Positions 1 through 64,000 of a stretch of DNA of 64,000 bases are shown here, in pieces (position 1 is the first letter of the stretch; every line of letters starts with the position of its first letter). The stretch is from Falsiroseomonas bella (GTDB lineage: Bacteria > Pseudomonadota > Alphaproteobacteria > Acetobacterales > Acetobacteraceae): contig NZ_QGNA01000005.1 of assembly GCF_003173615.1 (NCBI RefSeq), forward strand, positions 372,001 through 436,000. Direction: 5' to 3'. Under the pieces are notes generated by a model that saw nothing but the letters and a program-made list of their open reading frames with translations, had not been told where the DNA came from and ran no database searches. Position numbers and translations under genes: made by a program.

Positions 1-110
1 GGTTCTTCTTCGATGAGGTGCCGACCGCGACCATGCTGGCGGGCGTCGCGGTGATCATTGGCGCGGGGTTCTGGCTGACGCGGCTGGAGCTGCGCGCGGC
101 GCGGCCGTAG
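1..110 (+). CDS. C-terminal end of a probable EamA/DMT-type permease (partial)
   Basis: The reading frame enters from the left edge (first full codon at base 3) and ends at a TAG at 108-110. The visible 35 residues contain one hydrophobic segment with the pattern TATMLAGVAVIIGAGFWL and a short polar tail. This looks like the last membrane helix of a drug/metabolite-transporter (EamA) family permease, where a final helix rich in G, A and I is followed by a few charged residues. Only one helix is visible, so substrate and exact family cannot be judged. It converges with the cupin gene on the other strand, three bases away. Confidence 0.5.
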   Translation, partial: FFFDEVPTATMLAGVAVIIGAGFWLTRLELRAARP

Positions 111-113
111 CGG

Positions 114-521
114 TCACCGCGCCAGCTTCGGCACCCACGGCCCGTCGGCCGGCACGGCCTCCTCCATTCCCGGCCAGGGCGGCATCGTCACGCCCACCGC
201 CTCCAGCGGCGCATCGCCGAGGCAGCGGAACTGGAAGCGCGTGCCGAGGGGGATGGAGAGGCTGACGCCGGGGGCGAGCGGGGTGATCTCCTCGCGCCCG
301 GCTTGGCTGCGCCACATCTCGCCGCAACCGGCGATCACGAACCAGAGTTCCTCCACGGTGCGATGCTCCACCGGCAGGGACACCTCACCGGGAGCAAGGC
401 TGAAATGCGCCATGCTGCCGCCGGCCAGGCGGAGCAGCACGCGCACCTCCGACCCGTCGGGGGCGATGACGTCGGGTGCCGCGGGCAGCGGGCGGGTGGC
501 GAAGGGCGCGGGCGCGATCAT
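114..521 (-). CDS. cupin-domain protein
   Basis: This encodes 135 residues forming a single small beta-barrel of the cupin type. The first cupin motif is seen around residues 50-70 ([16 protein letters not shown]) and the second around 85-105 ([17 protein letters not shown]). Only one metal-ligand His is obvious in motif 1, with a Glu pair nearby, and motif 2 lacks the usual His. Metal binding may therefore be weak or absent. Such small cupins are often isomerases, dioxygenase-like proteins or sensors, and no substrate can be assigned. It stands alone, convergent with the permease fragment, with an upstream gap of about 140 bases shared with the next gene. Confidence 0.7.
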
Positions 522-665
522 GGCCCGATCCTGCGGAGGATGATGGCGAAGCGGAAGGGGCCGGGGGCGGGACGGGTGGGATCACGCAAAGAACCGTCGC
601 CTGCGCGGGCGGTTCTGCCCCGGGGCCGTGACGCGGGACCACGCCATGCATCAGGGAGATCGCCC

Positions 666-1247
666 ATGACGAATCGCTTCGCACTTGCCGGAATCGCCGG
701 CGCCGCCTTCGCCGCGACGGCCTGGATCGCCGCCGTTCCCGCCCAGGCGCAGAGCCAGGGGCAGAACTGGGGCTATGGCCAGGACCGCGGCAGCTACGGC
801 CAGGGCGGGCAGATGGGCCGCGACTGGAACCAGCGGGACCGCGACGCCTTCAACGAGGGCTATCGCCGCGGCCGCGACGACGAGCGCCGGTCCGGCCAGC
901 GCCAGGATCAGGGGCGGACCTACGGCTACGGCCAGGACCGCTTCGGCCGGAGCGACAATGACGGGCAGCGCTGGGGCAACTACGGCAGCCAGAACTACGG
1001 CAGCCAGGGCTACAGTGGCCAGGGCTATGGTGGCCAGGGCTATGGTGGCCAGGGCTACGGCAACCAGGGCTACAGCGGCCAGGGCTATGGCAGCCAGAAC
1101 TACGGCAACCAGGGCTACAGCGGCCAGGGCTATGGCAGCCAGAACTACGGAAACCAGGGCTACAGCGGTCAGGGCTATGGCAGCCAGAACTACCGGGGCA
1201 GCGGATCCTCCAATGACTGGAGCAGCGATCGCGACCGGGATCGCTGA
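666..1247 (+). CDS. secreted Gly/Tyr/Gln/Ser-rich repeat protein
   Basis: The 193-residue product starts at the ATG at 666, preceded by an AGGGAG ribosome site. A signal peptide covers about residues 1-29 (hydrophobic core [19 protein letters not shown], then AQAQ), so the protein is probably exported. A charged Arg/Asp segment follows (residues 50-90), then a low-complexity region from about residue 100 built of YGSQ, YSGQ, YGGQ and YGNQ units. At the DNA level this includes a 45-base tandem repeat. The tail is Ser/Asp/Arg-rich. No enzyme domain is visible and I do not recognise a named family. The composition resembles aggregation-prone, prion-like low-complexity domains. The opposite strand is open across this repeat only because of its base composition. 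Confidence 0.8.
1065..1199 (+). repeat. 45-base tandem repeat, three units, in coding sequence
   Basis: Three consecutive 45-base units start at 1065, 1110 and 1155. Each encodes the 15-residue block [15 protein letters not shown] with a few silent changes, and the last unit is cut short at its end. Shorter degenerate 15-base units (GYGGQ, GYSGQ) precede them from about 1005. The phase keeps the reading frame, so copy number can change without breaking the gene. Confidence 0.9.
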
Positions 1248-1310
1248 GCTGCGGGGCGCCACGCCCTCATCGCCCACGCGCGCGGGCAATGAGGACTGCC
1301 CCCACTGACG

Positions 1311-1338
1311 CGAAAGGGCGCCTCGCGGCGCCCTTTCG
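1311..1338. terminator. hairpin between convergent genes (end of rplQ operon)
   Basis: A perfect 12-base-pair stem (CGAAAGGGCGCC and its complement) encloses a TCGC loop. It lies between the end of the repeat-protein gene (1247) and the end of rplQ (1366), so it can serve as a bidirectional terminator. There is no long T run on either strand, but the outer A/T pairs of the stem supply three T residues on each strand. Confidence 0.7.
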
Positions 1339-1365
1339 GTCAAGCCTGACGGGATGGAGCGGGGC

Positions 1366-1788
1366 TCAGCCCTGCTCCTCCTCCTCCGCCACTTCCGGCT
1401 TCGGGCCGCTGTCCTGGCCCTTCGCCGTGACGTCGCGCTCGACCAGCTCGATCACCGCCATGGTCGCCGCGTCGCCGTAGCGCATGCCGGCCTTCAGCAC
1501 GCGGGTGTAGCCGCCATTGCGCGCCTTGTAGCGCTCCGCGACCGTGGTGAAGAGCTTCTCCACCACCTTCTCGTCGCGGATCTGCGCGAGCGCCTGGCGG
1601 CGCGCATGCAGGCCGCCGCGCTTGCCGAGCGTGATGATGCGCTCGACGTAGGGGCGCAGCTCCTTCGCCTTGGGCAGCGTGGTGGTGATCTGCTCGTGCT
1701 TGATCAGGCTGGTCGCCATGTTGCGCAGCATCGCCACCCGGTGGGTGGAGGTGACGCCGAGCTTACGGCCGGAAACCCCGTGACGCAT
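1366..1788 (-). CDS. rplQ: 50S ribosomal protein bL17
   Basis: This 140-residue protein is bL17 of the large subunit, which binds 23S rRNA near the exit tunnel. The N-terminal family signature is present ([17 protein letters not shown], then [19 protein letters not shown]), followed by [19 protein letters not shown]. The last 20 residues form an acidic tail ending in Glu-rich sequence, giving a protein slightly longer than the usual 120-130. It is the last gene of the alpha operon, 33 bases after rpoA, and is followed by a strong hairpin. Confidence 0.97.
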
Positions 1789-1821
1789 GATACCTTTCCC
1801 TCAGTCCCTACGGGGCCGCCC

Positions 1822-2835
1822 TCAGAAGGGCTCCTCCAGCTTCTTCGCGAGATCCTCGATGTTCTCCGGCGGCCAGCCCGGCACGGTCATGCCGAGGCCG
1901 AGGCCCATGGAGGCGAGGACTTCCTTGATCTCGTTCAGCGACTTGCGGCCGAAGTTCGGCGTGCGGAGCATCTCCTGCTCGGTCTTCTGCACGAGGTCGC
2001 CGATATAGACGATGTTGTCGTTCTTCAGGCAGTTCGCGGAGCGCACCGAAAGCTCCAGCTCGTCCACCTTGCGCAGCAGGTTGCGGTTGAAGGGCAGGTC
2101 GTCGCGGACCTCCTCCACCACGCGCTGGCGCGGCTCCTCGAAGTTGATGAAGAGCTGCAGCTGCTCCTGCAGGATGCGCGCCGCGATGCCCACCGCGTCC
2201 TCGGGCGTGACGGTGCCGTCGGTCTCGACCGTGAGGACCAGCTTGTCATAGTCGGTCTTCTGGCCGACGCGGGTGGGCTGCACCTGGTAGGCGACGCGGC
2301 GGACCGGCGAATAGATCGCGTCCACCGGGATCAGGCCGATCGGCGCGTCCTCGGGCCGGTTCTCGGCGGCGGGGACGTAGCCCTTGCCGGTCTCGACGGT
2401 GAGCTCCATGGAGAGCTTCGCGCCGTCGTCGAGCGTGCAGAGCACGAGGTCGGGGTTGGCGATCTCGATGTCGCCGGTGGTCTGGATCTGGCCGGCGGTG
2501 ACCTCGCCCGGGCCGGTCGCGGTCAGCGCGAGCCGCTTCGGGCCGTCGCCCTGGTAGCGGATGGCGAGCTGCTTCACGTTCAGCACGATGTCCGTCACGT
2601 CCTCGCGGACGCCCTGGATCGAGCTGAATTCGTGCAGCACGCCGTCGATGCGGATGCCGGTGACGGCGGCGCCCTGCAGCGAGGACAGCAGGATGCGGCG
2701 CAGCGCGTTGCCGAGCGTCATGCCGAAGCCGCGCTCGAGCGGCTCGGCCACGATCGTGGCCGTGCGCATCGGGTCGGCGCCGAACTCGACGTCCTTCTTG
2801 GTCTCGATCAGCGAGCGCCAGTTCTTCTCGATCAT
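1822..2835 (-). CDS. rpoA: DNA-directed RNA polymerase subunit alpha
   Basis: This is the 337-residue alpha subunit that dimerises to nucleate assembly of RNA polymerase. The N-terminal dimerisation domain (about residues 1-230) shows the conserved [20 protein letters not shown]. The C-terminal domain (about 255-320), which contacts UP elements and activators, shows [16 protein letters not shown] and [16 protein letters not shown]. Length is normal. It lies 61 bases after rpsK and 33 before rplQ, the standard alpha-operon arrangement. Confidence 0.98.
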
Positions 2836-2896
2836 CTCTTTCCTCGTCCCGGACAGGCGGCGCGGCGGTGGCGGCGGGGCGGCACCCCGCCCTACA

Positions 2897-3301
2897 TCAC
2901 ACGCGACGGCGCTTGCGCGGGCGGCAACCGTTGTGCGGGATGGGCGTCACGTCCTTGATGGCGGTGACGTAGAAGCCCACGGCCTGCAGCGCGCGAAGCG
3001 CCGATTCGCGGCCCGAGCCGGGGCCGCTGACCTGGATCTCCAGCGTCTCCATGCCGTGCTCGCGAGCCTTCTTGCCGGCGTCCTCGGCGGCGACCTGGGC
3101 GGCGTAGGGGGTGGACTTGCGGCTGCCCTTGAATCCCTGGCTGCCGGCCGACGACCAGGCGATGGCGTTGCCCTGCGCGTCGGTGATGGTCACCACCGTG
3201 TTGTTGAAGCTGGCGAGAACATGCGCCACGCCGGAGCTGATGTTCTTCCGCTCCTTCTTGCGCGGGCGGTTGCCGGCGCCACCGCGGGGTTCGCGAGCCA
3301 T
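2897..3301 (-). CDS. rpsK: 30S ribosomal protein uS11
   Basis: This 134-residue protein is uS11 of the small-subunit platform, where it contacts 16S rRNA near the E-site mRNA path. It shows the family core [20 protein letters not shown] and the C-terminal block [18 protein letters not shown]. The basic N-terminus ([18 protein letters not shown]) is typical of alphaproteobacterial copies. It follows rpsM by a single base, so the two are almost certainly translationally coupled. Confidence 0.98.
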
Positions 3302-3302
3302 C

Positions 3303-3680
3303 TTACTTCGTCACCTTCTTCTTGCCGGCGATCGCCACCGCCTTGCCCTTGCGCGTGCGCGCATTCGTGTGGGTGCGCTGGCCGCGGACCGGCAGGCCCT
3401 TGCGGTGACGCAGGCCGCGGTAGCAGGCCATGTCCATCAGGCGCTTCTTGTTCATCGCCTCTTCGCGGCGGAGGTCGCCCTCGACGCGGTATTCGCGATC
3501 GATCAGCTCGCGGATGCGCAGCACTTCCTCATCGGTCAGCTGGTTCACCCGACGCTCCTCGGGGATGCCGAGGTGGTCGATGATGTCCTTCGCGTTCTTC
3601 GGACCGATCCCGTAGATGTAGCGAAGCGATATGGCGACCCGCTTGTTGGTCGGGATGTTCACGCCGGCGATGCGCGCCAC
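3303..3680 (-). CDS. rpsM: 30S ribosomal protein uS13
   Basis: This 125-residue protein is uS13 of the small-subunit head, which bridges to 50S protein L5 and touches P-site tRNA. Evidence is the N-terminus [15 protein letters not shown], the helix-two-turn-helix motif [11 protein letters not shown], and the basic C-terminus [19 protein letters not shown]. It opens the alpha operon. A 167-base gap separates it from adk upstream, and that gap contains a readable promoter at 3804-3833. Confidence 0.98.
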
Positions 3681-3803
3681 GATGCGTCTCTCCTCACGGG
3701 GCCGGCCGGCCCCTCGTGCTGCCGGCCGGAGCCGACAAGGTGATCAACCAGTTTTTCAACGGCGAAGGGCGGCCGGGGGCGAGCCCCTGACCGCGAGCGC
3801 GGG

Positions 3804-3833
3804 GGATTAGCCCCGCCTCGCCGGTCGAGTCAA
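3804..3833 (-). promoter_or_regulatory. sigma70-type promoter for rpsM-rpsK-rpoA-rplQ
   Basis: On the minus strand a TTGACT -35 box (3828-3833) and a TAATCC -10 box (3804-3809) are separated by 18 bases. The predicted start lies about 115 bases upstream of rpsM. The -10 box sits inside a small GCGGGG/CCCCGC dyad (3799-3816). The architecture matches the rpsL promoter (TTGACT, 17 bases, TAATCA), which supports the call. Confidence 0.6.
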
Positions 3834-3847
3834 GATCCCGTCACCCG

Positions 3848-4492
3848 CTACCCCAGGATGGCCCTGATCTGGCGGGTGACCTCGTCCATCGCCGCCATGC
3901 CGTCCACCTGCCGCAGCTTGCCCTGCGCCCGGTAGAAGGGCAGGAGCGGGGCGGTCTGGCGGTGATAGGCCTCGAGCCGGGCAGAGACCGTCTCGGCCTT
4001 GTCGTCGGCGCGGCGGATGAACTCGGTGCTGCCGCAGGCGTCGCAGACGCCCGGCTGCGCCGGCTTCTTGAAGCTGTCGTGATAGCCGGCACCGCACTTC
4101 GCGCAGGTGAAGCGGCCGGCGATGCGCTCGACCAGGGCGGCGTCGTCCACCTGCAGCTCGATCACGTGGTCGAGCTGCATCCGCTGCTCGCGCAGCATGG
4201 CGTCCAGCGCCTCGGCCTGCGGCACGGTGCGGGGGAATCCGTCCAGGATGAAGCCCTTGGCGCAGTCGGGCTGCTGCACGCGCCTGGCGAGCATCGCGGT
4301 GACGATGGCGTCCGGCACCAGGTCGCCGCGCTCCATGATGGCCTTGGCCTCGCGGCCCAGCTCGGAGCCGGACTTCACCTCGGCCCGCAGCATGTCGCCC
4401 GTGGAGATCTGGGCGATGCCGTAGGCTTCCTCCAGGCGCTTTGCCTGGGTGCCCTTGCCGGCACCGGGAGGCCCAAGAAGGATCAGCCTCAT
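3848..4492 (-). CDS. adk: adenylate kinase
   Basis: This 214-residue enzyme interconverts ATP + AMP and 2 ADP in the cytoplasm. The P-loop [10 protein letters not shown] is at residues 7-16, the AMP-binding DGFPRT at about 84-89, and the LID domain carries a four-cysteine zinc motif (CAKC, then CDAC) around 130-155, making this the long, zinc-type form. The ATG at 4490-4492 overlaps the secY stop by four bases (ATGA), which fixes the start. The secY-adk pairing is the common bacterial order. Confidence 0.98.
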
Positions 4493-5856
4493 CTGCCACG
4501 TCCCCCCGGTTGCGTGCCGCGGCCACCGAGCCGGGCCTTCTTGATCAGCCCTTCGTACTGGTGGGCGAAGAGATGCGACTGGATCTGCGACACCGTGTCC
4601 ATGGTCACGGAGACGATGATCAGCAGCGAGGTGCCGCCGAAGTAGAAGGGCACGCCGTAATTCGCGATCAGCAGTTCCGGCAGCAGGCAGATCACGGCCA
4701 GGTAGACCGCCCCGACCGCGGTCAGCCGCGTCAGCACCCGGTCGAAATAGTCGGCGGTGGGCTGGCCGGGGCGGATGCCCGGCACGAAGCCGCCATACTT
4801 GCGCAGGTTGTCCGCCGTCTCCTGCGGGTTGAACACGACCGCGGTGTAGAAGAAGGCGAAGAACACGATGCCGACGAGATACAGCAGCATGTAGAGCGGC
4901 TGCCCATGGGCCAGCAGGTTCGCCATGTCGCCGAGGAATGACGGCTCGCTTCGGTCGCCCTGGAAGGCCGCGAAGGTCGCCGGCAGCAGCAGCAGCGAGG
5001 AGGCGAAGATCGGCGGCATCACGCCGGCGGTGTTGAGCTTCAGCGGAAGATGCGTGCTCTCGCCGCCCATCATGCGGTTGCCGACCTGGCGCTTCGGATA
5101 CTGCACCGGGATGCGGCGCTGCGCGCGCTCGATGAACACGACCGCGGCGATGATCAGCAGCGCGGCGAGCAGGAAGAAGATGATGAAGAAGGTGGACAGC
5201 GCGCCGGTGCGGCCGAGCTCCAGCGTGGAGGCCAGCGCATGCGGCAGGTTGGCGACGATGCCGGCGAAGATGATCAGGCTGATGCCGTTGCCGACACCCC
5301 GTGCCGTGATCTGTTCGCCCAGCCACATCAGGAACATCGTGCCGCCCGTGAGGGTGATCACACAGGAGATCCGGAAGAACCAGCCGGGATCGGCGACGGC
5401 GGGCGCGAAGGTGCCGCGCAGCGATTCGAGGCCGATGGCGATGCCGTAGGCCTGGAAGACGGCAATGAAGAGCGTGAGGTAGCGGGTGTACTGGTTGAGC
5501 TTCTTCCGCCCCGACTCGCCTTCCTTCTTCAGCTGCTCCCACGAAGGAATGGCGGCCGTCATCAGCTGCACGATGATGCTCGCCGAGATGTAGGGCATGA
5601 TGTTCAGCGCGAACACCGTCATGCGCCCGAGCGCGCCGCCGGTGAACATGTCGAACATGCCGAGGATGCCGCCGCCCATCTGGGTCAGCAGCTCGCCCAT
5701 GACCGAGGCGTCCACGCCCGGCACGGGGACGTAGGAGCCGATGCGATAGACGATCAGCGCACCCAGCGTGAACCAGATGCGCTTCTTGAGCTCGGTCGCC
5801 TTGGCGAGCACGCCGAGGTTGAGATTGGCCGCGAGCTGTTCGGCGGCGGACGCCAT
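4489..5856 (-). CDS. secY: protein translocase subunit SecY
   Basis: This 455-residue, ten-helix channel subunit of the SecYEG translocon exports unfolded proteins across the inner membrane. It shows the N-terminal [20 protein letters not shown], the plug region [15 protein letters not shown], and conserved loops such as [19 protein letters not shown] near the C-terminal half. Length is normal for alphaproteobacteria. It lies 109 bases after rplO and is coupled to adk by a four-base overlap. secE is in the same window at 32.4 kb. Confidence 0.98.
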
Positions 5857-5965
5857 GCGCTATCCTCCTTGCGCGTGCGGCGCCCCAAGCTATGCCCGGG
5901 GCGCCGCACCGCAGCCAGCCTTAAGTGCCGCCCGCACCGCCGCGGTGCAAGGGCGGCGCTGCATC

Positions 5966-6469
5966 TCAGCCTTCCGCGGCCTCGGACGCCGCTTCCGCCA
6001 CGGGCAGGGTGGTGGTGACGGTGCCGCCCGCGGCCTGCACCGCGGCGACCGCCGCGGCCGAGGCGCCGGTGACGGTGATCGTCACGGCCCGCTTGATCTC
6101 GCCCTTCGCCAGCAGGCGCACGCCCGCGAGCTTGGCCGAGGTCTTCACCAGGCCCGCGGCCTTCAGCGCCGCCTCGTCGATCGGCTGATCGGCGGGCAGG
6201 CGGCCTTCCTCGATCGCGCGGTCGAGCGCGCCGAGGTTCAGCACCGCATAGTCCTTGCGGAAGGGGTTGACGAAGCCGCGCTTCGGCATCCGGCGATAGA
6301 TCGGGAGCTGACCGCCCTCGAACCCGTTCAGCCGCACGCCGGTGCGAGCCTTCTGGCCCTTCACACCGCGGCCGCCGGTCTTGCCCTTGCCGGAGCCGAT
6401 GCCGCGCCCGATGCGCTTGAACTTGTCGCGCGCGCCTTCGTTGTCGCGGATCTCATTCAGTTTGGGCAT
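5966..6469 (-). CDS. rplO: 50S ribosomal protein uL15
   Basis: This 167-residue protein is uL15, a late-assembling large-subunit protein with a long extended N-terminal arm. The arm motif [20 protein letters not shown] is at about residues 22-41, and the [17 protein letters not shown] block follows. The protein ends with an Ala-rich tail of about 20 residues beyond the usual end, consistent with other GC-rich alphaproteobacteria. Four bases separate it from rpmD. Confidence 0.97.
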
Positions 6470-6473
6470 GGGA

Positions 6474-6662
6474 TCAGCCCTCGACCTTCACCAGGTGCGC
6501 GACCTTGCGGATCATGCCGCGCACCGCGGGCGTGTCCTCGAGCTCGCGCGTGCGATGCATCTTGTTGAGGCCGAGGCCGATCAGCGTCTCGCGCTGGCCC
6601 GGCTTGCGGCCGATCGGCGACCCGGTCTGGGTCACCTTCACGGTCTTCTTGCTCTCAGACAT
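6474..6662 (-). CDS. rpmD: 50S ribosomal protein uL30
   Basis: This 62-residue protein is uL30. The motif [20 protein letters not shown], followed by the [16 protein letters not shown] block, is typical. The chosen ATG (6660-6662) gives the standard length and lies eight bases inside the end of rpsE, so the two genes overlap. A longer in-frame extension into rpsE exists but would add unrelated Arg-rich sequence and is unlikely. Confidence 0.96.
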
Positions 6663-7290
6663 TCGCCTGCTCCGCCGCCGGCTCGGCTTCCTTCTTCGCG
6701 CCGAGCAGGTCGGTGACCTTCTTGCCGCGGCGCGCCGCAACAGCGCGGGGGCTGGTGCAGTTGGACAGCGCCGCGAAGGTCGCCTTCACCATGTTGTGCG
6801 GGTTCGTGGTGCCGGTGCACTTCGCGACGACGTCGCCCATGCCCAGCGTCTCGAACACCGCGCGCATCGGGCCGCCGGCGATGATGCCGGTGCCCGCGGG
6901 CGCCGCGCGCAGGATGACGCGGCCGGCGCCGAACTCGCCGACGATGTCGTGGTGGAGCGTGCGCCCCTCCTTCATCGGCACGCGGATCATGCCGCGCTTC
7001 GCGCGCTCGGTCGCCTTGCGGATCGCCTCCGGCACCTCGCGCGCCTTGCCGGCGCCCCAGCCGACGCGACCCTTCTGGTCGCCGACCACGACGAGCGCCG
7101 CGAAGCTGAAGCGACGGCCGCCCTTCACCACCTTGGCCACGCGGTTGATGGTGACCAGCTTGTCCTTCAGCTCGTCGCCTTCCGTCCGCTCCGGCCGGTT
7201 CTCACGATCGCGGTCGCGCCCGCGGCCACGACGGCGGTCACCGCCCTCGCCGCCTTCGCCACCGCCGCCACTCCTCGGCTCACGTGCCAT
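6655..7290 (-). CDS. rpsE: 30S ribosomal protein uS5
   Basis: This 211-residue protein is uS5, located near the mRNA entry channel and important for decoding fidelity. The double-stranded-RNA-binding-like N domain has [19 protein letters not shown] and the C domain has [19 protein letters not shown]. About 45 residues at the N-terminus are Gly/Arg-rich low complexity ([20 protein letters not shown]) and precede the conserved core, a lineage-type extension. It follows rplR by 11 bases and overlaps rpmD by eight. Confidence 0.97.
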
Positions 7291-7301
7291 GGTTCAGATC
7301 C

Positions 7302-7664
7302 TCAGAACGACAGGCCGCCCTCGCGGGCAGCCTCCGCCAGCGCCTTGACGCGGCCGTGGTAGAGATAGGGCCCGCGGTCGAACACGACCTTGGACACGCC
7401 GGCGGCGAGCGCACGCTCCGCCACCAGCTTGCCGACGGCGGTCGCGGCGTCCTTGTCGGCACCGGTCTTCAGGCTTTCGCGCATCGGCTTCTCGAGCGTC
7501 GAGGCGGCGGCGAGCGTGACACCCTGGCCGTCGTCGATCACCTGCGCATAGATGTGCCGGCCGGAGCGGAAGACCGAGAGCCGCGGGCGACCGCCGCTCT
7601 TGATCTTCAGCTGGTAGCGCAGCCGCGCGCGGCGGCGGGCCTGCAATGCGAGCTTGTCGGCCAT
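7302..7664 (-). CDS. rplR: 50S ribosomal protein uL18
   Basis: This 120-residue protein is uL18, which binds 5S rRNA and helps dock it on the large subunit. The core [20 protein letters not shown] and the C-terminal [20 protein letters not shown] are clear. Its ATG shares one base with the rplF stop codon (TAATG arrangement), so translation is probably coupled. Confidence 0.97.
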
Positions 7665-8197
7665 TACTTCTTCTTACCCTCCTTCCGGAGGATCACCTCG
7701 TTGTCGTAGCGGACGCCCTTGCCCTTGTAGGGCTCGGGGCCGCGATAGGCGCGGATCTCGGCGGCCACCTGGCCCACCTGGCGCTTGTCCGCCCCTTCCA
7801 CCTTGATGGAGGTCGGCTTCTCGCAGGTGATCTTGATGCCCTTCGGCACCGGATAGCGGATCTCGTGGCTGTAGCCGAGGTTCAGCACCAGGTCGCTGCC
7901 CTGCACCGCGGCGCGGTAGCCGGTGCCGGTGATCTCCATGGACTTGGTGAAGCCCGTGGAGACGCCGGTGACCATGCCCTGGATCAGGCTGCGGGTGGTG
8001 CCCCACATGGTGCGCGAGCGACGATCGGCGCCCTTCGGCGCGACAGCGACCTCGTTGCCCTCGATCTTCACGTCCACGTCCTCGGTCAGGTCGAGCTTGA
8101 GCTCGCCGTTCTTGCCCTTGGCCGTGATGGTGCGGCCCTGCAGCGCCACCTGGACGCCCGCCGGAACCTGCACCGGATACTTGCCGACGCGTGACAT
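7664..8197 (-). CDS. rplF: 50S ribosomal protein uL6
   Basis: This 177-residue protein is uL6, which lies near the sarcin-ricin loop and factor-binding site. It starts [15 protein letters not shown], and the C-terminal block [20 protein letters not shown] is the family hallmark. The ATG at 8195-8197 is chosen because it has the strong GAGGGCAGGGAG ribosome site just upstream. A longer in-frame start 16 codons upstream would overlap rpsH and lacks conservation. Confidence 0.97.
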
Positions 8198-8210
8198 CTC
8201 CCTGCCCTCC

Positions 8211-8609
8211 TCAGAACACGCGGCAGAGGACTTCGCCGCCGACATTGGCGGTGCGCGCCTCGTGGTCGCTCATCACGCCCTTCGGCGTGGAGAGGATGGA
8301 GATGCCGAGGCCGTTGTAGAACCTCGGCAGCTCCGCGATCTTCGAATATACCCGGCGGCCCGGCTTGGAGACGCGGTGGATCTCCTTGATGGCCGGCTCG
8401 CCTTCCGAGTACTTCAGCTCGATGGCGATCACCTTCACGCCGGGACGGAGTTCCTCGGTCGAGAAGGCGCGGATGTAGCCCTCGCGCTTCAGCACGTCGA
8501 GCACGTTCTCCCGCAGGCGGGAGGCCGGCGCCGTGCAGCGGCTCTGGCGCGCGCGCTGGGCGTTGCGGATGCGGGTGAGCAGGTCACCCAGCGGATCGGA
8601 CAGCGACAT
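8211..8609 (-). CDS. rpsH: 30S ribosomal protein uS8
   Basis: This 132-residue protein is uS8, a primary 16S rRNA binder that also represses spc-type operons in enterobacteria. It opens [20 protein letters not shown], and the C-terminal [20 protein letters not shown] is diagnostic. Twelve bases separate it from rpsN and 13 from rplF. Whether it autoregulates here cannot be read from the sequence. Confidence 0.97.
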
Positions 8610-8621
8610 GGCCTGTCCCCC

Positions 8622-8927
8622 TTACCAGCTCGCCTTGACCACGCCGGGGAGCTGGCCGGTGTTGGCCAGCTCGCGCAGCATGTTCCGGCTGAGCTTGAAC
8701 TTGCGGTAGTTGCCGCGCGGGCGGCCGGTGAGCTCGCAGCGCAGGCGCACGCGGTTGGCGGCGCCGTTGCGCGGCAGCTGCGCCAGCTTCAGCGTCGCCT
8801 CGAACCGCTCCTCGACCGGGCGCGCGCGGTCCATCACCACCGCCTTCAGCGCGGCGCGCTTGGCGCGGTGCAGCTTGGAGAGCTGGGCTCGCCGGTTGTT
8901 CTTCTCGACTGACGAGGTCTTGGCCAT
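8622..8927 (-). CDS. rpsN: 30S ribosomal protein uS14, zinc-free long form
   Basis: This 101-residue protein is uS14 of the small-subunit head. It has the long C-minus form: the CxxC pairs of the short zinc-binding version are missing and only one Cys is present ([20 protein letters not shown]). It starts [14 protein letters not shown] 68-base gap precedes it after rplE. Confidence 0.96.
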
Positions 8928-8995
8928 GTCGTCTCAGGTCCTCCGGAACCTGCCGGACCGCTCACGCGGCCCGGCGGTTTTCCTGTGGAAAGATT

Positions 8996-9703
8996 TCAGG
9001 TGGCGAAGGGAAGGTCGAAGGCCTTGAGCAGCGCCTTCGCTTCCTTGTCCGTCTTCGCCGTGGTGACGAACTGGATGTCCATCCCGCGCACCGTGTCCAC
9101 CCGGTCATAGACGATCTCGGGGAACACGATCTGCTCCTTCAGGCCCATGGCGTAGTTGCCACGACCGTCGAAGCCGCGATTTCCGGGGATGCCGCGGAAG
9201 TCCCGCACGCGCGGCAGCGCGACGGTGACCAGACGGTCCAGGAACTCGTACATCCGCGCCTTGCGCAGCGTGACCTTGCAGCCGATCGCCTGGCCCTCGC
9301 GGATCTTGAAGCCCGCGATCGCCTTCTTCGCCAGCGTCTTCACCGGCTTCTGGCCGCTGATCGCCATCAGCTCCGCGACGGCCGCGTCGAGCTTCTTCGA
9401 ATCGCCCGCCGCCTCGCCAACGCCCATGTTGATGACGATCTTGTCGAGCTTCGGAACCTCCATCGGGTTCTTGTAGCCGAACTCGTCCACCAGGCGCTTG
9501 CGCACCACCTCGTCGTACAGCTTGCGCAGGCGCGGCACCTCGGCCGGAGAGGCCGCGGCCGGCCCGGCCTTCACCGAGACGTTCGTCGCCGCCTGCCCGC
9601 CGCGCCCGTCCTGCCCGGCCGCCGCCTTGGCGTTGGTCGGCTTGGAGGCCGGCTTCGCCGCGCCCTTCTTCGGCGCCGGAGCGCCCTTCTTCGTACCGCT
9701 CAT
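8996..9703 (-). CDS. rplE: 50S ribosomal protein uL5 with a long N-terminal extension
   Basis: This 235-residue protein is uL5, which contacts 5S rRNA and P-site tRNA. The conserved domain starts only at about residue 57 ([20 protein letters not shown]) and continues through [31 protein letters not shown] and [15 protein letters not shown]. Residues 1-55 are an Ala/Lys/Pro/Gly-rich low-complexity arm ([20 protein letters not shown]) absent from the usual 179-residue protein. The first ATG overlaps the rplX stop by four bases, which supports the long start. An internal start cannot be excluded, since no good Met is near residue 55. Confidence 0.95.
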
Positions 9704-10020
9704 CGGTCGATCACCTCGCCCGAGGCCTTCGCCACGCGGACCTTCTTGCCGTCCTCGAGGGTCTTGAAGCCCACCCGGGTCGGCTTGTCGGTCTTCGGAT
9801 CGAGCAGCGCCAGGTTGGAAAGGTCGATCGGACCCTCCTTCTCCGTGATGCCGCCCGGACGATTCAGGCCCTGCGGCTTCTCATGCCGCTTCACCATGTT
9901 CACGCCCTGCACGAAGGCGCGGTTCTCCTTGGGAACGACGCGAATGACCTCGCCCCGCTTGCCCTTGTCGCGGCCGGCCAGAACCTGGACCCGGTCGCCT
10001 TTCCTGATCTTCGCGGCCAT
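9700..10020 (-). CDS. rplX: 50S ribosomal protein uL24
   Basis: This 106-residue protein is uL24, an early assembly initiator at the exit-tunnel rim. The KOW motif is at the N-terminus ([20 protein letters not shown]), followed by [13 protein letters not shown]. Four bases separate it from rplN, and it overlaps rplE by four. Confidence 0.97.
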
Positions 10021-10024
10021 GGCC

Positions 10025-10393
10025 TTACAGGACCTCCGGCGCCAGCGAGATGATCTTCATGAACTTCTTCGCGCGCAGCTCGCGCACGACCGGTCCGAAG
10101 ATGCGGGTCCCGATGGGTTCGCCCTGCTTGTTGATCAGCACCGCGGCGTTGCCGTCGAAGCGGATCGCCGTGCCGTCGATGCGGCGCACCGGATAGGCGG
10201 TGCGGACGATGACGGCGCGATGCACCTCGCCCTTCTTCACCTTGGCGCGTGGGATCGCCTCCTTCACGGAGACGACGATGACGTCGCCGACGCTCGCCAC
10301 CTTCCGCTTCGAGCCGCCGAGCACCTTGATGCACTGCACGCGGCGCGCGCCGGAATTGTCGGCGACGTCGAGATTGGATTCGACCTGGATCAT
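10025..10393 (-). CDS. rplN: 50S ribosomal protein uL14
   Basis: This 122-residue protein is uL14, which forms intersubunit bridges and is the docking site for the silencing factor RsfS. The N-terminus [20 protein letters not shown], the signature [20 protein letters not shown] and the C-terminal [18 protein letters not shown] are all intact. Length is exactly the family standard. Three bases separate it from rpsQ. Confidence 0.98.
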
Positions 10394-10396
10394 GGA

Positions 10397-10705
10397 TCAG
10401 GCCCCCGCCTCGGCCGGCGCAGCGACAGGCGCCGCGGGCGCGTCGTAGCCCGCCGGGCGCTCCACCGCCTCGCCGTTGCGCGCCACCACCAGCCAGGACT
10501 TCGTCCGGCTGATCGGGCGGCACTCTTCGATCGAGACCGTGTCGCCCTGCTTGCACAGGTTGGCCTCGTCATGCGCGGCGTACTTCTTCGAGCGCCGGAT
10601 GAACTTCTTGTAGAGCGGATGCATCACCCGACGCTCGACAAGGACGGTCACCGTCTTGTCGGTCTTGTCGCTGACCACCCGGCCCGTGAGGACGCGCCTC
10701 GGCAT
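10397..10705 (-). CDS. rpsQ: 30S ribosomal protein uS17 with C-terminal extension
   Basis: This 102-residue protein is uS17, a primary 16S rRNA binder with an OB fold. The conserved part (residues 1-80) shows [18 protein letters not shown] and the [18 protein letters not shown] signature. The last 20 residues are Ala/Pro-rich low complexity ([14 protein letters not shown]) beyond the normal end. It lies 13 bases after rpmC. Confidence 0.96.
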
Positions 10706-10718
10706 CGCCCGGAACCCC

Positions 10719-10934
10719 TTACGCTTGCTTCTGGGCGGTGCGCGAACGCTCCGCCATGATGGTCTTCACCCGGGCGATGGTGCGGCGCACTTCCTTGATG
10801 CGCCCCACCGCCTCGAGCTGGCCGGTGGCCCGCTGGAAGCGCAGGTTGAACTGCTCCTTCCTGAGGTCCACCAGCATCTCCTGCAGCTCGTCCGGGCTCT
10901 TGCCGCGAACGTCCGCGATCTTCGCCATCGCCAT
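10719..10934 (-). CDS. rpmC: 50S ribosomal protein uL29
   Basis: This 71-residue two-helix protein sits at the tunnel exit and helps form the docking site for SRP and trigger factor. The motif [20 protein letters not shown] is followed by the conserved [15 protein letters not shown]. Two Met codons lie close together ([13 protein letters not shown]); either could be used, and the first is two bases from the rplP stop. Confidence 0.95.
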
Positions 10935-10936
10935 GA

Positions 10937-11365
10937 TCAGGCCTCCGCCGGCGTCGCGCCGAGGCGCGTGACGATCTTGGTCTTGATCGGCAGCTTCGCC
11001 GCGCCGAGGCTCAGCGCCTCGCGGGCGATGTCGCCGGACACGCCGTCGAGCTCGAACATGATGCGGCCAGGCTTCACGCGGCAGACCCAGTATTCCGGTG
11101 CGCCCTTGCCCGAGCCCATGCGGACCTCGGCCGGCTTGGTCGAGACCGGGACGTCCGGGAAGATGCGGATCCAGACGCGGCCCTGGCGCTTCATGGCGCG
11201 CGTGATCGCGCGCCGCGCCGCCTCGATCTGGCGCGCCGTCACCCGCTCGGGCTCCAGCGCCTTCAGGCCGAAGCCGCCGAAGGTCAGGCTGAAGCCGCCC
11301 TTCGCGACGCCCTTGATGCGGCCCTTATGGGCCTTGCGGAATTTCGTACGCTTCGGGGAAAGCAT
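10937..11365 (-). CDS. rplP: 50S ribosomal protein uL16
   Basis: This 142-residue protein is uL16, which lies near the A-site tRNA elbow and is needed for peptidyl-transferase function. It begins [19 protein letters not shown] and shows the conserved [20 protein letters not shown] and [20 protein letters not shown] blocks. The Arg within [10 protein letters not shown] that is hydroxylated by YcfD-type oxygenases in some bacteria is present. A 24-base gap follows rpsC. Confidence 0.97.
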
Positions 11366-11389
11366 CTCACATCACCAATCAGCGCCGGG

Positions 11390-12067
11390 TTACCGCTGGG
11401 GCGCCTGTTCCGCGGCGCGCTTGTCCTGCGCCATCGGATCATGGGCCATCACCTCGCCCTTGAAGATCCACACCTTCACACCGCAGGTGCCGTAGGTGGT
11501 CTTCGCGGTCGCGGTGCCGAAGTCGATGTCGGCACGCAGCGTGTGCAGCGGCACGCGGCCTTCGCGATACCACTCCATGCGCGCGATCTCGGCGCCGCCG
11601 AGCCGGCCGGAGCAGTTGATCCGGATGCCGCCCGCGCCGAGACGCATGGCCGACTGCACGGCGCGCTTCATCGCGCGGCGGAACGCGACGCGACGCTCGA
11701 GTTGCTGCGCGATGCTCTCGGCCACCAGGGTGGCGTCGATCTCGGGCTTGCGGATCTCGACGATGTTCAGCGCCACCTCGGCGCCGGCCATCTTCGCCAG
11801 GTCCTTGCGCAGCACCTCGATGTCGGCGCCCTTCTTGCCGATCACGACGCCAGGGCGCGCTGCGTGGATCGTCACGCGCGGCTTCTTCGCAGGGCGCTCG
11901 ATCACCACGCGGGACACGCCCGCGCCCTTCAGCCGGTCGCGCAGCGTGCGACGCAGCTTCAGGTCCTCATGCAGCATCTTGGAATAGTCCTCGGTGGCGA
12001 ACCACCGGCTGTCCCAGGTGCGGTTGATGCCGAGCCGGAGCCCGATCGGATTGACTTTCTGGCCCAT
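11390..12067 (-). CDS. rpsC: 30S ribosomal protein uS3
   Basis: This 225-residue protein is uS3 of the small-subunit head, which helps form the mRNA entry helicase. It starts [20 protein letters not shown], has the KH-domain GxxG-type loop ([16 protein letters not shown]) around residues 70-85, and the C-terminal [19 protein letters not shown]. Length is normal. One base separates it from rplV. Confidence 0.98.
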
Positions 12068-12068
12068 G

Positions 12069-12470
12069 TTACGCGGCCTCCTGCTGCGCCGGCGCGTCGG
12101 GCGACACTTCGGCGACGACGATCTTCAGGTGGCTGAACCACTTCTCGACGCGCGAGGCGCGACCGCGGCCACGCGCGTGGAAGCGCTTCATCACGATCGA
12201 GCGGCCGACCTCCGCGCGCGACACGACCAGGCGGTCCACGTCGAGCTGGTGGTTGTTCTCGGCATTGGCGATCGCGCTCTCGAGCGTCTTCTTGACCGTC
12301 TGCGCGATGCGGCGCTTGCTGAAGGCCAGCGTCGCCACGGCGTCCTGCGCCGAGCGGCCGCGGATCAGCGCCGCCACCAGGTTCAGCTTGCGGGGAGAGA
12401 CGCGGATGTTGCGCAGGATGGCCTGCGCCTCGGTCTCGTCCAGCGTGCGTTCGTGCTTCGGCTTGCTCAT
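12069..12470 (-). CDS. rplV: 50S ribosomal protein uL22
   Basis: This 133-residue protein is uL22, whose long beta hairpin lines the exit tunnel and where macrolide-resistance changes arise. The N-terminal region [20 protein letters not shown] and the hairpin block [20 protein letters not shown] are clear. It is embedded in the S10 operon with one-base gaps on both sides. Confidence 0.97.
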
Positions 12471-12471
12471 C

Positions 12472-12750
12472 TCAGCCCCGCTTCGCCTTCTTGTCGGCGG
12501 AGTGGCCGTTGAAGGTGCGCGTCGGCGAGAACTCGCCGAACTTGTGGCCGACCATGTTCTCCGTCACCTGCACCGGGATGAACTTCTTCCCGTTGTAGAC
12601 GCCGAAGGTCAGGCCGACGAACTGCGGCAGGATCGTGCTGCGGCGCGACCAGATCTTGATGATCTCGTTGCGGCCGGAAGCGCGGGAGACCTCCGCCTTG
12701 TTGAGCAGGTAGCCGTCGACGAACGGCCCCTTCCATACGCTGCGCGCCAT
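12472..12750 (-). CDS. rpsS: 30S ribosomal protein uS19
   Basis: This 92-residue protein is uS19 of the head, which pairs with uS13. It starts [16 protein letters not shown] and shows [20 protein letters not shown] followed by [17 protein letters not shown]. Length is the family norm. Five bases separate it from rplB. Confidence 0.98.
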
Positions 12751-12755
12751 CGCGA

Positions 12756-13592
12756 TCAGCCCTTCGTCGCGTTGCGGCGCCGGACAATGAGCCGGTCGGT
12801 CCGCTTGTTGTTGCGCGTCTTCGCACCCTTGGTCGGCTTGCCCCAGGGCGTCACCGGATGGCGACCACCGGAGGTGCGGCCCTCACCACCACCATGCGGG
12901 TGGTCGATCGGGTTCATGGCGACGCCGCGGTTGTGCGGGCGGAAGCCCATCCACCGCTTGCGGCCGGCCTTGCCGATCTGCTGGTTCATGTTGTCGGAGT
13001 TGGACACCGCGCCGACCGCCGCCATGCACTCGGCGCGCACCGTGCGGAGCTCGCCCGACATCAGCTTGATCTGCGCGTAGCCCGCATCCTTGCCGACCAG
13101 CTGCGCGAAGGTGCCGGCCGAACGCGCGACCTTGGCGCCGGCGCCGGGCTTCAGCTCGATCGCGTGGATGATCGTGCCGACCGGGATGTTGGCCAGCGGC
13201 ATCGCGTTGCCCGGCTTGATGTCCGCGCCCTTCGAGCCATTCACCACCGTGTCGCCCGCCTTCAGGCGCTGCGGCGCGATGATGTAGGCGAGCTCGCCGT
13301 CCTGATACTTGATCAGGGCGATGAACGCCGTGCGGTTCGGGTCGTACTCCAGCCGCTCGACCGTCGCGGGGACGTCGAACTTCCGGCGCTTGAAGTCCAC
13401 CAGGCGGTAGGACTTCTTGTGTCCGCCGCCGCGGAAGCGGACGGTGGTGCGGCCGTGGTTGTTGCGCCCGCCCGAGGAGGTCTTGCCGACCGTGAGCTGC
13501 TTGACCGGCTTGCCCTTCCACAGCTCGGAGCGGTCGATCAGGACCGTCCCGCGCAGCGAAGGCGTGACCGGGTTGAAGTTCTTCAGTGCCAT
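12756..13592 (-). CDS. rplB: 50S ribosomal protein uL2
   Basis: This 278-residue protein is uL2, essential for subunit joining and peptidyl transfer. The N-terminus [20 protein letters not shown], the central [20 protein letters not shown] and the near-universal C-terminal [20 protein letters not shown] are present, including the His residues near the peptidyl-transferase centre. It follows rplW by four bases. Confidence 0.98.
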
Positions 13593-13596
13593 GACG

Positions 13597-13926
13597 TCAC
13601 GCGAGCCCCGTCGTCAGGTCGATGGTCTGACCGGCCTGCAGCCGCACCACCGCCTTCTTCCAGTCGGACCGCCGGCCTTCGCGCCCGCGGAACCGCTTGG
13701 TCTTGCCCTTCATGACCACGGTGTTCACCGCCTCGACCTTCACCGAGAACAGCTTCTCCACCGCCGCCTTGATCTCCGGCTTCGTCGCATCCAGCGCGAC
13801 GCGGAAGGTCACCTGGCTGAACTCGTTCAGCCGGGTCGCCTTCTCGGTCACGACCGGAGAGACGATCACCTGGTACATGCGCTCGGCGCTGAGCTGCACG
13901 CCCGTCTTCGCAACCGCCTCGCTCAT
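13597..13926 (-). CDS. rplW: 50S ribosomal protein uL23
   Basis: This 109-residue protein is uL23 at the exit-tunnel rim, the docking point for trigger factor and SRP. It shows [20 protein letters not shown] and the [20 protein letters not shown] block. Its ATG overlaps the rplD stop by four bases. Confidence 0.97.
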
Positions 13927-14561
13927 GCCGAGGCCTCCCCGTTCAAGCGCTTCTCCAGCGCGGCGACGCCGGCGCGGGTCACCGCGAGGACGTCGTGCTG
14001 GAGGATGTCGTAGACATTCGCGCCGCCGGTCGGCAGCACGCTGACCTTCGGCAGGTTGCGCGTGGCGCGGGCGAAGCCGGCATCCACCGCCGCATCCACC
14101 ACCAGCGCGCTGGACCAGCCGAGCGCCTTGAGCTGCTTCGCCACCGCTGCGGTCTTCGCCTCCGCGCCGGGCGCCGCCGCGTCGAGCACGACCAGCTTGC
14201 CCTCGGCCGCCTTGGCCGAGAGGGCATGGATCAGGCCGAGGCGACGGACCTTCTTGTTCAGGCTGTATTCGTGGCTGCGCACGACCGGGCCGTGCACGAC
14301 GCCGCCGGTGCGGAACTGCGGTGCGCGCAGCGAGCCCTGGCGGGCGTTGCCGGTGCCCTTCTGGCGATAGGGCTTCTTGGTGGTCCCGGAGACCTCGCCC
14401 ATGCCCTTCGCCTTGTGCGTGCCGGCGCGGCGCTTGGCGAGCTGCCAGTGGACCACGCGCGCGAGGATGTCGGCGCGCGGCTCGGCGCCGAACAGCGCCT
14501 CCGGCAGCTCGATCTCGCCCGCCGGCGCGTTGTCCAGCGTGATGACGGGAACGGTCGGCAT
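13923..14561 (-). CDS. rplD: 50S ribosomal protein uL4
   Basis: This 212-residue protein is uL4, whose loop lines the exit tunnel. In gamma-proteobacteria it also controls S10 operon transcription. The loop residues appear as [20 protein letters not shown], with [20 protein letters not shown] after it. No S10-leader structure like that of enterobacteria is evident upstream of rpsJ, where only 34 bases separate it from tuf. Confidence 0.97.
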
Positions 14562-14567
14562 GATCGC

Positions 14568-15260
14568 TTACCCCTGCGCCACGACAGCCGCGGGGAAGGG
14601 CGCATCGGCCGGGCGCGCGCGCTTCACCGCGTCGCGCACCAGCACGTAGCCGCCCTTCGGGCCCGGGATGGCGCCCTTGATCAGCAGCAGGCCCTTCTCC
14701 GCATCGTGCCCGGCGACCACCAGGTTCTGGGTGGTCACGCGCTCGACGCCGAGATGGCCGGCCATCTTCTTGTTCTTGAAGGTCTTGCCCGGATCCTGGC
14801 GGTTGCCGGTGGAGCCGAGCGAGCGGTGGCTGATCGAGACGCCGTGCGACGCCTCGAGGCCCGCGAAGTTCCAGCGCTTCATGCCGCCGGCGAAGCCCTT
14901 GCCGACCGTCACGCCGGTGACGTCCACCTTCTGGCCCTTCACGAAATGCTCGACCGAGAGCTTCGTGCCGGGCGCCACCAGCCCTTCGGCCGGCACGCGG
15001 AACTCCGCGAGCCTGCGCGGCGCCTCGACGCCGGCCTTCGCGAAGTGCCCCTTCTGCGGCTTGGACACGTTCTTCGGCTTGGCATTGCCGATGCCGAGCT
15101 GCACGGCCGAATAGCCGTCCTTCTCCGCCGTGCGGTTCGCCACAACGCGCACATCGTCGAGATGCAGCACGGTGACGGGCACGGTGGAGCCGTCGTCGTT
15201 GAACAGCCGGGTCATCCCCAGCTTGCGGGCGATAAGCCCCGTTCGGCCGTTGGTGGCCAT
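14568..15260 (-). CDS. rplC: 50S ribosomal protein uL3
   Basis: This 230-residue protein is uL3, whose extended loop reaches the peptidyl-transferase centre. It has [20 protein letters not shown] at the N-terminus and the tight block [20 protein letters not shown] at about residues 145-165, carrying the Gln that PrmB methylates. The C-terminal 15 residues are an Ala/Pro-rich tail. Six bases separate it from rplD. Confidence 0.97.
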
Positions 15261-15282
15261 GATGCGAACCCCTTCGCCCGCG

Positions 15283-15591
<309 letters not shown>

Positions 15592-15625
15592 GATCGTCGG
15601 ACCCGTATTCCCTGCGACCGCCGCC

Positions 15626-16813
<1,188 letters not shown>

Positions 16814-16897
16814 TGTCGTGCTTCCCGATCGATCCGTGCTTTACGAGCGCCACGCCTCAGCGCGGCATCACCAACGCCCCCGCGCGCAAGCGCGGAG

Positions 16898-17374
16898 TTA
16901 CCAACGATAGTGGCTGAAGGCCTTGTTGGCCTCGGCCATGCGATGCGTGTCCTCGCGCTTCTTGACGGCCGTGCCGCGGTTGTTGGCCGCGTCCATCAGC
17001 TCCGCCGAGAGGCGCTCTTCCATCGTGTTCTCGCCGCGCTTGCGCGCGGCCTCGATCAGCCAGCGGATCGCCAGCGCCTGGCGGCGCTCCGGACGGACCT
17101 CGACGGGCACCTGGTAGGTGGCGCCGCCGACGCGGCGCGACCGCACCTCGATCGCCGGCTTCACATTCTCCATCGCCTCGTGGAAGAGGCGGAGCGGGTC
17201 GGCATTCGCGCCGCCCTTGCGCTTCAGCGTGTCCATCGCCCCGTAGACGATGTTCTCCGCGACGGACTTCTTCCCGTCGTACATCAGCACGTTCATGAAG
17301 CGGCTGAGCACGATGTCCCCGAACTTCGGATCCGGCAGGACCTCGCGCTTCTCGGCGCGGTGACGGCGCGACAT
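16898..17374 (-). CDS. rpsG: 30S ribosomal protein uS7
   Basis: This 158-residue protein is uS7, which nucleates assembly of the small-subunit head. It begins [20 protein letters not shown] and shows [20 protein letters not shown]-like core sequence and [20 protein letters not shown]. It ends with [13 protein letters not shown]. It follows rpsL by 14 bases. Confidence 0.98.
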
Positions 17375-17388
17375 TGATCCCGTCTCCC

Positions 17389-17760
17389 TTACTTCGGCCG
17401 CTTCGCGCCGTAGAGCGAGCGCCGCTTGCGCCGCTTCGGCAGGCCCTGCGTGTCGAGCACGCCGCGCAGGATGTGGTAGCGCACGCCCGGAAGGTCCTTC
17501 ACGCGGCCGCCGCGGATCAGCACCACGGAGTGCTCCTGCAGGTTATGGCCCTCGCCGGGGATGTAGCTGACGACCTCGTAGCCATTCGTCAGGCGCACCT
17601 TGGCGACCTTGCGCAGCGCGGAGTTCGGCTTCTTCGGCGTGGTCGTGTAGACGCGCGTGCAGACGCCGCGCTTCTGCGGGCAGCCCTGCAGGGCCGGCAC
17701 CTTGTTCCGCTTCGGGTTCGGCTCACGCCCCTGGGCGATGAGCTGGTTGATCGTCGGCAT
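17389..17760 (-). CDS. rpsL: 30S ribosomal protein uS12
   Basis: This 123-residue decoding-centre protein carries the streptomycin-resistance region. The start [14 protein letters not shown] at the ATG 17758-17760 is the universal one; an upstream in-frame ATG would add 14 unrelated residues. The loops [19 protein letters not shown] and [17 protein letters not shown] carry the wild-type Lys residues, so no classical streptomycin-resistance substitution is visible. It is the first gene of its transcription unit, with a promoter at 17962-17990. Confidence 0.98.
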
Positions 17761-17961
17761 GACGCCCCTTCGAAGTCCTTGCGGCCCGCCAAGCACATGC
17801 ACCCGCTGGGGCGCGCAGATGCGCGATCCCGACGGGCACTTGTCCCACCCCCGGCCTCAGCCCCCTGTCGAGGGCGGCGCCGGCGGCGCTGCGCTGTTGG
17901 ACCAAAAACAGCCCAGCCGAGTGGAGCGCCTTCGCGGCGCCACCCCCGGCCGAGGGACGGC

Positions 17962-17990
17962 TGATTAGCCCTCGGTCCCCCGGGAGTCAA
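17962..17990 (-). promoter_or_regulatory. sigma70-type promoter for rpsL-rpsG-tuf-S10 genes
   Basis: On the minus strand TTGACT (17985-17990) and TAATCA (17962-17967) are separated by exactly 17 bases. The promoter is just downstream of the rpoC terminator, so the str/S10 genes can be transcribed independently of rpoBC. Confidence 0.7.
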
Positions 17991-18011
17991 GCGAAGGTGA
18001 CGGCCCGGAAA

Positions 18012-18049
18012 GCGAAAGGCCGGCCCCTTTGCAGGGAACCGGCCTTCGC
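18012..18049 (-). terminator. terminator hairpin after rpoC
   Basis: On the minus strand GCGAAGGCCGG pairs with CCGGCCTTTCGC across a 15-base loop, with a single bulged base, and is followed by TTTCC. It starts about 27 bases after the rpoC stop. Confidence 0.6.
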
Positions 18050-18075
18050 GTTGCGCAGGGCTGCTATGCGGCGGG

Positions 18076-22269
<4,194 letters not shown>

Positions 22270-22328
22270 GCCGTCGTCTCCGTCCGGCCGGCGCGCGCTG
22301 GGCGGGCGCGCGCCGTGCAAATGGGGAG

Positions 22329-22352
22329 CCGCGCGGCGTCAACGCCGCGCGG
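22329..22352 (-). other. hairpin in rpoB-rpoC gap
   Basis: A perfect ten-base-pair stem (CCGCGCGGCG and its complement) with a four-base loop lies between rpoB and rpoC. A second GC-rich dyad (GCGCGC arms, about 22290-22313) lies closer to rpoC. There is no T run, so RNA processing or partial attenuation is more likely than full termination. Confidence 0.5.
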
Positions 22353-22369
22353 AAAGCGGAACCGCCGCG

Positions 22370-26557
<4,188 letters not shown>

Positions 26558-26659
26558 GCCTGTCCCGCTTCCCTCGCCCACCGGCCCCGCACCGGGCCGG
26601 ATGGCTGCTTCTGGCAATCAGACCGGCGCCGCCGAGGCGGAGCCGGAAAAACGCAGGCG

Positions 26660-26691
26660 CGGGCGGGATTCCGCCTTCGGAATCCCGCCCG
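26660..26691 (-). terminator. attenuator-like hairpin between rplL and rpoB
   Basis: A perfect 14-base-pair stem (CGGGCGGGATTCCG and its complement) with a four-base loop is followed on the minus strand, after about eight bases, by TTTTT. It lies 89 bases after rplL and about 100 before rpoB. A partial terminator in this gap is known from enterobacteria, and this would serve the same purpose of lowering rpoBC relative to rplJL. Confidence 0.65.
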
Positions 26692-26780
26692 TTCCCAACC
26701 CTTGAACCCGGCCCGGGTCGCCCCGGGCCACCTTGGCACGCCCACCCCGCCACCGAGGGCGGGGCGGCCGCGCCGGCCGA

Positions 26781-27161
26781 TCAGGTGATCTCGACCGTGG
26801 CGCCGTTCTCTTCCAGCACCTTCTTGATCTTCGCCGCCTCGTCCTTGTTCACGCCTTCCTTGACGGTCTTCGGCGCGCCCTCGACGAGGTCCTTGGCCTC
26901 CTTCAGGCCGAGGCCGGTGATCGTCCGGATCTCCTTGATCACGTTGATCTTCTTGTCGCCGCCATTCTTCAGGATGACGGTGAACTCCGTCTTCTCCTCG
27001 GCGGCGGGGGCAGCGGCGGCAGCCGCGGCCGGCGCGGCGGCCACGGCGACCGGCGCCGCGGCGGACACGCCCCACTTCTCCTCGAGCATCTTCGAGAGCT
27101 CGGCAGCTTCCAGAACCGTCAGGCTGGAGAGCTCGTCAACCAGCTTCGCAAGATCGGCCAT
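26781..27161 (-). CDS. rplL: 50S ribosomal protein bL12 (L7/L12)
   Basis: This 126-residue stalk protein recruits and activates translational GTPases. The N-terminal dimerisation region is [20 protein letters not shown]. An Ala-rich flexible hinge spans about residues 38-55, and the C-terminal domain shows [20 protein letters not shown]. Eighty bases separate it from rplJ. Confidence 0.98.
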
Positions 27162-27241
27162 GTTCGTGTATCCTCTGATCTAGTGGCTTGGCTTGAAGTT
27201 TGCAACACCCGAGGGGTGCCCCTCCGGCGGGCAGGTCTTGG

Positions 27242-27769
27242 TCAGGCGGCTTCCGCCGTCTCGTCCTTCTTGGCATAGGCCGAGAACACCCGCGCGAGCT
27301 GGCTGCCGGGGGCCTGCAGCACGCCGGCGATCCGCGTCGCCGGGGTCTGGATCAGGCCGAGCAGCTGCGCACGCAGCGTCTCGAGCGAGGGCAGCTCGGC
27401 CAGGGCCTTCACGCCATCGGCGCTCAGCTGCTGGGTTCCGAGAGCCCCGCCCAGGATCACGAACTTGTCGTTGGTCCTGGCGAACTCCACGGCCGTCTTC
27501 GCCACCGCCACCGGATCCGTCGACCACGCGAGCGCGGTCGGACCCTTCAGCAGGGGCTGGATGGCCTGGAACTTCGTGCCATCGAGGGCGAGCGAGGCCA
27601 GCCGGTTCTTCGCGACCTTGTAGCTCGCGCCGGCCGCCCGCATGCGGTTGCGCAGCACCGTCGCGTCGGCCACCGTCAGCCCCTTGTTCTGGCTGACGAG
27701 GACGAACGAGGTATCCGCGAACACCGCCTGCAGCGCCGACACGAAGGCGCGCTTTTCCGTACGGTCCAC
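27242..27769 (-). CDS. rplJ: 50S ribosomal protein uL10
   Basis: This 175-residue protein anchors the bL12 stalk to the ribosome. It uses a GTG start (27767-27769) with GGAGA seven bases upstream. The core NKGLTVADATVLRNRMRAAG and the C-terminal helix region that binds bL12 (RIAGVLQAPGSQLARVFSAY) are clear. It lies 413 bases after rplA, an unusually long leader that probably carries the uL10-bL12 autoregulatory site. Confidence 0.96.
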   Translation of the reverse strand: MDRTEKRAFVSALQAVFADTSFVLVSQNKGLTVADATVLRNRMRAAGASYKVAKNRLASLALDGTKFQAIQPLLKGPTALAWSTDPVAVAKTAVEFARTNDKFVILGGALGTQQLSADGVKALAELPSLETLRAQLLGLIQTPATRIAGVLQAPGSQLARVFSAYAKKDETAEAA

Positions 27770-28182
27770 GTCCCGTCTCCTATAGTTTGCCTCCGCGATT
27801 CACGCCTGCGGTGCTCGGGGCCTGACGGCCCCTGCGCCCTTCGGCGATCGCGTCGGGGCTCCACCTTCTGGAAGGGCGGAAGCCGCTCACCCGCCACGGA
27901 AATCCGTGACGGCACTCGCCTGTTGGAAGGGACCGTCAAGCCAAGCCGATCAGGGACTTGCGCCCCTGGCGACCAGAAACTTCTCGGCACCCCATCTATC
28001 CCCTGCGGGCCTTCCGGCCGCTTCAAGGCCATCCCGCAGGATGGTCACAGGAGGTCTCCGACAGGTTCGGGCGGGGGCCGAGGCCCCTGCCCTGCCCGGC
28101 GGCCGAAGCCGCCGAATCTCGGGGATGGGTGGCGCTTGCCCCCACCCCTACCCTCCCCCGCAAGCGGGGGAGGGAGATGGCC
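27770..28182 (-). promoter_or_regulatory. rplJ leader, candidate uL10 autoregulatory region
   Basis: This 413-base gap between rplA and rplJ has no supported gene. By analogy with the well-known L10 leader, the uL10-bL12 complex would bind RNA here to repress rplJL. The region is rich in short dyads, for example TCCGTGACGG near 27903 and GGGCCTTCCGGCC near 28007. It begins, next to rplA, with a palindromic repeat at 28151-28174. I could not fold it, so the assignment rests on position and length. Confidence 0.4.
28151..28174. repeat. palindromic intergenic repeat, copy 1
   Basis: CCCTCCCCCGC and its exact complement form an 11-base-pair stem with a two-base loop immediately after the rplA stop. 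A near copy lies at 35469-35492. Such GGGGGAGGG palindromes are common dispersed elements in GC-rich alphaproteobacteria. Confidence 0.7.
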
Positions 28183-28887
28183 TCAGGCCTGCGCGCCGCT
28201 CAGCGTCGCCAGGTCCACCTTCACGCCCGGGCCCATGGAGGAGCTGAGGGACACCTTCTTCACATAGGTGCCCTTGGCGCCGGTCGGGCGGGCCTTCTGG
28301 ATCGCGTCGATGAAGGCGCGGGCGTTCTCGAGCAGCTTGTCCTCGCCGAAGGAGGCCTTGCCGATGCCGGCATGCACGATGCCCGCCTTCTCGGCCCGGA
28401 ACTCCACCTGGCCGGCCTTCGCCGCGGTGACCGCGCCCTTCACGTCCATCGTGACCGTGCCGAGCTTCGGGTTCGGCATCAGGCCGCGCGGGCCGAGCAC
28501 CTTACCGAGGCGTCCGACCAGGCCCATCATGTCCGGCGTCGCGATGCAGCGCTCGAACTCGATCTTGCCTTCCTGCACTAGGGCGGCGAGGTCGTCCGCA
28601 CCCACCACGTCGGCGCCGGCGGCCTTGGCTTCCTCGGCCTTGGCGCCGCGGGCGAAGACGCCCACGCGCACCGTCTTGCCGGTGCCGGCCGGCAGGCCGA
28701 CCACGCCGCGGACCATCTGGTCGGCGTGGCGCGGGTCAATGCCGAGGTTCATCGCGATCTCGACCGTCTCGTCGAACTTCGCCTTGGCGTTCGACTTGAC
28801 CATCTTGATGGCCTCCTCGAGGCCGTAGCTCTTCTCGCGGTCGAAGGCACCGTTCAGGGCCTTGAGGCGCTTGCCGATCTTCGCCAT
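28183..28887 (-). CDS. rplA: 50S ribosomal protein uL1
   Basis: This 234-residue protein forms the L1 stalk that moves deacylated tRNA out of the E site. It shows [40 protein letters not shown] and the C-terminal [20 protein letters not shown]. It lies four bases after rplK. In enterobacteria uL1 represses the rplKA unit; no matching site was identified here. Confidence 0.98.
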
Positions 28888-28891
28888 GGCG

Positions 28892-29326
28892 TCAGCCCTC
28901 CACCACCGTCATGCCCATGGAGCGGGCGGAGCCGGCGAGCATGCGCACCGCGCTCTCGACGTCGGTGCAGTTCATGTCCTTCATCTTCACCGCGGCGATC
29001 TCGCGCAGCTGCGACTTGGTCACGCGCCCGACCGTGCCGCCCTTGCCCGGGGTCTGGCTGCCCTTCTCGATCTTGGCGGCCTTCATCAGGAAGTAGGTGT
29101 TGGGCGGGGTCTTGGTGATGAAGGAGAAGGTGCGGTCCGCATAGGCGGTGATGACGACGGGCGTGGGGGTGCCCGGCTCCATCTGCTGCGTCGCCGCGTT
29201 GAATTCCTTGACGAACTGCATGATGTTCAGGCCGCGCTGGCCGAGCGCGGGACCCACCGGCGGCGAGGGATTCGCCTTGCCGGCCGGGATCTGCAGCTTG
29301 ATGTAGCCGACGATCTTCTTTGCCAC
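28892..29326 (-). CDS. rplK: 50S ribosomal protein uL11
   Basis: This 144-residue protein is at the base of the stalk and is needed for stringent-response signalling through RelA. It begins with a GTG start (29324-29326) giving [20 protein letters not shown], and shows [20 protein letters not shown], then [19 protein letters not shown]-like sequence and the C-terminal SARSMGMTV. It is the first gene of its transcription unit. The usual neighbour nusG has been separated from it by about 2.5 kb. Confidence 0.97.
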
Positions 29327-29446
29327 GTGTCAGTCCTCTGGGTTCCAGAGGCCCGCGGTCCTGGCGATGCCCGCACCGGCATCTCCCGCGTTCCCCGAAA
29401 AGCGCCGAACGGCCCAGGGAAGGCCCCGGGCCGCGGCGAGCGCGGG

Positions 29447-29475
29447 CCTATAGAGCCGGCGCGGGCGGATGTCCA
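29447..29475 (-). promoter_or_regulatory. sigma70-type promoter for rplK
   Basis: On the minus strand TGGACA (29470-29475) and TATAGG (29447-29452) are separated by 17 bases, about 120 bases upstream of rplK. The -35 box lies inside the last codons of the LysR gene. A new or retained promoter is expected here because nusG no longer directly precedes rplK. Confidence 0.6.
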
Positions 29476-30359
29476 GTGCCGGGCGGGCCCGCGGCCGCCG
29501 CCCGGAGGATCCAGCGGCGGAAGGCGGCGAAGGTGGGGTCGGTCGCGGCCTCCGGCCGATGGACCAGGTACCAGCCCATGCCCTTCGGCACCGTGACGGC
29601 GAAGGGCGCGACGAGGCGGCCGGCGGCGATGTCGTCGTCCACATAGGGGCGGATGCCCATCGCGACACCCATTCCGTCGGCCGCCGCCTGCAGCGCCTGG
29701 CCGTAGAACTCGAAGACCGGGCCGGCGGCGGCGAGGCCGGGGACGCCCGCCGCCTCGGCCCAGCGCGGCCAGTCCTGCGGCGCATGGGCGACGCGCAGCA
29801 GCGTCGCCGCGGCCAGGTCGGCGGGCGTGGCGAGGCGGACGGCGAGCGCCGGGGCGGCGACGGGCATCAGGTCGGCGGAGACCAGCCGGTCCGCGGCGAA
29901 GCCGGGCCAGTCGCCGGCGCCGAGGCGGATGTTGCAGCTCCAGCCCTCGGCGAAGGGCACGGCGGCGCCGCCGGTGGCGATACGCACCTCGATGCCCGGC
30001 TCGGCGCGGGTGAAGGCGGCGAGGCGCGGGATCAGCCAGCGGATCGCGAAGGTGGGGCCGACGCCGACGGTCAGCACCGGCGCCGCCGGCCGCGCCACGA
30101 CCTCGGCGGTGAGGCGCGCGAGGCCGTCCAGCAGCGGCGTGAGGCCGGCGCGATAGGCGGCGCCGGCGGGGGTGGCGGTGAGGCGGTTGGCGTGGCGCTC
30201 GAACAGCGCGACGCCAAGCCGATCCTCCAGCAGCCGCACGAGGCGGCTGATGGCCGCGGGGGTGACGCTCAGCTCCTCGGCCGCGGCGACGAAGGAGCCG
30301 TGACGGGCGGCGGCCTCGAAGGCGCGGATGCCGTTCAGGGGCGGCAGGCGGCGGGCCAT
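29448..30359 (-). CDS. LysR-family transcriptional regulator
   Basis: This 303-residue regulator has a winged helix-turn-helix at about residues 5-62 (RAFEAAARHGSFVAAAEELS, then VTPAAISRLVRLLEDRLGVALFE in two parts) and a periplasmic-binding-type effector domain at about 90-290. The HTH resembles the GcvA/AmpR subgroup. It is transcribed away from the TSUP permease gene, with a 79-base divergent region containing an AGCTGA/TCAGCT dyad, so it probably controls that permease and itself. It sits between rplK and nusG, which are normally adjacent. The effector is unknown. Confidence 0.9.
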   Translation of the reverse strand: MARRLPPLNGIRAFEAAARHGSFVAAAEELSVTPAAISRLVRLLEDRLGVALFERHANRLTATPAGAAYRAGLTPLLDGLARLTAEVVARPAAPVLTVGVGPTFAIRWLIPRLAAFTRAEPGIEVRIATGGAAVPFAEGWSCNIRLGAGDWPGFAADRLVSADLMPVAAPALAVRLATPADLAAATLLRVAHAPQDWPRWAEAAGVPGLAAAGPVFEFYGQALQAAADGMGVAMGIRPYVDDDIAAGRLVAPFAVTVPKGMGWYLVHRPEAATDPTFAAFRRWILRAAAAGPPGTGHPPAPAL

Positions 30360-30371
30360 GAGCCTCAGGAA

Positions 30372-30392
30372 AGCTGATGCTGACCCTCAGCT
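30372..30392. promoter_or_regulatory. candidate LysR operator dyad
   Basis: AGCTGA and TCAGCT form a perfect six-base inverted repeat with a nine-base spacer, in the divergent region 13 bases from the LysR start and about 47 bases before the permease start. LysR regulators typically bind such dyads. Confidence 0.45.
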
Positions 30393-30438
30393 AAAGCCGT
30401 TTGCAGGTGCTACGCAAGCGGCGCATCAGGGGCAGGAA

Positions 30439-31179
30439 ATGTCCCCCATGCTCATCGCCGCCGTGCTGCTGACCGCCCTCGGGACCTCGGTGCTCTCGGG
30501 CATCTTCGGCATGGCGGGCGGGCTCGTGCTGATCGGCGTGCTGCTGGTGCTGCTGCCGGTGCCGCAGGCCATGGCGCTGCATGCGGTGACGCAGATCGCC
30601 TCCAACGGGTGGCGCGCCCTGCTGTGGCGGCGGCACATATGCTGGCGGCCGGTGTTGGCGATCTCGGCCGGCGGCCTGGTTGCGCTCGGCGGCTGGTCGC
30701 TGGTGCTGCTGGTGCCGGATCGCGGGGTGGCGCTGCTGATGCTGGGCGCGAGCCCCTTCCTGGTGCGCGCCCTGCCCGCGCGCTGGCAGCCCGACCCGCT
30801 GCGCCCGGCGCATGGCGTGGCGACCGGCGCGGCGGGGATGTCGCTGATGGTGATGACGGGCGTCTCCGGCCCGCTGCTGGATCGCGTGTTTCTCGGCAGG
30901 CGGCTGGACCGGCGGGAGATCGTGGCGACCAAGGCGGCGGTGCAGGCGCTGAGCCATACGCTGAAGCTGGTCTATTTCGGCGCGCTGGTGACGAATCCCG
31001 GCAGCGTGGCCCCCTGGCTGGCGGCCGGGGCGGTGCTGGCCGCGATGCTCGGCACCATGCTTGCGAAGCGCGTGCTGGAAGCGATGACGGATGCGCAGTA
31101 TCGCCGCTGGGCGGACCGCATCATCGCCGCGATCGGATGCTTCTATATCGGCCAGGGCACCTGGCTGCTGCTGGCCTGA
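30439..31179 (+). CDS. TSUP (TauE/SafE-type) membrane permease
   Basis: The 246-residue product is almost entirely hydrophobic, with about eight predicted membrane segments. The opening pattern GTSVLSGIFGMAGGLVLIGV and the second-half GMSLMVMTGVSGPLLDRVFL match the duplicated glycine-rich motifs of the TauE/SafE (TSUP) family, which exports sulfite, sulfonates or related organic anions. The ATG at 30439 follows a GGGCAGGA ribosome site; a second ATG three codons later is also possible. The divergent LysR gene suggests substrate-induced expression. The actual substrate is unknown. Confidence 0.85.
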   Translation: MSPMLIAAVLLTALGTSVLSGIFGMAGGLVLIGVLLVLLPVPQAMALHAVTQIASNGWRALLWRRHICWRPVLAISAGGLVALGGWSLVLLVPDRGVALLMLGASPFLVRALPARWQPDPLRPAHGVATGAAGMSLMVMTGVSGPLLDRVFLGRRLDRREIVATKAAVQALSHTLKLVYFGALVTNPGSVAPWLAAGAVLAAMLGTMLAKRVLEAMTDAQYRRWADRIIAAIGCFYIGQGTWLLLA

Positions 31180-31200
31180 ACCCGGAGGAGGCACGCGAGA

Positions 31201-31410
31201 ATGTCGGAAACGCTTCGCCCGCTGATCCTGGACCTCGTCGCCCATGTGGCGGAGCGGCCGCGACCCTATGCCGAGGTGCTGGACGCCTGGCGCACCTCCT
31301 GCCCGCGGCTGACCGTGTGGGAGGATGCGGTGGATGCCGGGCTGGTCGTGCTGCGGGACGGGATGGTCAGCGCCAGCGAGGCCGGAAGGCGGGCGCTGGC
31401 CGGGCGTTGA
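31201..31410 (+). CDS. small conserved-type protein of unknown function (69 aa)
   Basis: This small protein starts at an ATG 21 bases after the permease stop and has a GGAGG ribosome site. It is acidic and Leu/Val/Ala-rich, with no membrane segment. The fragment RPYAEVLDAWRTSCPRLTVW followed by EDA looks like a compact helical or winged-helix fold. I have an impression of similar short proteins in alphaproteobacteria but cannot name a family. It is probably co-transcribed with the permease. Confidence 0.6.
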   Translation: MSETLRPLILDLVAHVAERPRPYAEVLDAWRTSCPRLTVWEDAVDAGLVVLRDGMVSASEAGRRALAGR

Positions 31411-31422
31411 GGGCCGGGGCGC

Positions 31423-31791
31423 TCAGGGACCGTCCCGCCCGGCCCCGCGCAGCGCGGCGCGCACCAGCAGGAAGGCGAGCGGCCCCGCGGCCAGGCCCAG
31501 CAGGACGCCGCCCGCCAAGGTCTCCTCGGCGATCGGCAGCGCATCGCTCACCCAGGCCGGCAGCCAGTCCTCGCGCGGGGCGGGCGGCGTCGGCAGCACG
31601 CGGCTGCCGATGGTGTAGGAGAGCGGCAGGATCACGGCGTGGGTGGCCGGGTTGCCGAGCAGCAGGCACATCGCGACCGCGGCCGCCTTGGTCCCGCGCA
31701 GCGGCACGGCGCAGGCCACAGCCAGCAGCAGATGCGCGCCGAAGACCGGGATCATGGCGGCGAAGGCGCCGGCGGCGGCACCGCGCGCCAC
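31423..31791 (-). CDS. DUF2062-type membrane protein, start uncertain
   Basis: At least 122 residues are encoded, with two to three hydrophobic segments. The pattern GAAAGAFAAMIPVFGAHLLL, then LLLGNPATHAVILPLSY, matches the DUF2062 family of small inner-membrane proteins. The first usable start in frame is a GTG at 31789-31791. Upstream the same frame stays open back into the end of nusG, with sequence resembling the usual DUF2062 N-terminus (about 28 residues beginning near 31875) but without ATG, GTG or TTG. The true start may be a rare codon, or the gene may have lost its start. It follows nusG on the same strand. Confidence 0.65.
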   Translation of the reverse strand: MARGAAAGAFAAMIPVFGAHLLLAVACAVPLRGTKAAAVAMCLLLGNPATHAVILPLSYTIGSRVLPTPPAPREDWLPAWVSDALPIAEETLAGGVLLGLAAGPLAFLLVRAALRGAGRDGP

Positions 31792-31871
31792 CCGCGCGGG
31801 TCCGCCCGGGCTGCCGAGAAGAGCGGCCCAGGCGGTGGCGATCTCGCCGCGCAGCCGGGCCGCAAGGCGCC

Positions 31872-32408
31872 TCAGAGCTTCTCGACCTGCCCGTACTCCA
31901 GCTCGACCGGGGTGGAGCGGCCGAAGATGCTGACGGAAACCTTCACGCGGCCGCGCTCCTCGTCCACCTCCTCGACCGTGCCGTTGAAGCTGGTGAAGGG
32001 GCCGTCGGCCACGCGGACCTGCTCGCCAACCTCATAGACGATGGCCGGACGCTTCGGCTTGTCGGCCTGGTCGGTCATCTGCTTCAGCATCCGCTGGGCC
32101 TCGGCCTCGCGGATCGGGGTGGGGCGGTTCTTCTCGCCGAGGAAGCCGGTAACCTTCGGCGTGTTCTTCACCAGGTGCCAGGCGTCGTCGGTCATCTCCA
32201 TCTTCACCAGCACGTAGCCGGGGAAGAACTTGCGCTCCTGGTTGGTCTTCTGGCCGCGGCGGACCTCCACGACCTCCTCGGCGGGAACGAGGATCTCCTC
32301 GAACTTGTCGGCCAGGCCCTTCTGGGCGGCCTGCTCACGGATCTGCTGCGAGATCTTCTTCTCGAAGCCCGAATAGACGTGCACCACGTACCACTTCTTG
32401 TCGGCCAT
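31872..32408 (-). CDS. nusG: transcription termination/antitermination protein NusG
   Basis: This 178-residue protein binds RNA polymerase and links it to Rho or the ribosome. The start [20 protein letters not shown] at ATG 32406-32408 is typical. The NGN domain covers about residues 1-115 ([20 protein letters not shown]), and the KOW domain is at the C-terminus ([20 protein letters not shown]). It lies seven bases after secE. Confidence 0.98.
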
Positions 32409-32415
32409 CACGCCC

Positions 32416-32610
32416 TCACCCGATCCCGAAGAGCAGGCGCATGACGCCGGCGATGATCCAGTCAACCAGCATGAAGAACAGGGCGGCGAGCGCCGAGAGC
32501 CCGAGCACGAGGCCGGTGGTCACCAGCGTCTCCTTGCGGGTCGGCCAGGTGACGCGCGACACCTCCTGCCGCACCTCGCGCACGAAGCCTACCGGATCGA
32601 ACCTGGCCAA
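32416..32610 (-). CDS. secE: protein translocase subunit SecE, TTG start
   Basis: This 64-residue single-helix subunit clamps SecY in the membrane. The conserved amphipathic stretch [20 protein letters not shown] is followed by one membrane helix of about 20 residues. The best start is a TTG at 32608-32610 behind a strong purine-rich GGGAAGAAGGGGG site. The only in-frame ATG upstream lies inside the tRNA-Trp gene and would add unrelated residues. It is grouped with tRNA-Trp and nusG, as in many alphaproteobacteria. Confidence 0.93.
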
Positions 32611-32679
32611 GCTGGCCCCCTTCTTCCCTGCATGCGCCGCGAAGCCGATCCCGGCCGCACGAAAAATCGCGCGGCCGCA

Positions 32680-32756
32680 TGGCAGGGGCGGAGGGTCTCG
32701 AACCCCCAACCTCCGGTTTTGGAGACCGGCGCTCTAGCCAATTGAGCTACGCCCCT
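32680..32756 (-). tRNA. trnW: tRNA-Trp (CCA anticodon)
   Basis: This is a 77-base cloverleaf including an encoded 3' CCA. Acceptor arms are AGGGGCG and CGCCCCT with G as discriminator. The anticodon loop CTCCAAA gives CCA, and the T arm is GGGGGTTCGAGACCC. It is the first product of the unit that continues into secE-nusG, 69 bases before secE. Confidence 0.96.
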
Positions 32757-32825
32757 AGCCTGCGATCCGCCGGGATGCCTTGCGGGCAGTCTTCCGGCGT
32801 GCCGCGCATGGGCCGCGCGAGCGCG

Positions 32826-32854
32826 GACACATAGCGGGCGGCCCGGCGGGTGAC
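32826..32854 (-). promoter_or_regulatory. sigma70-type promoter for tRNA-Trp-secE-nusG
   Basis: On the minus strand TTGTCA (32849-32854) and TATGTG (32826-32831) are separated by 17 bases, about 70 bases before the tRNA 5' end. It lies in the short gap after the RDD gene. Confidence 0.6.
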
Positions 32855-32887
32855 AAGCCGAGGCAGGCGCCCGCCGCGACCGGCCGC

Positions 32888-33313
32888 TCAGCGCCGGGGA
32901 TCGCGGATGACGAGGGTGCCGGCCATCTTGTCGTGCCAGCCCTGCCGGCGCTGGTCCCAGATCGCCCAGAGATAGCCGAGGCCGAGCGGCAGGGCGGAGA
33001 CCAGGTAGCCGATGTAGCGCAGCACGAATCGCCCGAAGGTCGGCACGCCGCCCGTTTCCGCATCCACGATGCGCAGGCCCAGCACCATCTTGCCGGGCGT
33101 GCCCTGGCGCTCCACCCAGAAGCTCAGCACGACGAGGGCGCCGATCAGGTTCGCCATCATCTCGCCGCCGAGCGACATCTGCCCGCCATTCACGATGGCC
33201 GCGACGGTGCCGAGCACGAAGGACAGCGGCAGCAGCCAGAACAGGTCGATGACCTGCGCCAGCAGCCGCGAGCCGAGACCCGCCAGCTCCACCTGTCCCT
33301 GCCTGTCGGACAT
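32888..33313 (-). CDS. RDD-family membrane protein
   Basis: This 141-residue protein starts MSDRQGQVELAGLGSRLLAQ at the ATG 33311-33313. It shows the family features: an Arg before the first helix followed by Asp (RLLAQVIDLFW), about three membrane segments, and the conserved RQGTPGKMVLGLRIVDAETG that gives the RDD fold its name. Function of the family is unclear; some members are antiporter-like. It is divergent from the cytidylyltransferase-RraA gene. A long open frame upstream on this strand is only the antisense of that gene. Confidence 0.9.
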   Translation of the reverse strand: MSDRQGQVELAGLGSRLLAQVIDLFWLLPLSFVLGTVAAIVNGGQMSLGGEMMANLIGALVVLSFWVERQGTPGKMVLGLRIVDAETGGVPTFGRFVLRYIGYLVSALPLGLGYLWAIWDQRRQGWHDKMAGTLVIRDPRR

Positions 33314-33451
33314 CGTCCCGCCTTCACCCGATCCGGCGCGGTAACGCCACAGCAACCGCGTCCTGTCCAGACGCTTCGGCGCCCGTCGCAACCGCCGCCC
33401 GATCCGGCTATGCAGATGGGCCGTTCGCGGCCCGCCCGAAAGGACCCAGCC

Positions 33452-34765
33452 TTGCGCGTCGTCGGATTTGTGCCTGCCAAGGGATCGAGCGACCGCATCC
33501 CGTCGAAGAACATGCGCATCCTGGACGGCGAGTTCCTGTTCCGCCGCAAGCTGCGCCAGATGCTTGAAAGCGGCGTCTTCGACGAGGTGTGGCTCGACAC
33601 CGAATCGGACGAGATCGCAGCGCTGGCCGCCGACCTGCCGGTGAAGCTGCTGCGCCGCGACCCGGCGCTCGCCTCCAACGCCACGGACGGGCACGAGCTC
33701 TTCGCCAATGCGTGCCGCGCGGCGCCGGGGGGCGACCTTTACGTGCAGGCGCTCTGCACCGCGCCCTTCGTCGGGCCAGAGACCTTCCGCCGCGCGGTCG
33801 CCGCGCTGCGGGAGGCGCCGCAGGCCGACAGCCTGGTCGCGGTGACGACCGAGAAGCACTACGCCTGGGCCGGCGGCGACCCGGCCTATGGGCGCGGGCG
33901 CATCCCGAACAGCGTGGACCTGCCGGCGCAGACGATCGAGGCGATGAGCCTCTACATGATGCGCGCGACGGCGGCGGACTTCCCGGGCAGGCGCTTCGGC
34001 CGCGCGCCGCTGCTGTTCGAGCTGACCACGCGGGAACGGCTCGACATCAACTGGCAGGATGATCTCGACCTCGCGGAGACGATCTGCGCCGGGGAGCGGC
34101 AGCGGGAGGTGATGCTGTTCCGCGCGCTGCGCCCGCATCTCAGCGCCTCCGTCTTCTCGGACCTGACGAAGGAGATGGGGCTCTCCTGCACGCTGCCGGC
34201 GGCGATCCGGCCGCTGGCGGGGCGGCGCATCCTGGGGCGGGCGAAGACGCTGAAGCTGGTGGCGCTGCCGCCGGGTGCCACGCGGGAGAGCGGGGAGTGG
34301 AAGGGCATCTACGACGCGCTGAAATCCTACGCCTTCCTGCGTGCGGGCGACGTGATCGTGGTCTCCACCGCGGTGCCGGAGCGCGCCTATTTCGGTGAGC
34401 TGAACGCACATCTGGCGATGCGCGCCGGCGCGGTCGGCGTGGTGGTGGACGGCTACACCCGCGACATCGAGGCGGTGGCGCCGCTCGACCTGCCGGTCTT
34501 CGCCCGCGGTGCCTCGGCCAACGACATCAAATACGAGGGCACGACGGGCGCGATGAACACCGCGGTCTCGATTGGCGAGGTGACGCTGCGCAACAACGAC
34601 GTGGTCTTCGCCGATGCCGACGGCGTGGTGGCGATCCCGCGCGAGCGCTGGGACGAGGTGTTGCGGCTCAGCCTGGATGCCATCGTCAACGAATCGCGGG
34701 TGCGGCTGAACGCGGCGCTGGGGCGGCCGGTGGACGAGCTGCTCGAGAAGTTCGGGTATTTCTGA
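33452..34765 (+). CDS. acylneuraminate cytidylyltransferase-like protein fused to an RraA-type domain
   Basis: The 437-residue product has two parts. Residues 1 to about 235 resemble CMP-sialic-acid/CMP-Kdo synthetases: the NTP-binding loop FVPAKGSSDRIPSKNMRILD, then FDEVWLDTESDEIAALA and YVQALCTAPFVGPETFRRAV. Residues of about 250-437 resemble the RraA/HMG-aldolase fold, with the active-site pattern AVGVVVDGYTRDIEAV and the closing block NNDVVFADADGVVAIPRERW. The TTG start at 33452 is preferred because AAAGGA lies seven bases upstream; an in-frame ATG at 33410 has no ribosome site. The TylF-type methyltransferase follows 19 bases later. A role in making and activating a 2-keto sugar acid is an inference. 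Confidence 0.85.
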   Translation: MRVVGFVPAKGSSDRIPSKNMRILDGEFLFRRKLRQMLESGVFDEVWLDTESDEIAALAADLPVKLLRRDPALASNATDGHELFANACRAAPGGDLYVQALCTAPFVGPETFRRAVAALREAPQADSLVAVTTEKHYAWAGGDPAYGRGRIPNSVDLPAQTIEAMSLYMMRATAADFPGRRFGRAPLLFELTTRERLDINWQDDLDLAETICAGERQREVMLFRALRPHLSASVFSDLTKEMGLSCTLPAAIRPLAGRRILGRAKTLKLVALPPGATRESGEWKGIYDALKSYAFLRAGDVIVVSTAVPERAYFGELNAHLAMRAGAVGVVVDGYTRDIEAVAPLDLPVFARGASANDIKYEGTTGAMNTAVSIGEVTLRNNDVVFADADGVVAIPRERWDEVLRLSLDAIVNESRVRLNAALGRPVDELLEKFGYF

Positions 34766-34784
34766 GGCGGGCGGACGCGGCGCG

Positions 34785-35444
34785 ATGGGCACCTACCGCA
34801 TCGACATGGAAGCGGACATCTACGAGGTGGAGAACACCTTCCACCTGCGCGCGCCGGTCGGGCGGATGGGCAAGCTGCTGGCGCAGGCGGAGCTCTATCG
34901 CCGCATCACCGGCCTGCCCGGCGCGGTGGTGGAATGCGGGGTCTACAAGGGGGCATCGCTGATGCGCCTGCTGGCCTTCCGCCGGCTGTTCGAGACCGAC
35001 GAGTCGCGCACGGTGATCGGCTTCGACGCCTTCGGCCGCTTTCCCGTGGCGGAAGGCGAGGCCGATGCCGGCTTCATCGCGCGATTCGAGGCGGCGGGCG
35101 GGCCGGGGATCGCGCGCGCCGACCTGGAGGCCGCCATCGCCGCCAAGGGATTTTCGAACGTCGCGCTGGTGGAGGGCGACGTCTTCGCCACGCTGCCGGC
35201 GCATCTGGCAGCGCATCCCGAATTGCGCGTCGCGCTGCTGCATCTCGACATGGATGTCGCGGCGCCGACGCGCTTCGCGCTGGAGCAGCTGGCGCCGCGC
35301 ATGGTGCCGGGCGGCCTGGTGCTGTTCGACGACTACGGCGTGGTGGCGGGCGCGACGGCAGTGGCGGACGCATTCGCCGCCGCGCGCGGGCTGCGGCTGC
35401 AAAAGCTGCCCTTCTATGCGGTGCCGGCCTTCGTGGTGATGTGA
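34785..35444 (+). CDS. TylF/MycF-type O-methyltransferase
   Basis: The 219-residue product resembles the macrocin O-methyltransferase (TylF) family, metal-dependent enzymes that methylate sugar hydroxyls using S-adenosylmethionine. The SAM-binding motif is VVECGVYKGASLMRLLAFRR at about residues 47-66. The family hallmark LLHLDMDVAAPTRFALEQLA and the metal/catalytic VPGGLVLFDDYGVVAGA lie at about 150-190. It is directly downstream of the cytidylyltransferase-RraA gene and probably in the same operon, suggesting it methylates a glycan or nucleotide sugar. Confidence 0.85.
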   Translation: MGTYRIDMEADIYEVENTFHLRAPVGRMGKLLAQAELYRRITGLPGAVVECGVYKGASLMRLLAFRRLFETDESRTVIGFDAFGRFPVAEGEADAGFIARFEAAGGPGIARADLEAAIAAKGFSNVALVEGDVFATLPAHLAAHPELRVALLHLDMDVAAPTRFALEQLAPRMVPGGLVLFDDYGVVAGATAVADAFAAARGLRLQKLPFYAVPAFVVM

Positions 35445-35452
35445 GGGGGCAC

Positions 35453-36988
35453 TCAGCCCCCAGCCCGGCCTTCCCCCGTGAACGGGGGAGGGAGAAGTTC
35501 GGGCTCCAGCCCCAGCTTCTCGCCCACCGCCCGCAGCAGCGCGTCCTCGACGCCCCAGAGCGCGAGTGTGAAGCGGCTGCCGTGCTGGGCGTCGCCTTCC
35601 GCCTCCTCGATCACCGCGCGCTGGTCGAGCTGCACCACCGTCGGCTCGTGCAGGTCGGAGCGGTTCGGGACCATGGCGGCGACGTGGTAAACGATGGTCG
35701 GGCGTTCCAGCAGCCAGCTCGGCAGCAACGCGCCGGTGCCCTGGGTGGTCAGCACCAGGTCGCAGGGCGCGATCTCGGCGACCTTCTCATAGGCAGAGCG
35801 GCCGAAGAGGCGGATCTCGGATGCGATCGCGACACCAAGGTCCTGCTTGATCGCGGCGATCGCCGCCTCGATGCGGGCCATCACCATGCGGTCCTTCTCC
35901 GTCGGCTCGCCGGAGATGGTCCAGCCGTCCCAGGCGACCTCCATCGCCAGGCCGCGCGCGGCGCAGGCGGCGCCGAGGCGGCGAAGGACGAAGCGGAAGA
36001 CTTCTGCCTGGTTCAGCAGGCGCGCCCGCTCCGCATCCACCGAGAGCATCAAGCGGAAGCGGCCGCCGCGTGCAGGGTCCGCAAGCGCCGACAGGCCGAA
36101 GCGGCGGCGCAGCCAGCCCGGCCCCTCCGCGGTCTTGAAGCGGTAGACGCGATGCGCGTCCACGCCGGCATCGAGCAGCGCCAGCGCGGCGCCCGTGCTC
36201 TGCAGGCGCTGCACCGGGCCCTCGGCGAGCGTGGGGATCACCGCCAGCGGGTCCATTGCGCACCAGTCCTCGAGCAGCACCAGCAGGCCGCCGCGGCGTC
36301 GGAAGCCGATGATGTCGGCCTCGGCGGCGTCGAGATAGGCGAGCGATTCCTTGAGGTAGTGGCCCGGCCGCGGATCGCCGACGACGAGGGCGAGGCGTAG
36401 CGCGCCCGCGAGGGCGCGCGCGACGAAGCGTGCGACTCGCTGCGGCTCCGGCAGCAGCAGGCGCAGCACGCGCCAGGTCGCGTTGCGTGGGTCGAGCGCG
36501 TTCGGGCGCAGCATCAGGAACAGATCGCGCGCGGGGTAGTACACGCCCTGCGGCAGGCGGCCGACGAAGACGAAGAAGAACAGCTCCCGGTCGTGCAGCG
36601 CGAGGTAGATCTGATGCGAATCCGCCAGCACCTCGCCCAGCACCGGCACGTCGCGGTGGTGCAGCGGCGAGCGCAGCAGCCGCGGCCGGCCGGCGAGACA
36701 GGCGGCGTGGATTGCGCGCAGATGCTCCAGCCAGGCGGCGGAGCGGTAGGCCTTCACGTCCTCGGGCAGCGGGCGAGGCAAGTCTGAGGGCCAGTCGCGG
36801 CCGCCGAGCTGCAGATGGCGGCAGCGCGCCAGCATCGCGTTGATGCCATGCAGCGCCGGGTCGCGCTGCGGGCCGGCGTAGGAAAAGTTCTCGGGTGCGA
36901 TGCCGCAGAGCGCCGCCAGGGATTCGGCGGCGTCCTGCGGCGAGGCGTGGCGGAGGAGGAGGCTGGAAGCGCCCTCCTCCGCGTGCAT
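35453..36988 (-). CDS. 511-residue protein of unknown function, possibly glycan-related
   Basis: I do not recognise a firm family. The protein has no signal peptide. The C-terminal third contains [20 protein letters not shown] and later [20 protein letters not shown], then PTIVYH. These loosely resemble the nucleotide-sugar-binding end of GT-B or GT61-type glycosyltransferases, where a Gly-rich loop precedes a Ser/Leu helix. The neighbours also suggest glycan work. The ATG is only seven bases after the tuf2 stop, and TAAGG at that stop can act as its ribosome site, so it is probably read from the tuf2 transcript. The last 13 residues ([13 protein letters not shown]) are encoded by a palindromic repeat and are probably not part of the original protein. 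Confidence 0.75.
35469..35492. repeat. palindromic repeat, copy 2, forming the end of a coding region
   Basis: CCTTCCCCCGT and ACGGGGGAGGG form an 11-base-pair stem (one G-T pair) with a two-base loop. It closely matches the element at 28151-28174. Here it supplies the C-terminal codons of the 511-residue protein and lies between two convergent genes. Confidence 0.65.
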
Positions 36989-36995
36989 GCGTGCC

Positions 36996-38183
<1,188 letters not shown>

Positions 38184-38263
38184 CGCCCTGGTTTCCCGAC
38201 GCGCAAGAAGGTGGTGTCCGGTGGCCTGCCGCCCGACCGTCTGCGCGCCAAACCCGGGCGGGC

Positions 38264-38337
38264 TGGAGCGGGTGACGGGAATCGAACCCGCACAACCAGC
38301 TTGGAAGGCTGGGGCTCTACCATTGAGCTACACCCGC
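38264..38337 (-). tRNA. trnG: tRNA-Gly (TCC anticodon)
   Basis: This is a 74-base cloverleaf with encoded CCA. Acceptor arms are GCGGGTG and CACCCGC with T as discriminator, and the anticodon loop is CTTCCAA. It lies between tRNA-Tyr and tuf2 and is probably processed from the same transcript. Confidence 0.96.
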
Positions 38338-38423
38338 GCCCGGCACGCCTTCTGGTGAGATGGGGCGCGTCCTAGCCGGCCTGCAAGACAGGCACCCGCG
38401 TCGTTCACGGACCGAGACGGGAA

Positions 38424-38505
38424 TGGAGGGGGTTGGATTCGAACCAACGTAGGCGAAGCCAACGGATTTACAGTCCGTCCCCTTTAGCCACTCGGGCACC
38501 CCTCC
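38424..38505 (-). tRNA. trnY: tRNA-Tyr (GTA anticodon)
   Basis: This is an 82-base cloverleaf with a long variable arm. Acceptor arms are GGAGGGG and CCCCTCC with A as discriminator. The anticodon loop CTGTAAA gives GTA. CCA is not encoded, since TTC follows. It is the first tRNA of the tRNA-Tyr-tRNA-Gly-tuf unit. Confidence 0.95.
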
Positions 38506-38566
38506 GTGCGTCCGGCGAGAGCCGGCCTGACACGATTCCGTCGCGGCCCGACAGTGCGGGCCGCGG

Positions 38567-38596
38567 GGACTAGCCCCATGGCCGCGCCGCTGTCAA
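38567..38596 (-). promoter_or_regulatory. sigma70-type promoter for tRNA-Tyr-tRNA-Gly-tuf2
   Basis: On the minus strand a consensus TTGACA (38591-38596) and TAGTCC (38567-38572) are separated by 18 bases, about 60 bases upstream of tRNA-Tyr. A GGGGACTAGCCCC dyad covers the -10 box, as at the rpsM promoter. Confidence 0.6.
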
Positions 38597-38667
38597 CGCC
38601 GCGCCGCATCGGAGCGGGGCGGCGCGGCGGCGCTGGACTTGTCGCGCGCCAGGCGCAGGATGGCGGG

Positions 38668-39651
38668 ATGCGCCGCCCGCCTCCCCGCCGCCCCGGTCCG
38701 CCCGGTCCCCGCCCGCCGAAGGCAGGGGGACCGCCGGCACGCAAGGGTCCGCCGCGGGAGGCCGAGGCCCCCGCCCCCTCCCCGCGCGGCCGCGACCGGC
38801 GCGGCATGGGCGATCCCCGGCCGGGCCGCGCCGCGGAGCCGCCGCCGCCCCAGGCGCGCGCCGCCCGCCCCGCGGAGCGCGAGGCGACGCCGCCCGGCGC
38901 GCTCTGGCTGCACGGGCTGCATGCGGTGGCCGCGGCGCTGCAGAATCCGCGCCGCCGGCTCAAGCGCCTGCTGCTGACCGCGGACGCCGCCGCCGAACTG
39001 GCGAAACGGGTCGAGCGGCCCTGGCGCGTGCAGGCGGAGATCGTGGACCGGCAGCGCTTCCAGACCTTCCTGGCCGAGGACGCGGTCCACCAGGGCGCCG
39101 CGCTGCTGGCCGAGCCGCTGACGCCGCTCGCGCTGGACCAGGCGATCGCGCGGTCCGACGGGCCGGTGCTGCTGCTCGACCAGGTGACCGATCCGCGCAA
39201 CGTGGGCGCGATGCTGCGCTCGGCGGCGGCCTTCGGCGCCGCCTGCGTGGTGATGCAGGACCGCCACGCGCCGCCCGAGACCGGCGCGCTGGCCCGCGCC
39301 GCCTCCGGCGCGCTGGAGATCGTGCCGATCGCGCGGGAGGTGAACCTTTCCCGCGCCATCATGACGCTGCAGAAGGCCGGCTTCTGGGTGCTGGGCCTGG
39401 CCGGCGACGCGACGCTGACCCTCGCCCAGGCCGCGCCGCGCGACCGGCGCGTGGCGCTGGTGCTCGGCGCCGAGGAATCGGGGCTGCGGCGGCTGCAGCG
39501 CGAAACCTGCGACGAGCTGGTGCGCCTTCCCATCGCACCCGGCGTCGAGAGCCTGAACGTCGCCGCCGCCGCCGCGGTCGCGCTGTATGAGATGGCGCGC
39601 GACCGGCCGCTTGCGGCGCCGGCAGAGACCGAGGAGGAGACCGAGGCATGA
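38668..39651 (+). CDS. rlmB: TrmH/SpoU-family rRNA 2'-O-methyltransferase (RlmB-like)
   Basis: The 327-residue product has a Pro/Arg-rich disordered N-terminus of about 75 residues (PPRRPGPPGPRPPKAGGPPA), a substrate-binding domain (LWLHGLHAVAAALQNPRRRL) and the SpoU knot domain. The three SpoU motifs are visible: LLDQVTDPRNVGAMLRSAAA, LVLGAEESGLRRLQRETCDE and IAPGVESLNVAAAAAVALYE. RlmB methylates G2251 of 23S rRNA in E. coli. The ATG at 38668 gives the shortest sensible N-terminus; longer in-frame starts exist. It is divergent from tRNA-Tyr and overlaps the next gene by four bases. Confidence 0.88.
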   Translation: MRRPPPRRPGPPGPRPPKAGGPPARKGPPREAEAPAPSPRGRDRRGMGDPRPGRAAEPPPPQARAARPAEREATPPGALWLHGLHAVAAALQNPRRRLKRLLLTADAAAELAKRVERPWRVQAEIVDRQRFQTFLAEDAVHQGAALLAEPLTPLALDQAIARSDGPVLLLDQVTDPRNVGAMLRSAAAFGAACVVMQDRHAPPETGALARAASGALEIVPIAREVNLSRAIMTLQKAGFWVLGLAGDATLTLAQAAPRDRRVALVLGAEESGLRRLQRETCDELVRLPIAPGVESLNVAAAAAVALYEMARDRPLAAPAETEEETEA

Positions 39652-40415
39652 CCAGCGCCGCCGCCGAGGCGATCCTCGCCGCCCGACGCGAGGGACGCGT
39701 GCTGCTGCCGCTCGGCGCCGCCGCACCGGCCGATGTCGCCGCGGGCTACGCGGCGCAGCGGGAGGTCGCGCAGGCGCTCGGCGCGGTGCCGCCTGCGGGG
39801 TTCAAGATCGGCGCGACGACGAAGCAGATGCAGGCGTATCTGGGCCTCTCGGGCCCCGCCGCGAGCTTCGTCCCGGCGGAGGGCGTGCAGGCCAGCCCGG
39901 GCAGCTTCCGCTTCGCGGAGCTGATCGCGCCGGGCGTGGAATGCGAGGTGGGGCTCCGGCTCGGCACGGATCTGCCCGCCGGCCCCTGCACGCGCGAGAA
40001 GGCCGCGGCGGCGGTGGCGGAGGTCTTCGCGGCGATCGAGATCGTGGAGAAACGCTACACGGACCTCGCTGAGCTCGGCACGCCGGCGCTGATCGCCGAC
40101 CAGGTGTTCCACCGCGGGGGCGTTCTGGGCGCGCCGGCGGCGGGGTGGCGCGAGGCCGATCTCGGCGCGATCCGCGGGCGCATCACGGTGGATGGCGCGC
40201 TGCGCGGCGAGGGGGTGGGTGCGGACCTGCTCGGGCACCCCTTCGAGGCGCTGGCCTGGCTGGCGGCCTCACCTGCCGCCGCGGTGTTCGGCGGGCTGCG
40301 GGCGGGGCAGGTGGTGTTCCTGGGCTCCGTGACGCCGCCGATCTGGCTGGACGGGCCGTGCCAGGTGACGGTGGAGTTCGACGTGCTGGGTCGGGCGGAG
40401 CTGCGGCTGGTCTGA
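39648..40415 (+). CDS. 2-keto-4-pentenoate hydratase / FAH-family protein
   Basis: This 255-residue protein resembles MhpD-type hydratases and 4-oxalocrotonate decarboxylases that act on 2-hydroxy-dienoates from aromatic ring cleavage. It shows PAGFKIGATTKQMQAYLGLS, the acidic metal-binding pattern APGVECEVGLRLGTDLP, and AAIEIVEKRYTDLAELGTPA. Its ATG overlaps the rlmB stop (ATGA), so the two are co-translated although their functions seem unrelated. The specific reaction cannot be assigned without neighbouring catabolic genes. Confidence 0.85.
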   Translation: MTSAAAEAILAARREGRVLLPLGAAAPADVAAGYAAQREVAQALGAVPPAGFKIGATTKQMQAYLGLSGPAASFVPAEGVQASPGSFRFAELIAPGVECEVGLRLGTDLPAGPCTREKAAAAVAEVFAAIEIVEKRYTDLAELGTPALIADQVFHRGGVLGAPAAGWREADLGAIRGRITVDGALRGEGVGADLLGHPFEALAWLAASPAAAVFGGLRAGQVVFLGSVTPPIWLDGPCQVTVEFDVLGRAELRLV

Positions 40416-40611
40416 GCGGCCGCGCGCCGTCCGGTCGCCGGGCGGGCTGCGTCGGGAAGCTTTACGATTTGCCCGCAGAGCCGACGGCGCGACGGCCAGC
40501 CCGTTGATGTCGCTCTTGCTCCGTTCCTGGCCCGGAGATTGCTTCGACGATGCGAGGCCTGCACGAAGTCCTTCCGTGCTGCGGCGCAGCTGGAAGCACG
40601 AAAAGGAAGAC

Positions 40612-40915
40612 ATGCGATTCCTGCGTCTCGCGGCCCTGCTCTGAACAGCTGGACCCTGGTGGCCGGCGCGATCACCGGTTCGATTTCGTTTTGTTCGGAG
40701 ATGCCAATATCTCGCCGGCTGTCACCTGCTGCACCTTCGGGATTAACAACCAGTCCGCGCCCAACTTTGCCACCGGCAATAGTTCCACGCCCACGATCAC
40801 CTTCACCCGGGTCCAGGCGCCCGTGGGCGTGCCGGAGCCGGCGACGGCGCTGATCCTCGGCCCGGCGCTCCTGCTCGGCGGGCTCGCCCTGCGGCGCCGC
40901 CATGCGGCGGGCTGA
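40612..40915 (+). pseudogene. remnant of a PEP-CTERM secreted protein
   Basis: A good ribosome site (AAAAGGAAG) precedes ATG 40612, which opens with the start of a signal peptide (MRFLRLAALL) but stops at TGA 40642-40644. In another frame the sequence continues with FDFVLFGDANISPAVTCCTF and ends in a textbook PEP-CTERM sorting tail: VPEP, a hydrophobic helix (ALILGPALLLGGLAL), then RRR, stop at 40915. The family is normally 150-250 residues. The remnant is therefore shortened and frameshifted, and is judged non-functional. Confidence 0.7.
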
Positions 40916-41021
40916 GCGGGCGGTCTTCACCGCTTGGCAAGACAGGCCGTGGCAGCGTGGCGCTGCCGCGGCCCCTTGCGCGGTTCCTCGCCAGGATGGC
41001 GCCCCCGAGATCCGGAGCGTC

Positions 41022-41252
41022 ATGCGAACCGCCCCCAGTTGGAACACCCTGCCCGAGGAATTGCAGCTCGTGCTCTCGCGCGAGGCGCTGCGGCGGGCGG
41101 CCGAAACCCTCGCCGAGCACGCGGAGCTGCTGGCCGAGGAGATGGAACGCGGCACGCTGACCGATCGCGGCGGGCCGGATGCGCTGCGGCTGTTCGCGGC
41201 GGTGGTGCGGGCGACGAATGACGACGCCTTCGGGCCGGTGGGGCATGCCTGA
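41022..41252 (+). CDS. small acidic protein of unknown function (76 aa)
   Basis: It starts at ATG 41022 with a CGGAG ribosome site and encodes a soluble, helix-rich protein (LVLSREALRRAAETLAEHAE, then LLAEEMERGTLTDRGG). It contains DALRLFAAVV near the C-terminus. I do not recognise a family. Codon use is consistent with a real gene. It stands alone just before tRNA-Thr. An upstream in-frame start overlapping the pseudogene is less likely. Confidence 0.55.
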   Translation: MRTAPSWNTLPEELQLVLSREALRRAAETLAEHAELLAEEMERGTLTDRGGPDALRLFAAVVRATNDDAFGPVGHA

Positions 41253-41261
41253 AGGGGCTTG

Positions 41262-41290
41262 TTGAGCGAAGCGCCCTGTCGCGCTAGGTG
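41262..41290 (+). promoter_or_regulatory. sigma70-type promoter for tRNA-Thr
   Basis: TTGAGC (41262-41267) and TAGGTG (41285-41290) are separated by 17 bases, and the tRNA begins ten bases after the -10 box, the spacing expected for direct transcription of a tRNA. Confidence 0.6.
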
Positions 41291-41299
41291 TCGCGGCGC

Positions 41300-41371
41300 G
41301 CCGGGTTAGCACAGCGGTAGTGCAGCGGTTTTGTAAACCGAAGGTCGGGGGTTCAAATCCCTCACCCGGCA
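41300..41371 (+). tRNA. trnT: tRNA-Thr (TGT anticodon)
   Basis: This is a 72-base cloverleaf. Acceptor arms are GCCGGGT and ACCCGGC with A as discriminator. The anticodon loop TTTGTAA gives TGT. The D stem is GCAC/GTGC rather than the common GCTC/GAGC, a compensated pair. CCA is not encoded. Confidence 0.93.
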
Positions 41372-41568
41372 GGGCACTCAGCCCAGCTTATCCACAGGCA
41401 TCCGTGCATTGCGGGCCGGCGTGCATGCCGTTGGCAAGCCGCCGCGACGCAGCGCCGCCGAGGCGATGCCTGCGAGCCCGGCGCGCGGACAGTTTGGCTT
41501 GATGGATGGGGCGACAGGCACCAAGATCAGTGGGCGGCACTCCGCCGGAAACCATGAAGGAAGCGGTC

Positions 41569-41649
41569 ATGTCCTGGAAAAAGCCCAAGATTGTCGAGGT
41601 CTCTCTCGCACTCGAGATCAACAGCTACGCCTCGGCTGAGATCGGCTGA
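41569..41649 (+). CDS. pqqA: PQQ precursor peptide PqqA
   Basis: This 26-residue peptide is the ribosomal precursor of pyrroloquinoline quinone; its Glu and Tyr side chains are cross-linked by PqqE. It begins MSWKKPKIVEVSLALEINSY, with Glu16 and Tyr20 at the required EINSY positions. GAAGGA serves as ribosome site. An in-frame ATG five codons upstream exists, but the MSWKKP start is the family form. It opens the pqqABCDE operon, 23 bases before pqqB. Confidence 0.95.
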   Translation: MSWKKPKIVEVSLALEINSYASAEIG

Positions 41650-41672
41650 GGCGGCTGCCGGAGCCCGACTGC

Positions 41673-42575
41673 ATGCTCCGGTGCGTTGTGCTTGGCGCCG
41701 GTGCTGGCGGCGGGTTCCCGCAATGGAACTCTGCCGGCGCCGGATGCCGGAGGGCCCGCAGCGGCGACCCGGCCGCTCTGCCGCGTAGCCAGGCGAGCCT
41801 GGCGGTTTCCGCCGACGGAGAGACCTGGGTCCTGGTGAACGCCAGCCCGGACCTGCGGAGCCAGATCGCGGCCACGCCGGTCCTGCACCCGCGCGCGGCG
41901 CCGCTGCGCAACTCCCCCGTTGCCGCAGTCGTGCTGACCGGGGCCGAGGTGGATGCGGTGATGGGCCTGCTGCACCTGCGGGAGCGCCACGCCTTCACGA
42001 TCCATGCCGCGCCGCCGACGCTTGCGGTGCTGGACGACAACCCGATCTTCCGCGCGCTCGACCCGGCCTTCGTGACACGCTGCGCCATGCCGCTCGATGA
42101 GCCGTTCGAGCTGTGCGGCGTCACCCTCACCGCCTATGCGGTGCCGGGCAAGGTGCCGCTCTTCGCGGAGCAGGCGGTGGACCCGGGGCCTGCCGATTCG
42201 GGCGAGGCGATCGGCCTCGCGCTCTCGGCCGGGGGCGGGACGCTGCACTACGTCCCGGGCTGCGCCCGCATGACGAACGATCTGCGTGCGCGGCTCCAGG
42301 GCGCGGCCTGCGTGATGTTCGACGGCACGCTGTTCGATGACGAGGAGATGATCCGGCTCGGCGCCGGGCCCAAGACGGGGCGGCGCATGGGCCACATGCC
42401 GATGACCGGGCCAGGCGGCACGCTGGACGCCTTCGCCGGCATCGCGGTCGGACGCCGCATCTTCGTCCACGTCAACAACACGAACCCGGCCCTGCTGTCC
42501 GACAGCCCGGAGCGCGCGCAGCTCGCCGCGGCCGGGTGGGAGGTGGCGGAGGACGGGATGGAGCTTACGCTGTGA
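41673..42575 (+). CDS. pqqB: PQQ biosynthesis protein PqqB
   Basis: This 300-residue metallo-beta-lactamase-fold protein acts in PQQ formation, probably hydroxylating the Tyr-derived ring. It starts with the hallmark VLGAGAGGGFPQWNSAGAGC. In many PqqB proteins WN is followed by CxCxxC, a zinc site; here only the last Cys remains. Later blocks include LNASPDLR-like sequence, AVPGKVPLFAE and IFVHVNNTNPALLSDSPERA. It overlaps pqqC by four bases (GTGA). Confidence 0.95.
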   Translation: MLRCVVLGAGAGGGFPQWNSAGAGCRRARSGDPAALPRSQASLAVSADGETWVLVNASPDLRSQIAATPVLHPRAAPLRNSPVAAVVLTGAEVDAVMGLLHLRERHAFTIHAAPPTLAVLDDNPIFRALDPAFVTRCAMPLDEPFELCGVTLTAYAVPGKVPLFAEQAVDPGPADSGEAIGLALSAGGGTLHYVPGCARMTNDLRARLQGAACVMFDGTLFDDEEMIRLGAGPKTGRRMGHMPMTGPGGTLDAFAGIAVGRRIFVHVNNTNPALLSDSPERAQLAAAGWEVAEDGMELTL

Positions 42576-43312
42576 CGACGCCGATGAGCCCGGACGAGCT
42601 GGAAGCGGCGCTGAACGCCATCGGTGCCGAGCGGTATCACATCCACCACCCGTTCCATCACCTGCTGCATGGCGGGAAGCTGAGCAAGGGGCAGGTCCAG
42701 GCCTGGGCGCTCAACCGCTACTACTATCAGGCCTCGATCCCGGCGAAGGACGCGTCGCTGCTGGCGCGGCTGCCGACGCCGGAGCTCCGCCGCGAATGGC
42801 GCCGGCGGCTGGAGGATCATGACGGCGACGGGGTGCATCCGGGCGGCGTCGAGCGCTGGCTGGCGCTGACGGACGGGCTCGGCCTCGATCGCGACTACGT
42901 CGTCTCGCTGCGCGGCCTGCTGCCGGGGACGCGCTTCGCCGTGGATGCCTATGTGCGCTTCGTGCGGGAACGGACGCTGCTGGAGGCGATCGCGTCGTCG
43001 CTGACCGAGATGTTCTCGCCCAACATCATCTCCCAGCGTGTGTCCGGCATGTTGCGGAACTACGACTTCGTGACGGAGCAGACGCTGGCCTATTTCAAGC
43101 CGCGGCTGACGCAGGCGCCGCAGGATGTCGCCTTCGCGCTGGACTACGTGAAGGTGCATGCCGACACGGCGGAGAAGCAGCAGGCCGTGCTGGATGCGCT
43201 GCGCTTCAAATGCGACCTGCTCTGGGCGCAGCTCGATGCGCTGCACTTCGCCTATGTCGCGCCCGGCCTGCCGCCGCCCGGCGCCTTCATCCCCGGCGAC
43301 ACGGTGCGATGA
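42572..43312 (+). CDS. pqqC: pyrroloquinoline-quinone synthase PqqC
   Basis: This 246-residue all-helical, cofactor-free oxidase carries out the final ring closure and eight-electron oxidation to PQQ. It shows [20 protein letters not shown] near the N-terminus, then [20 protein letters not shown] and [24 protein letters not shown] start at 42572 overlaps the pqqB stop and is chosen; an ATG four codons later is possible. It overlaps pqqD by four bases. Confidence 0.95.
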
Positions 43313-43566
43313 TCCCCCGCTTCCCCCGCGGCGTCCGCCTGCAGGAGGACAAGGCGCGCGGCCGCTGGATCGTGATGGCGCCGGAGCGGATGTTCGTCCC
43401 CGACGACACGGCGCTCGAAGTGCTGCGCCTGGTGGATGGCGCGCGCGATGTCGGCGCGATCGTGGATGCGCTGGCCGCGAAGTTCGACGCGCCGCGCGCC
43501 GAGATCGAGGCCGATGTCGCGGCGATGCTGGACGACCTGGTCGCGAAGGGCGCACTGGCGTGGTGA
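43309..43566 (+). CDS. pqqD: PqqD, PqqA peptide chaperone
   Basis: This 85-residue RRE-fold protein binds PqqA and presents it to PqqE. It has [20 protein letters not shown] and the C-terminal helical half with [20 protein letters not shown]. Its ATG overlaps the pqqC stop (ATGA) and its own stop overlaps the pqqE GTG. It is a separate gene here, not fused to PqqC as in Methylobacterium. Confidence 0.94.
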
Positions 43567-44630
43567 ACGCGCCGCTCGCGCTGCTGGCGGAGCTGACGCA
43601 TCGCTGCCCGCTGCGCTGCCCCTACTGCTCCAACCCGGTCGAGCTGTCGCGCGCCTCGGCGGAACTGGCCACTGCCGAATGGGCGCGGGTGTTCCGGGAG
43701 GCCGCCGATCTCGGCTGCCTGCAGGTGCATCTGTCTGGCGGGGAGCCGACGGCGCGGCGCGACATCGTGGAGATCGTCGCGGCGGCGCATGAGGCGGGGC
43801 TCTACACCAACCTCATCACGGCAGGCGTGCTGCTGGATGCGGCGCTGATGCAGCGCCTGGTCGCCGCCGGACTCGATCACGTGCAGCTCTCCGTGCAGGA
43901 CGCGGAGGAGGCGGGGGCGGAACGCATCGGGGGCATGAAGGGCGCTCATGCGCGGAAGGCGGACGCCGCGCGGCTGGTGCGCGAGGCCGGGCTGCCGCTG
44001 ACGCTGAATGCCGTGGTTCACCGGCAGAACCTGCACAATCTGCCCGCGCTGATCGCCCTCGCGCTGGAGTGGGGCGCGGGCCGCATCGAGGTGGCTCATG
44101 TGCAGTACTACGGTTGGGCACTCGCGAACCGCGCCGCGCTGCTGCCGACGCGCGCGCAACTCGACGAGGCGACGCGCATCGTGGAGGCGGCGCGCGCCGC
44201 GCATCGCGGACGGCTCGTGCTGGACTACGTCGTGCCGGACTACCACGCGGCGCGGCCCAAGGCCTGCATGGGCGGCTGGGGCAGCCGCTTCCTCGCCGTC
44301 TCGCCGGCCGGGCGCGTGCTGCCCTGCCACGCGGCCGAGTCCATCGCCGGCATGGTCTTCCCGAATGTGCGGGAGGTCTCGCTGCACGAGGCCTGGTATC
44401 GCGGCGAGGCGTTCGAGCGGTTCCGCGGCACCGCCTGGATGCCGCCGCCCTGCCGCGGCTGCGCGAACGCCGAGAAGGACTGGGGCGGATGCCGCTGCCA
44501 GGCCTTCGCGCTGACCGGCGAGGCGGCGAACACCGACCCGGCCTGCGTCCTCTCGCCCCATCACGGCCTGTTGGCGGCAGCGGTGGCCGAGGCTGGGCAG
44601 GCGGAGTTCCGCTACCGCGGCGTCGCGTGA
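43563..44630 (+). CDS. pqqE: PqqA peptide cyclase PqqE (radical SAM)
   Basis: This 355-residue radical SAM enzyme joins Glu and Tyr of PqqA. The iron-sulfur motif CPLRCPYC lies at about residues 15-22, followed by [16 protein letters not shown]. The C-terminal SPASM region carries auxiliary-cluster cysteines ([41 protein letters not shown]). A GTG start (43563) overlaps pqqD by four bases. This completes the operon; no pqqF-type protease is nearby. Confidence 0.95.
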
Positions 44631-44728
44631 TGCCGGGCGCGGTCCGGCGCCGCGGACCACGAAGGCAGCCCGCATGGCCTGACATGCCCGCGCTTCGCAG
44701 GTCCGGTGCGGAGGGGTAGAACCGCGCC

Positions 44729-46159
44729 ATGCTGGATGCCGCAAGCCCCCCGACCGGGCTCGATGTGCTGGAAGCGCGCCTGCGCCAGGACCTCGCCTGG
44801 CTCGAGCTGCCCGCGAAGCCCTGGGTGCCGCCGCGCAGCCATCGCGGCGAACCGGTCGCCGATGTCGCGATCATCGGCGGCGGCATGTGCGGCCTGGTCG
44901 CGGCGGCAGCGCTGCGCCTGCTGGGCATCGCGCGCATCCGCGTGCTGGACCGCGCAGCGGAGGGCCAGGAAGGCCCCTGGCTCAGCTATGCGCGGATGGA
45001 GACACTGCGCTCGCCGAAGACGCTGGCGGGCCCCGCGCTCGACCTTCCCGCGCTCACCTTCCGCGCGTGGTTCGAGGCGCAGCACGGCGCGGGGGCCTTC
45101 GCCGAGCTCGGCAAGATCCCGCGCGCGATGTGGATGGACTACCTGGTCTGGTACCGGCGGGTGATGGGGATTGAGGTCGAGAACGGCGTCACCGCGACGC
45201 TGATCCGGCCCGAGGGCGAGGACCTTCTCGCGCTGGAGACCGAGGGCGCGGGCACCGTGTTCTGTCGCCGGATGGTGCTCGCCACCGGGCGCGACGGGCT
45301 CGGCGGCGCCTTCCTGCCGGAGGTCGCGCTCGCCCTGCCGCGGCATCTGCGCGCCCATTCGCGCGACGCCATCGATTTCGCCGCGCTGGCCGGCAAGCGC
45401 GTGGGCGTGGTCGGCGCCGGCGCCTCGGCGATGGACAATGCGGGCGAGGCGCTGGAAGCGGGCTGCGCGCGGCTCGACATGTTCGTCCGCCGCCCCGCCC
45501 TGCCGCGCGTGAACAAGTTCACCGGCATCGGCAGCCCGGGCGTGGTGCATGGCTTCGAAGGCCTGCCCGACGCATGGAAATGGCGTTTCCTCGACTACGT
45601 CTTCCGCAGCCAGACGCCGCCGCCGCGCGACAGCACGCTGCGCGTGGCGCGCCATCCGCATGCCCATCTGCACCTCGGCAGCCCGATCCTGCGCGCCGCG
45701 GAGCAGGATGGCGCGATCCGGCTGGAGACGCCGAAGGGCCGCTTCGGGCTCGACTTCCTGATCTTCGCCACGGGCTTCCGCGTCGACCTGGCGTCGCGCC
45801 CGGAGCTTGCACTGCTCGGCCCGCATATCCGCTTCTGGAGCGACCGCTTCGCGCCGGCGCCCGAGGAGGAGAACGAGGAACTCGCCGCCTCGCCGGATCT
45901 CGCGCCCGACTTCGCCTTCCAGGAGAAGGTGCCGGGCGCCTGCCCCGCGCTCGCGCGCGTGCACTGCTTCAACTATCCGGCCACGCTGAGCCACGGCAAG
46001 CTTTCGGGCGACATCCCCGCCGTGAGCGCGGGTGCGCAGCGCCTGGCGCGCGGCATCGCGCGCGCCTTGTTCATCGAGGACCGGGCGCTGCACTTCGCGG
46101 CGCTGCAGCGTTTCGAGACGCCGGAGCTGCTCGGCGACGAATGGCCCGAGCGGCCCTGA
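44729..46159 (+). CDS. FAD-dependent monooxygenase-like oxidoreductase
   Basis: The 476-residue product has two nucleotide-binding Rossmann motifs: ADVAIIGGGMCGLVAAAALR at about residues 44-63 for FAD and GKRVGVVGAGASAMDNAGEA near 225 for NAD(P). It also has an FATGFRVD motif near 345, the pattern seen in flavin-containing monooxygenases. It is followed by two AhpD-fold genes in an apparent operon (21-base gap). The substrate is unknown. Nearness to pqq may be incidental, as there is a 98-base gap. Confidence 0.85.
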   Translation: MLDAASPPTGLDVLEARLRQDLAWLELPAKPWVPPRSHRGEPVADVAIIGGGMCGLVAAAALRLLGIARIRVLDRAAEGQEGPWLSYARMETLRSPKTLAGPALDLPALTFRAWFEAQHGAGAFAELGKIPRAMWMDYLVWYRRVMGIEVENGVTATLIRPEGEDLLALETEGAGTVFCRRMVLATGRDGLGGAFLPEVALALPRHLRAHSRDAIDFAALAGKRVGVVGAGASAMDNAGEALEAGCARLDMFVRRPALPRVNKFTGIGSPGVVHGFEGLPDAWKWRFLDYVFRSQTPPPRDSTLRVARHPHAHLHLGSPILRAAEQDGAIRLETPKGRFGLDFLIFATGFRVDLASRPELALLGPHIRFWSDRFAPAPEEENEELAASPDLAPDFAFQEKVPGACPALARVHCFNYPATLSHGKLSGDIPAVSAGAQRLARGIARALFIEDRALHFAALQRFETPELLGDEWPERP

Positions 46160-46180
46160 CGAGGAAGGAGTGGAACCGGC

Positions 46181-46675
46181 GTGGCGGACCTGATCGACAG
46201 CCTGCTCGGCATCGCGCCCGACAGCCCGCTCGGCGCGCTGCGGCGCCGCCGGCCGGAGGCGCTGCGCCATGCCGAGGGCGCGTTCCGCGAGCTGTTGCTG
46301 CCCGAGGATCCGGGCGGCCTGAGCCGCGCGGAGCGCGCGGCGCTGGCGTTGCGCGTTGCGCTGAAGGAAGGCGATGCCGCCCTGGCCGCGCGCTTCCGCG
46401 CGCTGCTGGTCGCGGCCGGCGGCGCCGGGATGGCGGCAGAGGTCGAGGCGCCCGGCGCGCCGCAAGGCGAAGGCCGCCTCGCCGCGCTGCTGCGCTATGC
46501 CGACAAGGTCGCGCTGGCGCCGGAGGGCACGACGCGCGCCGACCTCGATGCGCTGGCCGCGATGGGCCTCACCTCGCGCGATATCGTCGCGGCGACGCAG
46601 CTCATCGCCTTCGTGCCCTACCAGGTGCGCGCCATCGCGGGCCTGCGCGCCATGCTGCAGGAGATGCCGCGATGA
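46181..46675 (+). CDS. CMD/AhpD-fold protein, Avi_7170-like
   Basis: This 164-residue helical protein begins at a GTG. It resembles the CMD-domain family described as Avi_7170-type: MADLIDSLLGIAPDSPLGAL at the start, RYADKVALAPEGTTRADLDA in the middle, then LTSRDIVAATQLIAFVPYQV. The typical CxxC of AhpD is missing, so it may be a structural or non-redox partner. The next gene carries the CxxC and overlaps by four bases, and the two families are, to my recollection, usually encoded together. Confidence 0.75.
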   Translation: MADLIDSLLGIAPDSPLGALRRRRPEALRHAEGAFRELLLPEDPGGLSRAERAALALRVALKEGDAALAARFRALLVAAGGAGMAAEVEAPGAPQGEGRLAALLRYADKVALAPEGTTRADLDALAAMGLTSRDIVAATQLIAFVPYQVRAIAGLRAMLQEMPR

Positions 46676-47244
46676 GCCGCTTCACGCTGAAGGCGGTCGG
46701 CTGGCGGCCGCGGCTGGAGCCGGTGAAGGCCGAAACCGCGACGCCCGCGCAGCTTGCCGCGCTGGACGCCTGCCCGCCCGCGCAGCGGCGCTCCGCCTAT
46801 TTCCTGACGCTGGCGCACGATCCGGGCTCGCTCGGCGAGCGCGGCGCGCTGTTCAACATCGTCATGTATGCCGAAGGCGGCCTGCCGCGCGCGGACCGCG
46901 AGCTGGCGACGGCCGTCGTCTCCATGGTGAATGGCTGCGTCTTCTGCACATCCGTCCATGCGAAGCGCTTCGTCGAGCTCACCGGCGACGAGCCCGCGAT
47001 GCAGCGCATCCTCGACGAGGGCTGGGCGGAGGAACCCGATCCGCGCCGACAAGCCGTGGCAGCCTTCACCGAAGCGCTGACGCGCACGCCCGGCGCGGTT
47101 ACCGCCGAGGATATCGCGAAGCTGCGCGCGGCGGGGCTGGACGAGCTCGAGATCCTCGACCTCGTCCATGCCGTCGCGATGTTCGCCAACGCGAACCGCC
47201 TGATGCTCACGCTCGGCGACCCGCTGCTGCCGAAGCAGATGTAG
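46672..47244 (+). CDS. AhpD-fold peroxidase-related protein, Avi_7169-like
   Basis: This 190-residue protein has the AhpD redox motif CVFCTSVHAKRFVEL at about residues 85-100, with the two Cys and downstream His. It also has SAYFLTLAHDPGSLGERGAL and VHAVAMFANANRLMLTLGDP. Such proteins reduce peroxides or act on ring lactones. Its ATG overlaps the previous stop, forming a three-gene unit with the flavin monooxygenase. Confidence 0.8.
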   Translation: MSRFTLKAVGWRPRLEPVKAETATPAQLAALDACPPAQRRSAYFLTLAHDPGSLGERGALFNIVMYAEGGLPRADRELATAVVSMVNGCVFCTSVHAKRFVELTGDEPAMQRILDEGWAEEPDPRRQAVAAFTEALTRTPGAVTAEDIAKLRAAGLDELEILDLVHAVAMFANANRLMLTLGDPLLPKQM

Positions 47245-47259
47245 CGCCGGCGCGCGGCG

Positions 47260-48345
47260 TCATGGCCGCGCCTCCAGCACCATGTTGAAGGGCGTCTCGG
47301 CGGCGCGGCGCACGCGCCCGAAGCCGGCCTTGCCCATCACCTCGCGCAGCCGCGTCTCGCCGGCCTGCGCGCCGAGCGCCATGCCGACCTCCTGCGACTT
47401 GGACGTCGGGATGCAGATCATGGTCGAGCCGGCGTAGTAGAGCCGGCCGACAGGGTTCAAATTGTCCTCCAGCCGGTCGCCTGCCATCGGCTCCACCACC
47501 ATCCAGCTGCCGTCCGGCTTCAGCATGCGGCGCACATGCGCCGCCGCGCTCACCGGGTCGCCCATGTCGTGCAGGCAGTCGAAGAAGGTCACCAGGTCGA
47601 AGCGGCCATCGGCCGGCGTTCCGGTGGCCTGCGCCACCTCGAAGCGCGTATTCGCCTCGACGCCGTGCTCGCGCGCATGCTCGCGCGCGGACTCGATCGA
47701 GGGCGGGTGGTAGTCGTAGCCGGTGAAGCGCGAATTCGGGAACGCCTTCGCCATGATCACGGTGGACCAACCGGCGCCGCAGCCGACATCGGCGACCTCC
47801 GCGCCGTTCTCCAGCTTCGCCTTCACCTCCTCCAGCGCGGGTAGCCAGGACTGCACCAGGTTGTTGTGGTAGCCGGGCCGGAAGAAACGCGCCGTGGCGC
47901 ACCACAGGCAGCCCGAGAGATCGCCCCAGGCCACGCCCTCGCCGGAGCGGAAGGCGGCCTCCACCTTCGGGTGGCTCTGCTGCATCGCGGCCATCAGGTC
48001 GAAGGCGCCCAGCATGTTCACCGGGCTGTCGTCCTCGGCGAAGATCATCGCCTGCTCGGGCGTCAGCGCGAAGCGCCCGCTCTCCGGGTCGTAGGCGAGG
48101 TAGTTCGACGCGGCCTGGTGGGAGAGCCATTCGCGCAGGTAGCGCTCATCCACCCGCGCCGCGCGCGCCAGCTCCGCGCTGGTCATCGGCCCGTTCTCGC
48201 GGAGCGCCCGGTAGAGGCCGAGCGCGTCGCCCATGCGCACCATCGTGACGCTGGCGGCGCCGCCGAGGTCGCCCAGCATCTGGTGCACCAGCGAGTTCAG
48301 CTTGTCGTCGTCGATCCCCGGCTGGATCGTGGCCGCGCTGCCCAT
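47260..48345 (-). CDS. SAM-dependent methyltransferase with N-terminal winged helix
   Basis: The 361-residue product has an N-terminal winged-helix domain of about 90 residues (LYRALRENGPMTSAELARAA, RVDERYLREWLSHQ) and a class I methyltransferase domain with SAM motif AEVADVGCGAGWSTVIMAKA at about residue 190. The layout matches the Rv2258c-like family. The ATG 48343-48345 has GGGAGGA upstream; a 22-codon longer frame is unlikely. It is convergent with the AhpD operon. The methyl acceptor is unknown. Confidence 0.85.
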   Translation of the reverse strand: MGSAATIQPGIDDDKLNSLVHQMLGDLGGAASVTMVRMGDALGLYRALRENGPMTSAELARAARVDERYLREWLSHQAASNYLAYDPESGRFALTPEQAMIFAEDDSPVNMLGAFDLMAAMQQSHPKVEAAFRSGEGVAWGDLSGCLWCATARFFRPGYHNNLVQSWLPALEEVKAKLENGAEVADVGCGAGWSTVIMAKAFPNSRFTGYDYHPPSIESAREHAREHGVEANTRFEVAQATGTPADGRFDLVTFFDCLHDMGDPVSAAAHVRRMLKPDGSWMVVEPMAGDRLEDNLNPVGRLYYAGSTMICIPTSKSQEVGMALGAQAGETRLREVMGKAGFGRVRRAAETPFNMVLEARP

Positions 48346-48469
48346 GCGTGTCCTCCCGCGTCGCATGACCCCGGCGCCGGCACGCTGCGCCGACGCACGC
48401 GGAACGGTCAACGACGGAAGGCGCCGGCGCGCGCACGGCTGCGTGCGCGGGCCGAACTGCGCCGCGCGG

Positions 48470-49456
48470 TCAGTTCACCCGCGCGCCGGAGATCCGCACC
48501 AGCTCGGCGTGGCGGGCGATCTCCTCGCGCAGGTACTGCGCGAGGCGCTCCGGCGTGCCGCCGCCGTCGAGCGCCATGCCAGCCGCCTCGAGCCGCTGGC
48601 GCGCCTCGGGGTCGGACAGGATCTCGTTGGACAGCGCGTTGATGCGCTGCACGAGCGCCGGATCGGCGCCGCGCGGCAGCATCAGGCAGAACCAGGTGCC
48701 GAAGGCGAGACCCGGCATGCCGAGCTCCGCCGTCGTCGGCACGTCCGGCAGCTGCGGCACGCGCGTGTCGGACAGGACGGCGAGCGCGCGCACGCGCCCG
48801 GCGGTCACCAGCGGCTGCGCGCCGGTGATCAGGTTGAACATCGCCTGGATGCGGCCGGAGATGAGGTCCGTCGTCGCCTGCGCCGGCGCCGTGTAGGGCA
48901 CATGCGTCAGCTGCGTCCCGGTGCGCGAGGCGAAGAGCTCCGCCGCGAGGTGCATGGAGGAGCCGTTGCCGGTGCTGCCATGATTGATCGCGCCGGGATT
49001 GGCGCGGGCATGCGCCGCGAAACCGGCGAGGTCGCGCGCCGGGAAGTCGTTGTTGACGATCAGGATGTTCGGCACGCTGCCGAGCAGGATCACCGGCGCG
49101 AAATCGCGCTGGGGGTCGAAGGGCATGTCGGCATACATGGCGGGGTTCGTCGCCATCGTGCCGGCCCAGGTCCAGAGGATGGTGTAGCCGTCCGGCGCGG
49201 AGCGCGCGGCCGCCAGCGCGCCGACATTGCCGGCCGCGCCGCCGCGGTTCTCGATGATCACCCGCTGGCCGACGCGCTTCTCCATCTCCTGCGCGAAAAT
49301 GCGGGCCAGGGCATCGGCCGTGCCGGCGCCGCCCGGCGCGGGCACGATGATCCTGACCGGGCGCGAGGGCCATCCGGCCGCGCCGTCCTGCGCGAAGGCC
49401 GGGCCGGCCGCGGCGGCAGCCAGGGCGGAAAGCGCCATGCGACGGGATATCGTCAT
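48470..49456 (-). CDS. Bug-family (TctC-type) periplasmic solute receptor
   Basis: This 328-residue protein has an N-terminal signal peptide (RRMALSALAAAAAGPAFAQ) and the Bug/TctC fold: RPVRIIVPAPGGAGTADALA, IENRGGAAGNVGALAAARSA and HVPYTAPAQATTDLISGRIQ. Family members bind carboxylates or aromatic acids for tripartite tricarboxylate transporters. No TctA/TctB membrane genes are nearby, so it would be an orphan receptor. It is divergent from the opine-dehydrogenase-like gene. Confidence 0.9.
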   Translation of the reverse strand: MTISRRMALSALAAAAAGPAFAQDGAAGWPSRPVRIIVPAPGGAGTADALARIFAQEMEKRVGQRVIIENRGGAAGNVGALAAARSAPDGYTILWTWAGTMATNPAMYADMPFDPQRDFAPVILLGSVPNILIVNNDFPARDLAGFAAHARANPGAINHGSTGNGSSMHLAAELFASRTGTQLTHVPYTAPAQATTDLISGRIQAMFNLITGAQPLVTAGRVRALAVLSDTRVPQLPDVPTTAELGMPGLAFGTWFCLMLPRGADPALVQRINALSNEILSDPEARQRLEAAGMALDGGGTPERLAQYLREEIARHAELVRISGARVN

Positions 49457-49567
49457 GTGCGGTCCTCCGTCTCCCTTCGCGCGAAGCTAGGCGATCCGCA
49501 GGCGCGATGCGAGGCTGCGCAATACGACGTGGGGGAGAGGCGCCATGACGGGCAGGGACGCAAGGCG

Positions 49568-50620
49568 ATGCGGCTGAGCGTGCTGGGCGCGGGCGCCATC
49601 GGTCCCGCAGCGGCCGCGCTCGCGGCGTCGCGCGGGCACGAGGCGGTGCTGTGGTCGCCCTCCGGCCGCGGCACGATGGGCCTCGACGGCAGGATCGCGG
49701 CGGAGGGTGCGTTGTCGGGCGTCTTCCCGCTGCGCGTCGCTCAGGGGCTGGAGGAGGCGCTGGCCAGCGCCGATGCCGTGCTGCTCGCGGTGCCCGCCTA
49801 TGCGTTTCCCGCGCTGCTGCCGCGGATCGCGCAGGCCATGCCGGCCGGGCTGCCGCTGCTGATCGCGCCCGCCGCGTCGCTCGCGCCGCTGGCCTTCGAG
49901 GCGCTGCGCGCAGGGCTCGGGCCGCGCGCGCCGGTGGGCGCGCTGGCGACGACGCCGCTCACCGCGCGCCGCCTCGCGCCGGATCGCGTGCGCATCCCCG
50001 CGATCCGCGCTGCCGTGGACGTGGCGGCGGTGCCCGCGGCCGCCACGCCGGAGATCGCGACACTCGCCACGGCGCTGTTCGGCCATGCCTGCCCGGCGGC
50101 GCCCGACGTGCTGCAGCCGGCGCTGGCGAACGCCAATCCGATCATCCATGCCGCCCTCGCGCTGACGAATGCCACGCGCATCGAGCGCGGCGAGGCGTGG
50201 CCGCAATACGAGCTGATGACCGAGGCCACCTGCCGCCTGATGTCCGCGCTGGAGGCGGAGCGCGCGGCGCTTGCCGCCGCCCTCGGCTACGTCGTGCCCA
50301 CGCTGGCCGAGGCTCTGCACCGCGCGAGCGGCGTGCCGCAGGGCAGGCTCGCGGCGATGGGTGCGGCGATCGCCGCCTCGGGCCGCGCCGTCCTCGGCCC
50401 CGCGGAGATGGAGACGCGCTACGTCACCGAGGACGTGCCCTATGGGCTGAGCTTCTATCTCTGGCTGGCGGCGGGCCGCGGCGTGGCGATGCCGCGCACC
50501 GCGGCGACGGTCGCGGTGCTGGAGGTGCTCTGGGGCCGCGACCTGCGCGCCAATCCGCTGCTCGAAGCGCTCGACGCCGCCGGATTGCCGCGACTGCTGC
50601 GCGAGGGGATCGGGCGCTGA
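49568..50620 (+). CDS. opine/octopine dehydrogenase-family enzyme
   Basis: The 350-residue product has an N-terminal NAD(P)-binding Rossmann motif (RLSVLGAGAIGPAAAALAAS) and a C-terminal helical domain resembling the octopine/nopaline dehydrogenase family: LANANPIIHAALALTNATRI, then EDVPYGLSFYLWLAAGRGVA. These enzymes reductively join an amino acid to a keto acid or run the reverse. It lies between two Bug receptors, 70 bases before the second, so it may process the compound those receptors take up. The substrate is unknown. Confidence 0.8.
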   Translation: MRLSVLGAGAIGPAAAALAASRGHEAVLWSPSGRGTMGLDGRIAAEGALSGVFPLRVAQGLEEALASADAVLLAVPAYAFPALLPRIAQAMPAGLPLLIAPAASLAPLAFEALRAGLGPRAPVGALATTPLTARRLAPDRVRIPAIRAAVDVAAVPAAATPEIATLATALFGHACPAAPDVLQPALANANPIIHAALALTNATRIERGEAWPQYELMTEATCRLMSALEAERAALAAALGYVVPTLAEALHRASGVPQGRLAAMGAAIAASGRAVLGPAEMETRYVTEDVPYGLSFYLWLAAGRGVAMPRTAATVAVLEVLWGRDLRANPLLEALDAAGLPRLLREGIGR

Positions 50621-50690
50621 GCGACGCGCATTGCGTTCCGCCATGGCGCGCGGCACGCTCGCCGTTCCGGCTCGACAAGGACGCACCGAG

Positions 50691-51671
50691 ATGACGACGG
50701 CCGCCCGCCCGACCCGCCGCCTGCTGCTCGCCGGCACGATCGCCACACCGATGCTGGCGCGCGCGCAGGCGCCCTGGGCGCCGGACCGCCCTGTTCGCCT
50801 CGTCGTGCCCTTCGCGCCTGGCGGTGCGCAGGATGTGCTCGGCCGTCTCTTCGCCCAGGCCGTCGGTCCCGCGGTCGGGCAGAACGTCGTCGTGGAGAAC
50901 CGCGGCGGCGCGGGCGGCGTGCTCGGCGCGGAGACGGTCGCGCGGGCGGCGCCGGACGGCACGACACTGCTGCTGGCCACGGCCGGCCAGCTCACCATCG
51001 CCAAGGCGATCGGGCGTCGCCTCTCCTACGACCCGATCACGGACTTCGCGCCCGTGATGCACTTGACCGACAGCCCGGTGGCGCTGCTGGCCGCACCGGA
51101 CCTGCCGCCGCGCGACCTCCCCTCGCTCCTGGAATACTGCCGCAACGCGCCGCAGCCGCTGCCCTATGGCAGCACCGGAACCGGCACCAACACCCACCTG
51201 ATCATGGAGGACGTGAAGGCGCGCGAGCGGCTGAACCTGGAGCACGTGCCCTATCGCGGCGCGGTGCAGGCCTTCACCGACCTCATGGCCTCGCGCATCG
51301 CGCTGATGTTCGTCTCCGTCCCTTCGGTGCTCGGCTTCACCGGCGGGCAGCTGCGCGTGGTGGCGGTGACCTCGCGCGAGCGCTTCCCGGCGATGCCCGC
51401 CGTGCCCACGATGATCGAGGGCGGGATGCGCGACTTCGAGGCATCGATCTGGACCGGCCTCGCCGCACCGGCGGGCACGTCGCCGCAGGCCGTGGAGCGC
51501 TGGCGCGTCGAGTTCGGCCGCGCCCTCGAGAGCGAGATGGTGAAGCCCCGGCTCGGCGCGCTCGGCGCGATCGCCAATGGCGGCGGCCCGGCCGAGTTCG
51601 GCGCGCTTCTGCGCGACGACCTCGCGCGCTGGACCCGCGTCACGGCGCCCCTGGCGCTGAGCGTGGACTGA
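50691..51671 (+). CDS. Bug-family (TctC-type) periplasmic solute receptor
   Basis: This 326-residue protein has an Arg-containing signal peptide (RPTRRLLLAGTIATPMLARA, Tat-like) and the Bug pattern DRPVRLVVPFAPGGAQDVLG, VENRGGAGGVLGAETVARAA and PYRGAVQAFTDLMASRIALM. It differs in sequence from the receptor at 48470-49456, so this is not a recent duplication. The start ATG at 50691 is chosen for signal-peptide form. It follows the opine-dehydrogenase-like gene and may be in its operon. Confidence 0.9.
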   Translation: MTTAARPTRRLLLAGTIATPMLARAQAPWAPDRPVRLVVPFAPGGAQDVLGRLFAQAVGPAVGQNVVVENRGGAGGVLGAETVARAAPDGTTLLLATAGQLTIAKAIGRRLSYDPITDFAPVMHLTDSPVALLAAPDLPPRDLPSLLEYCRNAPQPLPYGSTGTGTNTHLIMEDVKARERLNLEHVPYRGAVQAFTDLMASRIALMFVSVPSVLGFTGGQLRVVAVTSRERFPAMPAVPTMIEGGMRDFEASIWTGLAAPAGTSPQAVERWRVEFGRALESEMVKPRLGALGAIANGGGPAEFGALLRDDLARWTRVTAPLALSVD

Positions 51672-51855
51672 AACCGGGTCGCATGCCCCGTTGCCGCGCA
51701 GGGAGGGCGCTGACGGCCTCGGCGGAAGGCGTTGCGTCGCGGGCGTGACGCGCGGCGAATGCCATGATTCCAGCGGTGGGAATCCTGGCGCATCCGACAG
51801 GCGTTTTCCGGCTGCATGATTTGACCGTGACCCACCGCGGCGCGATGCTCGTTTC

Positions 51856-54800
51856 ATGGCGATCACGGCAATCGACCTCGCGGCCGTCGCCGCCGGCATC
51901 GGCGGCTTTGTCGTGCAGGGTCAGGATGCGAACGATCAGCTCGGCTTCTCGGGCACCTCAGCCGGTGACCTGAACGGGGATGGTTTCGACGACCTGATCC
52001 TGGGCGCCCGGCTCGCCGACGCGGCAGGCAATGCGAAGACGAACGCCGGCGACAGCTATGTGCTGCTCGGCAGGTCCGAAGGCTTCGCCGAGCCGATCGA
52101 TGCCGCGACGCTTGCCGCCGGCATCGGTGGCTTCGTGATCCATGGCCAGGACGCCGGGGACCTTTCCGGGCAGCCCGTGGCCGCGGCCGGCGACGTGAAC
52201 AACGACGGGCTGGACGACGTGCTCATCGGCGCCGCCGAGGCGGACGGGCCCGACAACACGCGCTACCTCGCGGGCGACAGCTTCGTCGTGCTCGGCCGAT
52301 CCAGCGGGCTTGGCCCTGCCATGGACCTCGCGGCGCTCGGGACGCTGGGCTTCGCGCTGAACGGCCCGGGCGCGGGCGATCTCTCCGGCAGCGCGGTGGC
52401 GGGCGCCGGCGACGTGAATGGCGATGGCATCGCGGACCTGGTGATCGGGGCGCCGGAAGGCGACGCCGACGGCGACGGCAAGGCGTCCGCAGGCGACACC
52501 TACATCGTGTTCGGCCGTGCCCAGGGCTTCTCCGGCCCGGTCGACCTTGCGGGCATCGCTTCCGGAACCAGCAGCGAGGGCATCTACATCCCCGGCGCCT
52601 TTGCATCGATCCGATCGGGCCAGGCTGCAGCGCTTGCCGGCGACCTCAATACCGACGGGCTGGACGACATCATCATCGGCGCGCCCGGCCTGTACGCGCT
52701 GTCGGGCAGCGGCGATGGTGCCGCCTATGTCGTCTATGGGACACAGGGTGGGCTGATCGACCTGGCCCGCGTCGCGATGGGCGATGGCGGCTTCGCCATC
52801 ACGCAGGACAACTGGACGACGACCCGGTTCGGGTTCTCCGTGAGCGGGGCCGGCGACATCAACGCCGATGGCCATGCCGACCTGGTCATGGGGAATTACT
52901 GGGGCGGGCCGCCGGTGCATGTCGTGCTGGGGCGCGCCGAAGGCTTCGGCGCCGCGATCGAGCTGGATCAGACGGCTCCCACGGCCGGCAACTTCGCCCT
53001 GCTGGTGCAGGAAGCGAATGACCGGGCGGGCATGTCGGTCGCCTCCGCGGGCGATGTGAATGGCGACGGCTTCGATGACCTCGTCATCGGTGCGCCGGGC
53101 GGCGATGGCGCCGGCAACATGAGGCGCGATTCCGGCGAAGCCTATGTGGTGTTCGGGCGTGCCGACGCAGGCGGCGTCAACATCCGGCTGTCCGACATCG
53201 CCGCGGGCATCGGCGGCTTTGCGATCTACGGGCAGGATCCGGGCGACTCCGCCGGCCGTTCGGTTGCATCGGCGGGCGACATCAACGGCGATGGCTTCGA
53301 TGAACTGGTCATCGGTGCACACGGGGCCGACGGGCCGGACAACACGAAGCCCGACGCCGGCAGCAGCTATGTGGTGTTCGGCCGGGACTTCACCGCCTCG
53401 GTCACGCAGCTTGGCACCGCCGCGGCCGAGGTGCTTTCCGGCACGGATGGCGATGACGTGATGGTCGGCGGACTCGGTGACGATACGCTGCTCGGCGGCC
53501 GCGGCAAGGATGTGCTGAAGGGTGGGGCCGGCGACGATCTCCTGCGCATCGCGGACCTCGCGGATCGGCGCGTCGAGGGCGATCGTGGCGACGACACGCT
53601 GGCGCTCGACGGCGCCGACCTCACGCTCGACCTGTCGCAGATCCCCGACACGCTGCTGACCGGAATCGAGGCGATCGACATCACCGGCAGCGGCGCCAAC
53701 ACGCTGCGCCTCACGCAGCGGGAGGTGCTGAACCTTTCCGATACGTCGAACACGCTGCGGGTCACCGCCAATCCGGACGATACGCTCGATCTGGCGGATG
53801 GTGGCTGGACCGATGGCGGGCTTCAGGGCGCGACGCGCAGCTTCACGCAGGGGAACGCGACCGTCGTGCTGGCGGTGGTGCCGTATGGGAACCCGCCCGC
53901 CGGCGTGCTGGTCGTCGGCGATGCCGATCCGAACGCCCTGGACGGCGGCGGCGGCGGCGACACGCTGCGCGGCGAGGGCGGCGACGATACGCTGAATGGC
54001 GGGACCGGCGCCGACCTGATGCAGGGCGGGCCCGGCAACGACGTGTACCGCGTCGGCGAACCGCAGGACATCCTCATCGAAGCGGGCGCGGATGGCCACG
54101 ATCTGGTCCGTTCCGCGGTGGACTGGACGCTGGGCGACAATTTCGAGGATCTCCGGCTGATCGGCACGGCAGGCCGCATCGCGACGGGCAATGCACTGGA
54201 CAACCGGTTGTTCGGGAATGCCGGCGCCAACCGGATGTTCGGCCTCGACGGCGATGACACGCTGGATGGCGGCGCCGGCAACGACACGATGCATGGCGGG
54301 GCGGGGAACGACCTCTATGTCGTCGACAGCATCGGCGACTATGTCGATGAGTTCGACGCCGGCGCGGGTGGGCATGACCTTGTCGTCGCGTCGGTCAGCT
54401 ACACGCTGCATTTCTATCTCGAGGCGTTGCGCCTGGTCGGCACGGCGGACATCGACGGGGCGTGCTGGACCTCCGGCGTCCTCATCGGCAATGACGGGTC
54501 GAACCTGCTGACCGGCAGCAATGGCGACGACACGCTCTTCGGCGGCGCGGGTAACGACACGCTCTTCGGCCAGGGCGGCGCGAACAGGCTCATCGGCGGC
54601 GCCGGCGAGGACAGCTTCCGCATCGGCGCGCCGATGCAGGCGCGCGACACCATCGTCGGCTTCGTCTCGGGCGAGGATCGGCTTGCGCTTGACGCCATCG
54701 GCTTCGGCCTGCCGACCGGCAACCTGGATGGCCTGGTGACGCCGCTCGGCGTGGCGCGCTTCCAGCGAACCGCGGACGGACTCGCCACGGCTGAGGCAGG

Positions 54801-54939
54801 CGAGTGGCAATTCACCCAGGTCATCGCCACCGGAACCCTGTTCTTCGACGCCGACGGGTCGGGCGCGGGCGCGGGCGTCATCATCGCCAGGCTCGCTGGG
54901 GGAGCGGAACTCGCCGCCGGCGACATCTGGATCCTGTAG
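51856..54939 (+). CDS. FG-GAP propeller and RTX repeat surface protein, type I secreted
   Basis: The 1027-residue product has no N-terminal signal. Residues of about 8-515 hold seven FG-GAP/integrin-type blades, each marked by a calcium loop (DLNGDGFDD, DVNNDGLDD, DVNGDGIAD, DLNTDGLDD, DINADGHAD, DVNGDGFDD, DINGDGFDE), so a seven-bladed propeller is likely. From about 527 several blocks of RTX nonapeptides follow (GGLGDDTLL, GGAGNDTLF and others), binding calcium once outside. The C-terminus (GTLFFDADGSGAGAGVIIAR) looks like a type I secretion signal. No secretion ABC transporter is nearby. A role in adhesion or matrix is inferred. Confidence 0.88.
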   Translation: MAITAIDLAAVAAGIGGFVVQGQDANDQLGFSGTSAGDLNGDGFDDLILGARLADAAGNAKTNAGDSYVLLGRSEGFAEPIDAATLAAGIGGFVIHGQDAGDLSGQPVAAAGDVNNDGLDDVLIGAAEADGPDNTRYLAGDSFVVLGRSSGLGPAMDLAALGTLGFALNGPGAGDLSGSAVAGAGDVNGDGIADLVIGAPEGDADGDGKASAGDTYIVFGRAQGFSGPVDLAGIASGTSSEGIYIPGAFASIRSGQAAALAGDLNTDGLDDIIIGAPGLYALSGSGDGAAYVVYGTQGGLIDLARVAMGDGGFAITQDNWTTTRFGFSVSGAGDINADGHADLVMGNYWGGPPVHVVLGRAEGFGAAIELDQTAPTAGNFALLVQEANDRAGMSVASAGDVNGDGFDDLVIGAPGGDGAGNMRRDSGEAYVVFGRADAGGVNIRLSDIAAGIGGFAIYGQDPGDSAGRSVASAGDINGDGFDELVIGAHGADGPDNTKPDAGSSYVVFGRDFTASVTQLGTAAAEVLSGTDGDDVMVGGLGDDTLLGGRGKDVLKGGAGDDLLRIADLADRRVEGDRGDDTLALDGADLTLDLSQIPDTLLTGIEAIDITGSGANTLRLTQREVLNLSDTSNTLRVTANPDDTLDLADGGWTDGGLQGATRSFTQGNATVVLAVVPYGNPPAGVLVVGDADPNALDGGGGGDTLRGEGGDDTLNGGTGADLMQGGPGNDVYRVGEPQDILIEAGADGHDLVRSAVDWTLGDNFEDLRLIGTAGRIATGNALDNRLFGNAGANRMFGLDGDDTLDGGAGNDTMHGGAGNDLYVVDSIGDYVDEFDAGAGGHDLVVASVSYTLHFYLEALRLVGTADIDGACWTSGVLIGNDGSNLLTGSNGDDTLFGGAGNDTLFGQGGANRLIGGAGEDSFRIGAPMQARDTIVGFVSGEDRLALDAIGFGLPTGNLDGLVTPLGVARFQRTADGLATAEAGEWQFTQVIATGTLFFDADGSGAGAGVIIARLAGGAELAAGDIWIL

Positions 54940-55123
54940 CCGGCCTGAAGCCAAATCGGGGATCGCGGAGCGGCCCGGCATGTCCCGGGCCAGCGCCCAT
55001 CGAATCTTGTCCGCCGGTTGTGGCATTCACGACATCTTGTGACGTTCCGCCTGAGCGTTGAGCGATGCTCTTGCGCGGCTCGGCACGCGGCCATCGCGCG
55101 CCGACGCCGTGGGAGAGACGGCC

Positions 55124-55885
55124 ATGGCGTCGCCCGATTGCCTCGCGGCCATCGTGCTGCTGCTGGACACCTCGGCCTCGGTGTCCGACCGGCTCTACGT
55201 CGCCCAGCGCGACGGCACCGCCTCGGCCTTCGAGACGAGCCAGGTGACGCGCGCCATCGAGGAACAGGGCGCCGTCGCGGCCATGGTGATGGAATTCGCC
55301 TTCGTCGCGCTGGTGCGGCTGGAATGGACGCTGCTGCGGGACCGGGCGGACGCCACACGGTTCGCCGCGCGGTTCCGCGCGCTGCAACGGTCCGACCGCA
55401 CCGGCAACACGGCGGTCGGCCATGCCGTTGCGAGCGCCATGCGGGAACTCTCCTTCGCGCCCTGCGCGCCACAGGCCCGGCTGATCGACATCTCCACGGA
55501 CGGGATCGAGACGACGCCACGGCTGCCGGCGGCGAAGGCGCGCGAGGCGGCGCTCGCCGAGGACGTGACGATCAACGCGATCCTGTTCCCGCCGCCCCGG
55601 GGCGACATGACGGAGGCCGAGGCGGCGGCGGGCCTGGCGGAGGCGGAGGCCTGGCTGCGCAGCCATGTCGCGACCGGCTTCGTGCGGGTCGCGACCGAGG
55701 AGGAAGGCTTCGCCCTCGCCTTCCAGCGCAAGGCGGTGACGGAACTCACCGCCATCCGGCGGCGCGAGGCGCGCGGCGTTGACGCCGGGCAGGCCTACGC
55801 CACGTCGCCGCGCTTGCCGCGCCTCGGGTCGTTCGCGCCGGGAAGGCTGTCGCCGAGGCCGGTGGTGTCCACGCCGCCGCGATAG
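55124..55885 (+). CDS. DUF1194 von Willebrand-type protein without signal peptide
   Basis: This 253-residue protein has the MIDAS-type metal site DTSAS at about residues 15-19 (LAAIVLLLDTSASVSDRLYV), plus ISTDGIETT later, and resembles DUF1194. Unlike the relative at 62711 it has no signal peptide, and it starts at an ATG behind GGGAGAG. The last 30 residues are Pro/Arg/Ser-rich and lie antisense to the end of the next gene (91-base overlap), suggesting that an earlier stop was lost. It is 184 bases after the RTX gene. Confidence 0.7.
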   Translation: MASPDCLAAIVLLLDTSASVSDRLYVAQRDGTASAFETSQVTRAIEEQGAVAAMVMEFAFVALVRLEWTLLRDRADATRFAARFRALQRSDRTGNTAVGHAVASAMRELSFAPCAPQARLIDISTDGIETTPRLPAAKAREAALAEDVTINAILFPPPRGDMTEAEAAAGLAEAEAWLRSHVATGFVRVATEEEGFALAFQRKAVTELTAIRRREARGVDAGQAYATSPRLPRLGSFAPGRLSPRPVVSTPPR

Positions 55886-56463
55886 GAGGCTGGCATCGGG
55901 CCGCCCACGGTGCCGCTGCTGACATTGCCCGCGCCGCCGGCCCAGCCCTCGCGGCGCCAGTCCTCGGTGCGGCGATGCATGTCCACCGGGCCGTGGCCGT
56001 CGAGGATGCGCTCGGCCTCGTCGGCGCGGCGCTCCGGCGCGCGCACCACGACCAGGTGGCCGCCGCGGCGCAAGCCCTCGGAATAGGTGCCGGCCTCCTC
56101 CTCCCCGAAGCCGGCGGAAACCAGGCCGCCGAGCAGACCGCCCGCCGCGGCGCCGGCGCCGGCGCCGGTGAGCGTCGCGACCAGCCAGCCCGCCGCCACG
56201 ACCGGGCCGACGCCCGGAATGGCCAGCGCGCCGAGGCCCGCCAGCAGGCCGGCGCCGCCACCAAGCAGCGTGCCGAAGGTGGCGCCGGTTGCGGCACCGG
56301 GGGCGGCACCGGTGTCGCCGCGGTTCGCCTCGACCACCCGGTCGCGCTCCGGGCCCATGTAGCTGATGTCGCCCTGCGCGAAGCCCGCCGCTTCCAGCGC
56401 GGCCACCGCCGCATGGGCGCTTGCAGAGGTGTCGTAGAGTCGCGCGATGCTGCGTATCGCCAT
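55795..56463 (-). CDS. glycine-zipper protein, general-stress-like
   Basis: This 222-residue protein has an N-terminal alpha/beta part (IARLYDTSASAHAAVAALEA) resembling small general stress proteins of the YflT/DUF1269 kind. A long Gly/Ala-rich hydrophobic zipper (ATFGTLLGGGAGLLAGLGAL and more) may insert into a membrane, and then GGHLVVVRAPERRADEAERI. The C-terminus is flexible and Arg/Gly-rich. Function is unknown; a stress or envelope role is inferred. Its end overlaps the convergent DUF1194 gene. Confidence 0.7.
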   Translation of the reverse strand: MAIRSIARLYDTSASAHAAVAALEAAGFAQGDISYMGPERDRVVEANRGDTGAAPGAATGATFGTLLGGGAGLLAGLGALAIPGVGPVVAAGWLVATLTGAGAGAAAGGLLGGLVSAGFGEEEAGTYSEGLRRGGHLVVVRAPERRADEAERILDGHGPVDMHRRTEDWRREGWAGGAGNVSSGTVGGPMPASYRGGVDTTGLGDSLPGANDPRRGKRGDVA

Positions 56464-56496
56464 GTCGGATCCTTCCGTTCGGTTGCGCCGGCAGGC

Positions 56497-57261
56497 TCAG
56501 GGCGTGGGCGCGATCCGGCCGCGGAAATCCATCGCCACGCCGGTCGGCTGGCCGTCACGGACGGCGCGGCCACGCCAGATGCCCTGCTCGTCGAGGCGCA
56601 GTTGCTGGACATCGCCGAATCCGGCTTCGCCGATGCGCTCGCGGGCCTGCTCCGCGGTGAAGGAGTTGGCGCCCGGCTCCAGCCCGGAGGAGGTTGCACC
56701 ACCACCTTCGACGGCACGGCCCGGCGTGGCAGCGCCGGCCGCCGGGGCGCGCTGGCTGCCCTGTGTCGTGCCGGTGGTCTGGGCCGGCTGCGTGCCTTGC
56801 GCGGTGCCGGTCGCCTGGGTGGGCTGCGTGCCCTGCGTCGTGCCGCTGGTCTGGGCGGGCTGGGTGCCCTGCGTCGCTCCGGCCGGGTTCATGCCCGGTG
56901 CCTGTCCGGCCACGCTGCCAGGCGGCATCGGCGAGGGGTTCACCTGCTGCGCCCGCGTGCCGGACTGATGATCGGGAGCACCGGCGGCGGTGCCGGGGTT
57001 CATCCCCGGGGCGTTGCCGGCGACGCTGCCGGGCGCCATCGGGGTGGGATTCACGCGCTCCGCGCGCACGCCAGGGACGTTGTTGGCGGGGCCGGCGGCG
57101 CCCGGCCCGGGGTTCATGGCCGGCGCGTTCCCGGCGCGACTGCCGGGCGGCATCGGGGTTGGATTGACGTCCTGGGCACGCGGCTGCGCCTGCGCCGCGC
57201 CCTGCACGAGAAGCGCCGCGGCCGCCGCCGCGCCGATCAAGCCAACCGCCCTGCGCATCAT
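56497..57261 (-). CDS. secreted repeat protein with PepSY-like C-terminus
   Basis: This 254-residue protein starts at ATG 57259-57261 (a second ATG follows) with a signal peptide (VGLIGAAAAAALLVQGAAQA). Next come three imperfect repeats of about 30 residues around VNPTPMPPGSRAGNAPAMNP, then Thr/Gln/Gly-rich repeats (TQGTQPAQTTGT). The C-terminal 55 residues (EQARERIGEAGFGDVQQLRL, then DEQGIWRGRAV) resemble a PepSY-like domain. It is probably periplasmic or outer-surface. I do not recognise a named family. It lies 33 bases upstream of the glycine-zipper gene. Confidence 0.7.
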   Translation of the reverse strand: MMRRAVGLIGAAAAAALLVQGAAQAQPRAQDVNPTPMPPGSRAGNAPAMNPGPGAAGPANNVPGVRAERVNPTPMAPGSVAGNAPGMNPGTAAGAPDHQSGTRAQQVNPSPMPPGSVAGQAPGMNPAGATQGTQPAQTSGTTQGTQPTQATGTAQGTQPAQTTGTTQGSQRAPAAGAATPGRAVEGGGATSSGLEPGANSFTAEQARERIGEAGFGDVQQLRLDEQGIWRGRAVRDGQPTGVAMDFRGRIAPTP

Positions 57262-57451
57262 CCGCTCTCCGTTGCCGTCGCCGCGCCGGCGCATGCGCCC
57301 GGCGTGACGTCTCAACGGTTGCGGCCGGCGGCTGTTCGTCGCGCCGCCGGCACGAGGCCACACAGCAGCGCGAGCGCAACGGCCGGCGCCCTCATGGGCA
57401 GCCCGGTCATGGCGCCGGCCCGAAGCGCCGGCTGGGCGGCAAAAGACCGGG

Positions 57452-57628
57452 CTAGTGGACCCTGTGGCCCCGCAGCCGCTCCATCTCCTCCTTCAGTCGC
57501 AGCTTTTCCCGCTTCATCCGGCTCAGCTGGTCGGCATCGGGCCGGGGGCGGTTGTCCTCCTCGGCGATGCGCATCTCCAGCGCGGCGTGACGCTCCTCGA
57601 GGGCGCGAAGGCGGGCGAGCTCAGCCAT
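57452..57628 (-). CDS. DUF465 (YdcH-type) small coiled-coil protein
   Basis: This 58-residue protein is highly charged and helical: RLRALEERHAALEMRIAEED, then RMKREKLRLKEEMERLRG. This is the DUF465 pattern, with Lys-rich LKxEM at the end. AGGGAAG serves as ribosome site. Function is unknown. A second DUF465 gene on the other strand starts 250 bases away. Confidence 0.8.
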   Translation of the reverse strand: MAELARLRALEERHAALEMRIAEEDNRPRPDADQLSRMKREKLRLKEEMERLRGHRVH

Positions 57629-57878
57629 GGGCAAGTCTTCCCTGTCCGTTGTCCGCAGGGGCCCGCGGCGGACCGGGGGATCCGGCGGCCCGCCTGGCGG
57701 CACCCCCGGCACGCGCATCGCGTGCTCCCCGCGATCCGTCACTTCTGCCCCCACGCCCCGCATGTTATTCCCCCTGGCGGCGGGGTCCAGGGTTTCTTCG
57801 GCCCGCCCCCGGTCCGTCCGGCCCCTTTCGGGGCGGCGGGCGCCGGGTGCCGCAACGAAAGATCGGATCCGGGGGCGC

Positions 57879-58079
57879 ATGCTGGCCGACCGCGACAGCC
57901 TCCTGCGTCGTCTGCACGAATTGCGCAGCGAGCATCGTGACCTGGATACGGTGATCACCCGGCTGGGCGAGACGGGGGCGGATGCGCTGCAGCTGCAGCG
58001 GCTGAAGAAGCGCAAGCTGAAGCTGAAGGACGAGATCGCCTGGCTCGAGAGCCGGCTGATCCCCGACGTGATCGCGTAG
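57879..58079 (+). CDS. DUF465 (YdcH-type) small coiled-coil protein
   Basis: This 66-residue protein ([20 protein letters not shown], then [19 protein letters not shown]) shows the DUF465 motif. It starts at ATG 57879 and ends 20 bases before purE. Such a gene next to purE is a recurring arrangement in alphaproteobacteria as far as I recall. Confidence 0.85.
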
Positions 58080-58099
58080 ATGCCGAGCGTGGAAGATCG

Positions 58100-58591
58100 A
58101 TGATGCCCGAGACCGCGCCGCTGGTCGGCCTGATCATGGGCTCGACCTCCGACTGGGAGACGATGCGCCACGCGGCGGAGACGCTGGAGCGCCTCGGCGT
58201 GCCGTTCGAATCCCGCGTCGTCTCCGCGCACCGCACGCCGCGGCGGCTCTACGACTATGCCGGCGGTGCTGCAGGGCGGGGGCTGAAAGTGATCATCGCG
58301 GGCGCCGGCGGCGCGGCGCATCTGCCGGGCATGGCGGCCTCCCTCACCGAGCTGCCGGTGCTGGGCGTGCCGGTGGAGAGCCACGCGCTGAAGGGGCAGG
58401 ACAGCCTGCTCTCCATCGTGCAGATGCCGGCGGGCATCCCGGTGGGGACGCTGGCGATCGGGCGGGCCGGGGCGGTGAACGCCGCGCTGCTGGCGGCGGC
58501 GATTCTGGCCCTGGCCGACCCGGCGCTGGCGCGGCGGCTCGTTGCCTGGCGGCAGGCGCAGACCGAGGCGGTGCCGGAGGCGCCGGCATGA
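58100..58591 (+). CDS. purE: N5-carboxyaminoimidazole ribonucleotide mutase
   Basis: This 163-residue enzyme converts N5-CAIR to CAIR in purine synthesis. The motif [20 protein letters not shown] starts at residue 9, then [12 protein letters not shown] and [20 protein letters not shown]. Length fits the bacterial class I enzyme. It overlaps purK by four bases. Confidence 0.97.
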
Positions 58592-59712
58592 GCGCCGGGC
58601 CGCTGCCGCCGGGCTCCACCATCGGCATCCTGGGCGGCGGGCAGCTCGGGCGGATGTCGGCGCTGGCCGCGGCACGGCTCGGCTATCGCTGCCATGTCTA
58701 TGCGCCGGAGGCCGACAGCCCGGCGATGCAGGTGGCCGCCGCGCGCAGCGTCGCACCCTATGAGGATGCGGCCGCGCTTGCCGCCTTCGCCGCTTCGGTG
58801 GACGTGGTGACCTTCGAGTTCGAGAACGTGCCGGCCGCCACGCTCGACATCCTGGCGCCGCTGGTGCCGTGCCGGCCGGGGGTCGAGTCGCTGCGGATCG
58901 GCCAGGACCGGGTGCTGGAGAAGCGCTTCTGCGAATCGGCGGGCCTCGCCGTCGCGCCCTGGCGGGAGGTGCGGACGCGCGCCGAGCTGGACGCGGCGGT
59001 GGCGGCGATCGGGCTGCCGGCGGTGCTGAAGACCACGCGACTCGGCTATGACGGTCGCGGCCAGGCGGTGCTGCGCCGGCCGGAGGACCTCGACCCCGCC
59101 TGGGAGAGGCTGGCGCCGCGGCCGCTGGTGCTGGAAGGGTTCGTGGCGTTCGAGCGGGAGATCTCGGCCATCGCGGCCCGCGGCGCGGATGGCACGGTGG
59201 TGACCTTCGACGCCACCGAGAACCGCCACGCGCACCACATCCTCGACATCTCGATCGCCCCGGCGCCGGTGCCGGAGGCGGTGGCGGCGGCGGCGCGGGG
59301 GCATGTGGCGCGGCTGGCCGAAGCGCTCGGGCTGGTGGGGCTGCTGGCGCTGGAGATGTTCCTGCTGCCCGATGGCCGCCTGCTGGCCAACGAGATGGCG
59401 CCGCGGCCGCACAATTCCGGCCACTGGACGATAGATGCCTGCCTGTGCGGGCAGTTCGAGATGCATGTGCGCGCGGTGGCCGGACTGCCCCTGCCCGATC
59501 CGGATAGACATCACGAAGCGGTGATGAAGAACCTGGTCGGGCCCGAGTCCTTCGGTCGCTGGCATGACCTCGCGGCCATGCCCGGCGTCGCGCTGCATCT
59601 CTACGGCAAGGCCGAGGCGCGGCCGGGCCGCAAGCTTGGCCATGCGACGCGCCTGCTGCCGGGGGGAACCGTTGCGGCGGCGTCCGATCCGGGGCTGCTC
59701 GCCCCGGGGTGA
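58588..59712 (+). CDS. purK: N5-carboxyaminoimidazole ribonucleotide synthase
   Basis: This 374-residue ATP-grasp enzyme makes N5-CAIR from AIR, ATP and bicarbonate, feeding PurE. It shows the N-terminal [20 protein letters not shown], the ATP-grasp core [20 protein letters not shown], and the metal-binding [18 protein letters not shown]. Normal length. Its ATG overlaps the purE stop. Confidence 0.97.
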
Positions 59713-59931
59713 CGTGGCGGCAATGTCGCGCTGTGGCGTAACAGCCACAGTCCGGCAATTCCGTTCCACTCGCGCTGTCAGTGCTCCGTTTCCGGTGATA
59801 GGTTGCTGCGCATGCACCGCCAGGGGAATGAGCCGCCTGGCGCCGCTTCCATCGGGCAGATGCCCGCGGGGAAGCCGGCGGGGCGGCGGACATCGCGGCG
59901 GTGCAACGGATTGGTTCGAGGAGAATTCCAC

Positions 59932-61044
59932 ATGAGCCTGAAGAAGGCCCTTCTCGCCGCGACGGTGCTGGCCCTGCCGGTCGCCGCGCAGGCGCAGCCC
60001 GTCAGCGGCCTCTACATCGCCGGCGGCCTTGGTGCGAACTGGCTGCAGGACAGCACCCTCACCTCGCAGGGCGCGATCCGCTCGGTGCTCGGCGCGTCCG
60101 GCATCGGCCAGACCGGCGACGCCAGCTTCAACACGGGCTGGGTCGGCGTCCTGAGCCTCGGCTACGGCTTCGGCAACGGCGTCCGCGCCGAGATCGAGGG
60201 CAACTACCGCGACAACGAGATCGACGGCATCTCGGGCTTCTCGGGCATCGCGGCGCCGCGCAGCCAGGGCGGCAGCGTGCAGTCCTACGGCGTGATGGCG
60301 AACGTCCTGTATGACTTCAACATGGGCCCCGGCGCCTTCGTCGTTCCCTACATCGGCGCCGGTATCGGCTACGCGATCCAGAACTGGGACAGCGTCAACA
60401 TCCGCAACTCGGTGACCGGCTCGCAGATCAACCTCGACGGCGACAACGGCAACTTCGCCTACCAGGCGATCGTCGGCGCGGCCTTCCCGATCGCTTCGGT
60501 GCCGGGCCTCGCGATCACCGCCGAGGGCCGCTACTTCGCGACCCTGTCGGACGACGTGGATGCGACGATCCGCACCGCGAACGGCCAGGCCACGCAGCGC
60601 GGCGCCTTCGAGGCTGACAACGCCAACTGGAGCCTGCTGATCGGCGTCCGCTACGCCTTCAACGCGGCCCCGCCGCCGCCGCCGGTCGTTGCCCCGGCTG
60701 CCGCCCCGGCTCCGGCCCGCACCTTCCTGGTCTTCTTCGACTGGGATCGCGCGAACCTGACCGAGCGCGCCCGCCAGATCATCGCCGAGGCGGCGCAGAA
60801 CGCGCAGCGCGTCGGCACGACGCGGATCGAGGTGGCCGGCCACGCCGACCGCTCCGGCACGCCGCAGTACAACATGGGCCTCTCGCAGCGTCGCGCCGAT
60901 GCGGTGGCCGCCGAGCTCGAGCGCCGTGGCGTTCCGCGCTCCGCGATGGTCATCCAGGCCTTCGGCGAAACCCGCCCGCTGGTCCCGACCGCGGACGGCG
61001 TGCGCGAGCCGCAGAACCGCCGCGTGGAGATCGTCCTCCGCTGA
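59932..61044 (+). CDS. OmpA-family outer-membrane protein (copy 1)
   Basis: This 370-residue protein has a signal peptide (KKALLAATVLALPVAAQA), an eight-stranded beta-barrel (about 22-240, with alternating aromatic strands ending in YFATLSD and YAFNAAP), a Pro/Ala linker (APPPPPVVAPAAAPAPA), and an OmpA-C peptidoglycan-binding domain (VAGHADRSGTPQYNMGLSQR, then RADAVAAELERRGV) with conserved Asp and Arg. GAGGAG lies upstream of the ATG at 59932. A homologous gene follows, with a terminator between. Confidence 0.92.
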   Translation: MSLKKALLAATVLALPVAAQAQPVSGLYIAGGLGANWLQDSTLTSQGAIRSVLGASGIGQTGDASFNTGWVGVLSLGYGFGNGVRAEIEGNYRDNEIDGISGFSGIAAPRSQGGSVQSYGVMANVLYDFNMGPGAFVVPYIGAGIGYAIQNWDSVNIRNSVTGSQINLDGDNGNFAYQAIVGAAFPIASVPGLAITAEGRYFATLSDDVDATIRTANGQATQRGAFEADNANWSLLIGVRYAFNAAPPPPPVVAPAAAPAPARTFLVFFDWDRANLTERARQIIAEAAQNAQRVGTTRIEVAGHADRSGTPQYNMGLSQRRADAVAAELERRGVPRSAMVIQAFGETRPLVPTADGVREPQNRRVEIVLR

Positions 61045-61071
61045 CGGCAGGCCTCAGGGCCGGAAGTCGGG

Positions 61072-61102
61072 AAGGGGCGCCGCAAGGCGCCCCTTTTCGT
61101 TT
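61072..61102 (+). terminator. rho-independent terminator after OmpA copy 1
   Basis: AAGGGGCGCC and its complement form a ten-base-pair stem with a GCAA loop (61072-61095), followed by TTCGTTT. It starts 28 bases after the stop codon. Confidence 0.8.
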
Positions 61103-61246
61103 GATCACAGCGGCTCGATACGCGGCGCGAACAGGCCTCCGTGCTTGTGAAAGCAGACGCCTTATTCTACTCGTTTCAGTAATCGGCGCTTGCGACGAGG
61201 CATCGGCCGATTCGCTTTTCTGAAGCCCACGGAGGGGAGATTCCGC

Positions 61247-62374
61247 ATGTCCTGGAAGAAGGCGGCTCTCGCCGCCACCGCGCTGATGCTGCCCGTCGCC
61301 GCCCAGGCGCAGACCGCGCCTTTCGGTCTCAACCTCGCAGGCTTCTATGTGGGCGCCGCGGCGGGCGTGAATCTCCGGACCGATTCCGACATCACCCTCT
61401 CCGGCGGCGCGGTGACCGGACCCTTCGGCGTGGGCATCGGCAACCAGAACGGCTCGGCGAGCTGGGATCCGGGCTACGCCCTGATCCTCAACATGGGCTA
61501 CGGCTTCGGCAACGGCCTGCGGCTCGAGGGCGAGTTCAGCTTCCGGTCCGACAACGTCGACAGCGTCGGCGGGCTCGGCCGCCAGCAGTATTGGCGCTCC
61601 GCCGGCATGGCGAGCACCTACGCCTTCATGGCGAACGCCTACTACGATTTCCGCGTGGACTGGCCGGTCATCCCCTATGTCGGCGCTGGCATCGGCTATG
61701 CCATCACCTCCTATGACCAGCTGACGACCACCACGAACGGCTCGCCCGCGCCCTTCCCGAACCAGACGAACATCGCCGGCGATGACGGGCAGTTCGCCTA
61801 CCAGTTCATCGTCGGTGCGAGCATGCCGATCGGCTCCGTGCCCGGCCTCGCGCTGACCGCCGAGTATCGCTACTTCGCGACCCTCGACAACGAGCTCAAC
61901 GCAACGCGCTACCAGCCGGCCGGGTTCTCGCGCGGCTCGGCGGAGGTCGAGAACGCCAGCAACACCTTCCTGCTCGGCGTCCGCTACACCTTCGGCGTGA
62001 CCCCGCCGCCGCCGCCGGTGGTGCCGGCCGCCGCGCCGGCCCCGGCGCGCACCTTCCTGGTCTTCTTCGACTTCGACCGCGCCAACCTGACCGAGCGCGC
62101 GCGGCAGATCATCGCCGAGGCGGCGAACAGCTCGCGGTCGGCCGGGGTGACCCGGATCGAGGTGTCGGGCCACACCGACACGGTCGGCTCCGCCAGCTAC
62201 AACCAGGGCCTGTCGGTGCGCCGCGCCAATGCCGTGGCCGCCGAGCTGGAGCGGCTGGGCGTGCCGCGCTCCTCCATGGTCATCCAGGGCTTCGGCTTCA
62301 CCCGCCTGCTGGTCCCGACCGGGCCGGGCGTGCGGGAGCCGCAGAACCGGCGCGTCGAGATCGTGCTGCGCTGA
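61247..62374 (+). CDS. OmpA-family outer-membrane protein (copy 2)
   Basis: This 375-residue relative of the preceding gene shares the domain order: signal peptide (KKAALAATALMLPVAAQA), beta-barrel with YGFGNGLRLEGEFSFRSDNV, Pro-rich linker, and an OmpA-C domain (VSGHTDTVGSASYNQGLSVR, then RANAVAAELERLGV). The C-terminal domains are nearly identical while the barrels differ, as expected if the surface loops diverged. GGAGGGGAG ribosome site. Its own terminator follows. Confidence 0.92.
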   Translation: MSWKKAALAATALMLPVAAQAQTAPFGLNLAGFYVGAAAGVNLRTDSDITLSGGAVTGPFGVGIGNQNGSASWDPGYALILNMGYGFGNGLRLEGEFSFRSDNVDSVGGLGRQQYWRSAGMASTYAFMANAYYDFRVDWPVIPYVGAGIGYAITSYDQLTTTTNGSPAPFPNQTNIAGDDGQFAYQFIVGASMPIGSVPGLALTAEYRYFATLDNELNATRYQPAGFSRGSAEVENASNTFLLGVRYTFGVTPPPPPVVPAAAPAPARTFLVFFDFDRANLTERARQIIAEAANSSRSAGVTRIEVSGHTDTVGSASYNQGLSVRRANAVAAELERLGVPRSSMVIQGFGFTRLLVPTGPGVREPQNRRVEIVLR

Positions 62375-62710
62375 CGCGCGGCGCGAATCGCGAATCCGAC
62401 CGAGGGGGCGCCGAAAGGCGCCCCCTTTTGCATGTCCGCATGCTCCGCGGCCCCGCGCTTCGCGCTTGACGCCGGGAGGGAGGCGAGACCAGACGGGCGC
62501 GGACCGGCACCGCGCCTTCATCTGTGCCGGACTCCTGAGCCGACGCCGCAACCGTTGCCTAAACAGTCGGCACTCGCCTCATCGGCGGACAAATTCGCAC
62601 GCACTCACCTGTTGATTGCCCTGTCCACGGGCGGTACATGCAATGTCCGAGGAGTTAAGCGCCAGGCGGCCATGACGGTCGGTCCTTCGGGACCCTGGAA
62701 AGGCGCTTGC
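62375..62710 (+). other. intergenic region after OmpA copy 2, no gene seen
   Basis: This 336-base stretch holds the terminator at 62404-62429, then sequence with no supported gene up to the DUF1194 start. A DUF1194 promoter must lie here, but I could not read a convincing one. An in-frame ATG at 62672 could start that gene 13 codons earlier. Confidence 0.5.
62404..62429 (+). terminator. rho-independent terminator after OmpA copy 2
   Basis: GGGGGCGCC and its complement form a nine-base-pair stem with a GAAA tetraloop, followed by TTTT. It lies 30 bases after the stop codon. Confidence 0.85.
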
Positions 62711-63481
62711 ATGATCCTCCCCTCCCCGGTCGCTTCCCGCCTCCGCCGCCGTTCGCTCCTCGGCGCCGCGCTTGCGGCCCCGCTGCTGCTCACCACCCGC
62801 GCGCGGGCCAGCGAGCAGGAGCCGGTGGATGTCGAACTCGTCCTCGCCGTGGATGTGAGCCGCTCGGTGGACCAGGAGGAGCAGGAGCTGCAATTCGCCG
62901 GCTATGCCGCCGCCTTCCGCGACCCGAAGCTGATCGAGGGCATCGCGGGCGGTCCGCTCGGCCAGATCGGCGTGACGATGTTCACCTGGTCGGACTGGCA
63001 CATCCAGGAGATGGTCGTGCCCTGGACGAAGATCGACGGCGCCGCGGCCGGGGAGCGCGTGGCCGCGACGATCGATGCGGCGCCGCGGCGCGCCTGGCTC
63101 TACACCTCGATCTCCGGCGCGATGGACTACGCCGCCAGGCTGTTCGGCCAGCGCTACGAGGGCACGCGCAAGGTCGTGGACATCTCCGGCGACGGCGTGA
63201 ACAACTCCGGCCGGCCGCTGGCCGATGCGCGGGCGGATGCGCTGGAGAAGGGAATCGTGCTGAACGGGCTGGCGGTGCTGGACCGCACGCCGCAGCCCTG
63301 GTCGGCCGGCCTGCCGCCGCTCGACGACTACTACAGGACGGAAGTGATCGGCGGGCCGGGCGCTTTCCTGATGGTCGCCGAAGGCTTCGACGCCTTCGAG
63401 ACGGCGGTGAAGCGCAAGATCATCCGCGAGATCGCCGCCGCCCCGCCGCCCGGGCCGCTGGTGGAACGCGCATTCGCCTGA
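62711..63481 (+). CDS. DUF1194 von Willebrand-type exported protein
   Basis: This 256-residue protein has a Tat-like signal peptide (RLRRRSLLGAALAAPLLL). The VWA fold follows, with the MIDAS site DVSRS (ELVLAVDVSRSVDQEEQELQ) and later VVDISGDGVNNSGRPLADA. It resembles DUF1194. The ATG 62711 has GAAAGG upstream. It is followed after 195 bases by an RTX gene, just as the first DUF1194 gene is preceded by one. Function is unknown; metal-dependent protein binding is inferred. Confidence 0.88.
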   Translation: MILPSPVASRLRRRSLLGAALAAPLLLTTRARASEQEPVDVELVLAVDVSRSVDQEEQELQFAGYAAAFRDPKLIEGIAGGPLGQIGVTMFTWSDWHIQEMVVPWTKIDGAAAGERVAATIDAAPRRAWLYTSISGAMDYAARLFGQRYEGTRKVVDISGDGVNNSGRPLADARADALEKGIVLNGLAVLDRTPQPWSAGLPPLDDYYRTEVIGGPGAFLMVAEGFDAFETAVKRKIIREIAAAPPPGPLVERAFA

Positions 63482-63676
63482 GGCGCCCGGCAAGTCCCGG
63501 CTGCGCGCCGCGGGTATGGGCCGACCGTTCGGAGCGGGTGCATCGCAGGGTCGCGCTCCGGGGCCGACCAGCCTGGCGCGGCCTGTGCCTGGGCGGCGGA
63601 ACGCGAAGCCGTTCCGCCCGGTTGACCGATTCTTTAACGTTCCGCCCGCACGCAATTCCGGCAGGATCGCTCCCGC

Positions 63677-64000
63677 ATGGCGACCATCACCGGCACCGAG
63701 GGTGCCGACACCATCACTTCGGCCACGAACAGCGCCGACGGCCCGACCGCCACGGGCAGCAACGATCGGATAAACGGGCTTTCGGGCGATGATCGGCTCG
63801 CCGGCGGCGGCGGCGCGGACACGCTCGTCGGCGGCAAGGGCCGCGACACGCTGCTGGGCGAGGACGGCAACGACCGCGTCGCGATCGCCGGCGAGTCCCT
63901 CATCGAGATCGACGACATCGACGGCGGCCCCGGGCGCGACACGCTGGACCTCAGCGCCTGGGGCACCCTGCACTTCCTCCGCGTGGATCTCGTCGCCAAC
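63677..64000 (+). CDS. RTX calcium-binding repeat protein (partial, runs off the window)
   Basis: The first 108 residues are visible. RTX repeats begin almost at once: ITGTEGADTITSATNSADGP, then GLSGDDRLAGGGGADTLVGG and GKGRDTLLGEDGNDRVA, followed by a DLSAWGTLHFLRVDLVAN segment similar in type to the inter-block segment of the RTX gene at 51856. GGCAGGA precedes the ATG at 63677. No N-terminal signal is present, consistent with type I secretion. The end is outside the window. Confidence 0.85.
   Translation, partial: MATITGTEGADTITSATNSADGPTATGSNDRINGLSGDDRLAGGGGADTLVGGKGRDTLLGEDGNDRVAIAGESLIEIDDIDGGPGRDTLDLSAWGTLHFLRVDLVAN

Follow-up and report, generated by a model that had tools for sequence, protein, structure and literature searches.

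The window analysed here, a 64,000-nucleotide stretch of the Falsiroseomonas bella genome, encodes a fusion of a CMP-sugar-synthetase-type cytidylyltransferase with an RraA-like domain in which an aldolase-type active site is retained. With moderate confidence, we read this protein as a CMP-ulosonate synthetase for Kdo or a Kdo-derived octulosonic acid, the C-terminal half of which would be an aldolase-type module acting on the same acid. The reading draws on the domain architecture, the joint inheritance of the two halves, the residues retained in each of them, and the genes found next to the fusion in bacteria and in virus contigs.

Architecture of the fusion protein

The fusion frame opens with the TTG codon at 33452, preceded by a probable ribosome-binding site (Table 1); translation could also begin at the in-frame ATG codons 33410 or 33416. 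Pfam assigns residues 6-135 to CTP_transf_3 (E 7e-15, 55.9 bits versus a cut-off of 22.6) and residues 236-393 to the RraA-like family (E 7e-29, 101.4 bits versus 24.5). An AlphaFold2 model of the fusion, built with 22 relatives, reached a mean pLDDT of 90.4 and a pTM of 0.84. Its fold matches are CMP-sugar synthetases for about residues 1-215 and RraA/HMG-aldolase proteins for about residues 216-434. Since full-length relatives occur both in bacterial loci and in virus contigs, the two-domain fusion is confirmed as real and is neither a chance reading nor an assembly artefact. The pairing of an NTP-transferase with an RraA-type half, proposed in the initial annotation from the sequence, is thus borne out by Pfam, the structure model and the relatives. 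Recent foreign origin was considered and rejected, as the composition gives no sign of it (GC 0.702 in the fusion versus 0.705 in the window; GC3 of the fusion 0.93). The genome of the window holds seven RraA-like genes including the fusion, all above the Pfam cut-off.

Table 1. Features of the fusion locus and of the split form in virus contig L176 (window positions unless L176 is given).
Feature	Position	Strand	Remarks and basis
Fusion CDS	33452..34765	+	437 aa, TTG start; translation, Pfam, full-length relatives
AAAGGA, probable ribosome-binding site	33439..33444	+	7 bases before the TTG; direct reading of the sequence
N-terminal cytidylyltransferase domain, residues 1-215	33452..34096	+	Pfam CTP_transf_3 at 6-135
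C-terminal RraA-like domain, about residues 216-437	34097..34762	+	Pfam RraA-like at 236-393
D198-I199-N200, putative metal ligands	34043..34051	+	Place of CMP-NeuAc synthetase Asp209/Asp211, presumed equivalence
G315-E316	34394..34399	+	Aligned with Gly-101 and Asp-102 of HMG/CHA aldolase 3NOJ
R337-D338 (VDGYTRD motif)	34460..34465	+	Opposite the catalytic Arg-123 and the metal-binding Asp-124 in the 3NOJ alignment
E414	34691..34693	+	Falls on Glu-199, the other acidic metal-binding residue, if the alignment is left ungapped
TylF-type O-methyltransferase, 219 aa	34785..35444	+	Pfam TylF 8.8e-16; 19 bases after the fusion
511-aa gene, link to fusion uncertain	35453..36988	-	Convergent with tylF; between tylF and tuf
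MptE-like gene	L176 827-1516		
RraA-like gene	L176 1503-2129		Pfam 4e-24; hhalign to C-half alignment, probability 99.4
Radical SAM/SPASM gene	L176 2126-2998		Between the split RraA and cytidylyltransferase genes
Separate cytidylyltransferase	L176 2995-3654		33% identical to N half

Distribution and co-inheritance

In a pattern-limited scan, in which each of 84,980 species was represented by a single genome, five full-length bacterial loci were returned, namely three from Acetobacteraceae (80-89% identity), one from Parvularcula (62%) and one from a member of the Lachnospiraceae (40%). Further fusions were found in genome samples (G023, G629, G1279, G1399 and G1563). Of these, G1279 belongs to the family of the Lachnospiraceae genome G402 and G629 to its phylum, and the other three are proteobacteria like the window, from a class other than that of the window. 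Among environmental virus contigs, 34 distinct ones carry the fusion in full or nearly so, and one more brings the number to 35; by eye, they are phage-like. Applying a threshold of E at most 1e-60 (1e-50 for the phylum of G402) and including the centre genomes, the fusion was detected in 2 of 200 genomes of its own family, 2 of 398 of its own phylum, 2 of 348 each for the phylum and the family of G402, 1 of 38 for the order of G629 and 3 of 371 for the order of G023. The fusion is widespread but sparse.

For 27 rows, the pairwise identities computed for the N half track those of the C half (correlation 0.96). Quick trees of the two halves share their main clades and differ in weakly supported points, for example in where the Parvularcula fusion (L010) is placed. 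Judged by these sequence comparisons, the fusion is a co-inherited architecture. When virus contigs were scanned with the C half alone, all 35 loci fell in fusion contigs. The N half alone gave 40 loci, 34 of them in fusion contigs and six, at 22-33% identity, in contigs that the scan with the C half had not retrieved; among the latter, genes were read in L176, L178, L180 and L181 only. No match to the fusion was found among INPHARED phage isolates, and of 81 plasmid records matching part of the protein none covered 80% of it. PHROGs returned no family at 1e-5 for the window protein or for one virus fusion. Neither a full-length fusion nor crov266 (see below) was recognised among the best 50 rows of BFVD, the top row being a 545-aa phage cytidylyltransferase (363 aligned columns, TMq 0.42).

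A split form was observed in one case. In virus contig L176 (230 kb), genes for MptE-like, RraA-like, radical SAM and cytidylyltransferase proteins follow one another on the same strand with touching ends (Table 1). The split RraA protein has an Arg at the place of D/E316 and keeps counterparts of R337, D338 and E414. As a query it retrieved its own contig only, and the split cytidylyltransferase retrieved its own contig and L219 (29%), in which no RraA gene was seen by eye. The presence of both halves in one run of L176 contradicts the notion, raised with the initial annotation, that the halves might be unrelated genes never found near each other.

Virus genes in L217 (8793-10133) and L180 (3618-5003) start with a HAD hydrolase that is apparently followed by a nucleotidyltransferase-like part, which was below the Pfam cut-off in the one scanned; both lie near cytidylyltransferase genes. 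By eye, virus contig L181 (109-2982) carries a sialic-acid set with NanE-like, NeuB-like, methyltransferase and NeuA-type genes in a row.

The cytidylyltransferase half

Membership of the N half in the CTP_transf_3 or NeuA type is supported by the fold and by a profile match above cut-off. Its closest solved relative is the CMP-Kdn synthetase 9t4z (PpNeuA). Together with Pfam and the fold matches, the 9t4z alignment supports the earlier assignment of this half to the CMP-ulosonate synthetases. PseF is the top NCBIfam match, with 56.1 bits for the fusion against TIGR03584, below the cut-off of 205.7; the best KdsB model gave 31.5 bits, below the cut-off of 193. The N half is nearer to CMP-Kdn, CMP-NeuAc and CMP-Pse synthetases than to KdsB, an enzyme with which the fusion shares its probable reaction and, in two loci, its gene slot.

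Among 27 aligned fusions, D198 is invariant (27/27) and position 200 is Asn in 24 and Asp in three. In the meningococcal CMP-NeuAc synthetase, strong losses are described for D209A, D211A and several changes of Gln104, and the Ala mutant of the metal-binding Asp that presumably corresponds to N200 is described as losing kcat 15,000-fold (PMC2901514). The place of Gln104, a sugar-acid contact, is taken by L101 in 27/27 fusions, with the equivalence drawn through 9t4z. A Tyr is found at this place in the CMP-Pse synthetase 9ftb, so Gln is not universal. Moreover, the P-R-R-Q-D stretch of 9t4z reads P-N-S-V-D in the fusion, placing S154-V155 at its R-Q pair. Compared with 9t4z and the CMP-NeuAc synthetases, the fusion thus differs in the sugar-contact Gln, the R-Q pair, the Asn at position 200 and a Lys for Arg in the loop, as well as in its extra RraA domain. 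Because sialate-contact residues are replaced, the bound sugar acid is probably not Neu5Ac. CMP transfer, i.e. synthetase activity, is predicted for the N half from its sequence.

The RraA half

For the C half, the HMG/CHA aldolase of P. putida (3NOJ) served as the reference for residue equivalence. It has the same fold and the same active-site set of Gly, Asp/Glu, Arg, Asp and Glu; it is 26-27% identical to the RraA half, which in the present protein is fused. G315, R337, D338 and E414 are invariant in 27/27 fusions, in agreement with the initial annotation, which had pointed to a catalytic Arg-Asp in this half. Position 316 is Glu in 14, the window protein included, Asp in 12 and Asn in one, i.e. 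acidic in 26/27. The HMG/CHA-type class II pyruvate aldolases reportedly share a D-X20-R-D motif (Mazurkewich 2014); at its first position the window protein has Glu, a conservative change that departs from the motif. The equivalence of E414 and Glu-199 relies on a last helix free of gaps in the profile alignment, and phmmer alone is off by two residues. In the aldolase, the enolate is described as being stabilised by Arg-123, and the metal as being bound by the acidic residues Asp-124 and Glu-199 (PMC5065237).

By its retained residues, the RraA half looks like a working pyruvate aldolase. The N half accounts for 37 and the C half for 22 of the 59 invariant columns in the 27 fusions, which argues that both halves are under constraint. 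The fusion scored below cut-off with the LigK or HMG-CHA aldolase equivalog TIGR02798 (68.7 bits versus 304.5) and with the enterobacterial RNase E regulator RraA model TIGR02998 (24.6 versus 241.25). An RraA domain behind a metabolic enzyme is likewise found in PRK07028 (Hps-RraA) and PRK12764 (FAH-RraA), with a partner enzyme other than that of the present fusion.

Kdo genes near the fusion

Eleven bacterial fusion loci were compared (the window, L008-L012, L077, L078 and L142-L144). In four of them kdsA directly adjoins the fusion, in three arrangements, and in the other seven, the window included, it does not. KpsF is present in two of these four and KdsC in one. The fusion takes the kdsB slot of kpsF-fusion-kdsA cassettes in two genomes of the Lachnospiraceae family. 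One of them, G402, has kdsB-kdsA-kpsF in one run and kpsF-fusion-kdsA in another (records L101 and L103); in the other, G1279 (L142), the run reads kpsF-fusion-kdsA-GT2-MptE-like, with kdsC further on. The Roseococcus locus (L011) has about 150 bases between the end of the upstream kdsA and the fusion, and in Parvularcula kdsA is adjacent and divergent. The KpsF, KdsA and KdsC proteins of L142 exceed the cut-offs of TIGR00393, TIGR01362 and TIGR01670, respectively. KdsA above the TIGR01362 cut-off was found in 8/8 bacterial fusion genomes searched (G000, the genome of the window; G023; G398-G402; G629). NeuB is present in G023 and G629 and was not found in G000 and G398-G401.

In the virus contigs, a DAHP_synth_1 match was obtained in 8 of 15 records, one with an internal stop, and a NeuB match in none of the 15, some of which are fragments. 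Six stretches, chosen among the eight with a KdsA (DAHP_synth_1) match, were read. Each of the six has kdsA in contact with a KdsB-type gene, either overlapping it or end to end, at a distance of about 11-13 kb from the fusion; KpsF was found in none. One virus KdsA passed TIGR01362 (317.7 versus a cut-off of 314), and one virus KdsB-type protein stayed below TIGR00466 (120.9 versus 155.2). The sugar-acid context suggested in the initial annotation is thus supported by the gene neighbours, which speak for Kdo.

In each of the eight bacterial fusion genomes searched, at least one further CTP_transf_3 or KdsB protein scores much higher than the fusion; it is KdsB by NCBIfam in G402 and G629 and lies beside KdsA in G000 and G398. 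As the carriers keep another cytidylyltransferase (KdsB where checked), a second CMP-Kdo synthetase seems redundant in them. The idea that the RraA half replaces a missing Kdo-8-phosphatase was rejected as a general reading. KdsC sits in the L142 cluster (TIGR01670, 142 bits versus 106.95), and the canonical G402 cassette is without KdsC though its KdsB has no RraA domain. KdsC exceeded the cut-off in one of seven fusion genomes, an absence that says little, as the control Caulobacter was silent too. Near a further fusion, L144 (4327-7323) has an HMGL-like (4-hydroxy-2-oxovalerate-aldolase-like) gene, a HAD hydrolase gene and a KdsB gene in a row, which represents another pairing of an aldolase with a CMP-synthetase.

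Transferase and methyltransferase partners

In 21 of 34 virus contigs, which make up 9 of the 15 clusters formed at 95% identity, the fusion directly adjoins an MptE-like gene; this gene is upstream in five clusters and downstream in four. These genes were identified by similarity to that of L019, and the virus MptE-like proteins scanned were below the Pfam cut-off; the family forms the core of Maf. A GT29 sialyltransferase-type gene above the Pfam cut-off abuts the fusion in two of the 34 contigs (one cluster), and neither neighbour is present in 11 (five clusters). A GT29 match in the bacterial locus L077 was below the Pfam cut-off (14.2 versus 23) and was excluded from the counts. MptE-like genes above cut-off lie near the fusion in L012 and L142, and in L143 two A-2_8-polyST genes lie on the opposite strand, no more than 6 kb away. 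L078 holds the fusion, TylF and, one gene away, a Maf protein (PF01973 2e-48, Maf_flag10_N 2.4e-15), which by eye lies beside flagellin, FliD and FlgK-like genes. Transfer of Kdo as well as Neu5Ac has been demonstrated for a Maf enzyme (PMC11339370). The transferase neighbours fit a CMP-ulosonate donor.

The fusion-tylF pair of the window is found again in L008. In L078, from another phylum, the TylF beside the fusion is 45% identical to that of the window. Three of the 11 bacterial loci show the pairing, and two of these represent the same neighbourhood in close relatives. The partnership with the adjacent TylF, as initially suggested, gains from its recurrence in L078, where the Maf gene and the flagellin-like genes are close by.

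Proposed role and alternatives

We propose that KdsA and its companions would supply the ulosonic acid, which the N half would join to CTP; the resulting CMP-sugar would feed a transferase of the Maf/MptE, GT29 or polysialyltransferase type, with O-methylation by TylF in some loci. The C half would be a metal-dependent pyruvate-aldolase-type module acting on that acid at its open-chain 2-keto-3-deoxy end rather than on RNA, possibly by reversible cleavage, epimerisation or salvage. Several observations count against this proposal, namely the seemingly redundant KdsB-type enzymes of the carriers, the closer likeness of the N half to CMP-Kdn, CMP-NeuAc and CMP-Pse synthetases than to KdsB, the residues L101, S154-V155 and N200, the seven bacterial loci in which kdsA does not adjoin the fusion, the NeuB of G023 and G629 and the Arg at the D/E316 position of the split RraA protein. 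As kdsA adjoins the fusion in four of the 11 bacterial loci, with KpsF and KdsC in some of them, the acid is probably built from PEP by KdsA and not by the RraA half. Our best guess for the RraA half is that it acts on the same 2-keto-3-deoxy acid as the N half; in order of preference, a structural or regulatory role would come next and the building of the acid last.

The last of these is the route of the initial annotation, according to which the RraA half would join pyruvate to an aldose, giving a ulosonic acid for the N half to activate, all on one chain. The aldolase residues retained in the fusions speak for it, and Kdo-type acids are 2-keto-4-hydroxy acids, like HMG. The HMGL-like gene near the L144 fusion, of a different aldolase type and accompanied by HAD and KdsB genes, also favours it. 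Still, it is the PEP-dependent KdsA, in some loci with KpsF and KdsC, that accompanies the fusion, and KdsA was found in every bacterial fusion genome searched, so that we consider the one-chain route decidedly unlikely and unsupported as the main one. The initial annotation therefore stands in part, i.e. in its domains, residues, context and TylF pairing. A non-catalytic RraA half that helps to arrange oligomers or controls the synthetase, much as RraA proteins act on RNase E, is unlikely. The same can be said of the RNase-E-regulator-like module that the initial annotation offered as its alternative, yet Streptomyces RraAS2 is among the best structural matches of the fusion.

Activation of a nine-carbon acid of the Kdn, legionaminic or pseudaminic type, with the kdsA neighbours incidental, appears very unlikely to us. 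The CMP-Kdn synthetase 9t4z as closest solved relative, PseF as top NCBIfam match, the Maf, GT29 and polysialyltransferase-type neighbours and the NeuB of G023 and G629 would be in line with such an acid. Against it stand the kpsF-fusion-kdsA cassettes, the replaced sialate-contact residues and the missing NeuB, both in all 15 virus records (some of them fragments) and in G000 and G398-G401. A rather unlikely variant is that the RraA half remodels Kdo by retro-aldol cleavage and re-addition, e.g. with inversion at C4, to give a second, so far undescribed octulosonic acid that the protein would activate, in addition to ordinary CMP-Kdo. If true, it would account for the KdsB-type enzyme kept beside the fusion in bacteria and virus contigs. 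Should the reading as a CMP-ulosonate synthetase for Kdo or a derivative be right, Kdo chemistry and the glycosylation of proteins or surfaces would be connected through one protein family in Lachnospiraceae, proteobacteria and viruses. The RraA fold would then gain a role in sugar-acid metabolism that can be tested, and a function would be at hand for the unexplained half of a giant-virus protein.

Relation to giant-virus proteins

The latter protein is crov266 of CroV, a virus of a marine flagellate. It is described as having a CMP-NeuAc-synthetase-like N half and a C half labelled demethylmenaquinone methyltransferase, between crov265 (KdsC plus an isomerase) and crov267 (KdsA plus a sugar O-methyltransferase domain); the three form a putative Kdo pathway, the cluster of Fischer et al. 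(PMC9614988). Because RraA-family PDB entries such as 1j3l, 1nxj and 2pcn bear demethylmenaquinone methyltransferase as an old label, crov266, as judged from its published description, very probably has the same architecture as the fusion. In contrast to crov266 with its flanking Kdo proteins, the gene of the window is located in the nusG-tuf interval, where tylF is its only same-strand companion. Some bacterial fusion cassettes agree with the crov266-type Kdo cluster, whereas the window has no kdsA nearby. CMP-Kdo modules have also been reported for polar giant viruses (PMC10570341). In the open-licence PMC literature, no cytidylyltransferase-RraA fusion was found under those names, and reports may exist elsewhere; acylneuraminate cytidylyltransferase and demethylmenaquinone methyltransferase occur together in the CroV review only (PMC9614988). 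The architecture as such was thus already known. Within the literature covered, the present analysis adds its spread in bacteria and virus contigs, the gene cassettes around it, the retention of the aldolase site and the existence of a split form.

Finally, the 511-aa gene downstream of tylF gave no match in Pfam, NCBIfam, the PDB or plasmids, and its AlphaFold2 model (pLDDT 37) is unusable. A 78% identical copy lies between tylF and tuf in L008.
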